A DNA stretch of 64,000 bases from NCBI RefSeq assembly GCF_030643805.1, contig NZ_CP094656.1, positions 2,976,001-3,040,000 of the forward strand, in the 5' to 3' direction. Positions 1 to 64,000 of the stretch are shown here, piece by piece. The notes beneath the pieces are model-generated. The model was given only the letters and a program-made list of their open reading frames with translations. It searched no databases and was not told the DNA's origin. This DNA is from Alkalihalobacillus sp. AL-G (lineage in GTDB: Bacteria > Bacillota > Bacilli > Bacillales > Fictibacillaceae). Every line of letters starts with the position of its first letter. Position 1 is the first letter of the stretch. Both the position numbers and the translations under genes were made by a program.

Positions 1-802
<802 letters not shown>

Positions 803-827
803 TCATCATCGTATATGTTGTGTACTT

Positions 828-856
828 AAAATATCATTTTCCAAAATGGAAGACAA
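828..856 (-). promoter_or_regulatory. Candidate pfkA promoter with palindrome in its spacer
   Basis: On the minus strand a TTGTCT -35 (851-856) and a TATTTT -10 (828-833) are 17 bases apart, about 40 bases before the pfkA start. The spacer holds the palindrome TTCCAAAATGGAA (839-851), which overlaps the -35 by one base. The same 13 bases recur at 909-921, exactly 70 bases further upstream. A protein bound at the first copy would be expected to block RNA polymerase. The binding protein is unknown. Confidence 0.5.
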
Positions 857-877
857 TAAACAAGTCTGAACATGAAA

Positions 878-952
878 AAAAGAGGTGCTCAGCAGGAATC
901 AGGATAGTTTCCAAAATGGAATTTATCTATTCCCCGTCTGAGTCAACCTCTT
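878..952 (-). terminator. Terminator of the accDA operon
   Basis: Reading leftward just after the accA stop, AAGAGGT-n-CTCAG pairs with CTGAG-n-ACCTCTT and is followed by a run of T. The loop is long and contains the second TTCCAAAATGGAA palindrome (909-921). Confidence 0.75.
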
Positions 953-955
953 TCG

Positions 956-1933
956 CTAATTGACACCAATGGAATCGCTTTCAAACGTATACTTTCCAAT
1001 TTTTTTATACTTTTCGTATCGGTGTTCGACAAGTTCATCGCTGCTCATTTTTCCAAGCTCATCCAAGGAAGTCTGCAGTGTTTCCTCAATCAAGGAAGCC
1101 TGAGTATGCGGATCCTTATGAGCTCCACCCTTTACTTCGGGAATCATTGTATCAATAATCCCCATTTCTAAAAGGTCAGGAGCAGTAATCTTCATTGATT
1201 CAGCTGCCCGTTTCGCCTGCGAAGCATCTTTCCATAGTAAAGCCGCAGCCCCTTCAGGCGAAATAACAGAGTACCAGGAGTTTTCGAGCATGTGGACATG
1301 GTTACCTACACCGATTGCAAGTGCACCACCGCTTGCACCTTCACCAATAACGATACAAATAACAGGGACCTTCAAGCCCGCCATCTCGATTAAATTACGA
1401 GCAATCGCTTCACTTTGTCCCCGTTCTTCAGCAGACATACCTGGATAAGCCCCTTTTGTATCGAGGAGGCATATAATCGGACGATTGAACTTTTCAGCTT
1501 GTTTCATCAACCTTAGTGCTTTCCGGTAGCCTTCCGGGTGTGGCATTCCGAAATTACGACGTAGGTTTTCCTTCGTATCTTTTCCCCTTTGGTGTCCGAT
1601 GACCGTAACGGATTTACCGTGGAACTTGGCAATCCCTCCGACAATCGCTTCATCATCACCGTAAAGACGATCTCCGTGAAGCTCCAGAAAATCAGTGAAA
1701 AGCATATGGATATAATCTAAAGTCGTCGGGCGTTCATGATGACGAGCGATTTGGACACGGTCCCATGGAGTCATTTTCCCATATACTTCTTTCTCTACGA
1801 TTACAAGACGTTCCTCTAGACTATCTACTTCGTCAGATAGGTCGATCCCTTTTTCATCCATAAACGTTTTAAGCTCTTTGATTTTATTTCTCAATTCAAC
1901 GACTGGTCGTTCAAATTCCAATTCACCAACCAC
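956..1933 (-). CDS. accA: Acetyl-CoA carboxylase carboxyltransferase subunit alpha
   Basis: Alpha subunit of the carboxyltransferase that moves the carboxyl group from biotin carrier protein to acetyl-CoA, giving malonyl-CoA for fatty acid synthesis. The 325 residues equal the usual length. Family landmarks are clear: WDRVQIARH near 80, the [16 protein letters not shown] block near 115, the glycine-rich [15 protein letters not shown] oxyanion region, and [16 protein letters not shown]. It starts with GTG at 1933, behind a GGAGG at good distance. The start overlaps the accD stop by one base, so the two subunits are translationally coupled, as expected for an alpha2beta2 enzyme. Confidence 0.97.
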
Positions 1934-2790
1934 TACTCTTCACCTCCTGTCCTATGAATATCTAATACCGTTGCTAATGTGGATTTTAACTTTGAACGAT
2001 GGATGACAGAATCCAATTGGCCGTGTTTTAATAGAAACTCGGATGTTTGGAAATCCTCTGGAAGCTCTTGACGGATCGTTTGTTCAATAATACGTCGACC
2101 AGCAAAACCGATAAGTGCACCAGGTTCAGCAAAATTATAATCCCCCACAGAAGCAAAACTAGCTGAAACTCCGCCAGTCGTTGGATGGGTCATCACTGAA
2201 ATAAACAAGTATCCTTTATCATGATGCCGTTTAAGCGCAACACTTGTCTTTGCCATTTGCATTAAACTTAACACGCCTTCTTGCATACGTGCACCGCCTG
2301 AAGCGGTAAAAATAATGAATGGCTTTTTTTCGTCAGTTGCTACCTCAATTGCTCTTGTTATTTTCTCACCAACTACCGAACCCATACTTCCCATTCGAAA
2401 GTGAGAATCCATAATTGCAATTACAATCGGGTTTCCGTCAATTTCTCCTTTTCCAGTTACAACAGCCTCGTTAATTCCCGTTTTTGCTCGATCCTTTTCG
2501 ATTCGATCGAGATAATCAGGGAAATCGAGTGGGTTTTCAGTTTTCATTTCTTGAAACAGTTCTTCGAAAGTATTAGAATCGATTGTTTTTTGAATCCTTT
2601 CCTGTGCGGTCATTCGAAAATGAAAACCACAAGAAGTACATACCTTATGCGCTTTATTTAATTCTTTTGTCGTCATAATCGTCTTACATTCCGGGCATTT
2701 TGTCATGATGCCTTCTGGTACGTCCTGCTTTAATTTTTCAGAGGGTATCGTTGCATATTTACGTTTTTTTGCAAACAAGTCTTTTAACAA
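1933..2790 (-). CDS. accD: Acetyl-CoA carboxylase carboxyltransferase subunit beta
   Basis: Beta subunit of the carboxyltransferase. The N-terminal zinc ribbon has four cysteines (CPEC near 30 and CTSC near 50), followed by a crotonase-like fold with [12 protein letters not shown] and [12 protein letters not shown] choose the TTG at 2790 as start because the protein then begins MLKDLFAKK, as in Bacillus AccD, and a GGAGG lies nine bases upstream; an in-frame extension to 2820 would carry ten unrelated residues. An out-of-frame ATG next to the same Shine-Dalgarno opens only three codons. Length is 285 residues. It follows the GntR regulator gene after 54 bases and is coupled to accA. Confidence 0.95.
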
Positions 2791-2844
2791 GTCATTGCAC
2801 CTCCATGATTCCCCTATCACTTACTATTTTGTATGTCCTATAAT

Positions 2845-3480
2845 TTAACGACAGAAACGGTCAATTGTATCTACAGCTTCATAACCACTTCCGTCAATGA
2901 TCATTGATAGAATTTTTTCGTAGTCTTTGAGCGGATATTTATGTTCTCTTGAATATGAAGTATAATCATAATCAATAAGTTCAATCCATAATCGATGTAA
3001 GAGAGAGTTATGTGCTGCTTCCATCACCTTGTGGAAGAAGTTCCAATCGGCTCTAGCAAAATCTTCAGGTGAGGCATTTTCTTTCATCGAGTAAACGGTT
3101 TTTTTTAACACTTTCAATTGCTCGTCTGTCCTTCTTAAAGAAGCTAACTGAACAGCATCTCTTTCTATTAGACAGCGTGTCTCTGTGAGCTCACTTCTTG
3201 CAGTCGCATCATTTAAAATAAAAGAGGCGAGAACTTGAACGAGTCTATGTTTTCTAGCTTCTTTTATATAGGTACCTTCACCTCGCCGCGTTTCAATCAA
3301 TCCGAGTAGCTCTATCGCTCTAAGTGCCTCTCGAACAGAAGATCTACCAACATTGAGTCGTTCTGATAGTTCACGCTCAGATGGCAATTTATCACCTGCT
3401 TGCAGTTGATCGTTTAAGATGATTGTTTTTAAACGTTCAAGGATTTCGACAAACACTTTTTCTCTTGGTTTGCTTGTCAT
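2845..3480 (-). CDS. GntR-family regulator, FadR/FCD subfamily, atypical C-terminus
   Basis: DNA-binding regulator of 211 residues. The winged-helix N-terminus is typical (GDKLPSERELSERLNVGRSSVREALRAIELLGLIETRRGEGTYI, given here as a span over residues about 29-72, key element SERELSERLNVGRSSVREA). The C-terminus is an FCD-type all-helical ligand domain. It keeps the D-x3-H element (DWNFFH), but the later histidines that normally complete the metal site are not visible, and the protein ends soon after in DRFCR. FCD proteins are usually about 20-30 residues longer. The gene sits between malic enzyme and accD, so it probably senses a metabolite of this operon and binds the palindrome at 4858-4876 (inference). 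The ATG at 3480 is preferred over an upstream GTG because of a GGTGG spaced eight bases before it. Confidence 0.85.
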   Translation of the reverse strand: MTSKPREKVFVEILERLKTIILNDQLQAGDKLPSERELSERLNVGRSSVREALRAIELLGLIETRRGEGTYIKEARKHRLVQVLASFILNDATARSELTETRCLIERDAVQLASLRRTDEQLKVLKKTVYSMKENASPEDFARADWNFFHKVMEAAHNSLLHRLWIELIDYDYTSYSREHKYPLKDYEKILSMIIDGSGYEAVDTIDRFCR

Positions 3481-3512
3481 TTTATCCACCACCTGCGCAG
3501 CTTGATGATCGA

Positions 3513-4751
3513 CTACTCCTCATCGATACTTGCAAGTCTGCGTGTTTTCTCAGAAATTTCTTCAGGATCGACTTTAATTCTTGCAACACCTGTTTCCATC
3601 GCGGCCTTTGCTACACCTGCTGCTACAGAAGGTGCTACCCTCGGATCGAAGGGTGCTGGTATAACGTAATCCTCAGATAATTCATATTTAGTAATAAGGT
3701 CTGCAATCGCATAGACTGCAGCTATTTTCATTTCTTCGTTTATATGGGTTGCTCTCGTATCAAGAGCTCCACGGAATATTCCAGGAAATGCAAGAACATT
3801 GTTTACTTGATTAGGAAAATCAGAGCGACCAGTTCCAATTACTCTAGCTCCAGCTTCTTTTGCTTGTTCCGGCATGATTTCCGGGACAGGGTTAGCCATT
3901 GCAAAAATGATGGGATCATCGTTCATGCTTCTGACCATATCCGGTGTAAGTGCTCCTTCTACAGAAACTCCGATGAACACATCCATTCCTTTAACAGCTT
4001 CTTCAAGCGAACCTTCAACCTGGTGTCGGTTTGTAAAATGAGCAACCTCTGCTTTTACCCGATTCATCCCATACGGACGCCCTTCATAAATAGCACCCTT
4101 AGAGTCACACATGATGATATCTTTTACACCAAATCGATTTAGCAGTTTGATGATCGCAATTCCAGCAGATCCCGCACCATTTACGACAACCTTAATGGAA
4201 GACATCGATTTTTGGGTTAGCTTCAGCGCGTTGACAAGACCGGCAACGGTTACAATTGCTGTGCCGTGCTGATCATCGTGGAAAATCGGGATGTTAGTTT
4301 CTTTCTTGAGCCGTTCTTCAATGACAAAACAGTTCGGTGCAGCAATATCTTCAAGGTTTATACCGCCAAATGTCGGCTCTAAAAGCTTCACAGTTTGGAC
4401 GATTTGATCCACATCAGTCGAATTCAGACAAATTGGAAAGGCATCGACTCCGGCAAAGCTTTTAAATAGAACTGCTTTCCCTTCCATGACCGGAAGTGCA
4501 GCCTCAGGGCCGATATTTCCAAGACCGAGCACAGCCGTTCCATCAGACACAACCGCGACGGTATTACCTTTCATCGTATATTCATAAACCTTGTTCTTAT
4601 CTTCGTATATTTCCTTGCAAGGCTCTGCGACTCCTGGAGAATATGCAAGGCTTAGATCCTTGGCGTTTCTTACTGGAACCTTTGATTTGGACTCCAGCTT
4701 ACCCTGATTTACTCTGTGCATATGAAGTGCTTCTTCTCGAGAAACAGACAT
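3513..4751 (-). CDS. ytsJ: Malic enzyme, NAD(P)-dependent (YtsJ type)
   Basis: Oxidative decarboxylation of malate to pyruvate with reduction of NAD(P). At 412 residues it matches the short bacterial form YtsJ, which prefers NADP in B. subtilis. Seen: the substrate-site Tyr and Lys regions ([11 protein letters not shown] near 35, [16 protein letters not shown] near 90), acidic metal ligands ([11 protein letters not shown] near 155), and a Rossmann motif GAGSAGIAI near 192. ATG at 4751 has a GGGAG. First gene of the leftward operon malic enzyme-gntR-accD-accA. Such a set could supply NADPH and pyruvate, and hence acetyl-CoA, for fatty acid synthesis (inference). Cofactor preference cannot be read with certainty. 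Confidence 0.93.
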
Positions 4752-4857
4752 GTGTTCATCTCCCTCATTCTATTAAAAACGTATTTAAGATTTCTAAGGC
4801 TAGGATACCAAAGTATTATTATGAATGAACTGTCAGCCGCTTGTCCGATTCAGTAAC

Positions 4858-4876
4858 AAGGTGGTCAGACCACCTT
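4858..4876. promoter_or_regulatory. Operator-like palindrome, FadR/GntR type
   Basis: AAGGTGGTCAGACCACCTT is a palindrome around one central base. Its core TGGTCAGACCA (4862-4872) agrees with the TGGT-n3-ACCA pattern known for FadR, PdhR and LldR type GntR regulators. It lies just downstream of the -10 of the malic-enzyme operon, centred near +15, a classic repressor position. The GntR/FCD protein encoded second in this operon is the obvious candidate binder. Confidence 0.75.
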
Positions 4877-4887
4877 TCGACTCATTC

Positions 4888-4915
4888 ATTATAACAAACC
4901 AAATCAACGTGTAAA
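4888..4915 (-). promoter_or_regulatory. Promoter of the ytsJ-gntR-accDA operon
   Basis: On the minus strand, TTTACA (4910-4915) and a perfect TATAAT (4888-4893) are separated by 16 bases. The start of transcription is expected near 4881, giving a leader of about 130 bases before ytsJ. Confidence 0.75.
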
Positions 4916-4926
4916 GAAATAATCTC

Positions 4927-7900
4927 TCATTTTAAAACAACATTATTCGATCCAAGCAATGATTCTAACTTGAAAATACAATCAGTGATGGTGTCAATAT
5001 TATACTGTTTCGATAATCTGAGCGTCTTCCCACTTTGTTCATAATATAATATGACGTCGGTGTTTCCTGGATACTGTAGAACAATTTTGTGGATGCTGTG
5101 TAGAACACCTTCACCATGTTTCGTCGTATCTATTCTTAAAAATAAGTTCGCCTTGCTGTTCTCTTCCTTTTGTTGCGGAAGCGATAACGTATGGAGATCG
5201 ACAGCTTTTTCGACGATCAGTTTTTGGGTATCTTTTGTTTCAACATTCCCTTCAAGTAACAGGAGCTTCCCCTCTTCAAAGCAATCTCGATATGCACGGT
5301 AGGTTTTTGGAAAAACAACACATTCGATTTCGCCAGTTTCGTCACTAATATTTACAAAAGACATCCATTCGCCTTTTTTTGTTTTGATTGTCTTGACTCT
5401 TGTTACGAGTGTCCCTATCCTTATTCCGCGCTGTTCACCTTCAATCTGGCCAATCAGACTGCGATTATACGCAATTAACACTTCCTTGAATGATTCTAGT
5501 GGATGTCCTGTTAAATAAAAACCAAGTGCTTCAAATTCAAATTGAAGCTTTTCTTTATCATGGAAGGGAGGGACTGTCTCATAGACTGACTTGGGATGGC
5601 CCTCATCATTAGGGAAAAGATCGAATTGACCTTCTTCATCAGACTTTTGGATTTTAGCAGCATATTCAAGCGCATCGTCGAGAGTTGCGAGCAACTGTGC
5701 ACGGTTTTTCGTGAATTCATCCATGCACCCAGCAAGAATAAGAGACTCGAGGCTGCGCTTATTTACTACTTTCAACGATACACGCTTGCACAAATCAAAT
5801 AGATCGCGGTATGCCCCCTTCTTCCTTCTCTCCTCAAGTAATGCTTCAATCGCTCGAACTCCTACATTCTTGATTACAAGTAAGCCGATACGAAGCCCCT
5901 TATTTTCCACTTTAAATCCTGATTGACTTTCGTTGATTGACGGCGGAAGTATGGATATTCCTTTCTGCCGGGCCTCATTCAAATAGGCTGCTGTCTTATT
6001 TTGATTCCCAATGGCACTGCTAAGCAGCGCAGCCATGAAGTGTAACGGATAATTGGACTTTAGGTAGGCTAGTTGGTAAGCAATGACGCTATACGCCACC
6101 GCATGCGAGCGGTTGAAACCATAATTAGCAAACCGTACGATTAGGTCATAGACATGATCGGCAGTCTCAGTCGTGTATCCATTCCTAGTCGCTCCTTGGA
6201 CAAAGTGCTCTCTCTCCTTGTGCAAGACCTCTGCCTTTTTCTTACCGACTGCTCTCCGTAGTAAATCTGCCTCACCGAGAGAAAACCCTGCCATTTTAGA
6301 CGCAATTTGGATGATCTGTTCCTGATAAACAATCACACCGTACGTTTTTTCTAAAATCGATTTGAGGTCTGGGTGTGGATAGCGAACCGTACGTTTTCCA
6401 TGTTTCCCTTCAATATAAGCAGGGATATTTTCCATTGGGCCTGGTCTGTACAATGCGTTTACCGCCACGATGTCTTCAAATTCAGACGGTTTCAATTTCA
6501 TAAGCACCTTTCGCATTCCATCCGACTCGAGCTGGAAAATCCCTGTCGTATCCCCTTCACTTAAATGCTTATACGTATTTTCATCGTTAAATGGAAGTGT
6601 ATTCAGGTTAAGCTTTTCCCCATGATCCTTTTCGATCAATGTGCAAATATCTTCTAACAATGATAGATTCCGAAGACCAAGAAAGTCCATTTTTAACAGC
6701 CCGATGTCCTCTAGCCCATCCATCGTGTATTGAGTCAATGCTAAATGTTCATTTCCTTCTTGTACTGGAACGACATCGGTCAACGGATCATCGCTGATTA
6801 CAATACCGGCCGCGTGGGTAGAAGCATGACGAGGTAAGCCTTCAATGGTTTTTGCAATCAACCACAGCTGAGTCGCTTCGTCAGATTGTTCAAGAACCCG
6901 TTTTAATGCTGGGGACTCCGCCAAAGCCTTTTCAAGAGTCATACCAGGTCTTGAAGGTAGATACTTTGCAACTCGGTCAATCACGCTTTGACTCAGGTTT
7001 AAGACCCGTCCGACATCTCGTATTGCAGCTCTTGCAGCTAGCGTGCCGAATGTAATGATTTGGGCGACATGATCCTTTCCATATTTCGAAGCAACGTATT
7101 GAATGACTTCATCTCTCTTTGTATCTGGAAAGTCGATATCAATATCAGGCATCGTTACTCGTTCAGGATTTAAAAATCGCTCAAAAAGAAGGTCATGTTC
7201 AATCGGATCAACCTGTGTAATTTGCAGTACATATGAGACGAGGGAACCTGCTGCAGATCCCCGTCCAGGTCCTGTCAAAATTCCCTTGTCTCTTGCATAC
7301 TTCATAAAGTCCCATACAATCAAGAAATAATCATTGAAACCCATACGATCAATGATTTCAAGTTCGTATGCAAGCCGGTTCTTCACCTCAGTCGATGGCT
7401 GGTCTCCGAACCGCTCTTTTACCGCTTTGTGGCATATTTTTTTTATATAGTCGGAGCTTGTACCATGATCAGGAATCGGGAATTTCGGCAAAATCAGGTT
7501 CCCAAACGACAAGTGGACATTGCACTTGTCAGCAATTTCTTTTGTGGTGTTTATCGCTTCAGGAAGATGTGAAAAGAGCCTCACCATTTCATCTGTGCTT
7601 TTAAAAAAATACTCTTTTGTTCTAGAACTTTCCTTTTCTAATTCACTTAACTTCTTACCGTGTTTAATAGCTTGCAACGCATCAAATGCTTGGGCATCTT
7701 CTTGATTTATGTAAAGGACATCATTCATTGCGACAAGTGGCAGGTCATTATTCTTTGAAAACTGAATGAGACTAAGATTAAGCTCCTTTTCTTTAGCTAG
7801 TCCATGGTCTTCTATCCCTAAATAAAAGCCTTTGTTAAATAACCCCGAAAGCCTGTCGGCTGCTTTCTCAGCACCTCTATTATCATGCTTGCTTAAAAAA

Positions 7901-8310
7901 CGTTGAACAACGCCGCCCGTACCTGCAGACACCGCGAGCAATCCATCTGTATGATTGTGCAAATCCTGAATTCCAATTGTTGTCGATGTATTCTTTCCAA
8001 TTAGTGAGCTGATTTTCACCAGATTATGATACCCATCATTGTTCCTAGCATACAGCAATAAGCGACTGGTCCCTTCTTTCCCACGTTCATCAGTAGATGG
8101 ATCCATATCGATTTCAAGCCCAAGAATCGGTTTAATCCCCTTCGATACACACGTTTGATAAAAGGGTAGGATTCCATACATAACGTTCCGATCCGTTAAC
8201 GCTAAAGAATCCATCCCTAATTGTGCTGCTCGATCAATCAATTTGTCGATTCTGCAGGCACTTTCAAGCAGACTGTATTCACTATGTATATGTAGATGTA
8301 CAAAGCTCAT
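4927..8310 (-). CDS. dnaE: DNA polymerase III subunit alpha, DnaE type
   Basis: Replicative DNA polymerase of the DnaE1/DnaE family, in Bacillus the enzyme that extends RNA primers before handing over to PolC. Length 1127 is close to B. subtilis DnaE. In order: PHP domain (HLHIHSEYSLLESA at the N-terminus, LTDRN near 40), polymerase core with the catalytic acidic motif PDIDIDFPD near 390 and GPGRGSAAGS near 350, fingers region with YQEQ and RRAVGKKK, helix-hairpin-helix, and a C-terminal OB fold (IGTLVTRVKTIKTKKGEWM). The start at 8310 gives the expected MSFVHLHIHSEYS. The malic-enzyme promoter begins immediately after its stop, and I see no clear dnaE terminator. Confidence 0.98.
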   Translation of the reverse strand: MSFVHLHIHSEYSLLESACRIDKLIDRAAQLGMDSLALTDRNVMYGILPFYQTCVSKGIKPILGLEIDMDPSTDERGKEGTSRLLLYARNNDGYHNLVKISSLIGKNTSTTIGIQDLHNHTDGLLAVSAGTGGVVQRFLSKHDNRGAEKAADRLSGLFNKGFYLGIEDHGLAKEKELNLSLIQFSKNNDLPLVAMNDVLYINQEDAQAFDALQAIKHGKKLSELEKESSRTKEYFFKSTDEMVRLFSHLPEAINTTKEIADKCNVHLSFGNLILPKFPIPDHGTSSDYIKKICHKAVKERFGDQPSTEVKNRLAYELEIIDRMGFNDYFLIVWDFMKYARDKGILTGPGRGSAAGSLVSYVLQITQVDPIEHDLLFERFLNPERVTMPDIDIDFPDTKRDEVIQYVASKYGKDHVAQIITFGTLAARAAIRDVGRVLNLSQSVIDRVAKYLPSRPGMTLEKALAESPALKRVLEQSDEATQLWLIAKTIEGLPRHASTHAAGIVISDDPLTDVVPVQEGNEHLALTQYTMDGLEDIGLLKMDFLGLRNLSLLEDICTLIEKDHGEKLNLNTLPFNDENTYKHLSEGDTTGIFQLESDGMRKVLMKLKPSEFEDIVAVNALYRPGPMENIPAYIEGKHGKRTVRYPHPDLKSILEKTYGVIVYQEQIIQIASKMAGFSLGEADLLRRAVGKKKAEVLHKEREHFVQGATRNGYTTETADHVYDLIVRFANYGFNRSHAVAYSVIAYQLAYLKSNYPLHFMAALLSSAIGNQNKTAAYLNEARQKGISILPPSINESQSGFKVENKGLRIGLLVIKNVGVRAIEALLEERRKKGAYRDLFDLCKRVSLKVVNKRSLESLILAGCMDEFTKNRAQLLATLDDALEYAAKIQKSDEEGQFDLFPNDEGHPKSVYETVPPFHDKEKLQFEFEALGFYLTGHPLESFKEVLIAYNRSLIGQIEGEQRGIRIGTLVTRVKTIKTKKGEWMSFVNISDETGEIECVVFPKTYRAYRDCFEEGKLLLLEGNVETKDTQKLIVEKAVDLHTLSLPQQKEENSKANLFLRIDTTKHGEGVLHSIHKIVLQYPGNTDVILYYEQSGKTLRLSKQYNIDTITDCIFKLESLLGSNNVVLK

Positions 8311-8470
8311 TAATACCGCTCCTTTTACGGAAGTTCCAACGTACCCGAAACTACTTCTCTCCTATTTCCATTATAAACAAGATTGGCACAACATTAAATC
8401 AAGCATACTTGGAATCGGTTGTCCATAAGTATAATAATAACGATTCAATTGGGTAGAGGTGGGTTAATCG

Positions 8471-8803
8471 ATGGTAGAACGCGAATTTGTTACAACAAAC
8501 ATCATATATTTTTTTGTGGCGTTCGGTATCATAATGGGTGGCTGTGTTATCGGAGCGATTGGAATGATGTTAACAGGAAAACCTCCCTTCCTATCGATGC
8601 ACCAGCTTTCTAAAAGTTTGAAAATATGGGCGATCGTTGCTGCAATTGGAGGTACATTTGATACGATCAATCATTTTGAACGAAACTTTTTGGGGGGCGG
8701 TTCGTTCGTCGAGGTAATCAATCAGATCATTTACATTATTGCGGCATTACTCGGTGCAAATACTGGAGAGGCCGTCATTCAGTGGATCACACAGGAGGAA
8801 TAA
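8471..8803 (+). CDS. ytrH: Sporulation membrane protein YtrH
   Basis: 110-residue membrane protein with three probable transmembrane segments (about residues 10-35, 48-65 and 82-100). In B. subtilis ytrH and ytrI form a sigma-E operon needed for efficient sporulation; the biochemical role is unknown. The gene diverges from dnaE, and ytrI follows with only a three-base gap to its ATG. Ribosome binding site AGAGGTGG precedes the ATG at 8471. Assignment rests on sequence character and the conserved dnaE-ytrH-ytrI-nrnA order. Confidence 0.9.
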   Translation: MVEREFVTTNIIYFFVAFGIIMGGCVIGAIGMMLTGKPPFLSMHQLSKSLKIWAIVAAIGGTFDTINHFERNFLGGGSFVEVINQIIYIIAALLGANTGEAVIQWITQEE

Positions 8804-8806
8804 TTG

Positions 8807-9310
8807 ATGCGCATCCCTCCCCTTTATAGACGCAAAGGATATCAACGATTTTTTGCCGGAATTATTATCGGCTTCATACTCGGTTGGTTTTTCTTTTTAT
8901 TGAGTTTTGGCGGGTTACAGGAATTTTATATAACAGAAATTAAAAAACGAGATGAAAAGATTGGGGATTTAAAGTTTAAAGTCAAGAATTATCAAACTGA
9001 ATATGACCAGAAAAATGAAGAAATCGAAAAAAAGCTACGTATACAGGAAATTGAAATTGTCATTTTAAACAAAGAAAAAGTAGAACTGAAGGGACTACCC
9101 TTACTCAAGTTGAAAAACAGTATTACTAATGAACTTCATAGTGTTCTGACAAAAGATATTGAATCTGTTGCCCAAAACATGCAGCTATTAATTAAGACAC
9201 TGGAAAACAAAGCGTTTCCTATTGATGACGAAACGTATAAAGTTAAAGTGGTTAATCATCAGCTTTACACAACACTGCGACTGGATCTGAATGTAGAACG
9301 TGTTAAATAA
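8807..9310 (+). CDS. ytrI: Sporulation membrane protein YtrI
   Basis: 167 residues: a short basic N-terminus, one strong membrane segment (about 17-38), then a long charged helical region (about 45-105) with coiled-coil character, and a small C-terminal domain ending LRLDLNVERVK. YtrI is the partner of YtrH in sporulation. The ATG at 8807 lies eight bases behind GGAGG, while a TTG three bases earlier is too close, so I take the ATG. The stop of ytrH and this start are three bases apart, indicating coupled expression. Confidence 0.88.
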   Translation: MRIPPLYRRKGYQRFFAGIIIGFILGWFFFLLSFGGLQEFYITEIKKRDEKIGDLKFKVKNYQTEYDQKNEEIEKKLRIQEIEIVILNKEKVELKGLPLLKLKNSITNELHSVLTKDIESVAQNMQLLIKTLENKAFPIDDETYKVKVVNHQLYTTLRLDLNVERVK

Positions 9311-9414
9311 TGTTTGATTTTGACAATTGTGAGACATTTAGGCTTGATGAATAGCAAACTGCATGTCCATCGTATACAATAGATATAAGAATACGTAACA
9401 GGGGAGGAATGTGT

Positions 9415-9597
9415 ATGATTATCAGTCGAAAGGAAATGGCACGAGCAAAGGTTGAAAAGCTTCGTAATGGATATTCTGCTTTCGCTGAAACGAAGGAAGT
9501 TGCAGAAATGATCAAGAAGCAAGCATTAAGTCTGAACATTGACTTCGAAGAGGAAGTGACAGAACTTGGTTCATGGTTCACCCCAATTAAACCTTAA
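9415..9597 (+). CDS. Small conserved-looking protein of unknown function
   Basis: 60-residue charged protein, predicted soluble and largely helical (SRKEMARAKVEKLRNGYSAF, later EVAEMIKKQA), with a more hydrophobic end GSWFTPIKP. The ATG at 9415 has a GGGAGG seven bases before it; an ATG at 9409 is too close to that site. It stands between ytrI and nrnA, is followed by a strong hairpin, and is transcribed away from ytrI. I do not recognise the family and infer no function. The good ribosome binding site and clean flanks support a real gene. Confidence 0.65.
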   Translation: MIISRKEMARAKVEKLRNGYSAFAETKEVAEMIKKQALSLNIDFEEEVTELGSWFTPIKP

Positions 9598-9633
9598 AAA
9601 TTTGATAGAGAGAAATGGGGCCAATCAGCATAG

Positions 9634-9692
9634 AACCCGGTAACTCCAAGATTCTAATCGTAAATTACGATCTTGGAACAACCCGGTTTTGC
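9634..9692. terminator. Bidirectional hairpin between the small gene and nrnA
   Basis: AACCCGGT-n-CCAAGAT pairs with ATCTTGG-n-ACCCGGTT around a short loop containing CGTAA/TTACG, with a bulge on one side. The genes on both sides converge here. T-runs are modest, so the terminator call is moderate. Confidence 0.55.
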
Positions 9693-9709
9693 TAAATCAG
9701 CCCCCTTTT

Positions 9710-10663
9710 TTAATTTCTGTTATCTTCCTTTTTACAAGCCTCGATTAACTCCTGTATAATTTGCTCTGTTTCCTCAATTGTATAAACAGTTGCTCCTGAA
9801 GCCATCGGATGGCCTCCGCCGTTATACTTTGCAGCGATCGTATTGACAATAGGACCTTTCGAGCGAAACCGAACTCGGATCTGATCTGGCTCCTCTACGA
9901 AAAACACCCATGTCCGAAGTCCTTCCACATTTGAAAAAGCATTGACAAGCAGGGCAGACTCACTTGGTGTTACTTGAAACTCTTCCATCACTTCTTTTGT
10001 TAAATAGATATAGCCTACTCCAGGGTCAACGTATTGAAAATGGGACAAGACATATCCATTCAAACGGGCAACGTTTAATGGCAGTTTATACATTTCTTCA
10101 TAAATTTCTGCAGTGTCGAAGTTATAATTCCGTAATTCCCCTGCATACCGCATTGTTTTTTCCGTTGTATTGGAATACAAAAACCGTCCTGTATCACCGA
10201 CAATTCCGGTATACAATAACTCCGCTCCTTTTTCAGTGAGTAAAAATTGTTGTTGCTCTTTCCCAAATAAATAAAACTCATAAATCATCTCACTTACACT
10301 GCTCGCATTCGTATCGACCCAGATCAAATCGCCATATTTATCTTCATTCGGGTGATGATCGATTTTAATCATATATTCCGCTAATGAATACCTTGAATCA
10401 TCGATACGTGCTTCATTTGCCGTGTCACAGACAATAACTAATGCACCTTTAAAACGATCATCGCCTATTTCGTCCATTTGATTCATAAACGTTAATGACT
10501 GATCCTCATCCCCTACTACATAAATCGACTTATCCGGATAATTTTTTTTCAGGATTTCCGATAATCCACACTGGGCCCCTAAAGCATCTGGGTCCGGTCT
10601 TACATGCCGATGAATGATGATTGTATCGTATTCTTCTATTTTCTTTATGATCTTTTCTTTCAT
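9710..10663 (-). CDS. nrnA: Bifunctional oligoribonuclease and pAp phosphatase NrnA
   Basis: DHH/DHHA1 phosphoesterase that degrades 2-5 nucleotide RNA fragments and dephosphorylates 3'-phosphoadenosine 5'-phosphate in the cytoplasm. 317 residues. The DHH domain has the metal motifs HVRPDPDALGAQ near 20, VCDTAN near 80 and DHHP near 105; the C-terminal DHHA1 domain has the substrate loop YNGGGHPMASGATV near 285. The start ATG has AAAGGAG. Only about 20 bases separate this start from a short copy of the intergenic inverted-repeat element, so that element is almost certainly part of the nrnA leader. Confidence 0.95.
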   Translation of the reverse strand: MKEKIIKKIEEYDTIIIHRHVRPDPDALGAQCGLSEILKKNYPDKSIYVVGDEDQSLTFMNQMDEIGDDRFKGALVIVCDTANEARIDDSRYSLAEYMIKIDHHPNEDKYGDLIWVDTNASSVSEMIYEFYLFGKEQQQFLLTEKGAELLYTGIVGDTGRFLYSNTTEKTMRYAGELRNYNFDTAEIYEEMYKLPLNVARLNGYVLSHFQYVDPGVGYIYLTKEVMEEFQVTPSESALLVNAFSNVEGLRTWVFFVEEPDQIRVRFRSKGPIVNTIAAKYNGGGHPMASGATVYTIEETEQIIQELIEACKKEDNRN

Positions 10664-10684
10664 TTTGAAACTCCTTTACGTGTT

Positions 10685-10828
10685 TGTTCAAAAAGTAAAC
10701 GAATCAGAAACAAGAAGTTCAAGGCGCGACAGTTTTGAGGACCGTAGCGTATGTTGTGAATACGTGAGGACCGGAAAAACCGAGGAACGTAGAAATTCGC
10801 AGTTTATCATTTGGGTACTTTTTGAACA
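10685..10828 (-). repeat. Short copy of the TGTTCAAAAA inverted-repeat element
   Basis: 144 bp bounded by a perfect terminal inverted repeat: TGTTCAAAAAGTA at the left and TACTTTTTGAACA at the right. The interior shares blocks with the long copies at 41916 and 47608 (GTGAGGACCGGA, AGAAATTCG, GCGACAG) but lacks their middle. In the sense used for the other copies it points leftward, toward nrnA. Confidence 0.85.
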
Positions 10829-10928
10829 TCCTCTTTATGTAACCTATTGTTCAATTCTTCACCTAGATTTTTCATATAAAGTCCTATACAATGGGTATCG
10901 AACGATTCTATGCTATGGAGGAACTCGA

Positions 10929-11225
10929 ATGCCCGCATTAGTGATTATCATCATTGTATCATTAAGCTTTTATATCTTTTATAAAATTAAAGAATGGAGA
11001 CTGAATGCCCCTTACGAAAAAAGATGGACAAAGTCCAAGGCCAACATTGCACTCGGTGTTTTCATCACTTCATTCGGATTAAACCGGCTGTTTATCTTTG
11101 AATCGACATATGATTTAGTTATCGGTGGCCTCTTCCTTGTTCTAGGGGTATTCAACCTTATTCTTGGATATAAAGCCTATAAACACTACTTACCGTATGC
11201 AATTGAGGAAAATGAAAAATCCTGA
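10929..11225 (+). CDS. ytpI: YtpI-like membrane protein
   Basis: 98-residue protein with three hydrophobic segments (about 3-18, 38-55 and 62-82) and charged ends, consistent with an integral membrane protein. The function of YtpI is not known. The ATG at 10929 follows GGAGGA by seven bases; an in-frame extension upstream would run through the repeat element and is rejected. Position between nrnA and ytoI matches B. subtilis. A terminator follows. Confidence 0.85.
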   Translation: MPALVIIIIVSLSFYIFYKIKEWRLNAPYEKRWTKSKANIALGVFITSFGLNRLFIFESTYDLVIGGLFLVLGVFNLILGYKAYKHYLPYAIEENEKS

Positions 11226-11235
11226 TGTTTTTGCC

Positions 11236-11293
11236 GACCAGTCGTGAACAGTTTGTATCCGTATGGAGCTGCTCACGGGTGGTCTTTTATTTT
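11236..11293 (+). terminator. Terminator of ytpI
   Basis: GACCA-n-GTGA-n-CAG pairs with CTG-n-TCAC-n-TGGTC and is followed by TTTTATTTT. Confidence 0.75.
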
Positions 11294-11299
11294 CTCCAA

Positions 11300-11345
11300 A
11301 ATGGCTTTTCGCAGTTAGTTTAGCATTTTCGTAGTTGATTTTACG
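11300..11345. repeat. Two-unit 20-bp repeat, TTTTCGCAGTTA type
   Basis: TTTTCGCAGTTA (from 11306) and TTTTCGTAGTTG (from 11326) are 20 bases apart. On the opposite strand the motif is TAACTGCGAA, which recurs as the 20-bp repeat at 56181 and 56201. It lies between the convergent genes ytpI and ytoI. Confidence 0.45.
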
Positions 11346-11389
11346 CGGAACTACCCAAGTCACACTGAATATTCCCCGATACACTCCGC

Positions 11390-12706
11390 TTACAGATTCC
11401 GATCAATCAATTGCGCCATCATCAATGCCTTTCCGACAACTTGTCCTCCATGGTAAATTTCAACGTCTACTTTGCCATATCTTCTGCTCAACTCCAGGAT
11501 TTTAGGCTGGATGACAAGCTTACTTTCCATTTGAACAGGCTTGAGAAAATATAGGGTAATGTTCTCGACGACAAGATCTCCCTTTTTCTGTTTTCTCAAT
11601 GCCTTACTTCCAACCTCTGAAACAAGTGTGGTCATGACACCATACGACAATGTTCCTAAATAACTTGTCATCTGTGGTGTGACTTCACATACATAGGACT
11701 CATCGTCTTCATCATCAAGCTCATGAATATGGCTCGTAATCAAATCGTCGAACGTTTCGCCAACCTGAGGTTGCTTCTGAATCATCTGTAAAGCCTTCAG
11801 CACATCCTGGCGGCTAATGATCCCTTGTAAAATCTGCTGCGAATCGATGACCGGCAGCAATTCAATCCCTTCCCAAATCATCATATGTGCGGCATTAGCA
11901 ACTGACGTCGTTCCTTTTACCGTAATCGGGTTTTTCGTCATCACCTTCTCAATCGAAACATGATGATCAATACCGATGATGTCCTTAGAGGTGACAACAC
12001 CGACAATTCGCATCGAATGATCTACGACCGGATAACGGCTGTGCCCGGTCGTATTATTCAACTCATACCAAGTTGCTACAGAATCTTTTTTCGTTAAATA
12101 ATCAGTGTTGGAAACGGGAGTCGTTATATCACTGACGAGTACGATTTCCTTTTTGATCAATTGGTCGTAGATCGCTCTATTGATCATCGTTGCCACCGTA
12201 AACGTATCGTAGCTAGTTGAAATGACTGGTAGCTCAAGCTCGTCGGCAAGCTTTGTGACACTTTCATTCGTGTCGAATCCACCAGTAATCAAAACAGCCG
12301 CACCCGCTTTTAGTGCGAGAGCATGAGCTTTCGTCCGGTTTCCGACAATCAGTAAGCTATCAGGGTCGACGTAACGCATCATCGCTTCGAGCTTCATTGC
12401 ACCGATTACGAATTTATTCAGTGTCTTATGAAGTCCTTGCTTTCCACCCAACACCTGACCTTCCACTACATTTACAACTTCAGCAAACGTCAGCTTTTCA
12501 ATATTATCCTTCCGCTTTTTTTCAATACGTATCGTTCCAACCCGTTGGATCGTACTTACTGTTCCTTGATTTTCAGCATCCTTAATTGCCCTGTATGCTG
12601 TCCCCTCACTTACAGAAAGAGCTTTGGCGATTTGTCTAACCGAAATTTTACTTCCAATCTCTAGAGTCTCAATATGTTCTAAAATTTGTTCATGTTTTGT
12701 CGGCAT
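11390..12706 (-). CDS. ytoI: HTH-DRTGG-CBS-hotdog protein YtoI
   Basis: 438-residue multidomain regulatory-looking protein of unknown function. Order: winged HTH at residues 1-60 (KISVRQIAKALSVSEGTAYRAI), a DRTGG domain about 70-180 (AAVLITGGFDTNESV), two CBS domains about 190-310 (YPVVDHSMRIVGVVTSKD and ELLPVIDSQQILQGIISRQD) that would bind an adenosine nucleotide, and a thioesterase-like hotdog fold to the C-terminus. Such an arrangement suggests nucleotide-sensing transcription control, but no target is known. The ATG at 12706 encodes MPTKHEQIL; no strong ribosome binding site stands out. Downstream it converges with ytpI. Confidence 0.9.
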   Translation of the reverse strand: MPTKHEQILEHIETLEIGSKISVRQIAKALSVSEGTAYRAIKDAENQGTVSTIQRVGTIRIEKKRKDNIEKLTFAEVVNVVEGQVLGGKQGLHKTLNKFVIGAMKLEAMMRYVDPDSLLIVGNRTKAHALALKAGAAVLITGGFDTNESVTKLADELELPVISTSYDTFTVATMINRAIYDQLIKKEIVLVSDITTPVSNTDYLTKKDSVATWYELNNTTGHSRYPVVDHSMRIVGVVTSKDIIGIDHHVSIEKVMTKNPITVKGTTSVANAAHMMIWEGIELLPVIDSQQILQGIISRQDVLKALQMIQKQPQVGETFDDLITSHIHELDDEDDESYVCEVTPQMTSYLGTLSYGVMTTLVSEVGSKALRKQKKGDLVVENITLYFLKPVQMESKLVIQPKILELSRRYGKVDVEIYHGGQVVGKALMMAQLIDRNL

Positions 12707-12785
12707 TTTTTCACCAAACTTTCCATATTCCGATCAGTAATCCTTTGCTAAGTCTTTCCTATTATACTAATGAGGACCTATACAT

Positions 12786-13031
12786 TCAATATTGTCTCAC
12801 CCGTCTCCGTTTAATGGATACACGTTTTCTTGACAAGGCTTGTTCTTTGTTTTCATTAATCCGTTTAAATAGTAAGGTGGAAAAGTTCCCTCCGATGACA
12901 AGCATTGCGAATGCTAGCCAAAGAAGTGAAAACCAGGCGCTAATCCCTGTCCCCATTTCAGGCAAAAAAGGTACCGCAAAATAAACAAGTGCTATGGCAA
13001 GCAACAACGACAACAAAATTCGATTCTTCAT
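12786..13031 (-). CDS. Small two-helix membrane protein
   Basis: 81 residues with two hydrophobic stretches (about 5-24 and 30-52) followed by a strongly basic tail ending SRKRVSIKRRRVRQY, which would sit in the cytoplasm by the positive-inside rule. AGGAGGGA precedes the ATG at 13031. I do not recognise a family. It is transcribed leftward between ytkL and ytoI, and a degenerate inverted-repeat element lies directly upstream. Confidence 0.65.
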   Translation of the reverse strand: MKNRILLSLLLAIALVYFAVPFLPEMGTGISAWFSLLWLAFAMLVIGGNFSTLLFKRINENKEQALSRKRVSIKRRRVRQY

Positions 13032-13084
13032 CTCTTTCCCTCCTGATCTTTTGTAACAAAGAAATTCGTCAGCCCCTTAACAGG

Positions 13085-13277
13085 AAGTTCGACTAAAATC
13101 ATAGCGTCATTAAAGGATGTTCAACTAAATTCGTTACATCCTGTGACAACGTTGAACTGACTCACATCGTGAGAGCGCACGTCGAACTGACGAACATCCT
13201 GCGCCTGCGGTTCTCAGTGCAAAACCGCCCAGAAGTAATGCAAATTTGTAGTCTTGTTAGCCTCAGGACTTTTTGAA
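13085..13277 (-). repeat. Degenerate copy of the TGTTCAAAAA element
   Basis: The right end, GGACTTTTTGAACC, matches the ends of the full copies, and the interior contains GTTGAACTGACTCACATC and CCTGCGCCTGCGGTT in the same order as part of the copy at 47608. The left terminal repeat is degraded, so the boundary near 13085 is approximate. It points leftward, toward the small membrane protein gene. This accounts for most of the 300-base gap between 13032 and 13331. Confidence 0.65.
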
Positions 13278-13331
13278 CCCCCTCTTGTATTAACGATATG
13301 CAATAGATCAAAGAGTAAGAAGAAAAATCAT

Positions 13332-14012
13332 CTACAACTGAATCGATTCTCCTGACTTTAACACCTGGCCATTTTTACCATGGAGGTTCTCTACAAAAGC
13401 CTCTGGATCCTGCTCGATTACTGGAAACGTATTATAATGGACAGGGACAACAGTCTTCGCCTTCAACCAGCTTGAAGCAACTGAAGCATCGTCTGGACCC
13501 ATCGTAAAATTGTCACCAATCGGTAAAAAGGCTACATCGATGCTGTTCCGCTCTCCAATCATTTTCATATCAGAAAATAAAGCTGTGTCACCCGCATGAT
13601 AAACAGTTTTGCCTTCTGCAGTAAACAAAATTCCAGACGGCATCCCAGTATATACGACTGTTCCGTCTTCCTCATTGAAGCTCGAGCCGTGGAATGCTTG
13701 TGTGAATTTAACCTTTCCGAAAACAAATTCATGAGCCCCGCCAATATGCATCGGGTGTGCATCAACCCCTTTCGATCCTATAAAATTCGCAAGCTCGAAT
13801 GGTGCGATAACTAATGAATTATTCTTTTTTGCAATCTCAACTGTATCTCCTACATGGTCATTATGTCCATGTGTCAATAGAATAACATCAGCCTCGACTT
13901 CACCTGCATTTAAGTGGCACTGATCATTACCCGTAATAAAAGGATCGATCCAAATAGATTTACCATTTACTTTGATTTCAACCACAGAGTGTCCATAATA
14001 CGTTACTTTCAT
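13332..14012 (-). CDS. ytkL: UPF0173 metal-dependent hydrolase YtkL
   Basis: 226-residue metallo-beta-lactamase-fold hydrolase. Metal ligands are visible in [10 protein letters not shown] near 47-56 and AGDTALF near 142, with a late histidine in [10 protein letters not shown] near 193. The substrate is unknown for this family. The ATG at 14012 is preceded by AAAGGAGAG. It is transcribed leftward; upstream lies a 330-base intergenic stretch shared with the M24 peptidase gene. Confidence 0.92.
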
Positions 14013-14281
14013 GAGTTTTCTCTCTCCTTTAATCGTTTTGAGACAACTTAAAATGGAAGGTTTTCAGCTTGTCCTTTTTAAAAATCATTAATGAACTAGG
14101 CTATAGGAATCTAATTAGAGTGTTCGACTTTTCCACTTTGTTTCCTCCTTAAAAAGGCTTCAATTCTTAAAATCGAACAGGTTTCCATTTAAGTCGTACA
14201 TACTATTACCCGACTACCGTTATGTTCTACACGGCTTTTCTTTAATCTGTGTCGATATTCCTTTACAATAGAGGAGGCGTG
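14013..14281. other. Intergenic region between ytkL and the M24 peptidase gene
   Basis: No gene of normal size is visible. On the minus strand AAGGAGGAAACAAA precedes a GTG that opens only 11 codons (about 14105-14140), which may be a leader peptide or decayed sequence. On the plus strand a TTTACAAT sequence near 14262-14269 could be a -10 for the peptidase transcript. Confidence 0.4.
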
Positions 14282-14314
14282 ATGTTTATTTTTGAACACG
14301 CCTACACAGAATAA
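14282..14314 (+). CDS. Possible 10-codon upstream ORF (leader peptide)
   Basis: A GAGGAGG Shine-Dalgarno is followed by an ATG and ten codons encoding MFIFEHAYTE, ending 28 bases before the peptidase start. The sequence AGGCGTG just before the ATG can pair with CACGCCT inside the ORF, so a hairpin would cover the end of the ribosome binding site and the start codon. This looks like a translational leader or attenuator, but nothing shows it is translated. Confidence 0.35.
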   Translation: MFIFEHAYTE

Positions 14315-14342
14315 TAATCCTATTGACCAAAAAGGAAGTGTA

Positions 14343-15446
14343 ATGATGAATCAACGGTTAAAAAATGCAGCACATTGGTTAAACGATCAAAACATCAATT
14401 TAGCTTTTGTGAACTCGACAGCTAATGTTTATTATTTTTCAAGTTTTTATTGTCAGCCGCACGAACGTCTCCTCGGATTATTCCTTTTCCCTGATAAGGA
14501 CCCGATTCTCGTCTGTCCTGCTATGGAAAGCAGCCAAGCTAGAGATGCAGGTTGGAAATATGGAATCATCGATTATAACGATTCCGAAAACCCTTGGGAA
14601 AAAGTAAAATCTCAGTTGCACGAACATAATGGAAACAAAGCAGATGCGATTGCAATCGAGCGCGAACAGCTAAATTATGCACGATCAATGGAACTTCAAT
14701 CGATTTATCCTGAAGCTGAGATTACGGACTTTGAAGCATGTGCAAACCAATTGCGTGTTGTTAAGGATGAGAAGGAGTTACAAATTCTCCGTGAGGCTGC
14801 AGAGCTTGCTGATTTTGGTGTAGAGGTCGGCATAAGTGCTTTAGCAGAGGGTAAATCAGAAGTAGAGATCATCGCTGAGATTGAATATGAGCTTAAGAAA
14901 AAAGGTGTAAGTGGAATGTCATTCTCAACGATGGTGTTATTCGGTGATAAATCAGCACTCCCACACGGAAAACCGGGAGACCGAACACTGAAATCAGGTG
15001 ACATGGTCCTATTTGACCTAGGGGTAGTTTATAAGGGATATTGCTCTGATATCACAAGAACGGTAGCCTACAAAAGTATGAATGACAATCAAAAGGAAAT
15101 CTATAACATCGTAAAGGATGCACAACAAAAGGCGCTGGATATGAGTAAGCCAGGTACCCGTATCGGTGATTTGGACAAAGTTGCAAGAGACTATATAACC
15201 GAAAAAGGTTATGGGGAATACTTTTTACATCGGATCGGTCACGGCCTTGGGATCGAGGTCCATGAATATCCTTCAATGAGTGACACGAACAATGAAGCTA
15301 TGCAAGAGGGAATGGTTTACACACTTGAGCCGGGTGTTTATGTACCTGGTATTGGCGGTGTTCGTATTGAGGATGATGTCGTCGTTACTAAAGATGGATA
15401 TGAAACACTGACCAAGTTTTCAAAGGAACTGTTGATTATAGAATAG
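14343..15446 (+). CDS. M24 family aminopeptidase, Xaa-Pro dipeptidase type
   Basis: 367-residue metallopeptidase that removes N-terminal residues before proline or splits X-Pro dipeptides. An N-terminal creatinase-like domain (1-130) precedes the pita-bread catalytic domain. The five metal ligands can be placed: D in VLFDLGVVYKGY, D in CSDITRT, H in RIGHGLGIEVHE, E in TLEPGVYV and E in VRIEDDV. The ATG at 14343 follows AAAGGAAG; an in-frame TTG at 14292 would lie too far from the upstream Shine-Dalgarno. It resembles B. subtilis YkvY/YqhT, but the exact orthologue is uncertain. Confidence 0.88.
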   Translation: MMNQRLKNAAHWLNDQNINLAFVNSTANVYYFSSFYCQPHERLLGLFLFPDKDPILVCPAMESSQARDAGWKYGIIDYNDSENPWEKVKSQLHEHNGNKADAIAIEREQLNYARSMELQSIYPEAEITDFEACANQLRVVKDEKELQILREAAELADFGVEVGISALAEGKSEVEIIAEIEYELKKKGVSGMSFSTMVLFGDKSALPHGKPGDRTLKSGDMVLFDLGVVYKGYCSDITRTVAYKSMNDNQKEIYNIVKDAQQKALDMSKPGTRIGDLDKVARDYITEKGYGEYFLHRIGHGLGIEVHEYPSMSDTNNEAMQEGMVYTLEPGVYVPGIGGVRIEDDVVVTKDGYETLTKFSKELLIIE

Positions 15447-15453
15447 GTAAGCT

Positions 15454-15549
15454 TTAAAGAAAACTCGGCGATAGCCGAAGCCCTCAGGCGAGAGCAGAGT
15501 CGTAGTTGCGCTTATACTATTGAAAGTATTTTTTGCTTTCTTAACGTAC
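15454..15549 (-). repeat. Copy 1 of the AAAGAAAACTCGGCG element
   Basis: About 96 bp. It begins TAAAGAAAACTCGGCGAT and ends GCTTTCTTAACGT. Related copies are at 22401, 53279 and 61589. Here it lies between the convergent M24 peptidase and ald genes. Read leftward it would end in a hairpin followed by TTTTCTTT, but the first hairpin arm is imperfect in this copy. Confidence 0.8.
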
Positions 15550-15550
15550 A

Positions 15551-15583
15551 AAAAACAGGGTTGGCTGGGCCATCCCTGTTTTT
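15551..15583. terminator. Bidirectional terminator between M24 peptidase and ald
   Basis: AAAAACAGGG pairs with CCCTGTTTTT around a 13-base loop, giving T-runs on both strands for the two convergent genes. Confidence 0.85.
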
Positions 15584-15591
15584 CTTTTACT

Positions 15592-16707
15592 TTATATAAT
15601 TATACTTTTGGCATCCTTATATTCTAAACCGTGGGCTTCTGCTACAGCCTCGTAAGTGACATAACCATCAAGTGTATTAATCCCTTTAAGGAGATTTTCG
15701 TTACTTGTGCATGCATCAACATAGCCTTTATTTGCAATTTGCAACGCATATGGAACGGTAACATTTGTTAGAGCGATCGTAGAAGTACGCGGTACTGCAC
15801 CAGGCATATTTGCGACTGCGTAATGAACGACTCCATGCTTTTCATATGTTGGATTATCATGAGTCGTGATACGATCCGTTGTCTCAAAAATCCCACCTTG
15901 GTCGATTGCAATATCAACGAGTACAGAGCCCTTTCTCATCGATTTGATCATTTCCTCACTCACAAGCTTTGGAGCTTTGGCACCAGGTATAAGCACTGCA
16001 CCAATAACAAGGTCAGATTCAACCACAGCTTCTGAAATATTCAATGGATTAGACATGAGCGTGTTAATATCCGAACCAAAAATATCATCTAATTGACGTA
16101 AACGCTCTGGATTCAAATCAAGAACAGTTACGCTTGCACCGAGACCTACGGCGATTTTTGCTGCATTTGTTCCTGCAACTCCGCCACCGATCACCGTAAC
16201 CTTTCCGCGCTTCACTCCAGGTACCCCACCGAGTAAAATCCCCATTCCGCCATGAGGCTTTTCGAGGAATTGTGCTCCTATTTGGGTTGACATTCTTCCT
16301 GCAACCTCGCTCATCGGTGTAAGTAATGGAAGACTACGGTTAGGTAATTGTACAGTTTCGTATGCGATACCCGTTACTTTGTGATCAATTAATGCTCTAG
16401 TGAGATCAGGTTCCGCTGCTAAGTGTAAATATGTAAATAAAATTAGACCTTCACGGAAATATTGAAATTCCTCTTTCAATGGTTCTTTTACTTTCATGAC
16501 CATTTCCATGCTCCACGCTTCTAAAGCAGTTTCAACAATTTCTGCTCCCGCCTCTTGATACTGTTCGTTCGTAAACCCGGAACCAAGTCCTGCATCTCGC
16601 TCAATATATACTTGATGACCTGCTGTTTCAAGACTGACCACACCAGCAGGGGTCATCGCGATACGGTTTTCGTTATTCTTAATTTCCTTTGGTACTCCTA
16701 TACGCAT
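15592..16707 (-). CDS. ald: Alanine dehydrogenase
   Basis: NAD-dependent oxidative deamination of L-alanine to pyruvate and ammonia, used for alanine catabolism and needed for normal sporulation in B. subtilis. 371 residues, the usual hexameric enzyme length. Seen: [20 protein letters not shown] start, substrate-binding K in MKVKEP near 75, active His in YLHLAAEP near 96, NAD motif [18 protein letters not shown] near 174-191, and D in VDIAIDQGG near 270. The ATG has AGGAGGT. Nothing follows it in the same direction. Confidence 0.96.
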
Positions 16708-16865
16708 TATTGCGACCTCCTAAATCAAACAAATCTTCAATATTTCTGACATTTATTCACTCTAAGTGACTGCCATTATAAAGATAACACCAATTACACA
16801 AAAGAAAAAGAGGAAAGTTTTCCAATCAGAAATGTAACAGACAGACAATCGAATCCAATGGAATT

Positions 16866-16920
16866 GTACCATATAAATGGTACGGAGTCAGACCTTATAA
16901 ATGGTATACGAGTCTGACCC
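16866..16920. repeat. Short tandem repeat with GAGTCTGACC motif
   Basis: TATAAATGGTACGGAGTCAG and TATAAATGGTATACGAGTCTG, each continuing into the bases GACC or ACC, form two imperfect direct repeats of about 25 bases, and GTACCATATAAATGGTAC at 16866-16883 is an inverted repeat. The surrounding 16708-16944 has no other gene. It resembles small palindromic repeats found in many bacteria, but I cannot assign it to a named family. Confidence 0.5.
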
Positions 16921-16944
16921 CGAGAGCACAGTGGTTATCAACAT

Positions 16945-17106
16945 TTATTGAAGTTTATTTTGATCTCGCTTATTCTCATATGTTTGATGCTCATTGCCTT
17001 GTTCAATTACACCACTTTGATAGGATTCCATAATTTGTTGTTGAACAGCTATTTCACCTTTTGCATCATATTTATAACTTTCTGGCTTTTTCGATTGATG
17101 TGGCAT
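16945..17106 (-). CDS. Small hydrophilic protein, 53 residues
   Basis: GAAGGAGGA lies before an ATG at 17106, and the frame stays open for 53 codons to a TAA. The protein is hydrophilic and rich in Gln, Lys, Glu and Asn (MPHQSKKPESYKYDAKGEIA at the start, ending NKRDQNKLQ), with no membrane segment or cysteine. The charge pattern and lack of hydrophobic core suggest a disordered or helical small protein of the sort common in spores, but I do not recognise the family and assign no function. It is leftward, downstream of a divergent gap with the 17270 gene. The overlapping plus-strand ORF is AT-rich and has no ribosome binding site. Confidence 0.6.
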   Translation of the reverse strand: MPHQSKKPESYKYDAKGEIAVQQQIMESYQSGVIEQGNEHQTYENKRDQNKLQ

Positions 17107-17269
17107 AGGTATTCCTCCTTCAGGGTTTCAATATGTTCTTTTTTAGTATGTGTGCACTTTTTATCTGTATTTGTCCCAAATATCGGAATTTTTTCAGTTA
17201 GATGAAGGTTTGTGATGGAACGTTGGTGTGATTTTTTGTACAATGTACCTGTATAGGGGGAATTGTTTA

Positions 17270-17584
17270 ATGACTTGTTCATTCGTTTATGATAATCGTT
17301 TAGGAATTAAGCTTCCAGAGCTTGAAGATACATGGGAAGATTACTCTAAATATACACAGGAATCCATCCTTTCGAAGTGGGAAAGTATTCGTGGTACGAT
17401 TCCTGATCGGATAAAGGATATTGAAGAAGAAATAAACAACAAACAAGAGCAATTGAATGCAGAAGAAAATTTTGAACGTTCATGCCAATTGAATTCAGAT
17501 ATTGCAGACCTTGCCTCAGTTATAAATGACCTATGGATTTGGTATCGAACCCAAAACCATGTTTCATTAAAAGTTCACCATTAA
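17270..17584 (+). CDS. Hypothetical soluble helical protein
   Basis: 104 residues. The middle (about 25-70) is charged and helical with coiled-coil character (IKDIEEEINNKQEQLNAEEN), followed by IADLASVINDLWIWYRTQ. The ATG at 17270 gives MTCSFVYDNRLGIKLPELED and has a GGGGG nine bases upstream; in-frame codons before it are not supported. Divergent from the 53-residue gene. I do not recognise it. Confidence 0.6.
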   Translation: MTCSFVYDNRLGIKLPELEDTWEDYSKYTQESILSKWESIRGTIPDRIKDIEEEINNKQEQLNAEENFERSCQLNSDIADLASVINDLWIWYRTQNHVSLKVHH

Positions 17585-17805
17585 TATTCTTACCAGGAAT
17601 GAGGTTCCATGCCCGTTTTTGAGGAAGTTTCAAAACATATGAAAAAATTACTTTTCATGGGGATTTTTCGATTTTATGAGGGAAAAATCAATTATATGTG
17701 AAAATTTAGATTTATGAGTAATTTTACAAATTACGGTAAAACACGCCGGGCAAAAATTGAAAAAAAGCCCAATCACTGATTCCATTTTAATACCGTTTTG
17801 CGAAC
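17585..17805. other. Intergenic region with a weak 30-codon ORF
   Basis: Between two convergent genes. ATG at 17609, with GAGG five bases before it, opens 30 codons (MPVFEEVSKHMKKLLFMGIF then nine more residues) to a TGA at 17699-17701. Nothing else supports it as a gene. The rest is AT-rich with no strong repeat. Confidence 0.25.
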
Positions 17806-17840
17806 GAAAAAATAGACCTATGAGGAACTCTCAAAGGTCT
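17806..17840 (-). terminator. moaB terminator that includes the stop codon
   Basis: Reading leftward, AGACCTTTGAG pairs with CTCATAGGTCT and is followed by ATTTTTT. The TGA stop of moaB lies inside the first arm. Confidence 0.85.
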
Positions 17841-18343
17841 TTTCTAATTTCCCTTACTACATGACCTATCTCCGGCAAAATCAACTTATTCATTGCGAGT
17901 TTAACTGCCCCCGTAGAGCCAGGCATCGCAAAGACCGCCGTGTTGTCATACACCCCTGCGATCGCTCTGCTCAATATTGCTGCAGAACCAATATCCTCCG
18001 TATAACTGAGCATTCGAAACAGTTCACCGAATCCTGGAATTTCTTTATCAAGAAGTTCAGTAACCACCTCAACGGTTACATCACGTCTGGAAATTCCCGT
18101 TCCGCCATTGACTAGAATAACATCAACCCGACGATCAGCAGCACCCTTACGAATTGTTTCTGAGATTAACATCGCTTCATCCTGTACGATTTCATAATCG
18201 ACCGTAAAATGGCCTGCTGATTGGAGTTTCTCTATAATCCAGCCTCCACTTTTATCTGTTTGTTCGGTACGTGTGTCGCTTACCGTAATAACCATAGCGG
18301 ATACATGATCAGGCGCTTGCCTCTTATGTTCTTCTACACTCAT
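17831..18343 (-). CDS. moaB: Molybdenum cofactor biosynthesis protein MoaB
   Basis: MogA/MoaB-family protein, 170 residues. Such proteins adenylylate molybdopterin for metal insertion. Seen: the VITVSDTRTEQTDKSG start of the MoCF fold, VNGGTGISRRDVT near 80, and AMPGSTGAVKLAM near 140. The ATG at 18343 has AGGGATG-type pairing only, so the ribosome binding site is weak. The EcsC-type gene precedes it by 18 bases, so the two are probably cotranscribed. In B. subtilis moaB sits beside argGH; those genes are absent here. Confidence 0.93.
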   Translation of the reverse strand: MSVEEHKRQAPDHVSAMVITVSDTRTEQTDKSGGWIIEKLQSAGHFTVDYEIVQDEAMLISETIRKGAADRRVDVILVNGGTGISRRDVTVEVVTELLDKEIPGFGELFRMLSYTEDIGSAAILSRAIAGVYDNTAVFAMPGSTGAVKLAMNKLILPEIGHVVREIRKDL

Positions 18344-18361
18344 ATCGACAACATCCCTTTT

Positions 18362-19195
18362 TTAGTCCTTCTCCAACAACCATCGTTTTTGATAAAACTG
18401 ATTAGCGAAATCGGTGATTTGACGTGACAATTGATAATTGGTTGCCGCTCCATAAACCATTCCCATTATCGGTATGCCTTGAATCAGCCTCTTTCTCAGC
18501 ATGAACAACACCATACCCTTACCGATTAAGCTCACTAAGTGTCTGATCCAGCGATTATCCGCCACAACTTCTTCTGACTCGAAAAAGTATGGATTCAATT
18601 GTTGGTCCGATAGCTCATCCATCAATTTATCCCATGCATGGCGTTGGTGTTGCTGAGGTAAAGTTGCTGCATGGAAAACTTTTAATGATAGCATCGTTTC
18701 ATACGGTTCATTGATCGCAAAACCATACGAAAGAGCTATAACCTGAATCGAACGTAAATGCGAAGCAATACTTGCAGGGATATCCAGTCCGAGAAAGAGG
18801 ATTCCACCTGCACCGCTTAACCCTCCTTGTGCGAAGGATATTAGCCGATGCTTCGCAACCTGATGTTGAGCGATATAACGCAATTGTTCAATCCTGCAAT
18901 GCTTTAAATCCTCCCAGACCTCAATATCCTTATTCATCGCCTGTACAGACAGTAGAATCCGCTCTTTAGTATCCTGCTGAAACTGAGCATTCAAAAGAAT
19001 TGAGTGCAGGTGAAAAAGCAGATTATCTACAGTTTGAAGCGCTTTGTTCTTATATGCTGGTGTTAATTTTCCGAAGGCATCATCGAACCATTTATCATAC
19101 GTATTACTAAAATCTGAAGGGTAGTATGTAAAATATTCCTGTTCCCACTTCTCTATTTCAGACCAAACTCGCTGTTCATTGTTTGTCCAATTCAT
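18362..19195 (-). CDS. EcsC-family protein
   Basis: 277-residue protein of the EcsC family (about residues 65-260), with a glycine-rich hydrophobic stretch (FAQGGLSGAGGILFLGLDIPA) and another near the C-terminus (IPIMGMVYGAATNYQLSRQI). EcsC-domain proteins are poorly understood and may be membrane-associated. I choose the ATG at 19195, with GGAGG about 11 bases ahead; the upstream ATG of the same frame lies within that ribosome binding site. Likely in one transcript with moaB, though no functional link is known. Confidence 0.8.
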   Translation of the reverse strand: MNWTNNEQRVWSEIEKWEQEYFTYYPSDFSNTYDKWFDDAFGKLTPAYKNKALQTVDNLLFHLHSILLNAQFQQDTKERILLSVQAMNKDIEVWEDLKHCRIEQLRYIAQHQVAKHRLISFAQGGLSGAGGILFLGLDIPASIASHLRSIQVIALSYGFAINEPYETMLSLKVFHAATLPQQHQRHAWDKLMDELSDQQLNPYFFESEEVVADNRWIRHLVSLIGKGMVLFMLRKRLIQGIPIMGMVYGAATNYQLSRQITDFANQFYQKRWLLEKD

Positions 19196-19363
19196 TAAAA
19201 ACAACACCTCCTGCATTTCCTTTATTATAGCAAAAATACATATTGATTTTAAAACTCAAAATAATGCATTTCGAAAGGTTCAATGCTACGACCTAAATTT
19301 TCCACGAATCATTTTTTCCTTATAACTTAAAATACTAACTGTAAATAAAAGGAGGTTATAAAT

Positions 19364-19879
19364 ATGGGTATGTTTAGTGGAAACCCCAAAAAAGAGCCAT
19401 TACATTATGGAGAGGTTATCGGATTATGGACATCTTTATCCACTGCCAAGAGTTCCGTTGTTGCTTATCAAGTATATTACAATCATGCAGGTGACGAAGA
19501 TTTAAAAAGATTTATTGAAGATTTAATAAAAAATCTTCTAAAACCCGCTATTGAAGAAGTTGAGTCCATTTTAAAGAAAAATCAAGTTGCTCTCCCACCT
19601 TCCCCTCCGGAACGATCAGAAGCAAACACTGAAAGTATTCCTGTAGGTGCCCGTATTAATGATCCTGAAGTTGCAATGGCCATATCAAAAGACATTGCAC
19701 AAGGTCTAGTTGCTGATAGTGGTGTTATCGGCCAGTGTATTAGAGAAGATATTGCATTAATGTTTGGACAATTCCATGCAAAAAAGGCCCAAATGGGTGC
19801 TAGGTTATTACAAATCAATAAAGAAAAAGGTTGGTTAATACCGCCGCCGCTTCATAAAGATAGAGAAAATAACGACTGA
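19364..19879 (+). CDS. DUF3231-like protein, single-repeat length
   Basis: 171 residues, predicted all-helical and soluble. It resembles one half of the duplicated ferritin-like DUF3231 proteins of Bacillus (EPLHYGEVIGLWTSLSTAKSS, later IREDIALMFGQFHAKKAQMG). The full-length relatives run to about 330 residues, so this is a one-domain form. AGGAGG lies eight bases before the ATG at 19364. A strong terminator follows. Function is unknown; a sporulation or redox role is often guessed but not shown here. Confidence 0.7.
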   Translation: MGMFSGNPKKEPLHYGEVIGLWTSLSTAKSSVVAYQVYYNHAGDEDLKRFIEDLIKNLLKPAIEEVESILKKNQVALPPSPPERSEANTESIPVGARINDPEVAMAISKDIAQGLVADSGVIGQCIREDIALMFGQFHAKKAQMGARLLQINKEKGWLIPPPLHKDRENND

Positions 19880-19884
19880 TAACC

Positions 19885-19920
19885 AAAAAGCCCACCTCAT
19901 TTAAAAGAGATGGGCTTTTT
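19885..19920. terminator. Bidirectional terminator between DUF3231 gene and ackA
   Basis: AAAAAGCCCA-n-CTC pairs with GAG-n-TGGGCTTTTT, with T-runs on both strands. Confidence 0.88.
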
Positions 19921-19963
19921 CAATTTTTTGAGTAAGTGGTTTATTATTTTGTCGTTCCCGATA

Positions 19964-21157
19964 TTACTGATTCAGAGCCATTTTTACCGTATCTCGTGCA
20001 ATCATGACTTCTTCATTTGTAGGGATGATCATAACTTTTACAGGTGAATGAGGGTAATTGATAAACGCTTCTTTTCCACGTACTTTGTTTAGCGCAGGAT
20101 CCCAGTATACACCCATGAATTCTAACCCCTTTAAAACTCGTTCACGTATCACATCACTGTTTTCACCAATACCTGCTGTAAAAATAATCGCATCAATTCC
20201 ATGCATCTTAGATGCGTATGACCCGATATATTTATGGATACGACCTGCAAAAACCTCAAGTGCCAACAGCGCCCGTTCATTTCCTGCTTCTGCTTTTTCC
20301 TCAATATCTCGAAGGTCACTTGAAAATCCTGAAACTCCAAGCAGTCCACTTTCTTTGTTCAACACCTGTAGTACTTCCTCTGCAGTCTTTCCTGTTTTCT
20401 GCATAATATAAGGGAGTAAGGCAGGATCGATGTTACCGGAACGAGTTCCCATCGTAACTCCTGCAAGAGGTGTAAAGCCCATTGACGTATCAATTGATTT
20501 TCCGCCTTCAATAGCGGCGATGCTCGCACCGTTTCCTAAGTGACATGAAATGAGGCGAAGCTGTTCAATCGGTCGACCGAGCAATTCTGCGCATCTTTGT
20601 GAAACATATTTATGACTCGTTCCATGAAAGCCATATTTCCGAATCCCGAAATCTTTATAATAATCATAAGGAAGGCTGTATAAAAACGATTGTTCAGGCA
20701 TCGTCTGATGAAATGCTGTATCAAAAACAGCGACAGCCGGTACGTCAGGAAGGATTTCCTTAAACGCTTTGATTCCTATAATATTTGCGGGGTTATGAAG
20801 CGGAGCAAGCTCAGAAACCTCATCAATCTCCTGTATAACCTCGTCCGTGATCAATACAGAATCATTAAATTTTTCTCCTCCATGTACGACACGGTGTCCA
20901 ATACCTTCAATCTCGTCATACGAAGCAATAATGTTGTGGCGGATCAATTTATCTAACAACATTTGTACCGCAACAGCATGATCAGGAATATCAAAGGTCT
21001 CTTTCTGCTTTCGGCCTTCGAACTCAATCGTAAAAATACTATCTGACTGCCCGATCCGTTCAACGAGACCTTTTGTAATCACGTCTTCTTCAGGCATTGT
21101 TAACAGTTGAAATTTCAGTGATGAACTTCCGGCATTGATTGCCAGGATTTTATTCAT
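19964..21157 (-). CDS. ackA: Acetate kinase
   Basis: Converts acetyl phosphate and ADP to acetate and ATP in overflow metabolism. 397 residues, family length. ASKHA-fold motifs: [13 protein letters not shown] at the start, [12 protein letters not shown] near 148, [12 protein letters not shown] near 177, [13 protein letters not shown] near 205, and FTAGIGENS near 325. The ATG at 21157 is used because GGAG lies nine bases before it and the protein then begins MNKILAIN. CcpA activates ackA in B. subtilis through an upstream cre; a cre-like box at 21242-21255 fits that. Confidence 0.97.
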
Positions 21158-21207
21158 TATCGACATCTCCTTCGTCGTCCAAGTTCATGTACCCAAAACC
21201 TTCTACC

Positions 21208-21255
21208 ATTAAACCACCAGAAGCACGTGAACTGCAAGGCTGGAAAGCGTTTACC
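21208..21255 (-). promoter_or_regulatory. ackA promoter with upstream cre-like box
   Basis: On the minus strand TTGCAG (21232-21237) and TTTAAT (21208-21213) are 18 bases apart. Directly upstream, 21242-21255 reads GGAAAGCGTTTACC, matching 12 of 14 positions of the CcpA-site consensus. A position above the -35 fits activation rather than repression. Confidence 0.6.
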
Positions 21256-21342
21256 CTTGATATTCTTTATTTTCAGATTTGAATTCGTTTTCATTCATTA
21301 ACTTTTGATACGATTTTGCAAGATCGGCGTTTCACTTCTAAG

Positions 21343-22332
21343 TTATCCATTAAAAGAACCCTTAAACCAACTATCAATTTTCCCCATGATGTTCTGTAGT
21401 GCTTTCGGTTCTGAAAAACTAGGTAATTCTGCCATAAGCGCTTCCTTTGGCGGACGAACCCCTTCCCCCTTTTTTTGTAAAAAGAAAATACTCTTAGCGT
21501 GTTCTTCCTTTTTGAACATGGTCAAGGGCAATTGAAGTAAACCATGTATAACGGCTTCTTCCTTTAAATAGTGATTCAACTTCTTCGCTTCATCACCAGA
21601 AAATATGAAGTTAGGAATTAAGAAGAACAGGAAACCACCCTCTTTCGCATGATTCAGTGCTTGTTCAATCATCAAGTGATGTGAATACGAATGTCCTGTC
21701 TCGGTTCTCACTTGATAGTTCGATGCGGTTCGATCATCTGGATAATAGCCGACTGGAAGATCGGATATAACTATGTCCACCGGGTCAATCATCAATGGCT
21801 GTAAACTGTCCTGATGATAGAGCTGAATGTCTTGTTCCTGAGCATTCATACTTACATAGGCTAGCTTAATCAGAGTTTCATCGACCTCGGCACCGTAACT
21901 GAATACGGGCTTGTTGTACTGATTGATTATTGCTGAAACAAGATTCCCCGTTCCAATAGCCGGATCGAGTAATGTTACTCGTTCTTTATTGGGAATTGTT
22001 TTGTTTACGAGGTAGCCCATAAACATTGCCACAGCATCTGGCGTCATCGCATGCTGGGATTGTACGCTCTTTTGCATTCCTTTTAAAATGGCCAGTTGAT
22101 ATCCCTTGCGAATTTCTTCTTTGGTTAGATCCTCTAATGAAATCTTTTTATAGTGGGAGATTAACTCCTCGGTTGTATCCTTATCGAATGTATCGGGTAA
22201 ACCACCTTGCAAAAGGTTTTCACCGGTTTCAATCAATGCATCCAAGTATGATGCATTATTTTTCTTAGAAAGAATCGTTGCTGTATGATGTAGCATCTCA
22301 TATAAGGCTTCGACTTTTTGAAAATCAGGCAT
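21343..22332 (-). CDS. ytxK: Class I SAM-dependent methyltransferase YtxK
   Basis: 329 residues. A helical N-terminus (1-110) precedes a Rossmann methyltransferase domain with LLDPAIGTGNLVSAI near 138 and a motif IV reading SDLPVGYYP near 207. N6-adenine DNA methyltransferases have NPPY there; the related but altered motif makes DNA methylation uncertain. YtxK is conserved next to ackA and tpx in Bacillus. The start has AGGAGGA. There is no restriction gene nearby, so it is not part of a restriction system. Confidence 0.88.
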   Translation of the reverse strand: MPDFQKVEALYEMLHHTATILSKKNNASYLDALIETGENLLQGGLPDTFDKDTTEELISHYKKISLEDLTKEEIRKGYQLAILKGMQKSVQSQHAMTPDAVAMFMGYLVNKTIPNKERVTLLDPAIGTGNLVSAIINQYNKPVFSYGAEVDETLIKLAYVSMNAQEQDIQLYHQDSLQPLMIDPVDIVISDLPVGYYPDDRTASNYQVRTETGHSYSHHLMIEQALNHAKEGGFLFFLIPNFIFSGDEAKKLNHYLKEEAVIHGLLQLPLTMFKKEEHAKSIFFLQKKGEGVRPPKEALMAELPSFSEPKALQNIMGKIDSWFKGSFNG

Positions 22333-22400
22333 CCCAAAATCCTCCTATACTATCTTCTTAGCTCATTGTATCAAATCCATAAAAAATCCCAAACTAATCC

Positions 22401-22492
22401 ATAAAGAAAACTCGGCGATTGCCGAGCTTTAAGCGAAGGAGAGCTGTAGTTGCTCTTATACTATAGAAAGTATTTATACTTTCTTAACGTGT
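22401..22492 (-). repeat. Copy 2 of the AAAGAAAACTCGGCG element
   Basis: About 92 bp. The perfect hairpin CTCGGCGATTGCCGAG is near the left end; the right end has GAAAGTATTTATACTTTC, another hairpin, then TTAACGTG. On the minus strand the first hairpin is followed by TTTTCTTT, which makes it terminator-like between tpx and ytxK. Confidence 0.85.
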
Positions 22493-22493
22493 A

Positions 22494-22527
22494 AAAAAAG
22501 ACCCCTCAAACGCGGCCTTTTTTTCGA
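22494..22527 (-). terminator. Weak terminator after tpx
   Basis: Leftward, AAAAAAAGGCC-n-GGTCTTTTTTT forms a short stem with a good T-run. Confidence 0.5.
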
Positions 22528-22533
22528 ACATTT

Positions 22534-23034
22534 TTAGTTAGCTGATTTTGCAGCTTCAAGTGCTGCTTCATAATCTGGGTGGCTCGTTGCTTCACTAACA
22601 TACTCAACATACGTCACTTTATTGTTGCTATCAACAACAAAAACAGCACGAGTTAGAAGACGTAGCTCTTCAATTGCAACACCGTATGCTTTCCCGAAAG
22701 AAAGGTCACGATGGTCGGAAAGGGTTTGTACATTTTCAACTCCTGCAGCCGCACACCATCTCTTTTGCGCAAATGGCAAGTCCATGCTGACAGTCAGGAC
22801 TTTAACATTATCAAGACTGCTTGCTTCTTCATTAAAACGACGGATTTCCTGATCACAAACCCCTGTATCGAGGGATGGGACAGAAGTAAGAATACGAACA
22901 GTTCCTTTTGTGTCCTCAAGTGTTACTTCTGATAGATCATTCGCTAGTACTTTAAAATCAGGAGCAGAATCCCCTGCTTTTACTTCGTTACCTAACAGTG
23001 TAATCGGCTTTTCTTTAAACGTTACTGATGCCAT
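22534..23034 (-). CDS. tpx: Thiol peroxidase Tpx
   Basis: Atypical 2-Cys peroxiredoxin that reduces hydroperoxides with thioredoxin, in the cytoplasm. 166 residues. The peroxidatic cysteine is Cys60 in [11 protein letters not shown] and the resolving cysteine Cys94 in KRWCAAAG, the normal Tpx spacing. The ATG at 23034 has AAAGGAGAT. Upstream of ytxK in the same direction but separated by the repeat element, so the two may be transcribed separately. Confidence 0.97.
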
Positions 23035-23144
23035 TGTCGAACATCTCCTTTATAAAGGTTTACTAGACAAGCTTAATCTTAAACTTTACGGAATATTGTT
23101 TCAAGCATGAAGGTCCTTTGAATAACAACATTTATAATAAGAAT

Positions 23145-23186
23145 TAAAAAGGTGATGCCTCATTATAAGAGACACCACCTTTTTAC
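23145..23186 (-). terminator. Terminator of ytfIJ
   Basis: AAAAAGGTG-n-CTC pairs with GAG-n-CACCTTTTT after the ytfJ stop. Confidence 0.85.
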
Positions 23187-23194
23187 GACTATAA

Positions 23195-23740
23195 TTAAAA
23201 ATCAAAATCTTGATTTGGATTTCGTTCTGACTGATTCTGGTCTCCTGAATATTGGTGTCGACCCGATCTCCGGTTTCGACCGGATTGTTGATTCCCTGAT
23301 TGTTGTTGCCCTTGTTGCCCTGTTTGTTGACCGGATTGTTGGTTCGAGTTGTTTAACATTCCTTGTATTTTACTGACGACCTGTGGAGCTAAATCCAGTA
23401 ATCGTTCGTATAAGTGGGTGCTATTATCAAGATGAATGGTTTTTACCCCGGAAGAATTAACAATTAAAAATGCGATTGGAGTGATTGATACCCCTCCACC
23501 GCTCCCTCCACCAAAGGGTAAAGAATCTCCATCCTGAGACCCACCACGCGATTGTTGCTCAGAAGGTCCCTTGAACTGACTGCCTCCTGCCGCAAATCCA
23601 AATCCAACTTTCGAAACGGTTAAAATCACACTTCCATCAGGAGTTTCAACTGGATCGCCGATAATCGTATTGACATCGATCATCTCTTTAATATTTTCCA
23701 TCGCTGTTTGCATCAAACCCTGGATTGGATGTTCTGACAT
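23195..23740 (-). CDS. ytfJ: Sporulation protein YtfJ (GerW family) with long Gln-rich tail
   Basis: 181 residues. The GerW domain occupies about 1-125 (MSEHPIQGLMQTAMENIKEM, GFGFAAGGSQF, the glycine-rich FGGGSGGGVSITPIAFLIV). After it comes a low-complexity tail of about 50 residues rich in Gln, Gly, Ser, Asn and Arg. B. subtilis YtfJ is about 30 residues shorter. YtfJ is made in sporulation and affects germination; its mechanism is unknown. It overlaps the end of ytfI by 53 bases in another frame, so the pair is cotranscribed. Confidence 0.9.
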   Translation of the reverse strand: MSEHPIQGLMQTAMENIKEMIDVNTIIGDPVETPDGSVILTVSKVGFGFAAGGSQFKGPSEQQSRGGSQDGDSLPFGGGSGGGVSITPIAFLIVNSSGVKTIHLDNSTHLYERLLDLAPQVVSKIQGMLNNSNQQSGQQTGQQGQQQSGNQQSGRNRRSGRHQYSGDQNQSERNPNQDFDF

Positions 23741-24383
23741 GACGTTCCCTTCCCTTCCAATTTTTTACGACCTGAAACGCTGCGAATATAACTTGCCCTA
23801 AACGGAACGAAAAGATACACACAAATCTTGTATTTAGGATTTTCTCTTGAAAAAACGGAAGGACCTCAATGGTGGGTGGCGCAACAAAAGTTGTTGTAAA
23901 GCTTAGAAATCCGACGGTACTAGTTTTCATTGTCCAAAACAAACCTGAGAATAATCCCGTCGAGGCAGCATCTCCAGTTCCAATCTTGCTTTCCCAAATA
24001 AACTTTTCAACGGAAACCTTTTTGAAGAATCGCCGAACGATTTTCCCCAGATTATAGACTGAATCTATCAACCCTTTAGCATCCTCAATCTTGTGAAGAA
24101 GCGTATCTGCTTCAACGGTAACGTCTTGATCTGAATTTTTGTCTTGATTGAGTATTCCCTTGTTCGTTTTAACAGGTAGATGAACCTCTTTCTCATCAGA
24201 TTCGGACTGATCCAATGGGAGTTGCCAAGAATAACGAATAAGCCCCTTCATAAATTGCGCTTTGATAAGGACATTATCCCTACCTAATTCATGCGCATAT
24301 AGGACCGAAACCCTGACTTTGCTTATTAATACAATGATGAAGATAACGAGCAAGAATAGAGCGATTCCGAGAATCCAATACAT
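23688..24383 (-). CDS. ytfI: DUF2953 membrane protein YtfI
   Basis: 231 residues with one N-terminal transmembrane segment (about 3-23), then a DUF2953 region outside or at the membrane, ending in a basic tail. Function unknown; always next to ytfJ in Bacillus and so probably sporulation-related. ATG at 24383 follows GAGG by about seven bases, preferred over a GTG nine bases upstream. Its last 17 codons overlap the ytfJ start region in a different frame. Confidence 0.85.
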   Translation of the reverse strand: MYWILGIALFLLVIFIIVLISKVRVSVLYAHELGRDNVLIKAQFMKGLIRYSWQLPLDQSESDEKEVHLPVKTNKGILNQDKNSDQDVTVEADTLLHKIEDAKGLIDSVYNLGKIVRRFFKKVSVEKFIWESKIGTGDAASTGLFSGLFWTMKTSTVGFLSFTTTFVAPPTIEVLPFFQEKILNTRFVCIFSFRLGQVIFAAFQVVKNWKGRERHVRTSNPGFDANSDGKY

Positions 24384-24430
24384 CTTCCACACCTCAGTCT
24401 TACCGTAAAAACTGAAATTTAATCAAATAA

Positions 24431-24463
24431 AAGACCTATCAGCATTATGCACTGACAGGTCTT
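24431..24463 (-). terminator. Terminator of sppA-yteJ
   Basis: AAGACCTGTCAG pairs with CTGATAGGTCTT, followed on the minus strand by TTATTTG. Confidence 0.8.
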
Positions 24464-24472
24464 ATAGAATAC

Positions 24473-24967
24473 CTATTTCCGTGTATGAATTACCCTTGTG
24501 TCTGCAAAAATGTCATGTAGAGCTCTTTTCTCAGAAGTGACACTGGCAATTAAGTAGCCGATCCACGTCACTTTACTGATAAAACGACCTACAACCTCAC
24601 GGAATATGATCGTTAACCATGGTGGACGCTTGTCCAAATCCTTTGTTACAACACGTATTGCAAAAACCATTTTCCCAAGAGTCTGTCCGAACAATCGTGT
24701 TAACAAACCAAAATACAGAAAAAAGATGAGCGTAGTCATCACCACTTTAAGCGAAAAGATACTCGCATCATTCAGAGGTAAATCAAACCAACGAAAAACC
24801 GGATAGACCAGAATACGATACAAACTACCAATAACGATTAAATCGAGCAAATAAGCCCACAATCGGATCCAGAACCCTGCATATGCGACGGATTCAGCAG
24901 TTGATTTAGTCGGCTTAGTAGGTTGTTCTGATGTTAGTTGATGATTGTCTGATACAGAATGATCCAT
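24473..24967 (-). CDS. yteJ: RDD-family membrane protein YteJ
   Basis: 164 residues. A hydrophilic N-terminus (1-30) is followed by the RDD domain: YAGFWIRLWAYLLDLIV carries the Arg and Asp of the name, then three or four membrane segments and a second conserved part LGKMVFAIRVV. RDD proteins may act as ion transporters; YteJ itself is uncharacterised, but in B. subtilis it pairs with the membrane protease SppA. AGGAGG six bases before the ATG at 24967 overlaps the sppA stop codon, so the genes are tightly coupled. Confidence 0.9.
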   Translation of the reverse strand: MDHSVSDNHQLTSEQPTKPTKSTAESVAYAGFWIRLWAYLLDLIVIGSLYRILVYPVFRWFDLPLNDASIFSLKVVMTTLIFFLYFGLLTRLFGQTLGKMVFAIRVVTKDLDKRPPWLTIIFREVVGRFISKVTWIGYLIASVTSEKRALHDIFADTRVIHTRK

Positions 24968-24977
24968 TGCAAGCCTC

Positions 24978-25982
24978 CTATTTTGCGTACAAATATTTGA
25001 TTTGTGGTGCATTCGTCTGACTGAATAGCTTTTGGAATCCTAGCAGGTCAGAATTTGGATTCAATACTTTTTGAGCCGTTAAATTCAAGAGTGTATCAAA
25101 ACCGATGCTCATCTCGTACCGAATCACCTTTAAGTGAGAGTTACCCAGGTCCTTTTTCATCGTTTTAATCGTATCATCAAGAGCACCAAGTTCATCAACT
25201 AGTTTTAAAGCTTTAGCCTGGGTTCCATCGTATACTCGTCCATCAGCTATTTCACGGACTTCTTCTGCAGGAATCCCTCTACCTTCTGAAATGACCCCAA
25301 CAAACTGGTTATACGAATTATCAACAATTGATTGTAGAATGTTACGTTCTTCTTCTGTCATTTCCCTTGTCGGAGAAAGGATATCCTTATGGATCCCACT
25401 CTTGATCGTTTCCCACTTTACACCAAACTTTTCAGCTAACTCACTGTAGTTCAACGATTGTATGATGACACCGAGAGAGCCAGTCAGTGTAGAAGGGTGG
25501 GCGAATATTTTATCAGCAGGTGCAGAAATATAATAACCTCCTGAAGCAGCCATACTTCCCATGGATATGTATACGGGTTTCTTATGCTTTTCTTGGATTG
25601 TCGTAATTTTGTCATGGATTTCGGCACTTTCGACAACCCCGCCACCTGGACTGTTTACCTGAATGATGATTCCTTCAACATCGTTACTTTTTCCAGCAAG
25701 TTCAAGCATCTCCAAAAACTGTTGATGATTGTAACCCCCGCTTTGAAAAAAGGATGCAGGACCAGTATCCTGGATGACCCCCTGAACAGTAAGTACAGCA
25801 ATCTTATTTCTGTCGCTTCCTTTTTCGATAATCTTTTCAGTAAAAGGCTTTTCTTCAAATAACATGTTTTGTTGAAAATCAGTAAAATTATTCGCTGCGA
25901 CCGACGATAATAAATTGATTACGATTGATCCAACAAACAAGACAGCAGCAATCCCTAATGCCGCCCAGCGTTTTCCGTTCAT
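24978..25982 (-). CDS. sppA: Signal peptide peptidase SppA
   Basis: Membrane-anchored serine protease that degrades cleaved signal peptides and helps resist lantibiotics and membrane stress. 334 residues. One N-terminal membrane anchor (about 7-27), then the ClpP-like fold with NSPGGGVVESAEI near 109, the nucleophile Ser in SMAASGGYYISAPADKI near 145, and the general-base Lys in the ETIKSGIHKD stretch near 195. AAGGAGGA precedes the ATG. First gene of the sppA-yteJ unit. Confidence 0.95.
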   Translation of the reverse strand: MNGKRWAALGIAAVLFVGSIVINLLSSVAANNFTDFQQNMLFEEKPFTEKIIEKGSDRNKIAVLTVQGVIQDTGPASFFQSGGYNHQQFLEMLELAGKSNDVEGIIIQVNSPGGGVVESAEIHDKITTIQEKHKKPVYISMGSMAASGGYYISAPADKIFAHPSTLTGSLGVIIQSLNYSELAEKFGVKWETIKSGIHKDILSPTREMTEEERNILQSIVDNSYNQFVGVISEGRGIPAEEVREIADGRVYDGTQAKALKLVDELGALDDTIKTMKKDLGNSHLKVIRYEMSIGFDTLLNLTAQKVLNPNSDLLGFQKLFSQTNAPQIKYLYAK

Positions 25983-26009
25983 GGTGTTCCTCCTTCGTGC
26001 TAAATAGGT

Positions 26010-26140
26010 TGTTCAAAAAGTATTCAAGCGATCTTGTACCTGCGTCTACAAGTTAATGCTCCAAGGTAAGCTTCCTCGGTACAACTCGTAGCTTATGTGC
26101 AAGTACCGCTCGTTGCAAGGACCGCTCGTTGTTCAAGAAT
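26010..26140 (+). repeat. Partial copy of the TGTTCAAAAA element
   Basis: The left end TTGTTCAAAAAGTATTC matches the outer terminus, and AAGCTTCCTCGGTACAA plus GTACCTGCGTCTA match interior blocks of the copy at 48750 in the same orientation. The right terminal repeat is missing, so the end is approximate. It points rightward, toward nadK2. It lies in the 260-base gap between sppA and nadK2. Confidence 0.65.
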
Positions 26141-26243
26141 ACCATATTTTCGGAATAAAGTAATAACCACATTTGACAAAATGGTGAGATAAAACGAAGA
26201 TGAACATATGAAAATCAGTAGTGTTAAAGGAGGAGGAATTTGA

Positions 26244-27041
26244 ATGCCCGAACGCAAGAACATTCACTTTTTTTATCGAAAAGGTACACAGCTTCAAGAT
26301 AAAATAGACCGGTTGAAAAACATTGCAATTGATTATGGATTTAATTTGGTGGATCATTTCCGAGATGCAAATATTATTGCCAGTATTGGTGGGGACGGCA
26401 CATTTCTGCAGGCAGTTCGGAAAACCGGATTCCTCGAAGACGTTCTATATGTTGGCGTAAGCACTGGTCAATTAGGGTTTTATTGTGACTTTGACATAGA
26501 TGATATTTCCGGAATGCTTGACGCGATGCTGAATGAACAAATTGAAGTACGTCGCTACCCTACGATAAAAGTTCAAATTGATAAGGATTCTTCTTTTTAC
26601 TGTTTAAATGAATGTTCAATCCGTTCTGGAATTATTAAGACACTGTCCCTCGACCTCTACATTGATGATTTATTTTTTGAGAGATTCAAGGGGGATGGCA
26701 TGGTTATTTCAACTCCAACAGGAAGTACTGCCTACAATAAATCTTTAAACGGGTCAATCGTTGACCCGATGCTCTCTTGTATGCAGATTAGTGAAGTGGC
26801 TTCTATCAACAATAATCACTATCGTACCCTCGGATCATCCTTTATTCTCAGCAGTGCGCGAGCTTTGGAAATCCGCATGGTCGATGACGGCAATACTTCC
26901 CCAATCATCGGTATGGATAACGAAGCACTAAGCATTAGAAACAACGAATTTATCCGAATTGAGTTATCGGGCAAACGGATCAAGACTGTTAAACTTAAAG
27001 ATAACTCGTTTTGGCATAAAGTGAAACGCAGTTTTCTCTGA
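26244..27041 (+). CDS. nadK2: NAD kinase 2
   Basis: Phosphorylates NAD to NADP in the cytoplasm. 265 residues. The GGDGT signature is at residues 49-53 (IASIGGDGTFLQA), the second conserved element LNECSIRSG near 124, and the substrate loop STPTGSTAYNKSLNG near 155. This is the YtdI/PpnKB paralogue in the conserved sppA-ytdI-ytcJ order. AAAGGAGGAGGA stands before the ATG. A partial repeat element lies upstream. Confidence 0.95.
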   Translation: MPERKNIHFFYRKGTQLQDKIDRLKNIAIDYGFNLVDHFRDANIIASIGGDGTFLQAVRKTGFLEDVLYVGVSTGQLGFYCDFDIDDISGMLDAMLNEQIEVRRYPTIKVQIDKDSSFYCLNECSIRSGIIKTLSLDLYIDDLFFERFKGDGMVISTPTGSTAYNKSLNGSIVDPMLSCMQISEVASINNNHYRTLGSSFILSSARALEIRMVDDGNTSPIIGMDNEALSIRNNEFIRIELSGKRIKTVKLKDNSFWHKVKRSFL

Positions 27042-27045
27042 TTAA

Positions 27046-27076
27046 AAAAGAAGAGGGTGCTTACACACTCTCTTCA
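27046..27076. terminator. Bidirectional terminator of nadK2 and ytcJ
   Basis: AAGAAGAGGGTG pairs with CACTCTCTTC around a short loop; the minus-strand reading ends in TTTTTT. The TGA stop of ytcJ (27074-27076) is at the base of the hairpin. Confidence 0.82.
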
Positions 27077-28666
27077 TACAGGCTTTTCATATACAATCGC
27101 ATTATTTACTACAGTTTTAACTACTTTTACGGTCGGGATTTGTTCAGGATCTATTTGAAAAAGGTCTTCGTTCAATATAGTAAAGTCCGCACTGAATCCG
27201 TTTTTGATCAACCCCATGCTGTTTTCTTTTCCTACAGCATAAGCACTCCCCTTCGTATAAAGCCCGACCGCCTCATACACCGTTAATTTTTCATTCGGAT
27301 AAAACCCTGCATGCGTTTCACCGTATTTTTTTCTCATTACAGCAGCATATATCGTTAGCAGTGGATCAGCCGTTTCAATCGGAGCATCTGAGCCCGCTGC
27401 GCAAGGAATACCTTCCGTAAGTATTGTTTTCCAAGCGAAGCTGTAATCCATTCTTTCCTCACCAAGCCGTTCGATTACCCAAGGAAAATCTGATGCAACG
27501 AAATGTGGTTGAATATCAATGACAACTGGAACGTTTTTTAATCGCTCAATTAAGTCCGGACGTAAAACCTGCCCGTGTACAAAACGATCCCGAAGACCTT
27601 CAGGAGGCGGATTCTCTTCAACCGCGAATAAGGCATATTCAAGTGCCAGATCTCCGATTGTATGGATGGCAACTGGCATTTGCTTCGAGCGGGCCTTTTG
27701 TACTAATTCTTTTAGCTCTGTAAGTGAATGAATAGCTACGCCGTATGTTTCAGGCATGTCATTGTAAGGTTTACTCAAATAGGCTGTTCTGCCACCGAGT
27801 GCGCCGTCAGCAAAGATTTTCATAGCACCAAATTCGACATATCCATTGCCACCACCGTGCCTGTAGCCTCTTTCATGCATTTCTCCCACTACTTCATGAT
27901 GTATCAATAGGTTGGCTTTGAATTTAATCAGGTCTTCTCCAATCACGTTTAAAAACGTTTGATACGTTCGCTCGAATCCCCCATAGTAGTTTAAATCTTC
28001 ACTATGCCCACCAACTAACCCTAGTCGGGTTAAATCCTTGACCGATGTTTGTAGAGCACGTTGTAGATATTCTTCCGATACATTCGGAATGGAATTTTTC
28101 ACGAGTTCCTGGGAGGTATCGAGAAGGAACCCTGTCGGCGATAAATTCGAATCCCTAACGATTACACCACCAGGAGGATCTGGTGTATCATCTTTAATCC
28201 CTGCTAACTCCAATGCTTTTGTATTAGCAAGAATCGCATGTCTACAAATTCTTGTTAACATCATTGGATGATGGGGTGCAATTTCATCAAGCTCAAAACG
28301 ATGAAATATCTTCCGATCAATAAAATTATTTTCATTCCAGCCTTCTCCGATGATCCATTCGCCAACCGGGGTTGAATAGACTCTTTCTTTTAATGTGGTA
28401 CGCATCTCTTCAGCGGAATCTATATTTGAAAGGTCCAAACGCAGAAGTTTTTCTCCGTGACCGATCATATGGAGGTGACTGTCTACAAAGCCAGGATACA
28501 TAACATTTCCATTTAGGTCTTGTACGGTATCGATATCGTATTCCCGTTCAAGCTCTGCCCTTGATCCTGTTGCTATGATCGTATCTTTTTCCACTAAGGC
28601 CGCTTCTACTGTTTCACCTTCTCTTTCCATCGTATAAATGGTCCCATTTGTCCACAGGGTTTTCAT
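27074..28666 (-). CDS. ytcJ: Amidohydrolase family protein YtcJ
   Basis: 530-residue metal-dependent hydrolase of the amidohydrolase_3 type. Metal ligands: HLH in PGFVDSHLHMIGHG near 65, His in AIHTIGDLA near 300, His in RFVHGQVL, and the late Asp in AAGSDAPIETADPL near 435. The substrate is unknown; relatives act on N-substituted amino acids or formamides. The ATG at 28666 begins MKTLWTNGTIYTM, the usual beta-strand start, and GAGG lies about nine bases upstream. Confidence 0.9.
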   Translation of the reverse strand: MKTLWTNGTIYTMEREGETVEAALVEKDTIIATGSRAELEREYDIDTVQDLNGNVMYPGFVDSHLHMIGHGEKLLRLDLSNIDSAEEMRTTLKERVYSTPVGEWIIGEGWNENNFIDRKIFHRFELDEIAPHHPMMLTRICRHAILANTKALELAGIKDDTPDPPGGVIVRDSNLSPTGFLLDTSQELVKNSIPNVSEEYLQRALQTSVKDLTRLGLVGGHSEDLNYYGGFERTYQTFLNVIGEDLIKFKANLLIHHEVVGEMHERGYRHGGGNGYVEFGAMKIFADGALGGRTAYLSKPYNDMPETYGVAIHSLTELKELVQKARSKQMPVAIHTIGDLALEYALFAVEENPPPEGLRDRFVHGQVLRPDLIERLKNVPVVIDIQPHFVASDFPWVIERLGEERMDYSFAWKTILTEGIPCAAGSDAPIETADPLLTIYAAVMRKKYGETHAGFYPNEKLTVYEAVGLYTKGSAYAVGKENSMGLIKNGFSADFTILNEDLFQIDPEQIPTVKVVKTVVNNAIVYEKPV

Positions 28667-28689
28667 TCTTCTCATCCTCACATAAGATA

Positions 28690-28770
28690 AAAATATAAAC
28701 TATTTCTACTTTCTTAACATGCAAAAAGGGATGACCCAAAGGCGAAAGCCGGTTGAGTCAATCCCCTTTG
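28690..28770 (-). terminator. Terminator of ytcI, with a repeat remnant beside it
   Basis: Leftward, GGGGATTGACTC-n-GGGTCATCCC followed by TTTTT forms the terminator (about 28720-28770). The adjoining TACTTTCTTAACATGCAAAAA (28700-28725, written over 21 bases as TACTTTCTTAACATG then CAAAAA) matches the right end of the AAAGAAAAC element, so a truncated copy may be present. Confidence 0.7.
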
Positions 28771-28783
28771 CTGACGTCTGCTT

Positions 28784-30373
28784 TTAGTTGACTGTTGATT
28801 GCGTTTCTTTCATACGGAGTTCGATACGACGAATTTTCCCTGAAGTCGTTTTCGGTAATTCATCGACAAACTCAATTCTTCTCGGATACTTATAGGGAGC
28901 AGTTAGCTGCTTGACATGATCTTGAAGATCCTGAATCAGTTGTTCAGAGTGGGCATCCACCTGATTTTTCAGTACGACAAATGCCTTTACTATATTACCT
29001 CTAACCTCATCAGGACTAGCAACAACGGCACATTCTCTTACAGAAGGGTGCTTAACCAATGCATCTTCTACTTCAAATGGTCCGATCGTGTATCCGGAGC
29101 TTATAATGATATCATCTCCACGACCTTCGAACCAGAAGTATCCATCTTCATCCTTCTTTGCTTTATCTCCGGTTAAATAATACTCTCCTCGAAACGCCAT
29201 TTTCGTTCGATCTGAATCCTTAAAATATTCTCTGAACAGGGCCGGTGCATCTTTATGGACAGCAATGTCACCCACTTCACCTACGTTGGCAATCTCGCCG
29301 TCATCATTAATGATCTCCACTCGATTACCTGGTGTTGGCTTCCCCATAGAACCAGGACGAATTTCCATCCCTTCAACAATCCCAACAAGTAATGTATTTT
29401 CAGTTTGCCCATAACCGTCGCGAACATTAACATCAAAGTACTTTTGAAAGGTATCGATAACCTCTCTGTTAAGAGGTTCACCTGCAGATACAGCACTTCG
29501 TAGGTGAGATAGCTTATAATCAGTCAGGTTATCAACCTTTGCCATCAAGCGATATTCCGTCGGTGTGCAACACAATACATTGATTTTATATTGATCGAGT
29601 AGGTCAAGGTATGTATTAGGGTCATACTTTCCCTGATAGACAAACCCTGTCGCTCCAGTTCCAAGTACCGAAACAAAAGGACTCCAAATCCATTTTTGCC
29701 AGCCTGGTCCAGCGGTCGCCCACACAGTTTCATTTTCCTTGATTCCTAACCACGATTGTGCGGCAGTCCGGATATGCGCATAAACCCACCCGTGCGTGTG
29801 AACCACACCTTTAGGCTGACCGGTCGTGCCAGATGTATAAGACAAGAATGCCATATCATTACGGTCCGTCTTCGGAAACTCTTTTGTATCATCCTTTTTT
29901 AGCAGTAGCTTTTCTAGTGATGTCCAGCCTTCGGTTTCACTGCCAACTGAAATTTTATACTGTAAGCTCGGAATCGGTGCTTCGATTTCATCCACAATTG
30001 GTGCATATGGGTGGTACGCTACGACCGCTTTCGCCTCTCCATGATTAATACGGTAGCTTAAATCTTTTGGGCGCAGCATTTCTGAACAAGGGATAACTAC
30101 AAGTCCTGCTTTTAAATTTGCTAAATAAACTATGTATGTGTCAATTAATCTCGGCATCATGACAAGAACACGATCTCCCTTATTTAATCCAAGAGAGAGA
30201 AAGGATTCTGCTAACCGATTCACCTTTTCAAACATCTCTTTGTAGGTTATCTGTTGCTCGTCCCCCTGTTCATTACGCCATCGAATCGCTAAACGAGAAG
30301 GGTCCTTTGCGAAATTTTCCATTTCCTGTGTAGCATTGTACTGTTGAGGAGCGATTAAAGTTTCGTTTGCCAA
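28784..30373 (-). CDS. ytcI: Medium-chain acyl-CoA synthetase-like enzyme YtcI
   Basis: 529-residue AMP-forming ligase of the acyl-CoA synthetase family. Seen: the P-loop AFLSYTSGTTGQPKGVVHTHG near 172-192, ADP-linker region YLTGDKAKKDEDGYFWFEGRGDD near 400-423 (key YLTGD and GRGDD), and the catalytic Lys in PKTTSGKIRRIE near 515. The pattern is closer to medium-chain acyl or acetyl-CoA synthetases than to peptide synthetases; the true substrate cannot be read. Ribosome binding site AGGAGGA. It shares the locus with a second AMP-forming ligase, acsA, 16 kb away. Confidence 0.9.
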   Translation of the reverse strand: MANETLIAPQQYNATQEMENFAKDPSRLAIRWRNEQGDEQQITYKEMFEKVNRLAESFLSLGLNKGDRVLVMMPRLIDTYIVYLANLKAGLVVIPCSEMLRPKDLSYRINHGEAKAVVAYHPYAPIVDEIEAPIPSLQYKISVGSETEGWTSLEKLLLKKDDTKEFPKTDRNDMAFLSYTSGTTGQPKGVVHTHGWVYAHIRTAAQSWLGIKENETVWATAGPGWQKWIWSPFVSVLGTGATGFVYQGKYDPNTYLDLLDQYKINVLCCTPTEYRLMAKVDNLTDYKLSHLRSAVSAGEPLNREVIDTFQKYFDVNVRDGYGQTENTLLVGIVEGMEIRPGSMGKPTPGNRVEIINDDGEIANVGEVGDIAVHKDAPALFREYFKDSDRTKMAFRGEYYLTGDKAKKDEDGYFWFEGRGDDIIISSGYTIGPFEVEDALVKHPSVRECAVVASPDEVRGNIVKAFVVLKNQVDAHSEQLIQDLQDHVKQLTAPYKYPRRIEFVDELPKTTSGKIRRIELRMKETQSTVN

Positions 30374-30486
30374 AGTTGATTCCTCCTATGTATTCGTTTT
30401 CACTTTTATTATACATAATATTTAGAAAATTTTCCATTAACGAAAACTCCAAAGCTTAAAATCCGGCTTTACATCGTTTTTGACAC

Positions 30487-30514
30487 GCAAAAAAACTGCC
30501 CTGAAGACGGGCAG
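30487..30514 (-). terminator. Terminator of sspA
   Basis: CTGCCCGTCTTCAGGGCAG followed by TTTTTTT on the minus strand. Confidence 0.92.
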
Positions 30515-30542
30515 CTAGAATCCATTTATATTAAATTAAAGG

Positions 30543-30731
30543 TTATTGACCTTGTTGTTGTTGTTGAGCCATTTGGACAAGACGCTTCGTAATTTCTCCT
30601 CCAACAGATCCGTTAGAACGAGAAGTTGAGTCTGCTCCAAGGTTTACTCCAAATTCTGATGCGATCTCAGTTTTCATAGCATCAACTGCTTGTTGAACTC
30701 CAGGAACAAGAAGTTTGTTGTTGTTTGGCAT
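30543..30731 (-). CDS. sspA: Small acid-soluble spore protein, alpha/beta type
   Basis: 62 residues. SASPs coat spore DNA, protect it from UV and supply amino acids on germination. The germination-protease site is EIASEF (22-27), and the second conserved block [15 protein letters not shown] is near residue 41. The protein ends in a short Gln run (QQQQQGQ). The ATG at 30731 lies behind AAGGAGGT; upstream in-frame codons are not part of the protein. It should be made under sigma-G in the forespore; I could not identify a convincing sigma-G promoter by eye. Divided from thiI by 100 bases. Confidence 0.96.
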
Positions 30732-30831
30732 TGTAGTCACCTCCTTGTACCAATAGGGTGTGGAAGTAGACAAAAATCATACCGTACTTGCCGTGGTAAA
30801 TGTTGATAAGATTCCTTATTGAACTTCCTTG

Positions 30832-32040
30832 TTAAAGAAGGTCATCAAACGTATCTCTTTGCTCACTATCAGTTTCGGAAAAGAAAACTGTTTCCGTATT
30901 CTCAACTGCTTGATCGATCAATGCTTCAATTTCCATATTTTGCTCAAATCGATTGGCTTTTTCCCGATTTGGTTTTGTTTTTGGAGCAGATGGTAAAAAG
31001 ACGGTACAACAATCCTCGTATGGGCGAATTGATATATCATACGTATCGATCTTGCGTGAAATGTCGATGATTTCTATTTTGTCCATTGTGACCAACGGCC
31101 GAATAATCGGCAGGTTCGTAACTTGATTAATCGTGTGCATACTTGAGAGTGTTTGACTAGCCACTTGCCCAAGGTTTTCACCTGTTGCAATCGCTAACGC
31201 CTCACTTTTCAATGCGAGTCGTTCCGTTATTCGCAGCATAAATCGTCTCATCACCGTCATGCTGTAATTATCTGGGATTTGCTTTTGGATTGCTTTTTGG
31301 ATATCAGTAAATGGAACAACATGTAGTTTGATCCCTCCGCCATAGCGGGTAAGTACATTTGTCAGGTCTTCCACCTTCTGTTTCGCTCGCTCACTCGTAA
31401 ATGGTGGACTGTGAAAATGAACCATTTCAACCCTTACGCCTCGCTTCATCGTAAGATAACCTGCAACAGGGCTATCAATCCCGCCAGAAAGCATCAGCAT
31501 AGCCTTTCCGCTACTACCGATCGGAAGCCCACCTGCTCCTGGATAATCTAAACAGCTAATAAAGGTAGCTTCAGGTTTAATTTCAACCTTTATTTCTACG
31601 TCCGGATGATGAACATCTACCGTAATGTTCTCTGTATTTCTTAAGACATGTCCCCCAATTAAATGGTTCAGTTCCTGTGAATCATGTGGATACTGTTTAA
31701 AATTACGCTTTGTGGAAACTTTAAAGGTCTTCACATGTGGACCTGCCTCTTCAAGAGCACTTAATGCCGTCGCCTTAATAACGTCAAGATCGAGGCTGCA
31801 TTTAATGGCTAGTGTTAAACCTTGTATCCCGAACACTTCCTGCAATTTCTTAATCACTGCGCCGTGTTCCTGTCCATTTAATAGGATATACATCCGATCA
31901 AATGATTTATTGACTTGTACATCTGGAAAGCTTTTCAGTTTTTTCTTTATGGTTTCCTTTAAACGGTTTACAAAAATATGACGGTTTTTCCCTTTCAACG
32001 AGAGTTCTCCATAACGGACGATGATGTGATCGTAAATCAT
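30832..32040 (-). CDS. thiI: tRNA 4-thiouridine synthase ThiI
   Basis: Makes 4-thiouridine at position 8 of tRNAs and takes part in thiazole synthesis. 402 residues. N-terminal ferredoxin-like and THUMP domains (about 1-165) bind tRNA, then a PP-loop ATP site [12 protein letters not shown] near 185-196. There is no C-terminal rhodanese domain, normal for Bacillus, where NifZ supplies persulfide sulfur directly. The nifZ gene ends six bases upstream, so the two are one operon. Confidence 0.96.
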
Positions 32041-32046
32041 ATACTA

Positions 32047-33189
32047 TTACCTCATTACCTTCTTTAAATTTGAAATTACTTCCGATAAATACTCGACGAA
32101 TCGTTGTCCTTCTTGTAATGTATTATCAAAATTAAAGCTTATTCGGATTGCACTGCTCGCACGAGCGTAGTCATGACCTGTTGCTTCAAGAACACGACTA
32201 ATGTCATTGGATTTAGAAGAACAGGCAGATTTGGTGGAAACATAGATCTCTCTTTCCTCAAGAGCATGAATCAGTACCTCTGGCTTAATCCCAGGTACTG
32301 AAAAGTTCAAGATATGAGGAGCACTTTCATTTTCCGGGGTGTTGATGCAGGTCGTCTCCATGTCGTTTAGCTGTTCTCTTAGATACGACGTTAGCTCCTT
32401 CATTTTACCCATGTTCGTTTCAGCTTTTTCAAAGGTCAAACGAAGTGCTTTCGTCATCCCTACGATTCCTGGAACATTTTCAGTCCCAGCTCGAAAATTT
32501 CGCTCCTGTGCTCCCCCAGCCAGTAATGGATAAGGTGAGACACCCTTTCGGACATATAAAAAACCGACACCCTTTGGCCCATGAAACTTATGACTGGAAA
32601 AGGAACATAAGTCGATACCTGAATGTTTATACTGTAAAGGAACTTTTCCGATAGCTTGTATATGATCGACATGGAAAAATGTTTTAGGATATTGTTTTAA
32701 AAGCTCGCCGATCTCTTGGACGGGCTGGATTGTTCCAATTTCATTATTCACATGCATTACCGAAACAAGGATGGTATCATCCCGCAAGGCACGCTCGACA
32801 TCTTCAGCTGATATTCGACCGTTCTGATCCACTGATAAATAAGTGACATCAAAACCAATGTCTTCTAGTTGTTTGAATGCCTCAAAGCAAGAAGCATGTT
32901 CAACCTCTGTCGTAATGATATGTTTCCCACGGGTATGGTGACGGGTAGCGATACCTTTGATTGCCAAGTTGTTCGCCTCTGTACCACCAGATGTAAATAT
33001 GATTTCGTTTTGGTCTACTCCAATCAATTGCGCGAGTTGCATGCGTGCTTTCGAAAGCAAACGTTCAACCTCACTACCGAGACGATGGATTGAGGATGGA
33101 TTCGCGAAATAATTTTCAGAAACGGTTACGTAGGTTTTCAGTACCTCAGGAAAAGGTTTTGTAGTTGCACTATTATCAAAATAAATCAT
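32047..33189 (-). CDS. nifZ: Cysteine desulfurase NifZ (partner of ThiI)
   Basis: PLP-dependent enzyme that takes sulfur from cysteine and hands it to ThiI. 380 residues. Seen: IIFTSGGTEANNLAIKG near 65, HVDHIQAIGKVP near 172, the PLP lysine in SSHKFHGPKG near 200, and the active cysteine in STKSACSSKSND near 325. B. subtilis NifZ (formerly YtbJ) forms this same operon with thiI. The ATG at 33189 has AAAGGGGT. Confidence 0.95.
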   Translation of the reverse strand: MIYFDNSATTKPFPEVLKTYVTVSENYFANPSSIHRLGSEVERLLSKARMQLAQLIGVDQNEIIFTSGGTEANNLAIKGIATRHHTRGKHIITTEVEHASCFEAFKQLEDIGFDVTYLSVDQNGRISAEDVERALRDDTILVSVMHVNNEIGTIQPVQEIGELLKQYPKTFFHVDHIQAIGKVPLQYKHSGIDLCSFSSHKFHGPKGVGFLYVRKGVSPYPLLAGGAQERNFRAGTENVPGIVGMTKALRLTFEKAETNMGKMKELTSYLREQLNDMETTCINTPENESAPHILNFSVPGIKPEVLIHALEEREIYVSTKSACSSKSNDISRVLEATGHDYARASSAIRISFNFDNTLQEGQRFVEYLSEVISNLKKVMR

Positions 33190-33529
33190 CAGCCTTTACC
33201 CCTTTAAAAGACATTAATTTGCATCATTTAATATTATCACAACTAATCATGATTCCAAACCAAACACTTATTTTCGTTACATATCGACATTATGCGACAA
33301 AACTTTGCATAAGATGCTTATTTCCCCTGTATTATAAATTAAATGCATTTTTCTATATTCAAGAATATTTCACCGTTAAATAGAGAATTCAGGAGTTCGC
33401 AAAATCTTTGTAATTAAAACAATCTTAAAACTTTTGTATATAGTGTCTATTTTGGCAGAAGTTTATGTTAAGATTTAACCGATTTCAGAGAAGACACTAA
33501 TTTTTCTTCTATTAATGGGAGGTAGCATC
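33190..33529. other. Divergent promoter region between nifZ and braB
   Basis: AT-rich 340 bases with no gene. An inverted repeat AGTGTCT (near 33442) and AGACACT (near 33493) brackets the likely braB promoter. No known riboswitch or T-box is apparent. Confidence 0.4.
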
Positions 33530-34885
33530 ATGGAACGAAAGAGACTATCAACGAAAGAAACCTTAACGATTGGATTAATGATGTTCGCTCTATTTCTTGG
33601 AGCTGGAAATATGATATTCCCACCCTCTCTCGGTCAAAGCGCTGGAACCAGTGTGTGGATTGCAATAATTGGATTTCTAATCACAGGAGTCGGCTTGCCA
33701 TTACTAGGGGTTATTGCCATTGGTTTAACCGGGGGTACATTAAAAGAGTTAGCAGGACGTGTAAATCCTAAATTTGCAATTATCTTTTCAACTATCATGT
33801 ATTTAGCAATTGGACCTTTATTTGGAATTCCTAGAACGGGGACTGTCGCATTCGAAATCGGTGTAACTCCATTTCTTCCAGATGTGATGAATGAAAATGG
33901 ACTACCGCTGCTTATTTATACAATTGTATTTTTCGGAATTACCTTCTGGTTCTCACTTAATCCGACAAAATTGGTCGATCGGATCGGTAAGGTTTTAACA
34001 CCGATCTTAATTTTGGTTATTGGCTTAATCGTTGTTAAGGGAATCGTTGACCCAATGGGCACCCCCTCTATTCCAAAAGGGGATTATGCATCGAATCCAT
34101 TCTTTACAGGTTTCATTAATGGTTATCTTACAATGGATGCCATTGCAGCACTTGTTTTTGGAATCGTTGTCATTAATGCCGTGAAATCCAGAGGTGTGAC
34201 GGATAGAAAGGAAATTGCAAAATCAACGACCAAAGCAGGGCTTATTGCTGTTAGCGGACTAGCACTCGTTTACCTCTCACTTGCCTATATTGGTGCAACG
34301 AGTCGAAATGTTATTGGCGTCACCGATAACGGCGGAGCTATTTTAACTGGGGCTGCTGAGGTTTTATACGGTCAATTAGGACTTGTACTTCTTTCTTTGG
34401 CGATTACGTTTGCATGCCTAACCACCTCAATTGGACTTGTAACAGCTTGTGGAGAGTTTTTCAACAAATTAATGCCGAACGTATCGTACAACTTGATTAT
34501 CGGAATCCTTTGTATATTCAGTGCAGCTGTTGGTAACGTGGGATTAACCCAGTTGATAAACATGACACTACCGATATTGATTGGAATTTATCCTTTAGCG
34601 ATCGCATTGATTGTTTATTCATTCTTCCACCGTCAATTTGGGGGATACCGAGAAGTATATATCGGAGGTTTACTTGGTGCAGGAGTGGTAAGTTTCTTCG
34701 ATGCATTGAAGCAAATGAAGCTTAATATAACGCCTGTAACAGATTTGATGAGCACATACATTCCGCTATATGACCAAGGAGTTGGTTGGCTTGTTCCGTC
34801 CCTGATCCTTGCTATTATCGGTTATATGTTTGAAAGAAGCCGTACCCATACTGCACACAGCGCCGAAAATCCAAACAATGCATAA
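33530..34885 (+). CDS. braB: Branched-chain amino acid transporter, LIVCS family
   Basis: 451-residue sodium- or proton-coupled carrier for leucine, isoleucine and valine, with about 12 membrane segments. The family signature LGAGNMIFPPSLGQSAG is near residue 24. The ATG at 33530 follows GGGAGG by seven bases; an in-frame ATG 15 bases earlier lies within that ribosome binding site. The protein ends in a short hydrophilic tail. Position between nifZ and ezrA matches B. subtilis braB. Confidence 0.95.
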   Translation: MERKRLSTKETLTIGLMMFALFLGAGNMIFPPSLGQSAGTSVWIAIIGFLITGVGLPLLGVIAIGLTGGTLKELAGRVNPKFAIIFSTIMYLAIGPLFGIPRTGTVAFEIGVTPFLPDVMNENGLPLLIYTIVFFGITFWFSLNPTKLVDRIGKVLTPILILVIGLIVVKGIVDPMGTPSIPKGDYASNPFFTGFINGYLTMDAIAALVFGIVVINAVKSRGVTDRKEIAKSTTKAGLIAVSGLALVYLSLAYIGATSRNVIGVTDNGGAILTGAAEVLYGQLGLVLLSLAITFACLTTSIGLVTACGEFFNKLMPNVSYNLIIGILCIFSAAVGNVGLTQLINMTLPILIGIYPLAIALIVYSFFHRQFGGYREVYIGGLLGAGVVSFFDALKQMKLNITPVTDLMSTYIPLYDQGVGWLVPSLILAIIGYMFERSRTHTAHSAENPNNA

Positions 34886-34943
34886 GTGTTAAGAATAAGG
34901 CTGAAACAAGGACTGTCTTCCAGTAAAAATCGGGTCCGGGCAT

Positions 34944-34977
34944 AAAGGGGACTGACGAAATCGTCAGTCCCCTTTTT
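34944..34977. terminator. Bidirectional terminator between braB and ezrA
   Basis: AAAGGGGACTGACG pairs with CGTCAGTCCCCTTT, with T-runs on either strand; very stable. Confidence 0.93.
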
Positions 34978-34985
34978 ATGATTTG

Positions 34986-36686
34986 TTATACTGTTTCCTT
35001 AGATTGAAAGCTTTCTTCAAATTCCTTCAAAATACCAGGTTCTACAGAATCCAGAGCCTCTGCAGCATGCTCTAACGCAATCTCATATTCATAGGTACGA
35101 AAGGCTTGTTCTGCTTCGGATAATTTTACTGCGACCGTGATATATTTACTACGATAACGATTGCCATATTGGATCAAACGCTCTGCCCAAATAGCTCGAT
35201 CGATTAAATGATTTGTTTTAGAATAAACTTCATCTACAGCTTCCTCTGCTTCAATCAATTGATTCAAAACATCAGCCATTTGAAGTGGCTTATCAGATAA
35301 TTTTGAAGAAACGACTTGAAGCTTATATTCAGCATCCTGAAGAGCATCATAATACGTTTCAGGTAGCCCTGGCAAATTATTACGGTGAACTTCTTTATTC
35401 GCATCAATCAGTTTTTTGCGGAATTCTTGTATTTTATCAACTGCATCAAGTTCATCCTTACGAAGATTTTGAAGCTTTTCCTTATAAATCTCCGTCATTT
35501 CTCTTAATTCTTCCAGTTGCTTAGTAACCGTATCAAACACTTCTTTTATAGAGGTAAACGACTGATCCTCCTCTTCAATTGAGTGGAAGCACGTCGAAGC
35601 ACGTTTTTCGATTTTTTCAAATGAATTTTCAAGTCGTTCCTGTAAATCAATGTTTTCCTGTTCGATCTGATAGCTTAATCGAACGACATTCGTCTCTTCT
35701 TTCATGTCCTGAATCTCATTACCAAGCTTTTCAACATTTTTCTTTACTTCTACACCCTCAGATAGTACGAATTGTTTAGCCAACACTTCAGACTCGAGCA
35801 TATCGTAGAGTTCTTCCAGCTTTTTATTTAACTGTGACATTTCTTCCTTTGCTGCCTGAACTTCTACAGCATTTACTTTTTCCTTGATGAGGTCGTACGC
35901 ATAATGGACGACTTCCAGTTCTTTTTCAATCCCTAGCTGATCGACGCGATAGCCTTGCTCATTCATTTCGGCTAATCCCTCTTTCAGTTCTTTGATCATC
36001 GCCGGAATTTCAGTTTGAAACTGGTAAAGAAGATCCGGAACAACCTCTAGTTTATATTTCAAATCTCTGAGCTTCTCATCAAGTTGCACAATGTATGTAC
36101 GAGCGCCAATATGGTTGCCGTTTTCTGTTTCCTCACCATATTTGCTGAAATCTGTTGAAATTTCTTCTAGTCGTGCTTCGAATTTTTCAGCTAAAGGCCC
36201 TAATGCACGATAGTGGGTAATCAGATGCTTTCGAAGTCCTTTATGCAGTTCAGTCATTTCAGCTATTTCTTTTCGGTTCAATTCTTCACTCTTGACGAGT
36301 TCATCGATTTCACCTGAGATTTCATCAATCATTTCTTCAATATTGAATATCTGTCGTCTTGTTTCTGATAAGATGCCGCGTGCTTTTTTAAATCGATACT
36401 TGTCCGCAGCTTCTTCTGCATCAAATAGATTCTCTTCAAGATCCGGAAGTTCTACGGCTACGATTTCGTCCCAATCGGATCGCCAGCTTTCAAACTTTTT
36501 TTCTGTTTCGCCTATCATCTCAAGGGCTTTCACCTTAGCAATTTCTTCTGATAAGGGACGGTTCATGATATTGATTTTTTGTGACTCGAGATGGTCGATC
36601 TGATCATAGACCTTTTTTCTGGAATATGTACCAAAACCGATAAAAACAGAAAGAACAACGACTAGTGCAACTAAGATATAAATCAT
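34986..36686 (-). CDS. ezrA: Septation ring formation regulator EzrA
   Basis: Membrane-anchored division protein that inhibits FtsZ ring formation away from midcell and moves PBP1 to the septum. 566 residues: one N-terminal membrane helix (about 2-20), then spectrin-like coiled-coil repeats to the end. The conserved patch near the C-terminus reads LIQYGNRYRSKY (about 510). The ATG at 36686 lies nine bases after AAGGAAGG; another in-frame ATG nine bases upstream abuts that site, so the start may be either. Confidence 0.95.
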   Translation of the reverse strand: MIYILVALVVVLSVFIGFGTYSRKKVYDQIDHLESQKINIMNRPLSEEIAKVKALEMIGETEKKFESWRSDWDEIVAVELPDLEENLFDAEEAADKYRFKKARGILSETRRQIFNIEEMIDEISGEIDELVKSEELNRKEIAEMTELHKGLRKHLITHYRALGPLAEKFEARLEEISTDFSKYGEETENGNHIGARTYIVQLDEKLRDLKYKLEVVPDLLYQFQTEIPAMIKELKEGLAEMNEQGYRVDQLGIEKELEVVHYAYDLIKEKVNAVEVQAAKEEMSQLNKKLEELYDMLESEVLAKQFVLSEGVEVKKNVEKLGNEIQDMKEETNVVRLSYQIEQENIDLQERLENSFEKIEKRASTCFHSIEEEDQSFTSIKEVFDTVTKQLEELREMTEIYKEKLQNLRKDELDAVDKIQEFRKKLIDANKEVHRNNLPGLPETYYDALQDAEYKLQVVSSKLSDKPLQMADVLNQLIEAEEAVDEVYSKTNHLIDRAIWAERLIQYGNRYRSKYITVAVKLSEAEQAFRTYEYEIALEHAAEALDSVEPGILKEFEESFQSKETV

Positions 36687-36898
36687 AGGGACCATCCTTC
36701 CTTCCCTTTTTCAATTATGTATTATAAACTACTTATTAAAATCATCATATTTTATCATTTTTCGCCAAAATCCATGTGCTTTCGCCCATCTTCATAACTA
36801 CTATAATACCATGTATACTCATTTTTTTAACTACATTTTTCAAAAAATTGATAAAAACTTTCCTGAATCTTGAAAACTTTCCTTTGAGGAGGTAGGCT

Positions 36899-37717
36899 AT
36901 GGTATTATTCGACGGACATGTCCATACCCCGTATTGTCCACACGGAACGAAAGATGCACTTCACAGATATGTTGAGAAAGCCATACAATTAGGTTTTAAA
37001 GGGCTCACCTTTACCGAGCATGCTCCATTACCAGAATCATTTGTTGATCCCACTCCAAATCAAGATAGCGGAATGAATCTTGGCCAACTTGAAGAATATT
37101 TAATAGACATCCGTAACCTTAAAAAACAATATGAAAATGAATTTATGATCTTCGCTGGACTTGAAATCGATTATATTGAGGGCTTTGAAGAAGAATCAAT
37201 CAATTTCCTCGATCAGTATGGAAAAGAGTTAGACGACAGTATTTTATCCGTACATTTCTTAAAGGCACAGGATGGCTATCATTGCCTGGATTACAGCCCG
37301 GAAGCATTCGAACAATTATTACGAGTCCATGGGAATGTCGAATCCGTTTATGAGTTGTATTATCAAACGCTACAGAAGTCTATTCTTGTTGATTTGGGAG
37401 CATATAAACCGAAACGAATCGGCCACATCACTCTCGTCATGAAGTTTAGAAAAAGATTCCCAAATCCGAACATTAATAAGATGGCCATTCAATCTATACT
37501 TAGATCCATCGCTGAACATGAAATGCAGCTAGACTATAATGGTTCGGGTGTGGCGAAGCCTTTATGTGGGGAGCCTTATCCACCTGATTGGGTAATCGAT
37601 GAATCTCTACATTACAAAATACCACTTGTATACGGGTCGGATGCTCATCAAGCTAAAGAAATGGGGCGTGGCCTTAACCGTTTGAAAAAAAATGCACCAC
37701 TCGTGCGACCAGTTTAG
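36899..37717 (+). CDS. hisJ: Histidinol-phosphatase, PHP type
   Basis: Removes phosphate from histidinol phosphate in histidine synthesis. 272 residues of the PHP domain family. Metal ligands: HVHTPYCPHG at the start, E in FTEHAPLP near 40, E in GLEIDYIEG near 92, H in ILSVHFLKA near 118, and the late GSDAHQAKEMG near 255. GAGGAGGT is placed just before the ATG. No other his genes are nearby, as in B. subtilis, where hisJ also stands apart from the his operon. Confidence 0.94.
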   Translation: MVLFDGHVHTPYCPHGTKDALHRYVEKAIQLGFKGLTFTEHAPLPESFVDPTPNQDSGMNLGQLEEYLIDIRNLKKQYENEFMIFAGLEIDYIEGFEEESINFLDQYGKELDDSILSVHFLKAQDGYHCLDYSPEAFEQLLRVHGNVESVYELYYQTLQKSILVDLGAYKPKRIGHITLVMKFRKRFPNPNINKMAIQSILRSIAEHEMQLDYNGSGVAKPLCGEPYPPDWVIDESLHYKIPLVYGSDAHQAKEMGRGLNRLKKNAPLVRPV

Positions 37718-37832
37718 GTTACTTTATCGGTAGCTTAACTTATTTTTTATATTCAATCATGTTTTACATGAAAGTTTCTGTGAATTTTGTTATGATAGGA
37801 CTAATTTTCTGAATGGTGAGGGGGGATTCATC

Positions 37833-38312
37833 GTGTTTAACGTCGGTGCATACAAAGGAACACGAGAAGAAAACTATCAAATGGTCATCAAACAGCTCAA
37901 TGCTTTGCTTGAAGGAGAAACGGATCAAATTGCAAACCTTGCAAATGCTTCTGCACTACTAAATACGTTCCTTGAGGACGTCAACTGGGTCGGTTTTTAT
38001 TTACAGCGCGGAAACGAGCTTGTCCTCGGACCGTTCCAAGGGCTTCCGGCATGTGTGCGAATTAAAGTTGGCAAAGGGGTTTGTGGTACTGCGGTTAAGG
38101 AATTAAAGACGATGCGAATTAAAGATGTTCATCAATTCCCCGGACATATCGCGTGTGATTCAGCTTCACGATCTGAAATCGTTGTTCCGATTCATAAGAA
38201 CGGGAAAACAATCGGGGTTCTTGACATCGACAGTCCGTCTACATCCCGCTTTGATGAAGTTGATCAGAAGTATCTTGAGCAATTCGTCGAAGTTTTGACA
38301 ACTTACCTATAA
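37833..38312 (+). CDS. ytsP: Free methionine-(R)-sulfoxide reductase, GAF type
   Basis: 159 residues, one GAF domain. Reduces free methionine R-sulfoxide to methionine. The three cysteines of the family are present: Cys74 in LPACVRI, Cys84 in GKGVCGTA and Cys108 in FPGHIACDS. It starts with GTG at 37833, behind GAGGGGGGA, giving MFNVGAYKG. It converges with a methionine gamma-lyase gene. In B. subtilis a TetR gene lies between hisJ and ytsP; none is present here. Confidence 0.92.
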   Translation: MFNVGAYKGTREENYQMVIKQLNALLEGETDQIANLANASALLNTFLEDVNWVGFYLQRGNELVLGPFQGLPACVRIKVGKGVCGTAVKELKTMRIKDVHQFPGHIACDSASRSEIVVPIHKNGKTIGVLDIDSPSTSRFDEVDQKYLEQFVEVLTTYL

Positions 38313-38368
38313 AAAAATGGGATTAGGCACACTCCTGTTTAGTGGAGGCAATCTGATCCCATTTTTTA
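38311..38368. terminator. Bidirectional terminator between ytsP and megL
   Basis: AAAAAATGGGAT-n-CCTCC pairs across a stem with GGAGG-n-ATCCCATTTTTT. T-runs occur on both strands. Confidence 0.85.
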
Positions 38369-38374
38369 TTAAGA

Positions 38375-39565
38375 CTATACATATTTGATGACTTCAAGCG
38401 CCTGCTCTAGGTCTTCCCAAATATCCTCCTTCGATTCAAGTCCTACTGAAATACGAATCAAGTTATCCGTTATCCCCATTTTTGTTCTGGATTCTTCTGG
38501 TACAACAGCATGTGTCATAGTTGCCGGGTGTTGAATTAATGTCTCAGCATCACCAAGGCTGACCGCAATCTTTAATAGCTGTAATGTATTGATCAGCTTT
38601 TGGGCATCCTCTTTTCCACCATTGATTGTAAAGCTGATCACCCCACCGGGACGCGTCATTTGTTTTTGGGCAATATAATAGTCGGAGGACTCATCATTAC
38701 CCGGGTAAAATACATGTTCAACTGATGGATGTGCCTTTAGGGCATTCGCTATATAAATGGCATTGTCACAATGACGATCCATACGGACCGGCAGTGTCTT
38801 CAATCCTCTAAGCAACAGCCATGCATCAAAGGGGGACATTACTCCACCAATATCTTTTTGCGTTGTCGAAGCAAGCATATCTATCGTATCTGAATCACTG
38901 ACAACCAAGCCTGCAACGACATCCCCATGACCGCCGATATATTTCGTTGCACTATGAATAACGATATGGCAACCAAGTGATAACGGACGTTGAATGTAAG
39001 GTGTGCAAAACGTATTGTCGACAACGACCATAATGTTATGGCGTGCTGCTACTTGACTAACCATCTCTAAATCAACAAGTGTCATTGTAGGATTGATCGG
39101 CGTCTCGATAAAAATGACTTGTGTATTTGGACGGATGTGAGTCTCGATGACTTCAGGATCAGACATATCGATAAGGTCATGATCAATATCAAACTTGTCC
39201 TTCATCATCCGTAATAGCCCGAATGTACAGCCGTACACACCTTGCGAACAAAGAATATGGTCTTGCGATCGTGTTAAACCGAGTAGCACCGCAGATACCG
39301 CAGCCATCCCAGAACCGAATGCAAGTCCTTTCTCTCCACCTTCCAATACGGCAATCCGTTCCTCTAGCATTTTTACAGTAGGGTTCCCGAGTCTTGAATA
39401 AATGTATCCATCCTGATCGCCAGCAAATCGCTGTTCTCCCGTTTCAGCATCAGGGAAAACAAATGTTGATGTTGAATAGATGGGTGGAGCAAGGGATCCG
39501 TGATGCTGTTCTGATGAATATCCGGTATGAATGACTTGTGTTTCAAATCTTCTATCTTTCTTCAT
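38375..39565 (-). CDS. megL: Methionine gamma-lyase (Cys/Met metabolism PLP enzyme)
   Basis: Splits methionine to methanethiol, 2-oxobutyrate and ammonia. 396 residues of the fold-type I gamma family. PLP lysine is Lys208 in HSATKYIGGHGD; the phosphate site is in FGSGMAAVSAV near 83. Cys113 in YGCTFGLL corresponds to the active-site cysteine characteristic of methionine gamma-lyases, which argues against cystathionine gamma-lyase or synthase. ATG at 39565 follows AAGGAG by about 11 bases. A cre-like box overlaps the region just upstream, so CcpA control is likely (inference). Confidence 0.85.
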   Translation of the reverse strand: MKKDRRFETQVIHTGYSSEQHHGSLAPPIYSTSTFVFPDAETGEQRFAGDQDGYIYSRLGNPTVKMLEERIAVLEGGEKGLAFGSGMAAVSAVLLGLTRSQDHILCSQGVYGCTFGLLRMMKDKFDIDHDLIDMSDPEVIETHIRPNTQVIFIETPINPTMTLVDLEMVSQVAARHNIMVVVDNTFCTPYIQRPLSLGCHIVIHSATKYIGGHGDVVAGLVVSDSDTIDMLASTTQKDIGGVMSPFDAWLLLRGLKTLPVRMDRHCDNAIYIANALKAHPSVEHVFYPGNDESSDYYIAQKQMTRPGGVISFTINGGKEDAQKLINTLQLLKIAVSLGDAETLIQHPATMTHAVVPEESRTKMGITDNLIRISVGLESKEDIWEDLEQALEVIKYV

Positions 39566-39588
39566 CTCTCTAACCACTCCTTAATCCA

Positions 39589-39602
39589 TGTAAGCGCTTT
39601 CT
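39589..39602 (-). promoter_or_regulatory. cre-like CcpA site before megL
   Basis: On the minus strand the bases read AGAAAGCGCTTACA, matching 13 of 14 consensus positions with a symmetrical core. It lies about 24-37 bases before the megL start, so bound CcpA would act as a roadblock or cover the promoter. Confidence 0.6.
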
Positions 39603-39687
39603 GGTTTTATCGTATCATAATTGGATCAGATTTTGTCATACATTATATACCAGAATACGTTTAATTGTACTCTCCATACACATTCAC

Positions 39688-39716
39688 TTGACTTTCACTT
39701 GTCGACGTTATACACT
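39688..39716 (+). promoter_or_regulatory. rpsD promoter
   Basis: TTGACT (39688-39693) and TACACT (39711-39716) are 17 bases apart. Transcription should begin near 39724. Confidence 0.7.
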
Positions 39717-39723
39717 ATTCTTT

Positions 39724-39922
39724 GTGTAAATGAAGACAGCCAAGTGAATTCATGTGAGCTCTCTCATTATGTTCCTTATAATTGCGGCTGATTGTAAGTA
39801 AGGTACATCACGTAGCTTCCCGCTGTCGAAGTGAAGGTGTATGAAAACATAATGGACACGTGAACGATCACACCGGCACTGTTTTTTGACACAATCAAAA
39901 ATAGTGAAGGAGGAGCTATTTT
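39724..39922 (+). ncRNA. Structured rpsD leader, probable S4 autoregulation site
   Basis: About 200 bases of untranslated leader. Repeated short complementary blocks such as TTCCCGCTGTCGAAGTG and GGTGTATGAAAACATAATG suggest folding. In B. subtilis the rpsD leader binds ribosomal protein S4, which represses its own synthesis. I infer the same here from position and length; I did not fold it or match it to a covariance model. Confidence 0.5.
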
Positions 39923-40525
39923 ATGGCTCGTTATACTGGACCAAAATGGAAAATATCTCGTCGATTAGGGATCTCACTGAGTGGGACTGGGAAGGAATTA
40001 GAAAAACGCCCTTACGCACCAGGACAACACGGTGCTAACCAACGCAGAAAGATCTCTGAATATGGACTTCAGCTTCAAGAGAAGCAAAAGCTTCGTCACA
40101 TGTATGGAGTAAATGAACGACAATTCCGCCGTTTGTTTGATGATGCTGGTAAGATGGGCGGAATCCACGGTGAACAATTCATGGTTCTTCTTGAATCACG
40201 TCTTGATAACATCGTATATCGCTTAGGACTTGCTCGTACGCGTCGTCAAGCTCGTCAATTGGTAAACCACGGTCACGTGACTGTTGACGGAAAACGTGTA
40301 GACATTCCATCTTATCGTTTGGCACTTGGTCAAGTTGTTGGTCTTCGTGAAAAATCTAGCAACCTTGACATCGTTAAGGAAGCACTTGAAGCAAGCAACT
40401 TCGTACCTGAGTACCTAACATTTGATGAAAATAAGCTTGAAGGAACGTACACTCGTTACCCTGAGCGTTCTGAACTTCCTGCTGAGATTACAGAAGCACT
40501 TATCGTCGAATACTACTCACGTTAA
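39923..40525 (+). CDS. rpsD: 30S ribosomal protein S4
   Basis: Primary rRNA-binding protein of the small subunit body. 200 residues, the usual length. The conserved start [25 protein letters not shown] near 30, and the S4 RNA-binding domain ([20 protein letters not shown] then [11 protein letters not shown], about 93-125) are all present. GAAGGAGGAG precedes the ATG. Monocistronic and followed by a strong terminator. Confidence 0.99.
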
Positions 40526-40540
40526 TACAAACGTAAACAG

Positions 40541-40571
40541 GAGACTGACATTTTTGTCAGTCTCTTTTTTT
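40541..40571 (+). terminator. Terminator of rpsD
   Basis: GAGACTGACATTTTTGTCAG followed by TCTC and a run of seven T: a perfect ten-pair stem. Confidence 0.95.
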
Positions 40572-40578
40572 ATTTAAA

Positions 40579-40623
40579 AAAGGATGACGAGCAATTTACT
40601 GTTGCTTTGTGCCATCCTTTTCA
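40579..40623 (-). terminator. Terminator of tyrS
   Basis: AAAAGGATG pairs with CATCCTTTT around a long inner hairpin (AGCAA and TTGCT), followed by TTT on the minus strand. Confidence 0.8.
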
Positions 40624-40639
40624 TAAATGGATTCTTGCT

Positions 40640-41881
40640 CTATTTATTAATTTTCATGAATTTCCGCTTACCGACTTGAACGATCATATCCTTTTCGATA
40701 TGCACCTGAAGCTGGACATCATTTACTTTCTCCTGGTTAAGTTTTACGCCGCCGTTTTGAATCATGCGTCTTGCTTCCCCTTTTGAGTTCAGTAAACCGA
40801 GCTCGACGATCAAGTCCACGATCCACACTTCATCTTCACCGCTCCAATCATGCTCAGGTATGTCGTCAGGAAGATCTCCTTTTTGGAAAACCGTTTTAAA
40901 ATGCTGTTCCGCTGCATCCGCTTCTTCTTTTCCGTGATACATCAGGACGAACTCTTTTGCAAGCTTCACCTTCAAATCACGCGGATGAAGCGTACCCTTT
41001 TCAAATCCTTCTTCCATTGAACGAATTTCGTCGATCGGAACCGATGTAGCTAGTTCATAGTATTTAAACATGAGGTCATCTGGTATCGACATCGATTTAC
41101 CAAAGATCTCGTTAGGATGTTCATCAATCCCAATGTAGTTGTTTAGCGACTTAGACATCTTTCGGACTCCATCGAGTCCTTCGATCAATGGCAGCATCAT
41201 CGCAACCTGCTTTTCTTTTCCGAATTCGTCCTGCAATTGACGTCCCATCAACAAGTTGAATTTTTGATCTGTTCCTCCAAGCTCGATATCAGTTTCCAAT
41301 GCGACTGAATCGTACCCTTGCATTAGCGGATAGAAAAATTCATGGACCGAAATCGGCTGATTAGATTTGTATCGCTTTTCAAAATCATCACGTTCCAACA
41401 TACGCGCCACCGTAACTTTACCAGCCAGCTCAAGCACATCAGCGAAATTCAATACTGATAACCACTTTGAATTGAAATGCACTTCCGTTTTTTCCATGTC
41501 GATGATCTTTCCGAATTGCTGGAAGTATGTTTTTGCATTCTCCTTAATTTCATAATCCGTCAGTTGCTTTCTTGTTTCAGATTTTCCTGTTGGGTCACCG
41601 ATTCTGCCTGTGAAGTCTCCGATCAATAATTGAATTTCATGGCCTAGCTCCTGGAATTGCCTTAGCTTATGAAGCGGAACAGTATGTCCGACATGGACAT
41701 CAGGTGCAGATGGATCGAGACCGAGTTTTACTTTTAAAGGTGTGTTCGTCCGAATTGACTTTTCGAGTTTTCTTTTTAAATCATCCTCAGGAACGACTTC
41801 GATAATACCTCTTCTTAAAATCGATAGCTGGCGTTCCACCTCTTCCATCTGTTCAGTTGTTAACGTATGTTCAGTCGTCAT
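40640..41881 (-). CDS. tyrS: Tyrosyl-tRNA synthetase, TyrZ type
   Basis: Charges tRNA-Tyr. 413 residues. Class I signatures are HVGH at residues 63-66 ([13 protein letters not shown]) and KMSKS near 249, with a C-terminal S4-like domain ([20 protein letters not shown]). The HVGH/KMSKS pair and length match TyrZ rather than TyrS of B. subtilis, although the gene occupies the rpsD-adjacent tyrS position. The ATG at 41881 is about ten bases after GGAG. Expression is controlled by a T-box some 400 bases upstream, with a 366-bp repeat element lying between. Confidence 0.95.
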
Positions 41882-41915
41882 TTTTAACATTCTCCTTTCA
41901 AGTTCTTAAAGTAGA

Positions 41916-42281
41916 TGTTCAAAAAAGAAGATCAAAAGAGCCGGAATCTCTGAAGTTCAACTAAGTACGTTACGTCCTGCGCCTGTGGTTACTCGGCGCA
42001 GAATCACACAGATGTATACAAGTACATAGTCTTGTAACAACGTTGAACTGACTCACATCCTGTGAGCCCGAGGCACGACAGTCTGCTCGAGGAAGGCTAC
42101 TCACTTGAAGGCATCGCTGCTGCCTTGTACCGAGGAAGCTTTCATCGATAGCATCGACTAGTTAGACGCAGGTACACAATGAATACATCGATGAAATCAA
42201 TACTTCCTTGTAATACATGAGGACCGGAGAGACCGAGTAACGAAGAAATTCGACAGCTATTTTTACCGGACTTTTTGAACA
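41916..42281 (-). repeat. Full-length TGTTCAAAAA element between T-box and tyrS
   Basis: 366 bp bounded by TGTTCAAAAA and TTTTTGAACA. It is collinear with the copies at 47608-47966 and 48750-49112 over its length (shared blocks: CGTTACGTCCTGCGCCTG, CACACAGATGTAT, GTTGAACTGACTCACATCCT, CTCGAGGAAGGCTACT, AAGAAATTCGACAGCT). It contains no ORF of note and no transposase. Relative to tyrS transcription the GTCCGG end comes first. No target-site duplication is evident. Confidence 0.92.
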
Positions 42282-42292
42282 ACCTCTTTAAC

Positions 42293-42530
42293 ATAAAAAA
42301 ACGCTCCTTAATCTATTAAGGAACGTTCTAAACGCGGTACCATCCTTTTTGAGGCAATGATCTGCCTCCGCTTGTTTTCAATAACGGCTATGTAACCGCC
42401 TTTTGCACGTATTGTTCCTGGCAAAAGGTGCTCGAGGGTGTAATTCACAAGTTTCCTATGCACTGGTTTGCACCAACCACCAGCTCTCTTCAATCAGGGA
42501 GGAAAATGTTACTGGGCTCCTGTCCACGCA
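42293..42530 (-). promoter_or_regulatory. Tyrosine T-box leader and terminator
   Basis: The T-box sequence AAGGATGGTACCGCG is complementary to 42333-42347. It is followed by the terminator stem (AACGTTCCTTAAT paired with ATTAAGGAGCGTT) and T-run at 42293-42330. Upstream, Stem I contains the AGTA bulge motif (CCCAGTAACA) and the specifier GAATTACACC, whose TAC (42440-42442) is a tyrosine codon. Uncharged tRNA-Tyr would promote readthrough to tyrS. Confidence 0.95.
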
Positions 42531-42566
42531 TTTCATTATTTATTTTAGGATTTGTATTGTTCTTCT

Positions 42567-42596
42567 TATTTACCACATCTTTAAATTCCCTGTCAA
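42567..42596 (-). promoter_or_regulatory. tyrS promoter
   Basis: TTGACA (42591-42596) and TAAATA (42567-42572) on the minus strand with an 18-base spacer, just upstream of the T-box. The resulting leader is close to 680 bases. Confidence 0.7.
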
Positions 42597-42659
42597 CTTT
42601 TCTACTAATTGTTTTGAATGAAATTGATAGAAAACCTATTCCACTACTTGTGGATATGC

Positions 42660-42665
42660 TATAAT
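42660..42665 (+). promoter_or_regulatory. Extended -10 of the PBP gene
   Basis: TGCTATAAT provides a perfect extended -10; the -35 is poor. It lies about 30 bases before the PBP start. Confidence 0.5.
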
Positions 42666-42694
42666 GAAAATTGGAAAATTAGGGGGGTATGATC

Positions 42695-45532
42695 ATGAAA
42701 TACATATCCACTTTCATGGATAAAGTGAAGAATTTCATGAAGGTTTTAGACGAAAAAAACGTCTTTAAAATAAGCCGGATTACCGGTAAGGTCATGTGGA
42801 ATCTGTTCTTAATATTCATCGTGCTAGGAGTAGCGGGAGGATTTTTTGCAACCGGGGTTGGTGCAGGATATTTTGCTTCTCTTGTAAAAGATGAACCCAT
42901 TCGAAGCTATGATGAGATGAGAACCGATATTTACAATTACACAGAGACGAGTAAAATCTACTTTAACGATGGAACATTACTTGGGAATCTTCGTTCGGAT
43001 GTCATTCGCCAAGAGGTAGACATAAAGGATATTTCACCACATATCAAAAATGCGGTGATCGCTACGGAGGATCAGTATTTCAATGAACATAAAGGTATTG
43101 TTCCAAAAGCGATTGCTCGTGCTATTTTTCAAGAAGTGACAGGAGCTGCTGTTCAAACTGGTGGTAGTACACTGACACAACAGCTTGTTAAAAATCAAAT
43201 CTTGACGAATGAGGTTTCTTTCGATCGGAAAGCGAAGGAAATGCTGCTTGCGTTACGGCTTGAGCGTTATTTTGACAAAGATGAGATTCTAGAAGCTTAC
43301 TTGAATGTCGTCCCATTCGGCCGAAACGCATCCGGTCGCAATATTGCTGGAATACAAGCCGCTGCCCAAGGGATATTCGGCGTGGATGCCAAGGATTTGA
43401 ACTTGCCGCAAGCAGCTTATATTGCCGGGCTTCCTCAAAGTCCATTTGGCTATACACCGTTTACGAATGGAGGCGGATTGAAGGAAGATCTTCAACCTGG
43501 ACTCGATCGGATGAAAACCGTTTTATCGAGAATGAATGATGCAGGTTATATAAGCGATCAAAAGTATAAAAAAGCAATAGCCTATGATGTGACAAAAGAC
43601 TTTGCGAAAAATACGCCAAGTCCGTTTGAAGCATATCCGTGGTTGACAATGGAGATTGAACGACGCGCAACGGACATCATGAAAGTCCAGCTGGCGAAGG
43701 AAGATGGGAAAAAGTATTCTGAATTGACTCCAACGGAAAAGGAAAGCTATAACAATGCAGCTGATCTCGTATTACGGAAGGAAGGCTTTAAAATCCATAC
43801 GACAATCCACAAGAAAATACATGATGGATTCCAGCATGCAAAGGCACAAGTACCCTATGGACCGAACCGAATCGAACCATCAACTGGTCAAGAGGAAATC
43901 GAAGACATAGGTGCAATGCTGATGGATAATAAGACCGGTGCAATACTCGCCTTTGTCGGTGGTCGGGATTATCAACAAGAAAACCTGAACCATGCGACTC
44001 AAGCCGTACGTCAAAATGGTTCAACGATGAAGCCGCTGCTTGTATACGCACCTGCAATGGAAATGGGGATCATTCAACCAGGATCGATCATTCCAGATAC
44101 AAAGTTCACCTATTACGGTGGGCCATCACCGTGGCCAGTTACAAACTACGGATTTGGCTATCACGGGCTTGTAACTGCCCGGAAAGCGTTACAGTGGTCT
44201 TATAACATACCAGCTGCGAGAACTTATGTGAAAATGGACCCGCTAAGAGCAACAGAAAACCTTTTTGAGATGGGTTTTACGACCATTCTTGAAGAAGAAA
44301 GATACAACCGTGCCCTTTCGCTCGGTGGCGCAACCAATGGGGTAACCGTCGAAGAAACCACAAATGCATTTTCAACATTTGCAAATGGCGGTCAATTCAA
44401 GGATGCGTTTATGATTGAAAGGATCGTTTCAAAAAATGGCGATGTCTTATTTGAACATAAATCAAAGCCGGTGGAAGTCTTTTCTCCGCAAACATCGTAT
44501 TTAACATACGATATGCTGAGAACAGTATTCAACAGTGGAACAGGTGCAAGTGCAAATTCATTTTTAAAATTCAATTCTGACTGGGCCGGAAAAACCGGGA
44601 CATCCCAGAAAACGCGTGATGCTTGGTTTATGGCTACGAATCCGAATGTCACACTCGGCTTGTGGATGGGTTACGATACACCTAAGACACTCTCTGATAG
44701 CCATCACGGCTCACATACAAGACGGAGTATCCGAATATGGGCAGCACTTGCAAATGCAGCCTATGATGTTAATCCAGAATTGATGGATCCAAGCGGTAGA
44801 ATTCCGCGTCCGGGTGGTATTACGACGGCATCCTTCTGTGCGATTTCTGGAAAATTGCCATCTGAATTGTGTAAAGAAGCTGGACTCGTTAGAACAGACC
44901 TCTTCAATGTCAAATTCTTGCCGAAAGAAGAAGACGATAGTCTCCAACGCGTCAATTACGTTGTCAATTCTGAAGGTGATAAGTTCAAGGCATTAGAAGG
45001 AACTCCTAAAGCATTTACTGCTGAAGGAATTATGATTAAGGAAGATTATTTTGAAGATATCGATCTTGAGGACATCATCCAAGACGATTGGGAGAATATC
45101 ATTGGTGAAGATGAACTAAAAGATAACGGAAAAGCGCCTGGTGCTGTTTCTATTAAGAAAAGCGGGGCTGCCCTTACTTGGGGAGCATCTGGAGAAAATG
45201 ATGTAGTGGGTTATCGAATTTACCGCGCTGCGAACGGTACGACTGACTTTAAGGCGATAGGTCAGGTAGTTGGCGGTAATGAAACCAGCTTCAAGATCTC
45301 TGGTGGAAACTTCACCTACATCGTGCGTGCTGTGGATATAGCCGGGAAAGAATCCGCGAACAGTAATTCTGTAAAAGTTGGCGAGGATCCACCTCCACCG
45401 GATGAGGGTAAGCCGGACGAACCGGGTGATCCGCCTCCTGGAGAAGGTGAACCTGACGAACCAGTTGAACCACCTCTTCCGCCACCGCCAAAAGAGGAAG
45501 AAGGAACACAAACTGAATCGAACCAGGAGTAA
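42695..45532 (+). CDS. Class A penicillin-binding protein with FN3 domain and Pro-rich tail
   Basis: Bifunctional peptidoglycan glycosyltransferase and transpeptidase on the outer membrane face, 945 residues. One membrane helix (about 33-60); GT51 domain with catalytic Glu in ATEDQYFNEHKG near 123; transpeptidase domain with the SxxK serine in GSTMKP near 442, SYN near 501 and KTGTS near 632; then a fibronectin type III domain (about 810-890) and a tail of about 50 residues rich in Pro, Glu and Asp. The start at 42695 is eight bases behind GGGGGG; an ATG six bases earlier is too close. It is not a certain orthologue of any one B. subtilis PBP, so I give no symbol. Confidence 0.93.
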   Translation: MKYISTFMDKVKNFMKVLDEKNVFKISRITGKVMWNLFLIFIVLGVAGGFFATGVGAGYFASLVKDEPIRSYDEMRTDIYNYTETSKIYFNDGTLLGNLRSDVIRQEVDIKDISPHIKNAVIATEDQYFNEHKGIVPKAIARAIFQEVTGAAVQTGGSTLTQQLVKNQILTNEVSFDRKAKEMLLALRLERYFDKDEILEAYLNVVPFGRNASGRNIAGIQAAAQGIFGVDAKDLNLPQAAYIAGLPQSPFGYTPFTNGGGLKEDLQPGLDRMKTVLSRMNDAGYISDQKYKKAIAYDVTKDFAKNTPSPFEAYPWLTMEIERRATDIMKVQLAKEDGKKYSELTPTEKESYNNAADLVLRKEGFKIHTTIHKKIHDGFQHAKAQVPYGPNRIEPSTGQEEIEDIGAMLMDNKTGAILAFVGGRDYQQENLNHATQAVRQNGSTMKPLLVYAPAMEMGIIQPGSIIPDTKFTYYGGPSPWPVTNYGFGYHGLVTARKALQWSYNIPAARTYVKMDPLRATENLFEMGFTTILEEERYNRALSLGGATNGVTVEETTNAFSTFANGGQFKDAFMIERIVSKNGDVLFEHKSKPVEVFSPQTSYLTYDMLRTVFNSGTGASANSFLKFNSDWAGKTGTSQKTRDAWFMATNPNVTLGLWMGYDTPKTLSDSHHGSHTRRSIRIWAALANAAYDVNPELMDPSGRIPRPGGITTASFCAISGKLPSELCKEAGLVRTDLFNVKFLPKEEDDSLQRVNYVVNSEGDKFKALEGTPKAFTAEGIMIKEDYFEDIDLEDIIQDDWENIIGEDELKDNGKAPGAVSIKKSGAALTWGASGENDVVGYRIYRAANGTTDFKAIGQVVGGNETSFKISGGNFTYIVRAVDIAGKESANSNSVKVGEDPPPPDEGKPDEPGDPPPGEGEPDEPVEPPLPPPPKEEEGTQTESNQE

Positions 45533-45540
45533 AAATGACC

Positions 45541-45581
45541 TGAGTGGAGCGAAAAAAGCTCCCTCAGGCCTTTTTTTATTC
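45541..45581 (+). terminator. Terminator of the PBP gene
   Basis: CCTGAG-n-GGAGC pairs with GCTCC-n-CTCAGG, then seven T. Confidence 0.92.
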
Positions 45582-45678
45582 AGATTTGATCATAAAAAAA
45601 AGAGCTACATTGAGTTATTTGCTGGTTATCTGAACTTCTAAACCAGATTACAGCTGTTCATTTTAGAAGCCGCCTTAT

Positions 45679-45783
45679 TATTTCGGCCACGGATCCAAAT
45701 ATTTCGGCCACTGAATCCGATAATTCGGCCCCACATAGTAATAAGGTCCCGATCCCACGCACCATTTCAGCCACAATTCGTTA
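45679..45783. repeat. Five-unit 21-bp tandem repeat, TATTTCGGCCAC type
   Basis: Units begin at 45679, 45700, 45721, 45742 and 45763, exactly 21 bases apart. Units 1 and 2 start TATTTCGGCCAC, unit 3 TAATTCGGCCCC, unit 5 CATTTCAGCCAC; unit 4 is degenerate. The array lies between convergent PBP and acsA genes and fills most of that 330-base gap. Confidence 0.75.
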
Positions 45784-45810
45784 ATGCTATCATCGATTTT
45801 AAGCATATAA

Positions 45811-45848
45811 AAACGGGATGACTCGCTCAAAGGAGTCATCCCGCTCTC
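45811..45848 (-). terminator. Terminator of acsA
   Basis: GCGGGATGACTC pairs with GAGTCATCCCG, followed by TTTTT on the minus strand. Confidence 0.92.
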
Positions 45849-45860
45849 TATTAATATTGT

Positions 45861-47576
45861 TTAGTCTTCCATCGTTGATAAGTCTCCAGTTGGAAGGTCA
45901 AGCTCCCAGGCCTTCAAGACACGGCGCATGATCTTACCGCTCCTTGTTTTTGGAAGCTTATCCTTAAACTCAATTTCCCTAGGTGCTGCATGTGCAGCGA
46001 GTCCTTTTTTCACAAATGTACGAATTTCTTCCTTCAATTCGTCACTAACTTCATAACCCGTTCGCAACGAAATGAAAGCTTTGATGATTTCTCCTCGAAC
46101 AGGATCAGGTTTACCGATGACACCTGCTTCTGCAATCGCAGGGTGTTCAACGAGCTTACTCTCAACCTCGAAAGGTCCTACACGTTCCCCAGAGGTCATG
46201 ATCACATCGTCAATCCTGCCCTGGAACCAGAAGTAACCATCCTCATCCATATATGCGGAGTCACCCGAGATATACCAATCTCCGATAGAGAAATAGGATT
46301 CGTACTTTTCAGGTCGATTCCAAATTGCCCGCATCATCGAAGGCCATCCTTTTTTGATTGCAAGGTTACCCATTCGATACGGCGGAACTTCATTACCTTG
46401 GTCATCAACAATCGCAGCCTCAATTCCAGGAAACGGCTTCCCCATCGATCCAGGTTTAATTTCCATTGATGGATAATTGCTGATAATCTGTGCACCTGTT
46501 TCGGTCATCCACCAGTTATCATGGATTCGTCGATCAAACACCCTCGATCCCCAACGTACGACCTCTGGATTTAACGGTTCCCCAACACTAAGCACATGAC
46601 GAAGACAGGATAAATCGAATCTCTTCACAACCTCTTCGCCAGCTCCCATCAACATACGGAACGCAGTCGGAGCGCTGTACCATATTGTAACACCGTATTT
46701 CTCGATCGTTGAATACCAATCCTCTGGACTAAAACGGCCACCGCGGATTACATTCGATACTCCGTTTAACCATGGCGCAAATATTCCGTATGATGTTCCG
46801 GTAACCCAACCAGGATCAGCCGTACACCAATACACATCATCATCCTTCATGTCGAGTACCCATTTACCAGTTTGATAATGCTGGATCATAGAATTATGGA
46901 CATGGAGAACTCCTTTTGGTTTCCCAGTCGATCCAGAAGTATAATGAAGAATCATTCCATCCTCACGATCCATCCATTCAATATCAAGATGTTTACTTGC
47001 CTTCTCCATCCTGCTGTAATAATCTGCATAAACGTCGTCCTCTTCTACATTTTCACTTACGAGTACAACGTGTTTTAGTGCAGGTAATTCCGAGACAGGT
47101 ACACGGTCAAGCAATTCTGGAGTCGTAACAAGGACGCTTGCTTCACTGTCCTCCAGTCGATCACGAACGGCCCCTTCCATGAACGCTTCAAAAAGAGGAC
47201 CAACGATCGCTCCTACCTTTAGTGCACCAAGCAATACAAAGTACAATTCTGGAGAACGAGGCATGAAAATAAATACACGATCCCCTTTTTCAACATCTAA
47301 GTCTTTTAGTAGATTTCCTGCCTGGTTCGAATACTCTTTCATTTCTTTGAATGTATACTTTTCATCACGTATGGCATCGGAGAAATAAAGAGCAACCTGA
47401 TTCTTTTTTGCAGTCTCTGCAAACCGGTCAATCGCTTCATACGCCATATTGACCCGACCCGTTTTAGACCAAGTGAAATTCTTCTCTACCTCTGACCAGT
47501 CAAACGATCCATAGGCAGCCTCATAATTTTCCAGGTTAAAATCACCTTTAATAACCGGAAGCGCTTCTACTTTCAT
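45861..47576 (-). CDS. acsA: Acetyl-CoA synthetase
   Basis: Activates acetate to acetyl-CoA with ATP, for growth on acetate. 571 residues. The P-loop LHYTSGSTGKPKGVLHVH is near 228, the hinge region YISGDSAYMDEDGYFWFQGR (20 residues) near 440, and Lys548 in PKTRSGKIMRR is the residue acetylated by AcuA in B. subtilis AcsA. The ATG at 47576 has a GGGGAG nine bases before it and gives MKVEALPVIKGDFN; an in-frame extension to 47651 enters the repeat element and is not native protein. The acuABC genes for its regulation diverge upstream. Confidence 0.97.
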   Translation of the reverse strand: MKVEALPVIKGDFNLENYEAAYGSFDWSEVEKNFTWSKTGRVNMAYEAIDRFAETAKKNQVALYFSDAIRDEKYTFKEMKEYSNQAGNLLKDLDVEKGDRVFIFMPRSPELYFVLLGALKVGAIVGPLFEAFMEGAVRDRLEDSEASVLVTTPELLDRVPVSELPALKHVVLVSENVEEDDVYADYYSRMEKASKHLDIEWMDREDGMILHYTSGSTGKPKGVLHVHNSMIQHYQTGKWVLDMKDDDVYWCTADPGWVTGTSYGIFAPWLNGVSNVIRGGRFSPEDWYSTIEKYGVTIWYSAPTAFRMLMGAGEEVVKRFDLSCLRHVLSVGEPLNPEVVRWGSRVFDRRIHDNWWMTETGAQIISNYPSMEIKPGSMGKPFPGIEAAIVDDQGNEVPPYRMGNLAIKKGWPSMMRAIWNRPEKYESYFSIGDWYISGDSAYMDEDGYFWFQGRIDDVIMTSGERVGPFEVESKLVEHPAIAEAGVIGKPDPVRGEIIKAFISLRTGYEVSDELKEEIRTFVKKGLAAHAAPREIEFKDKLPKTRSGKIMRRVLKAWELDLPTGDLSTMED

Positions 47577-47607
47577 AGTCCACATCTCCCCTTTATCTAA
47601 TAATATG

Positions 47608-47966
47608 TGTTCAAAAAAGAGGATAAAAAGAGCCGAATATCTGAAGTTCAACCGTTACGTCCTGCGCCTGCGGTTACTCGGCGCAAAACCACACAGATGT
47701 ATAACAAGTGCGTAGTCTTGTAACAAGGTTGAACTGACTCACATCCTGTTAGCCTGAGGCGGGATAGTCTCGAGGAAGGCTACTTACTTGAAAACATCCT
47801 CGTTACCTTGCACCGAGGATGCTTTCTTCGTTAGCATATCCTTGCAAACGCAGGTGCACAATGATTGTTCATCTGTTGTAGCTCCTACCTCATTGTAATA
47901 CATGAAGACCGGAGAGACCGACCAACGAAGAAATTCGACAGCTGTTTTAATCGGACTTTTTGAACA
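47608..47966 (-). repeat. Full-length TGTTCAAAAA element in the acsA leader
   Basis: 359 bp, TGTTCAAAAA to TTTTTGAACA. Its right end is 22 bases downstream (in the transcription sense) of the acsA -10, and its left end 31 bases before the acsA ATG. It thus makes up nearly the whole 5' untranslated region. Same orientation relative to the gene as the tyrS copy. Confidence 0.92.
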
Positions 47967-47988
47967 ACCTCTAAATTGAATTACTATT

Positions 47989-48016
47989 AGTATAGCATAA
48001 AATTGACTATTCTCAA
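47989..48016 (-). promoter_or_regulatory. acsA promoter
   Basis: TTGAGA (48011-48016) and TATACT (47989-47994) on the minus strand, 16 bases apart, with the TG extension TGCTATACT. Predicted start near 47983, about 407 bases from the coding sequence. Confidence 0.65.
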
Positions 48017-48044
48017 TTTTTAAAACAGTTGGTAAAATTTCGAT

Positions 48045-48058
48045 TGAAAGCCCTTACA
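48045..48058 (+). promoter_or_regulatory. cre-like CcpA site between acsA and acuA
   Basis: TGAAAGCCCTTACA differs from the strong cre form TGAAAGCGCTTACA at one central base. It overlaps the acuA -35 region and lies upstream of the acsA -35. In B. subtilis both units are repressed by CcpA, whose gene is 3 kb downstream here. Confidence 0.6.
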
Positions 48059-48080
48059 TTAAGTCGGATTCATGTATAAT
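48054..48080 (+). promoter_or_regulatory. acuA promoter
   Basis: TATAAT (48075-48080), with TTACAT (48054-48059) as the nearest -35 at a short 15-base spacing. Confidence 0.55.
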
Positions 48081-48097
48081 AGAGATAGAGTTTAGCA

Positions 48098-48748
48098 TTG
48101 GTGGTGAAAACAATCTTAAAACATACGAAAATTTATAACGCGAAAACACTGAACACACCTAAGGGAAAACTTATACTCGAAGGTCCAATTAAAGCAACCG
48201 CTCTTGCCGGGTATGAATTTCATGACCATTTAACTGCATTCCGCCCCCCTTCTGAGCAACATAAAGCTCTTATTGAAATTGCGGGATTACCAGAAGGAAG
48301 AATTATTATAGCAAGAAACCAGTCAACGATTGTTGGATACGTAACCTATGTATATCCCGACCCACTGGAACGCTGGTCTCAAGGAAATATGGAGAACCTT
48401 CTTGAATTAGGTGCAATTGAAATCATTCCTGAATTCAGAAACTTTAAAGTTGGTAAGAATTTATTGAACGTATCAATGATGGATGATGCAATGGAAGACT
48501 ATATAATCATAACTACTGAATATTACTGGCATTGGGATTTAAAAGGAACCGGTCTTTCAGTTTGGGATTATCGTAAAGTAATGGAAAAAATGATGAACGC
48601 AGGCGGTTTGGAATGGTTTGCAACAGATGATCCGGAAATTAGTTCACATCCGGCAAACTGTTTAATGGCCAGAATCGGAAAACGGGTCGATCGTGAATCA
48701 ATACAGCAGTTTGATCAGCTCCGTTTTCAGAACCGTTTTATGTATTAA
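48098..48748 (+). CDS. acuA: Acetoin utilization protein AcuA, protein acetyltransferase
   Basis: GNAT-family enzyme that acetylates and inactivates AcsA. About 216 residues. Conserved regions: GYEFHDHLTAFRPP near 38, GRIIIARNQSTIVGYVTY near 70, LGAIEIIPEFRNFKVGKNLL near 104 (acetyl-CoA site), and EYYWHWDLKG near 148. Close in length and sequence pattern to B. subtilis AcuA. The start is uncertain: GTG at 48098 or 48101 lacks a proper Shine-Dalgarno. Note the gene ends one base before an inverted-repeat element. Confidence 0.92.
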   Translation: MVVKTILKHTKIYNAKTLNTPKGKLILEGPIKATALAGYEFHDHLTAFRPPSEQHKALIEIAGLPEGRIIIARNQSTIVGYVTYVYPDPLERWSQGNMENLLELGAIEIIPEFRNFKVGKNLLNVSMMDDAMEDYIIITTEYYWHWDLKGTGLSVWDYRKVMEKMMNAGGLEWFATDDPEISSHPANCLMARIGKRVDRESIQQFDQLRFQNRFMY

Positions 48749-48749
48749 A

Positions 48750-49112
48750 AGTTCAAAAGTCCGGTAAAAATAGCTGTCGCATTTCTTCGTTACTCGGTCT
48801 CTTCGGTCCTCATTTATTACAAGGAAGTATTGATTTCATCGATGTACATTCATTGTGTACCTTTGTCTAACTAGTCGATGCTATCGATGAAAGCTTCCTC
48901 GGTACAAGGCAGCAGCGATGCCTTCAAGTGAGTAGCCTTCCTCGAGACTGTTGTGCCTCGGACTCACAGGATGTGAGTCGGTTCAACGTTGTTACAAGAC
49001 TATGTACTTGTATACATCTGTGTGGTTTTGCGCCGAATAACCGCAGGTGCAGGACGTAACGTACTTAGTTGAACTTCAGAAATCTCGGCTCTTTTTATCC
49101 TCCTTTTTGAAC
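48750..49112 (+). repeat. Full-length TGTTCAAAAA element splitting acuA from acuB
   Basis: 363 bp in the opposite orientation on the chromosome to the tyrS and acsA copies, but again with the GTCCGG end first in the transcript. It begins AGTTCAAAAGTCCGG right after the acuA stop and ends TTTTTGAAC 26 bases before acuB. It fills the whole gap in an operon that is contiguous in B. subtilis. Confidence 0.92.
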
Positions 49113-49138
49113 CTACATTATTAGGGAGGTGAAGGGAA

Positions 49139-49771
49139 TTGAAAGTTGAAGCGATGATGAATCGTAAAGTGGTTACTGTATCAGAAAAAGCTACAATTGA
49201 AGAAGGTAAACAACAAATGAAACAACATCGCATTCGCCACCTTCCAGTTGTGGATGACGATCTTAAGCTAATCGGAATCGTCTCCGACCGCGACCTGATC
49301 GAGTGGAAGAACACAGGAAATGAATCCGATCCTGCTTCTGCACTTATCGAATCGGTAATGACTCGCAACGTGATAACAGCACACCCCCGAGAATTTATTG
49401 AGGAGCTATTATCAATTTTTTACGATGAACGAATCGGCTGTATTCCAGTCGTAGAAGATCAACACGTTGTCGGAATCATTACAGAGAGGGACATGCTTTA
49501 TACGTTGATCCAGTTGACAGGTGCTCACCAGCCTAGTTCACAAATTGAGGTAAGCGTTGATAATATTGCTGGTAAGCTTGCAGAAGTAACAGCTGTGATT
49601 AAAAAACATCACGTGAACATTACAAGCGTTCTCGTTTATCCTGGAGAAATAGAATTGACGAAGGTACTCGTACTACGCGTTCAGACGATGAATCCCAAAG
49701 TGATCATTGAAAGCTTGCGGGCCGAAGGATACAACGTGTTATGGCCTGCAGTCCCCGGAGAACGACTATGA
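49139..49771 (+). CDS. acuB: Acetoin utilization protein AcuB
   Basis: 210 residues with two CBS domains (about 1-130; HRIRHLPVVDDDLKLIGIVS then IGCIPVVEDQHVVGIITERD) and a C-terminal ACT domain (about 138-210). The CBS pair likely binds an adenosine nucleotide; the precise role in the acu system is unknown. It starts with TTG at 49139, nine bases behind GGAGG, giving MKVEAMMNRKVV, which aligns with B. subtilis AcuB. It overlaps acuC by four bases. Confidence 0.93.
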   Translation: MKVEAMMNRKVVTVSEKATIEEGKQQMKQHRIRHLPVVDDDLKLIGIVSDRDLIEWKNTGNESDPASALIESVMTRNVITAHPREFIEELLSIFYDERIGCIPVVEDQHVVGIITERDMLYTLIQLTGAHQPSSQIEVSVDNIAGKLAEVTAVIKKHHVNITSVLVYPGEIELTKVLVLRVQTMNPKVIIESLRAEGYNVLWPAVPGERL

Positions 49772-50928
49772 CCCGACCTGTTTTTGTGTATTCAGACGAA
49801 TTGTTAGACTATAAATTCAGTAACAAACACCCTTTCAATCCACTTAGACTGAAATTAACTTATGAACTATTGAAGGATGCTGGTATTCTTCCTGACGAGC
49901 AGATCGTAAAACCGAGAAAAGCAACCGATGAGGAGATCGCTCTTATCCATAGCGAGGAATACATTAATGCTGTTAAACAGGCTGGAAAAGGTATTCTCCC
50001 TGAAACACAGGCTTCAAGCTATGGACTAAATACAGAGGATACTCCGACTTTTCCGAATATGCACGAAGCGAGTGCATGGCTGGTAGGAGGAACCCTTACT
50101 GCAGTTGAAAATGTATTCGAACGGAGCGCAAAGCAAGCCCTCAGCCTTGGTGGTGGGCTCCATCACGGTTTTCGCGGTAAAGCATCCGGATTTTGCATTT
50201 ATAATGACAGCTCCATCGCAATTGAGTATATGAAGCAAAAATACAATGCGCGTGTCTTGTACATTGATACAGATGCACACCATGGAGATGGTGTACAGTG
50301 GGCTTTTTATGATGATCCAAATGTTTGTACGTTTTCGGTACATGAAACGGGACGATATTTATTCCCTGGTACGGGTAATGTATCTGAAAAAGGTGCAGGT
50401 AAAGGCTATGGACTGTCGTTTAACATTCCTTTGGATGCATTTACAGAGGACGATTCCTGGATTCCGATTTTAGAGGTAGCGATCGATGAAATTGCGCGAT
50501 ATTTCAAGCCTGACGTGATCATTAGTCAAAACGGAGTAGATGCCCATTACTGGGACCCATTAACTCATTTATCAGCAACTATGAAATCGTATAAGACAAT
50601 TCCTCAGATTGTAAAAAAGGCAGCGATTCAGCATGCAAAAGGAAGATGGATTGCCGTTGGTGGAGGAGGCTATGATATTTGGCGTGTTGTCCCTCGTGCA
50701 TGGTCTTTATTATGGGCGGAAATGAATGGCATCGACCTCAATGGACCTCTTCCGAAGGCATGGCTTGTTAAGTGGCAATCACGTACCTCATTGGAACTGC
50801 CGCAATCATGGGAGGATCCAGATGCACTTTACTCACCTATTCCAAGAAAAAAGGAAATTTGCGAGAAGAACCATCTTATGCTAACACGCGCACTTCAGCA
50901 TATCCGCAATGAGCGACGATCGGTATAA
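49768..50928 (+). CDS. acuC: Protein deacetylase AcuC
   Basis: Class I histone-deacetylase-like enzyme that removes acetyl from AcsA and restores activity. 386 residues. Zinc and charge-relay residues are visible in GGGLHHGFRGKASGFC near 130, DTDAHHGDGVQW near 170, QNGVDAHYWDPL near 254 and GGGGYDIWRV near 298. The ATG at 49768 overlaps the acuB TGA (ATGA), a translational-coupling arrangement. Terminates before ccpA, which converges. Confidence 0.95.
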   Translation: MTRPVFVYSDELLDYKFSNKHPFNPLRLKLTYELLKDAGILPDEQIVKPRKATDEEIALIHSEEYINAVKQAGKGILPETQASSYGLNTEDTPTFPNMHEASAWLVGGTLTAVENVFERSAKQALSLGGGLHHGFRGKASGFCIYNDSSIAIEYMKQKYNARVLYIDTDAHHGDGVQWAFYDDPNVCTFSVHETGRYLFPGTGNVSEKGAGKGYGLSFNIPLDAFTEDDSWIPILEVAIDEIARYFKPDVIISQNGVDAHYWDPLTHLSATMKSYKTIPQIVKKAAIQHAKGRWIAVGGGGYDIWRVVPRAWSLLWAEMNGIDLNGPLPKAWLVKWQSRTSLELPQSWEDPDALYSPIPRKKEICEKNHLMLTRALQHIRNERRSV

Positions 50929-50931
50929 ATT

Positions 50932-50962
50932 AAAGGTGGGAGGTGCTTAACCTCCCATCTTC
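50932..50962. terminator. Bidirectional terminator between acuC and ccpA
   Basis: GGTGGGAGG pairs with CCTCCCATC across a seven-base loop. Confidence 0.8.
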
Positions 50963-50965
50963 ATC

Positions 50966-51970
50966 TTATTTCGTTGAATCCCGTAACTGGATTCTGTGTG
51001 GTAAAACCACTGTGCGTTCACTAACGGTTTCATTGTTCATAAACTTTGTCAATAGGCGCATTGCTACAGCACCGATATCATACATTGGTTGAACGACAGT
51101 AGTCAAAGTGGGACGAACCATCGAAGCAAGCCTCGTATTATCAAAGCCTATTACTTCAATATCCTCTGGAACATGGACCCCTTTATCCTGCATTCCATGA
51201 ATAACGCCAAGAGCCATTTCATCAGTACCAACAAAAACAGCTGAAGGCTTTTCTTTTAACTGTAAAAACTTTTCTGCCGCTTCAAGTCCTGAATCATACG
51301 TGTAATCACCAATGAACACATGATCCTCGTTAAGCTCAAAATTCGCATTTTCCAGGGCAGTTCTGTAACCAGAAAATTTATGATAGCCGTTGATCGGGTC
51401 TTCAAGTGGTCCAGACACCATTCCGATGGAGGTATGACCACGTTCAATCAACAATTGAATCGCATCTCGAGCCGCTTCTTGATAGTTGATATTAACCGTT
51501 GGAATCTCCTCATCAGGTGAAACGGTAGCTGCAAGGACAATCGGTACAGGAGAGCTCTTGAATTCTTCAACATGCTCTTCGGTTATTTTTCCACCCATAA
51601 ATACGATTCCGTCTACTTGTTTTCCTAAAAGTGTATTCAGAAGATGGATTTCCTTCTCCTTGTTTTGATCTGAATTACAAAGGATAATGTTGTATTTATA
51701 CATCGTTGCGATATCTTCAATACCTCGAGCAAGCTCAGCAAAAAAGATACTGGATATATCCGGAATGATCACTCCGACTGTGGTTGTTTTCTTGCTTGCA
51801 AGCCCTCGAGCCACTGCGTTTGGACGATATCCAAGTCGTTCAATGGCATCAAGCACTTTTTTTCGGGTAGCTGGTTTAACATTCGGGTTTCCATTTACGA
51901 CACGCGAAACGGTAGCCATTGATACCCCTGCTTCACGCGCAACATCATATATAGTTGTATTACTGTTCAT
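50966..51970 (-). CDS. ccpA: Catabolite control protein A
   Basis: LacI/GalR-family master regulator of carbon catabolite control; binds cre sites with HPr-Ser46-P. 334 residues. The HTH is [20 protein letters not shown] near 5-24, the hinge [18 protein letters not shown] near 56, and the C-terminal sugar-binding-like domain follows. Candidate targets in this window are the boxes before ackA, acsA/acuA and megL. The aroA gene precedes it in the same direction, about 130 bases upstream, with a hairpin between. Confidence 0.97.
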
Positions 51971-52082
51971 AACGGCCTCCTTCTTCAGTGCGTTGTCGTT
52001 TAATCCGCATTACTTTCTTTTATTTTATTGTATCCTATCTTACGCATTTTCTACTATTCACCTAAAGAAAACTTGATAAAGC

Positions 52083-52112
52083 CAAGCCTTGACGTAGGCT
52101 AAACAAGGCTTG
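52083..52112 (-). terminator. Hairpin overlapping the end of aroA
   Basis: CAAGCCTTG and CAAGGCTTG pair across a 12-base loop. The aroA stop codon (52099-52101) is in the loop. The T-run is weak. Confidence 0.6.
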
Positions 52113-53175
52113 AATTCGTTTCTCTAAGCTTTTCAACAAATTCATTAAATTGGTTGATATCCATCTGCTGAGCAGCATCCGATAAAGCAACTGCTGGATC
52201 TGGATGAACCTCTGCCATAACTCCGTCAGCACCAATTGCAAGTGAAGCTTTTGCAGTCGGCAATAAAAGATCCCGTCTTCCCGTTGAATGGGTTACATCT
52301 ACAAAAACCGGAAGATGTGTCTCCTGTTTAAGGATTGGAACTGCGGAGATGTCCAGGGTGTTTCGTGTTGCATTTTCATAAGTGCGGATCCCACGTTCAC
52401 AGAGAATGATTCGGCCGTTTCCTTTTGACATGATATATTCTGCAGCATTCATGAATTCAGAGATCGTCGCTGCTAATCCTCTCTTTAAGAGAACAGGCTT
52501 ATTTCCTTTCCCTGCTTCCTTTAAAAGCTCGAAGTTATGCATGTTACGTGCGCCGATTTGGATCACATCAACATATTCAATCGCCTCTTCAAGATCTGCT
52601 GGATTTACAATTTCACTTACAACGGCAAGGTCATGCTTTTTTGCTACTTCCTTCAGGATTTTCAGCCCTTCCATACCTAGCCCTTGAAAATCATATGGGG
52701 AAGTGCGGGGTTTAAATGCTCCTCCTCGTAAGAGCTTTACACCTTGCTTTTTCACTGCTTCGGCAACCGAATCCACCTGGTCATAGGATTCAACAGCGCA
52801 AGGACCTGAAATAATTCGTTGCTTCCCATCGCCGATCGTCTCACCTAGTACATCGATAATGGAGTTCTCAGGCTGATTTTTTCTAGAGACGAGCAAGGTT
52901 CTGCTATGATCATCCTCCTGCAGCTCTAGTCCAGCCTTGAAAATTTGTTTAAATAAATGATGAAGGGTAGGCGTTTCGAATGGACCTTGATTGTGTTCTG
53001 CTATCATATCGAGCATGATTCGTTCACGAACCGGTTCGAAGCGATTTATTCCTTGCTTCTTTTTAACATGACCGATTTCCTGCACAATTTCTGCTCGCTT
53101 ATTTAAAAGCTCAACCAATTCCAAATTGATGTGATCGATTTGTTTACGTAGCCGATCTAATTCTTGATTGCTCAT
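52099..53175 (-). CDS. aroA: Bifunctional chorismate mutase and DAHP synthase
   Basis: First enzyme of aromatic amino acid synthesis fused to a chorismate-binding domain. 358 residues. The N-terminal AroQ chorismate mutase (1-90; [20 protein letters not shown]) senses chorismate and prephenate for feedback control. The DAHP synthase follows, with [13 protein letters not shown] near 120, [18 protein letters not shown] near 148, and [11 protein letters not shown] near 232. The naming follows B. subtilis, where aroA means this enzyme; elsewhere it is aroG or aroF. The ATG is preceded by GGAAG. Confidence 0.96.
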
Positions 53176-53278
53176 ATTTTCACTTCCTAGGACAAAAAAA
53201 TAATCTACACGAATAATACTTTATTCTATTTCTAGTTTAGTCTACCATATCCGCTCCGTCCACTATTGACTTTCGAGT

Positions 53279-53390
53279 AATAAAGAAAACGTCAAAAAAA
53301 AAACTCGACGATTGCCGAGCCTTTAGGCGAAAGCAGAGTCGTAGCTGCGCTTATACTATAGAAAGTATTTTATCTACTTTCTTAACGTGG
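53279..53390 (-). repeat. Copy 3 of the AAAGAAAACTCGGCG element
   Basis: About 112 bp, with an extra A-rich insertion near the left end. The hairpin CTCGACGATTGCCGAG and the right-end GAAAGTATTTTATCTACTTTC stem (as GAAAGTA and TACTTTC) are present. It lies between ytxJ and aroA, both leftward. Confidence 0.85.
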
Positions 53391-53422
53391 AAAAAAGGAT
53401 GACTCGATTGAGCCAACCCCTT
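53391..53422 (-). terminator. Terminator of ytxGHJ
   Basis: Leftward, GGTTGGCTC pairs imperfectly with GAGTCATCC, followed by TTTTTT. Confidence 0.7.
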
Positions 53423-53423
53423 C

Positions 53424-53759
53424 CTATGTTGAGCTATTCATTTTTTGATTGATCTCTTCTAAAGCGGAGTACGTGATTTTCCAGTGCGAATCGTGATGAA
53501 GTACCTGGTCATTCGAAATCAGAAAAAGCTGAGGAGATTCGTGTTTGACCTTAAAGTGTTCGGCGATCCGATTAGATAATTCTCGTGAGTCTTGTACATT
53601 CAGGAAATATACAGGTGAATTCGGATGATCCTCTGAGAAATGCTCAACCTCTTCGAATGCCGATTGACTAATTGGACATGTTGTACTGTTCTTCAGGAAA
53701 TAAAATGGTTGATTTCCATCGATGGAAGTGAATTCTCCCCATGTTGATATTTTTTTCAT
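53424..53759 (-). CDS. ytxJ: Bacilliredoxin-like protein YtxJ (BrxC)
   Basis: 111-residue thioredoxin-fold protein with a single cysteine, Cys28, in STTCPIS. It acts in bacillithiol-based redox repair (monothiol bacilliredoxin BrxC). Last gene of the ytxGHJ general-stress operon; a three-base gap separates it from ytxH. Expected to be induced by stress through the sigma-B promoter upstream of ytxG. Confidence 0.92.
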   Translation of the reverse strand: MKKISTWGEFTSIDGNQPFYFLKNSTTCPISQSAFEEVEHFSEDHPNSPVYFLNVQDSRELSNRIAEHFKVKHESPQLFLISNDQVLHHDSHWKITYSALEEINQKMNSST

Positions 53760-53762
53760 TGA

Positions 53763-54224
53763 TTATTTTGTCTCAGATGGCTGATGTTTTTGTCCAAGGT
53801 TGGGTTCAATCGTATTGAGTTCCTCGTTCGCAGTTTGCATTGCGTCTTCTATTGCATCAGCTTTTCCGTCATTGTATTCTTCTTCTAATTCGTTTAAGTC
53901 CGTGTCTTTGTTTTTCCACTTGTTAAAATCATCCCGTACATTCGTCGAAAAATCCTTCACACGTGATGCTGCTTGATTGGTTTGATCGTTGACATTCTGT
54001 GCAAGAGTTGATGACTTTTCTTTTGCAAGCGTCGCAACCTCATTACTTTTATCCTTAATAACGATGGCTTGTTCATTCAAATCGGTTCGAAGTTCTTTCC
54101 CTGATTTAGGAGCAAGCAAAAGAGCGGTCGCTGCACCAACGATTCCACCTATAAGTGACCCGATCAGAAAATCCTTCGTATCGATTGATGATGACTCTTT
54201 TTTATCTGTCTGTTGAGTAGTCAT
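53763..54224 (-). CDS. ytxH: General stress protein YtxH
   Basis: 153 residues: a glycine-rich hydrophobic N-terminal segment (DFLIGSLIGGIVGAATALLL, about 19-38) followed by APKSGKELR, typical of YtxH-like proteins, then a long charged helical region and an acidic tail. Probably membrane-attached; function unknown. AGGAGG precedes the ATG at 54224. Middle gene of the stress operon. Confidence 0.9.
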   Translation of the reverse strand: MTTQQTDKKESSSIDTKDFLIGSLIGGIVGAATALLLAPKSGKELRTDLNEQAIVIKDKSNEVATLAKEKSSTLAQNVNDQTNQAASRVKDFSTNVRDDFNKWKNKDTDLNELEEEYNDGKADAIEDAMQTANEELNTIEPNLGQKHQPSETK

Positions 54225-54246
54225 ACTATCGTCCTCCTCTATTTTA

Positions 54247-54681
54247 TTAATTTGATGTCTCTTCTATTTTTCTGTTCTTGCGCTTCCACTTTTCCCATAC
54301 ATCCAAAACTGCATTACTCCATTGAAGGACCTGTGTTACCGTTTCAGACTGCCGTTCCCCTTCCCTAGCAATACGGCCGGATACCGTCTTAACGGAATGA
54401 CTGACATTGGAAATACTATCCCCAATATCTTTTACACCATTAAATACAGAATTGAGTGATTCTGATTTTTGCTGAACATCCTCTGCAAGTCGATTGGTTT
54501 TATGTAAGAGCTCTGTGGTTTCCTTCGTCACACCATCCAGTTGCTTTTCAAGACCATCGAGTGTATGCGCAACGTTGGTCAGGGTATGCTGAAGGGACTT
54601 TAATGTTCTCGAAATAAAAACGACCAGTACAGTGAATGCTATTGCGATAAGTGCAACACTTAAATACAAGATTATTTCCAT
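54247..54681 (-). CDS. ytxG: General stress protein YtxG (DUF948)
   Basis: 144 residues with one N-terminal membrane helix (about 3-24) and a long coiled-coil-like region (about 30-110), the DUF948 pattern, ending in a basic tail. Function unknown. The ATG at 54681 follows GGAGG by about 11 bases and gives MEIILYLSVALIAIAF; codons upstream in frame overlap the promoter and are not used. First gene of the operon. Confidence 0.9.
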   Translation of the reverse strand: MEIILYLSVALIAIAFTVLVVFISRTLKSLQHTLTNVAHTLDGLEKQLDGVTKETTELLHKTNRLAEDVQQKSESLNSVFNGVKDIGDSISNVSHSVKTVSGRIAREGERQSETVTQVLQWSNAVLDVWEKWKRKNRKIEETSN

Positions 54682-54711
54682 GTTTTTCACCACCTCCTGT
54701 ATAGTATAACT

Positions 54712-54737
54712 TTTCCCATTTGAGCTATTCATTAAAC
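54712..54737 (-). promoter_or_regulatory. Sigma-B type promoter of ytxGHJ
   Basis: GTTTAA (54732-54737) and GGGAAA (54712-54717) are 14 bases apart on the minus strand, matching the sigma-B pattern (GTTTAA, 12-15 bases, GGGTAA-like). The B. subtilis ytxGHJ operon is known to depend on sigma-B and sigma-H. Confidence 0.75.
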
Positions 54738-54935
54738 CATGTATCTACTATAGAGAAATTCTCTGTAGTCCATTCACAATCCTGCTATCTTTTAGCCTAA
54801 ATAAAAGAAATAGCTGCCTTGACTGTTTTCTTAGTATAAAACTTGGGCGAGCTTCATCAAGTGTTGTAGAATAGATAGTGGGACGAAATTGACTAGGTTG
54901 TCGAAGTTCTTAAATCTTGAAAGGAGAGGAAGAAA

Positions 54936-56051
54936 TTGAGAGACCCAAGAATCCAAAGTCTTGCCAATAACATTATTACATATTCGGTTAGCCTTCAGCC
55001 AGGGGAAAAGGTATTAATCGAAAACACAGGTTATCAAAAGGAGCTTGTGAACGCTTTAGTTGAGGAGGCTCATAAAGCTGGAGGTCATCCTTACGTAACG
55101 CTTAAAGATGAAACGACACAACGAGCATTATTAATGGATGCAACTGAGGAACAGCTGGAAGCACAAGGACGGTTTGAAAAAGCAATCATGAAGGAGATGG
55201 ATGCTTATGTAGCGATCCGTTCTGGAGATAATATTTCTGAGCTTTCAGATGTTCCTTCTGAAAAAATGGCGATGTATCAAAATAAAGTATATACACCCGT
55301 ACATCGTACCATTCGGATCCCGAAAACGAAGTGGACTGTTTTGCGATATCCAAACTCCGCAATGGCGCAGCTCGCCGATATGAGTTCTCCGGCATTTGAA
55401 GACCTTTATTTTAATGTGTGTAACCTGGATTACAGTAACATGCTTGAAGCTATGAAACCACTCGCAGACTTGATGGACCGTACAGATATTGTGCACATTA
55501 AAGGACCAGGAACGGACTTGAAATTCTCGATAAAGGATATCCCATCGAACAAATCTGCAGGCCATCACAACCTGCCAGATGGTGAAGTCTACACAGCACC
55601 TGTACGCGAGTCTGTTAACGGTATAATTACGTATAATGCTCCTTCCCCATATCAAGGCTTTGTATTTGAAAACATCAGTCTTACGTTCAAGGATGGAAAG
55701 GTCATTGAAGCGACTGCAAATGATTCCGAACGGATTAATAAAGTACTCGATACGGATGAAGGAGCACGTTACATTGGGGAGTTCGCAATCGGTGTGAACC
55801 CTTATATCCAAAATCCGATGCAGGATATATTATTTGACGAAAAGATCGATGGCAGCTTCCACTTCACTCCAGGGCAATGCTACGATCAGGCGTTCAATGG
55901 CAATAATTCTGACATCCATTGGGATATGGTTTGCATCCAACGGCCCGAATACGGTGGCGGTGAAATCTACTTTGATGGTGTACTCATTCGAAAAGACGGC
56001 CGCTTTATTTTACCAGAACTTGAAGCACTGAACCCCGAAAACCTAAAATAG
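54936..56051 (+). CDS. ampS: M29 family aminopeptidase AmpS
   Basis: Metal-dependent aminopeptidase of the thermophilic M29 type, 371 residues. Two-domain family with conserved metal ligands in the C-terminal half (NLPDGEVYTAPVRESVNG near 210, GEFAIGVNPYI near 280, FDEKIDGSFHFTPG near 303, WDMVCI near 330). The TTG start at 54936 has AAGGAGAGG before it. Release of N-terminal amino acids from peptides is its probable role. It diverges from ytxG. Confidence 0.93.
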   Translation: MRDPRIQSLANNIITYSVSLQPGEKVLIENTGYQKELVNALVEEAHKAGGHPYVTLKDETTQRALLMDATEEQLEAQGRFEKAIMKEMDAYVAIRSGDNISELSDVPSEKMAMYQNKVYTPVHRTIRIPKTKWTVLRYPNSAMAQLADMSSPAFEDLYFNVCNLDYSNMLEAMKPLADLMDRTDIVHIKGPGTDLKFSIKDIPSNKSAGHHNLPDGEVYTAPVRESVNGIITYNAPSPYQGFVFENISLTFKDGKVIEATANDSERINKVLDTDEGARYIGEFAIGVNPYIQNPMQDILFDEKIDGSFHFTPGQCYDQAFNGNNSDIHWDMVCIQRPEYGGGEIYFDGVLIRKDGRFILPELEALNPENLK

Positions 56052-56057
56052 AGCTGG

Positions 56058-56106
56058 AAAAAGGATGCTGTTTCCCTTGTTTTGGGGGATAGCATCCTTT
56101 ATTTTT
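56058..56106 (+). terminator. Terminator of ampS
   Basis: AAAGGATGCT pairs with AGCATCCTTT, followed by ATTTTT. Confidence 0.9.
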
Positions 56107-56178
56107 GGATTGATATGAAAAAAGCTCTATTTAAAGTTCCGAAGCCCATTTGTGTGGTACGGTGTCATTACATTAGCT

Positions 56179-56222
56179 CGATTAACTGCGAACTCTGAGA
56201 ATTAACTGCGGAATCACGAAAA
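56179..56222. repeat. Two-unit 20-bp repeat, ATTAACTGCG type
   Basis: ATTAACTGCG occurs at 56181 and 56201, with a degenerate third unit at 56221. The reverse complement of this motif forms the repeat at 11306. Situated between convergent ampS and murC. Confidence 0.5.
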
Positions 56223-56260
56223 CTGACCTGTCATCGTCACCGATTTCAGGTCAGTTTTTA
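56217..56260. terminator. Terminator of murC (bidirectional)
   Basis: AAAACTGACCTG pairs with CAGGTCAGTTTT around a 16-base loop, with T-runs on both strands. Confidence 0.88.
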
Positions 56261-56267
56261 TTCTCAT

Positions 56268-57569
56268 CTATGATGCGAGCTTACTTTCATATGCCCTTTG
56301 AAACTTCTGAATATCACCAGCACCCATAAACAGTAAAACACTGTTTGTATGCTCTGATAAACAGTCAATTGAATCTTCACTAATGATTACCGAATTCGGT
56401 ATACGCTCTTGAAGGTTTTCAATACGCAAATCACCGGCATTTTCCCTCGCTGATCCGAATATATCGCACAAATATACCGAATCTGCTTGACTTAAGCTAT
56501 CAGCAAATTCGTTTAAAAAGGTTTGGGTTCGCGTGAACGTATGCGGTTGAAATATCGCGACTACTTCTTTTTCAGGATACTTTTGCTTCGCTGATTCGAT
56601 CGTCGCCTTAATTTCTGTCGGGTGATGTGCATAGTCATCGATAAGTACTTGTTGTCCCACTACTTTTTCCGTAAAACGACGCTTAACGCCTTTAAACGTT
56701 TTCAATTGTTGTTGAATAATGCTTACCTCGACCTCTTCATAATGACAGAGTGCAATAACAGCCAAAGCATTTAGAACGTTGTGCTTTCCATACCCTGGAA
56801 TAGTGAACGTTTCATAAAACGCATTGCGGACAAACACATCAAATGTTGTTCCTTCAGGACTTACTTGGGTGTTCCCTGCCTGAAAGTCATTATTTTCATT
56901 CATCCCATAAAAAAGCATCGGAACCTTTGCTTGCATTTGTTGTAAATAAGGGTCATCACCACAAGCAATTATCCCTTTTTGAACCTGTAATGCCATAGAT
57001 TGAAATGCATCAAATACATCATTTACATCTTTAAAATAATCTGGATGATCGAAATCGATATTCGTCATGATCGCATAACTTGGTTCGTATGAAAGAAAAT
57101 GACGACGATACTCGCAAGCTTCAAATACGAAATACTCACTATCTTCCATCCCTTTACCAGACCCATCTCCAATTAAATAAGAAGTCGGACTGGCCGCTTT
57201 CAAAACATGTGCCAATAACCCTGTGGTTGAGGTTTTCCCATGTGAACCGGTTACTGCCACACTTGTGAAATTCTTAATAAATTCACCAAGAAAATGATGA
57301 TATCGGTAAATTGGCAGTCCCAATTCCGTTGCTTTTGCGATTTCCTTATGTTCATCCGGAAAAGCGTTACCCGCAATAATCACCTGATCTGCTTGAACAT
57401 TTTCTGTATCAAAAGAGAGTATTGGTATATTTCGTTCTTCCAAGGCTTGTTGGGTAAAGATATTTTTTTCGATATCGGACCCTTGTACGTGATAGTTCAT
57501 GTCATGCAGGATTTGTGCTAAAGGGCTCATACCAGTCCCTTTAATACCAACAAAATGGTATGTTGTCAT
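56268..57569 (-). CDS. murC: UDP-N-acetylmuramate-L-alanine ligase
   Basis: Adds the first amino acid of the peptidoglycan stem peptide. 433 residues. Three-domain Mur ligase: [16 protein letters not shown] at the start (UDP-substrate domain), ATP loop [16 protein letters not shown] near 110, [10 protein letters not shown] near 152, and C-terminal [10 protein letters not shown] near 312. The ATG at 57569 has GGAGG eight bases before it; an in-frame start 15 bases upstream overlaps that site. Confidence 0.97.
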
Positions 57570-57918
57570 AAAACGAACCTCCAACTAGTCTGGAATCGCT
57601 GCACATAAATTTGATTTTATTATATGCGTGAATCGTATACTTGGGGCTTGTTGCCCTCTAATCATTCTTAATTACGTGAAAAACGAAAAATTCCCTTAAT
57701 AGATATTGGTCCAAAAAGGAGGATCAAAAGAGCCGAAAAAGCTTCTTAATGAAGTTCCACTAAATATCATCGTCCTGTGATAACGTCAAGCTGGCTCATA
57801 CCCAGTTAGCCCTCGGACTTTTTGAACTACCTTTAAAACTATTTTACAATTATATCAGAAACATAGTGGTTCTACCAATCTTGACTTTACGGTGATCAAG
57901 CTATTAATGCGGTTTAGA
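57570..57918 (-). repeat. Intergenic region with short TGTTCAAAAA element (57707-57828)
   Basis: The element, 122 bp, has TTGGTCCAAAAAGG at its left end and CGGACTTTTTGAAC at its right end. It retains GATCAAAAGAGCCG and the GTTAGCCCTCGG block but lacks most of the middle. In the sense of the other copies it points leftward, toward murC. The rest of the gap shows no gene. Confidence 0.75.
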
Positions 57919-59022
57919 TTAATCCACTTTTTCCAGCCTTGGGTTAGGCTGGTGCTTTCTCCCTTTTTTTGCTTCTTCTTTTCCATCGAGGAGGACATTG
58001 TCCCCAGTAAATCCGATATGAATTTTAAGGAGCGAACTACCTACACCATAAATATCAACGGGTACATTCCGCGTCTCAAAAGTACGGATCCGTTCTTCAT
58101 TGAATCCGCCGCTGACGACAATCTTGACATGGTTATAGCCATCAGCGTCAAGAGCTGACCTTAATGCGAAAATCAACTCAGGGTTTACGCCACGAGGATC
58201 AAACTTACCAAGAACATCCTGGTTTCTCCAAAAGTATTGATCCACAAGTGTACGTGAGGTATCAATTCGAACTCCCTTCAGCTCTTTGCCAAACTCCCTT
58301 GCTACCTTCAGAGAGTCGGTGACAACATCGTTATTATAATCTACGAGTGTAATCAACTCATCCTCGGGAAACTCTTCATGATAGGCATGTGTCGCTGCTA
58401 CAATATCACCATTAAACAACTGGAGTAATGCATGAGGTATCGTCCCCATTCCTCTTTTTCCCCACCACTCATTCATCGCGTGTGTCGCCTGGGCAGTAGA
58501 TCCACCTATGTAAGAGGCATACCCATCGCCAGCTTGCTGTGTATAGTGATCATCACGGTCACCCATGAAGATCACTGGCTTTTGAACGCCAGAAGTGCTT
58601 GCAGCTTTTACAACATTATAAACGTTCGTCGCAACGGAAGTTCTTCTAGCCAGGATGCCATCGATGATTCCTTCCAAGAAGCCGAAGTTTTGATATGGAC
58701 CAGTGATTGTCAGCACGGTTTCATACGGCTCGATCTTATCACCGTCTTTAAGTGAAAAAATCTCGAGTGAATCTGGGGCATGTGCAAATTTCTTTATCAG
58801 AGCAATCGCTTCATCCGTCCCGCACAAAACTGCATGTTTTTTTTGGAAAAACTGCATCGTTACTACATTGTCCGGTCGATGCTTTTCTGCAATTTGACAC
58901 GTCTTTAAAAAATATACAGCAGAAAACCATCCATCTCCAACCCGCTCATCAAACTTAAACGTACGGTTGGTCAAACGTTTGATTTTCCCTTGCATTTTCA
59001 ATTCGATTTCCTTCATATCCAT
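57919..59022 (-). CDS. pncB: Nicotinate phosphoribosyltransferase
   Basis: Joins nicotinate to PRPP for NAD salvage. About 367 residues, the shorter class found in many Firmicutes and archaea. Seen: TNRTFKFDERVGDGWFSAVYF near 20 (key DGWFS), FMGDRDDHY near 150, MGTIPHALLQLF near 195 and the phosphate-binding IVVSGGFNEERI near 300, YGVGSSLL near 328. The start at 59022 is chosen after a modest AGG; alternatives lie within nine bases. It falls between murC and sftA in the same direction. Confidence 0.9.
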   Translation of the reverse strand: MDMKEIELKMQGKIKRLTNRTFKFDERVGDGWFSAVYFLKTCQIAEKHRPDNVVTMQFFQKKHAVLCGTDEAIALIKKFAHAPDSLEIFSLKDGDKIEPYETVLTITGPYQNFGFLEGIIDGILARRTSVATNVYNVVKAASTSGVQKPVIFMGDRDDHYTQQAGDGYASYIGGSTAQATHAMNEWWGKRGMGTIPHALLQLFNGDIVAATHAYHEEFPEDELITLVDYNNDVVTDSLKVAREFGKELKGVRIDTSRTLVDQYFWRNQDVLGKFDPRGVNPELIFALRSALDADGYNHVKIVVSGGFNEERIRTFETRNVPVDIYGVGSSLLKIHIGFTGDNVLLDGKEEAKKGRKHQPNPRLEKVD

Positions 59023-59136
59023 AACGTACACCTATTCCTTTACATACTCTGATGTTCAAAATCCACTTTAACATTAATTAATATTCCATTACTTATCTTA
59101 TATAACGGTTGTTAAATATACAAGTACTACGAAACA

Positions 59137-61560
59137 CTATTGCTTCACGTCATCACCTGTTTGATTATAATATTCCTGTTTAGTCACTAGGACATTCCGA
59201 GGCTTACTTCCCATTGCTTCTGATACAAGTCCTTTCGCCTCCATCATATCGATTAATCGAGCGGCTCGATTAAAACCGACGCGAAACCTTCTTTGCAGCG
59301 CTGAAGAAGATGCTGTCCCGTGCTCTAATACGAACTCGAACGCTTCATCGAACAGTTCATCATCCTGTTCAAATGAACGGCTTGATTGAACGAGTTCTTC
59401 CTTTTCAAACAAATAGGACGTGGTTTTCTGGCGTTTCACATGCTCTGTAATCCGCTCGATCTCATCATCTGATACGAAGTTCCCTTGTATACGAACCGGC
59501 TTTGAGACACCATTACCGAGAAACAACATATCCCCACGTCCTAACAGCTTCTCAGCCCCGCTCATATCAATAATTGTTCTTGAGTCAACCTGTGAGGATA
59601 CCGCAAAGGCAACACGAGTTGGAATGTTCGCTTTGATGAGACCGGTGATAACATCTACAGAAGGTCGTTGAGTTGCCAACAGCAAATGGATTCCACAAGC
59701 TCGTGCCTTTTGAGCAATACGACAAATCGCATCCTCGACATCCTGTGGTGATACCATCATCAGGTCAGCGAGCTCATCAATCACGACAACAATGTAAGGC
59801 AATTTTTGATCAGGTGTCCCTTTTCCTAAGACTAATTTATTGTAGCGCTCCATGTCACGGACTCCAGTACGGGCAAACAGCTCATAGCGACGTTCCATTT
59901 CCTCGACAGCCCACTTCAAGCCCATTGTTGCTTCTTTTGCATCGGTAATTACCGGTGTTACGAGGTGCGGCAAATGGTTATATGGGGCAAGCTCTACCAT
60001 TTTCGGATCAATTAAGAGCAGGCGAACTTCATCTGGATTAGCCTTGAATAGAATACTGATGAGCAAGGAATTGATACAGACACTCTTTCCTGATCCAGTT
60101 GCCCCAGCTATCAAACCATGCGGCATTTTTTGCAGATCTGTAACAACTGGCTTCCCCGATATGTCAAGACCAAGTGCAACAGATAATGTCGATCGACTCT
60201 CTTTAAAAATCGGATCCGTAACGATTTCTCGAATTGTAACAGGTTTACTTACTTTGTTTGGAACCTCGATACCTATCGCATTCCGTCCTGGGATAGGAGC
60301 TTCCATTCGGATGTCCTTTGCTGCAAGACTGAGCTTAATATCATCAGCTAGATTCGTAATTTTGTTCACCTTTACCCCAGGGGCAGGTTGTACCTCAATC
60401 CGGGTTACTGAAGGTCCTTTTGTTGCACCAATGACATGTGCCTTTACATTAAAGTTGTTCAATGTGGATTGTAATAATTCCTTTTGCTCGCATAGCCATA
60501 GCTCATCATTTTCCACTTGAACTGGCTGTGAATCCAGCAGATTTACTGTCGGAAATCGATAGCCACCATTTACATCCTTATGAGGTGTTTCAGGCTTTGA
60601 TGTTCCTATCTCCTTCTTAGGTGTTTCAGTCTTTTTTGTCTCTGCTGAAGGTCTGCGTTGGCGGTCTTTTTGAAGCATCATTACATTAAACGGAATCCTG
60701 GTCTTTCCATTATCCTTTTTCTCTCGCAGTTCTTTGTATCTCCGTACCCGTTGGATTGGTGATTCCTTTTTTTCAGGCTGAACCGGTTGGTCTTCCTCAT
60801 GACAGTCTATCGATTTATTTTCCTCTACGAGCGTGGCAGCAGTTTCTTCAGAAAACGCAAGGTCAACTTCCTCGTATAATGGATCAAAGTGTTCTTCACA
60901 CTCATCCTGTTCTCGGTAATTCAACGTTTTCATATTTATTTCATTTGATTGTATACCGTCAATTTCGGCTTGCTCTGAATTAACTGCATCGACCTTTCCA
61001 TTTTCGGATTCATCAAATTGATTGTCCGCATGGCCCTCCATCCGAACCTGTTTGTGGGCATCAGATATGAGCGGAAACGGTTCCGGACTACTTTCGATAC
61101 CCATGTTGTCTTGTTCTTCAACAACAAGTACTTCTTCCTCTACTTCCCTATTCAAAACAGGAGGGAAAATTTCCGGGCGTTTCCCGTAACCGTATATCGG
61201 TGAGGGGATTTCACTCGGTTTAAAATTTATACCGGTAAATTTCTCTCGTGTTGTTTCTTTTCGAGTTTTTTGCTTAGGTGTTTTTTTGGTAGTACTATCC
61301 TGTTTTTGTTTTCTCACGGTTCGACCGTATGTATGTTTCTGTGTCTGTTTCTCATCAGGAATTAAAGGAAAGCGAAAATTCCCTTCCTTTGGATATTGAT
61401 GTACAAATTTTGGTTTGATAGAACGGTTGCTGTCTTCAATCCGACCTACAGGATTGGAGCTAGGGCGTGATTGAGTTTCCCCGTCCGGATTACCGTCACC
61501 CAATTCGTCATGATCACTTTCTAGTAATAGGTCTTTCATTTTTCTTAGCCAATTTGACAT
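59137..61560 (-). CDS. sftA: DNA translocase SftA
   Basis: FtsK/SpoIIIE-family ATPase that clears DNA from the closing division septum. 807 residues. Unlike SpoIIIE it has no membrane helices; the N-terminal 330 residues are charged and low in complexity. The motor has the alpha region with VSKPVTIREIVTD, Walker A GATGSGKSVCINS near 485, Walker B VVVIDELADLM near 595, and a C-terminal gamma winged helix (SSALQRRFRVGFNRAARLID). This is the YtpS/SftA type, consistent with its place. AAAGGTGA is the likely ribosome binding site. Confidence 0.96.
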   Translation of the reverse strand: MSNWLRKMKDLLLESDHDELGDGNPDGETQSRPSSNPVGRIEDSNRSIKPKFVHQYPKEGNFRFPLIPDEKQTQKHTYGRTVRKQKQDSTTKKTPKQKTRKETTREKFTGINFKPSEIPSPIYGYGKRPEIFPPVLNREVEEEVLVVEEQDNMGIESSPEPFPLISDAHKQVRMEGHADNQFDESENGKVDAVNSEQAEIDGIQSNEINMKTLNYREQDECEEHFDPLYEEVDLAFSEETAATLVEENKSIDCHEEDQPVQPEKKESPIQRVRRYKELREKKDNGKTRIPFNVMMLQKDRQRRPSAETKKTETPKKEIGTSKPETPHKDVNGGYRFPTVNLLDSQPVQVENDELWLCEQKELLQSTLNNFNVKAHVIGATKGPSVTRIEVQPAPGVKVNKITNLADDIKLSLAAKDIRMEAPIPGRNAIGIEVPNKVSKPVTIREIVTDPIFKESRSTLSVALGLDISGKPVVTDLQKMPHGLIAGATGSGKSVCINSLLISILFKANPDEVRLLLIDPKMVELAPYNHLPHLVTPVITDAKEATMGLKWAVEEMERRYELFARTGVRDMERYNKLVLGKGTPDQKLPYIVVVIDELADLMMVSPQDVEDAICRIAQKARACGIHLLLATQRPSVDVITGLIKANIPTRVAFAVSSQVDSRTIIDMSGAEKLLGRGDMLFLGNGVSKPVRIQGNFVSDDEIERITEHVKRQKTTSYLFEKEELVQSSRSFEQDDELFDEAFEFVLEHGTASSSALQRRFRVGFNRAARLIDMMEAKGLVSEAMGSKPRNVLVTKQEYYNQTGDDVKQ

Positions 61561-61588
61561 GTAGCATTCACCTTTACTTCGAATTTCA

Positions 61589-61677
61589 ATAAAGAAAACT
61601 TGGTTAGCGCGAGGCCTAGGGTTGGCGGTTGCCTTAGTTGCCCTTATACTATAGAAAATATTTTCTTTGTTAACGGG
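61589..61677 (-). repeat. Copy 4 (diverged) of the AAAGAAAACTCGGCG element
   Basis: AATAAAGAAAACTTGG at the left; CCCTTATACTATAGAAAATA and TTGTTAACGG at the right. The hairpin arm is mutated. Lies between ytpR and sftA, both leftward; the 300-base gap otherwise contains the ytpR terminator. Confidence 0.75.
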
Positions 61678-61805
61678 TAGAAAAAACTAGTGTAAAAAAT
61701 TGATACTATAAGAATACCTAATTACTCGATTGAAAATAAGGGGGAATCGTAAAGAACAAATCAAACTACTCATTTATTTTCCTGACTTAAGACAAATACA
61801 TAGTA

Positions 61806-61836
61806 GAAAACAACCAGAGGTGACCCCATGGTTGTT
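61806..61836 (-). terminator. Terminator of ytpQR
   Basis: AACAACCA pairs with TGGTTGTT, followed by TTCT on the minus strand. Confidence 0.7.
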
Positions 61837-61865
61837 CGTCAAAATGAATGTACTTCTTTCGTTCT

Positions 61866-62471
61866 CTAGTTAAACTCAGATCCTACCTGATAGGTATCCT
61901 CAAGAACAAGGATCCCCTTCTCGGTTGGTGCGTTTGGAAGATTCAGTTCCTTCGCTGAACAAATCATTCCAGAGGAAGGCACTCCGCGCAACTCGGCTTC
62001 TTTTATTAATAATCCGCCTGGCATCACTGCACCGACTCTTGCGACTACAACCTTTTGACCCTTATCAACGTTCGGCGCACCACAAACAATTTGAAGCGTT
62101 TCATCTCCTATATTCACATGACAAATACTTAGCTTGTCTGCGTCTGGGTGTTTCTCTTTAGACTCTACGTGCCCAACAATAAACAGTGGTCGCGAATCAA
62201 ATTCCAACGTTTCATCTAAATCATTTTCTTTTAGCAAGGTGTTAATTGATTGGACCAGTTCCTCAGTCACGTCGATAACACCGTTTCCTTCAAGGTCAAA
62301 ATGCTTTGTAGCATTAAATATATTAAAACCAAAAGTTCGGCTATCCTGGCGATCGTAAATACGTACGACATCACCTGTTTGTGTGTAATCCCGTTCCTTA
62401 ATTTCATCTCCATTTACCGAAACAAATAAAACATCTCCGACACCATCAGGGTTATAGTATACATTTAACAT
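61866..62471 (-). CDS. ytpR: tRNA-binding-domain protein YtpR
   Basis: 201 residues. The C-terminal half (about 95-200) is an OB-fold tRNA-binding domain like the N-terminus of PheT ([51 protein letters not shown]). The N-terminal half is a YtpR-specific DUF4479 region. Function unknown. The ATG at 62471 has AAAGGAG; the in-frame extension upstream crosses the ytpQ stop and is rejected. 26 bases after ytpQ. Confidence 0.92.
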
Positions 62472-62497
62472 CGAGCTTGCTCCTTTCATCTGTCGAA

Positions 62498-63295
62498 TCA
62501 ATCGTCTTTTGGCTTGTTTTTTGCTAGGATGAATATCGGCTCAAGTTCACCATCTTCATATAAAAACGGTAATGCTGTAATTGGTACACGTCCGTTCGTG
62601 AAAAAATGCATGGCCATTTGTCCAAGGATATCATAGCCTTGTTCGTTTTCTATATCGGCAAAAATCAATACGTCTTGATGTGGAACCGCAACAGCAAGTG
62701 CCCCTTTTGCGTTTCGTTTCATATCATCAAGTAATTGTTGCTTAAGAATTCGACTAGCATCATAACCGTCATTCCTGTTAATAAAATAAAACGTGTTTCC
62801 TGCAACGATATCTTTTTTCATGGAATCCTCTAATGATCGCAGGTTAAACCGCCCGATCTCCCTTAATTGATTCAGGTTCCATCCTTCTTTTACAAGCATA
62901 TTCTCGGTTACGAGGCGGTACGATTTCCCAAGATCCTGCGCATAATATATTCTTGTTTCAGCTGTATGCTCCTCATAGATAAGCGTATCTCCGTTATTTT
63001 CAGTTGGGAATGATGTTGAACGGATGACAGGAAAAATAGCCCGTTGATGCTCATCAAGCGATTGGTCGTGGTTCATTACAGTGAAGACTTCATTCACATG
63101 ATAAACAATTTCGTCTATCGCAGCTTCTTTTCGTTGTTCATATTTTGCCGTTAAACCAGGAAGCGAGAGTGTAATTCCCTTTCCTGTTGACTTTTCTTCA
63201 ATTCGAAGTGTCTTTTCTTTCGCATCATAGTGCAGAGATCGTTCTGGTGTCTCAAGTTTTCCTACAAGAATTCGCTTCAATTCAACCGGTTCCAA
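62498..63295 (-). CDS. ytpQ: DUF1444 protein YtpQ
   Basis: 265-residue soluble protein of unknown function, conserved with ytpP and ytpR. Recognised from its DUF1444-type pattern ([19 protein letters not shown], a central [13 protein letters not shown], and the C-terminal [20 protein letters not shown]). Starts with TTG at 63295, seven bases behind GGAGG. Usually in an operon with ytpP; here queF lies between, with its own terminator. Confidence 0.9.
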
Positions 63296-63345
63296 ACGAG
63301 CCCCTCCTTCAAGTTGCTAACATTTAAGTATGACTTTTAAAACGT

Positions 63346-63377
63346 GCAAAAAGGGGATGACACATTAGCATCCCCCA
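63346..63377 (-). terminator. Terminator of queF
   Basis: GGGGATG pairs with CATCCCC around nine bases, then TTTTT on the minus strand. Confidence 0.92.
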
Positions 63378-63382
63378 CTACC

Positions 63383-63796
63383 TTACTTAGTATATTCAGC
63401 GACAACCTCTGTTCCTAAACCGCCACGCGCGTTCCAGATTGCGGTTATCTTCATTTCTTTTGGATCCAATAGATTAACGAGATCTTCAAGCATACGATTG
63501 GTTGCATGCTCCTGATAGATCCCGACATTTCGGTAAGATGTAAGGTAATATTTTAAAGACTTCATTTCCACAAGCTTTTCGTTCGGTACATAACTAATGC
63601 TGATTTCCGCAAAATCAGGAAGACCTGACCATGGACATACCGATGTAAATTCATTTGTCGGAATCGTTACAAGTGTGTCCTTACCAACATATTCGTATGG
63701 GATTGTTTCTAATATATTTACAAGGATTACCTCTTCATTCTCAATATCAAAACGTATTCCTTCGTATTTGCTGTGGTCGACATCTACTTTTGCCAC
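63383..63796 (-). CDS. queF: NADPH-dependent 7-cyano-7-deazaguanine reductase QueF
   Basis: Reduces preQ0 to preQ1 in queuosine synthesis. 137 residues, shorter than B. subtilis QueF (about 165) but like the compact unimodular forms. The nucleophile cysteine is in FTSVCPWSGLPDFAEI near 55, the family motif EMKSLKYYL near 78 matches E-x-K-x-x-K-Y, and YRNVGIYQEH follows. GTG start at 63796 behind AGGGTGA. No queC, queD or queE neighbour and no preQ1 riboswitch are visible, so the gene stands alone. Confidence 0.9.
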   Translation of the reverse strand: MAKVDVDHSKYEGIRFDIENEEVILVNILETIPYEYVGKDTLVTIPTNEFTSVCPWSGLPDFAEISISYVPNEKLVEMKSLKYYLTSYRNVGIYQEHATNRMLEDLVNLLDPKEMKITAIWNARGGLGTEVVAEYTK

Positions 63797-63861
63797 TTAG
63801 CTCACCCTTTCTTTTCTTGCTTGGATCAGTGGATCTCCAATGTTCAATTTTACCACCCATA

Positions 63862-64000
63862 TCAAGAAAAGTCACGGCTTTGAGCAAGTGAATCAATAAA
63901 GTTTTCAACCTGCTCCTGCGTCTTTCGATCCTTGTTCACAAGCCTCCCGATCTCCTTACCGTTTTGGAAACCGATAAAGCTTGGGATTCCAAAAATATCC
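63862..64000 (-). CDS. ytpP: Thioredoxin-like protein YtpP, C-terminal part
   Basis: 45 residues up to a TGA at 63862-63864; the 5' part is beyond the window. DIFGIPSFIGFQNGKEIGRL includes the cis-proline loop (IPSF) of thioredoxins. YtpP is conserved beside ytpQR in Bacillus and may act in thiol exchange. The redox-active cysteines are not in view. Confidence 0.85.
   Translation of the reverse strand, partial: DIFGIPSFIGFQNGKEIGRLVNKDRKTQEQVENFIDSLAQSRDFS

Follow-up and report, generated by a model that had tools for sequence, protein, structure and literature searches.

A putative autoregulatory operator shared by the GntR/FCD regulator gene and accDA in Alkalihalobacillus sp. AL-G and other members of class Bacilli

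In the 64,000-nucleotide window of Alkalihalobacillus sp. AL-G DNA analysed here (NZ_CP094656.1, positions 2,976,001 to 3,040,000; all coordinates below are counted within this window), a perfect 19-bp palindrome, AAGGTGGTCAGACCACCTT (4858-4876, minus strand, centre 4867), is located a short way downstream of the TTTACA/TATAAT promoter in front of mae-gntR-accD-accA(-pfkA). Judged from sequence comparison, the palindrome is the predicted operator of the GntR/FadR-subfamily protein encoded in the same operon, a reading to which we assign a probability of about 0.85, and a dimer of this protein would repress its own gene, accDA and mae. The dimer most likely binds TGGTCWGACCA just past the transcription start, and once bound it would block initiation or promoter escape. 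In this way gntR, accDA and, where present, mae would be held down, giving homeostatic control, by negative feedback, of the carboxyltransferase half of acetyl-CoA carboxylase. We infer binding by the window GntR, repression rather than activation and the size of the effect from sequence.

The promoter (4888-4915, minus strand) was recognised by its match to the consensus and its conservation in the genus. It is composed of TTTACA (4915-4910), 16 nt of spacer and TATAAT (4893-4888) preceded by TG, matches the consensus hexamers at 11 of 12 positions, and is kept in all eight genus promoters, the window's included. With transcription presumably starting at about 4881, some 7 nt past the -10, the centre of the palindrome falls at about +15, which agrees with the initial annotation. 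The conserved part of the operator is its core, TGGTCWGACCA (4862-4872). The same annotation described near-inverted blocks flanking the site; TATGAATGA (4820) and TCATTCATT (4882, overlapping the -10) are indeed present, but they are not conserved, as the former was found on either strand in two and the latter in none of seven genus relatives' promoter stretches, in a comparison where the stretches of L012 and L013 end short of the operator.

All genes of the operon lie on the minus strand and, pfkA excepted, were named from Pfam and NCBIfam matches. Clarification of the gene order placed mae, a YtsJ-like malic enzyme gene and an optional member of the cluster (3513-4751), first after the promoter, and dnaE (4927-8310, minus strand), which is outside the circuit, upstream. 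The regulator gene gntR (2845-3480) follows mae, and its start is more likely the ATG at 3480 than the GTG at 3492, the ribosome-binding site having been read by eye. Next are accD (1933-2820, exact start uncertain) and accA (956-1933), which encode the carboxyltransferase beta and alpha subunits and score above the cut-offs of TIGR00515 and TIGR00513, respectively. The frame at 2-790, which we take to be the start of pfkA by recognition alone, continues past the window edge and is a possible target of read-through transcription from mae-gntR-accD-accA. Within the operon four promoters and two terminators were found versus 8.0 and 2.8 in shuffles, no excess of either.

The window holds two odd palindromes with at least nine pairs, against a mean of 0.53 and a maximum of 2 in 30 first-order Markov simulations of the window, so that the palindrome alone is only mildly unusual and constitutes weak evidence. 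The other such palindrome is TAATCGAGCGGCTCGATTA, at 59254-59272 within an ftsK-like frame. The sequence TGGTNNNACCA occurs four times in the window versus 0.70 expected. The exact core occurs once in the whole 4.16-Mb genome, and the 19-mer with up to three mismatches is found at four genomic places, including the operator, versus three for the reversed control. The decisive support for the candidate site is phylogenetic.

Footprinting had been set beforehand as the test of the proposed operator, and it was found that the site is kept in relatives that carry gntR and is missing where the gene order lacks it. The samples were composed of the window's family (34 genomes, 33 of which have a gntR match at E 1e-30 or better), 150 genomes from the order, named genomes (41 loci) and further orders of class Bacilli. 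An exact core was located upstream in 225 of 229 testable gntR-cluster loci, some named and unnamed ones being the same organism and hence not all independent, and the remaining four have a core with one mismatch. Where gntR lies directly behind mae, the exact core TGGTCNGACCA was present in the upstream stretch of 178 of 184 loci (175 of 181, plus L142, L195 and L210, in which gntR overlaps the end of mae). Among the six misses, L012 and L013 carry the core further upstream (L223, L224), L068, L135 and L173 each have a form with one mismatch shortly after a -10-like sequence, and the sequence of L038 begins too near mae, with 86 nt upstream, to be judged. Another five loci of the order lack a normal mae (L045, L087, L151, L221 and L222), and in each of them the exact core precedes gntR. 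In other orders it was found in every one of the 23 testable first-set loci, in 10 of the 11 second-set loci linked to mae (the exception, L285, differs at one position) and in all seven mae-less loci.

Loci with mae and accD and lacking gntR gave the opposite picture, as the core was found within one mismatch in none of 21 genomes (20 loci, with L216 left out, plus G019 from the window's own family). Both results speak for the earlier proposal, made from sequence, that the site would be the operator of the operon's own GntR/FCD protein and would mediate autoregulation. On a FastTree phylogeny of mae from 166 genomes, with named loci L038-L077 omitted as partly duplicate contigs, gntR and the site agree in 166 of 166 genomes (145 with gntR), each having undergone at least 12 changes; in this scoring L135 and L173 were counted as present from the one-mismatch form and L012 and L013 from the site further upstream. 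In independent pairs on supported branches, gntR and the site go together in seven of seven (p 0.016). Two FCD paralogues situated away from accD, used as controls (L296, L297), have no such site. Two-mismatch best matches located 44-72 nt before mae were found in four of the 21 gntR-less loci, while about two of 21 are expected from shuffles (93 of 1050 draws reached two or fewer mismatches). Sequences of this kind, seen at the operator's usual place 44-72 nt before mae in L136, L179, L196, L217 and L227, are suggestive only, and not significantly so versus shuffles, of operator remnants left after regulator loss; in G019 such a sequence lies about 69 nt before mae, although there are four in its 4.2-kb locus. 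The counts exclude L078 (Bosea, E 1e-5), L253, L254 and L262 (34-44 nt of upstream sequence), L216 (a second mae copy with no accD found), G085 (contamination 7, five mae matches) and G045, G070 and G109 (mae place not located), and L225 (G012), which carries the core, entered none of them.

In 168 distinct promoters the motif reads G(92%) TGGTC-W-GACCA C(72%) Y(98%), where the ten core positions were fixed by selection of the set and the A/T centre and flanking bases were not; beyond one or two positions the flanks differ between promoters. The interval from the end of the -10 to the core is 11-19 bp in 147 of the 168 promoters, whereas random placement gives a mean of 4.8 and a maximum of 13 (1000 draws), and the distance from the site to the start codon ranges widely, from 33 to 358. 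Since the former distance is kept and the latter is not, the site appears to be tied to the promoter, which favours a block of transcription at the DNA level. TGGTC-W-GACCA fits the FadR-subfamily consensus NyGTM-N0-1-KACNy at the GTM and KAC positions, being a palindrome with GT..AC half-sites around a centre of 0-1 nt, and it is located in the promoter of the regulator's own operon, as in an autoregulated local repressor. The core also agrees with the operator consensus of the subfamily (PMC4494728) and recurs in the predicted operator of a mycobacterial GntR protein (PMC2018728).

The same anatomy bears on two other explanations of the palindrome. A hairpin formed in the RNA 5' leader, with a role in stability or attenuation, could be imagined, as the window leader can fold into a stem of 8 bp closed by a loop of 3 nt, with a folding energy of -11.2 kcal/mol over 30 nt (z -2.94). 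However, the conserved core includes the C and G next to the centre, where the loop would be, while the flanks vary, the spacing is kept relative to the -10 and not to the start codon, an Rfam search to E 1 returned no match, and presence of the site tracks gntR, making a hairpin highly improbable. Activation by a regulator bound at the same operator is also unlikely, if less so. An operator downstream of the -10 is in the usual position for a repressor, and here the distance is tightly kept. A precedent for activation does exist, since CitO of Enterococcus faecalis is described as an FCD-family activator in PMC4746285. We retain repression at the DNA level as the preferred reading.

As for the genes that the site accompanies, the 12 mae-less loci all have it before gntR-accD, and in ten of them no more than 120 nt separate it from gntR. 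The two exceptions are L280, where it lies 325 nt upstream, and L222, where it lies 773 nt upstream with another frame between. A second site 28-88 nt before accD was found in 9 of 184 loci, five exact and four with one mismatch. For the 13-mer GTGGTCAGACCAC, 90 places were counted across 87 of the 150 order genomes (2 for the control), of which 86 are mae promoters, two lie between gntR and accD (G079, G172), one is inside accD (G099) and one is inside a reading frame (G160). These placements, together with the sites before gntR-accD in loci without mae, point to accDA as the constant partner, and the conserved unit, as predicted from gene neighbourhoods, is operator-gntR-accDA with mae as an optional member. 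It had been suggested that malonyl-CoA synthesis and malate-to-pyruvate flux are placed under one repressor; the link to accDA is borne out, but mae does not prove essential to the arrangement.

The data give no grounds for a regulon extending beyond the operon. The exact core has 59 places in the 34 family genomes versus 58 for the reversed-pattern control; 32 of the 59 are mae promoters, one per genome except in G019 and G022, so that the 27 non-mae places represent no excess. Inspection of 23 of these 27 located 16 inside reading frames, six in the L228/L229 cluster and one in an intergenic region, the places outside this inspection being G020:C1, G021:C18, G022:C30 and G033:C4. The intergenic core (L244, site 1548; genus relative G031) is 87 nt before a long PAS-like frame. 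L228 (1854, 2653, 7444) and L229 (1982, 2785, 7479), from two family genomes, each have three copies of TGGTCWGACCA with A/T-rich flanks, in front of genes for a further FCD-type GntR protein and for RraA-like and LarA-like proteins, and genes for a second GntR protein and an IlvD-like protein are close by; these names were given by recognition and are our presumption. By its putative gene content this is a separate catabolic cluster using the same operator core. Use of one core by a paralogous GntR cluster is a point against sole assignment of the site, as the core alone does not identify the regulator that binds it, and the four gntR-bearing loci with a one-mismatch site only are another.

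The window regulator has an N-terminal GntR winged helix-turn-helix (PF00392, 63.9 bits, cut-off 27) and a C-terminal all-helical FCD domain (PF07729, 54.7 bits, cut-off 24.3). Its predicted model is a confident one, with a pLDDT of 86.6 and a pTM of 0.72, and the nearest solved folds are FadR/FCD structures, the first being 6az6 (Z 16.7, rmsd 4.9 over 199 residues). Among 25 of the 27 NCBIfam families listed, no cut-off was reached by the protein. It scored 38.9 bits against a cut-off of 249.2 for the E. coli FadR equivalog TIGR02812, and it fell below the cut-offs of the named families LldR (99.4 of 311 bits), PdhR (91.4 of 330), GlcC, UxuR and NanR, the best being NF003011 (NanR) with 103.6 against 260.

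The metal-binding histidines of the FCD structure 2DI3 are His148, His196 and His218, according to PMC4746285. In the window protein H148 aligns with F153, and positions 191 and 213 of the family alignment are Y191 and F213, so that all three coordinating histidines are absent. Of the 181 orthologues in the order set, 17 have the complete triad; in other orders it was found in 25 of 26 loci of the first set (four families) and in 7 of 18 accD-cluster loci of the second, that is, in 7 of 11 mae-linked loci and in none of seven mae-less loci of family f49. Mean identity over sampled pairs in the order set is 0.70 for the helix-turn-helix and 0.22 for the FCD effector domain. At matched mae identity (bin 0.8), effector domains without the triad share 0.20 (3699 pairs) versus 0.52 for those with it (62 pairs), while the helix-turn-helix shares 0.71 versus 0.75. 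After pairwise realignment the effector values are 0.26 (120 pairs) and 0.53 (62 pairs); the triad-less 0.26 is not above the 0.27 of shuffled partners, although the alignment score is (67.9 vs 15.8). Divergence of the sensor beside a kept helix-turn-helix and operator is read here as relaxed constraint on sensing, rapid adaptation to new ligands being the alternative.

That alternative can be stated as the same operator and regulator with a true metabolite sensor, in which a new ligand (acyl-CoA, malonyl-CoA, malate or pyruvate) has replaced the metal-bound carboxylate, and we give it somewhat under even odds. It is consistent with the retained FCD fold, with the above-shuffle global alignment scores of the divergent domains, with the few conserved positions (N162, L164, W169) and with the binding of acyl-CoA by E. 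coli FadR, a protein of related fold, per the titles of its structures. On the other side are the F153, Y191 and F213 substitutions and the contrast in identity between sensor and helix-turn-helix in triad-less proteins, which looks like relaxed constraint. Thus, the "metabolite-sensing" quality ascribed to the repressor by the initial annotation is not supported for the window protein, with its lost metal histidines and fast-diverging sensor domain; metabolite sensing by it appears doubtful from its sequence, and a ligand-blind or re-tooled autorepressor as likely. Because the canonical histidines are lost, the proposed repression loop would in the window organism be ligand-independent or answer a non-canonical ligand. 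Orthologues that retain the histidines would, judging from other FCD proteins, probably bind a small carboxylate.

A single change suffices for the triad on the order-only mae tree, but with other orders added the minimum rises to four changes (accD tree) or five (mae plus accD tree), with basal branch support of 60-82. A single loss of the metal site was therefore rejected, and the sequences argue that the site was lost or replaced more than once. That the ancestor had the triad is suggested by its retention in other orders, the mae-less f49 loci excepted. A tentative history, which we hold to be rather less probable than its opposite, is that an ancient accDA homeostat of class Bacilli is now run by a regulator that no longer senses. 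The sensor would have drifted freely after metal-site loss while the helix-turn-helix and 11-bp operator stayed fixed, and the loop would have been retained simply to set acetyl-CoA carboxylase dosage by negative autoregulation and not to sense a metabolite.

FapR and FadR(YsiA) of the related bacterium B. subtilis control lipid metabolism, and they belong to other protein families and use other operators than the GntR/FCD system. To our knowledge B. subtilis is without this gntR, and we know of no explanation by FapR of carboxyltransferase gene control in Bacilli. B. subtilis ytsJ is the same gene as mae and also lies behind dnaE; the passages on it in PMC10433868 describe three promoters and targeting by the sRNA RoxS, and mention no GntR protein as a regulator of the gene. 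The closest match in operator is E. coli LldR, with a 17-bp box, AAnTGGTCnGACCAnTT (PMC10272880). LldR shares the core TGGTCnGACCA, the GntR helix-turn-helix with FCD domain and local operon control, but as described there it responds to lactate, controls lactate genes and has two boxes per target, whereas the window system usually has one site, is linked to accDA and lacks the metal histidines. The E. coli FadR site, given as aaCTGGTCnGACC(T/A)Gtt in PMC9329746, has nearly the same core, and FadR shares lipid-related control and a helix-turn-helix of one subfamily, but it is an acyl-CoA-responsive global regulator with a C-terminal domain of another family. C. glutamicum CGL2915/LldR (2DI3), TM0439, DgoR and CitO are metal-binding FCD regulators that have the FCD fold in common with the window protein (versus 2di3, Z 13.0, rmsd 5.1 over 199 residues). 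Unlike 2DI3-type regulators, which bind metal, the window protein has F/Y/F at the three histidines, which orthologues of other orders mostly keep.

In a search of part of the open-access literature, no title or abstract opening was found to describe a mae-gntR-accDA circuit. What is new here is the contrast, within the order set, between a helix-turn-helix with about 70% identity and an FCD sensor with a mean of 22%, together with the loss of the canonical metal histidines in the window protein. Acetyl-CoA carboxylase commits carbon to membrane lipid, and a dedicated regulator with a usually single operator is kept beside accDA in several orders of Bacilli. A fixed operator with a decaying sensor offers a natural series, from histidines intact through partly lost and fully lost to gntR gone, which lets one ask when a sensor becomes a plain autorepressor. 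In three family genomes (L231, L236, L237) the exact core also occurs inside ccpA-like frames about 45 kb from mae, which is probably a coding coincidence, and the ccpA-like frame of the window contains TGGTAAAACCA (50999).
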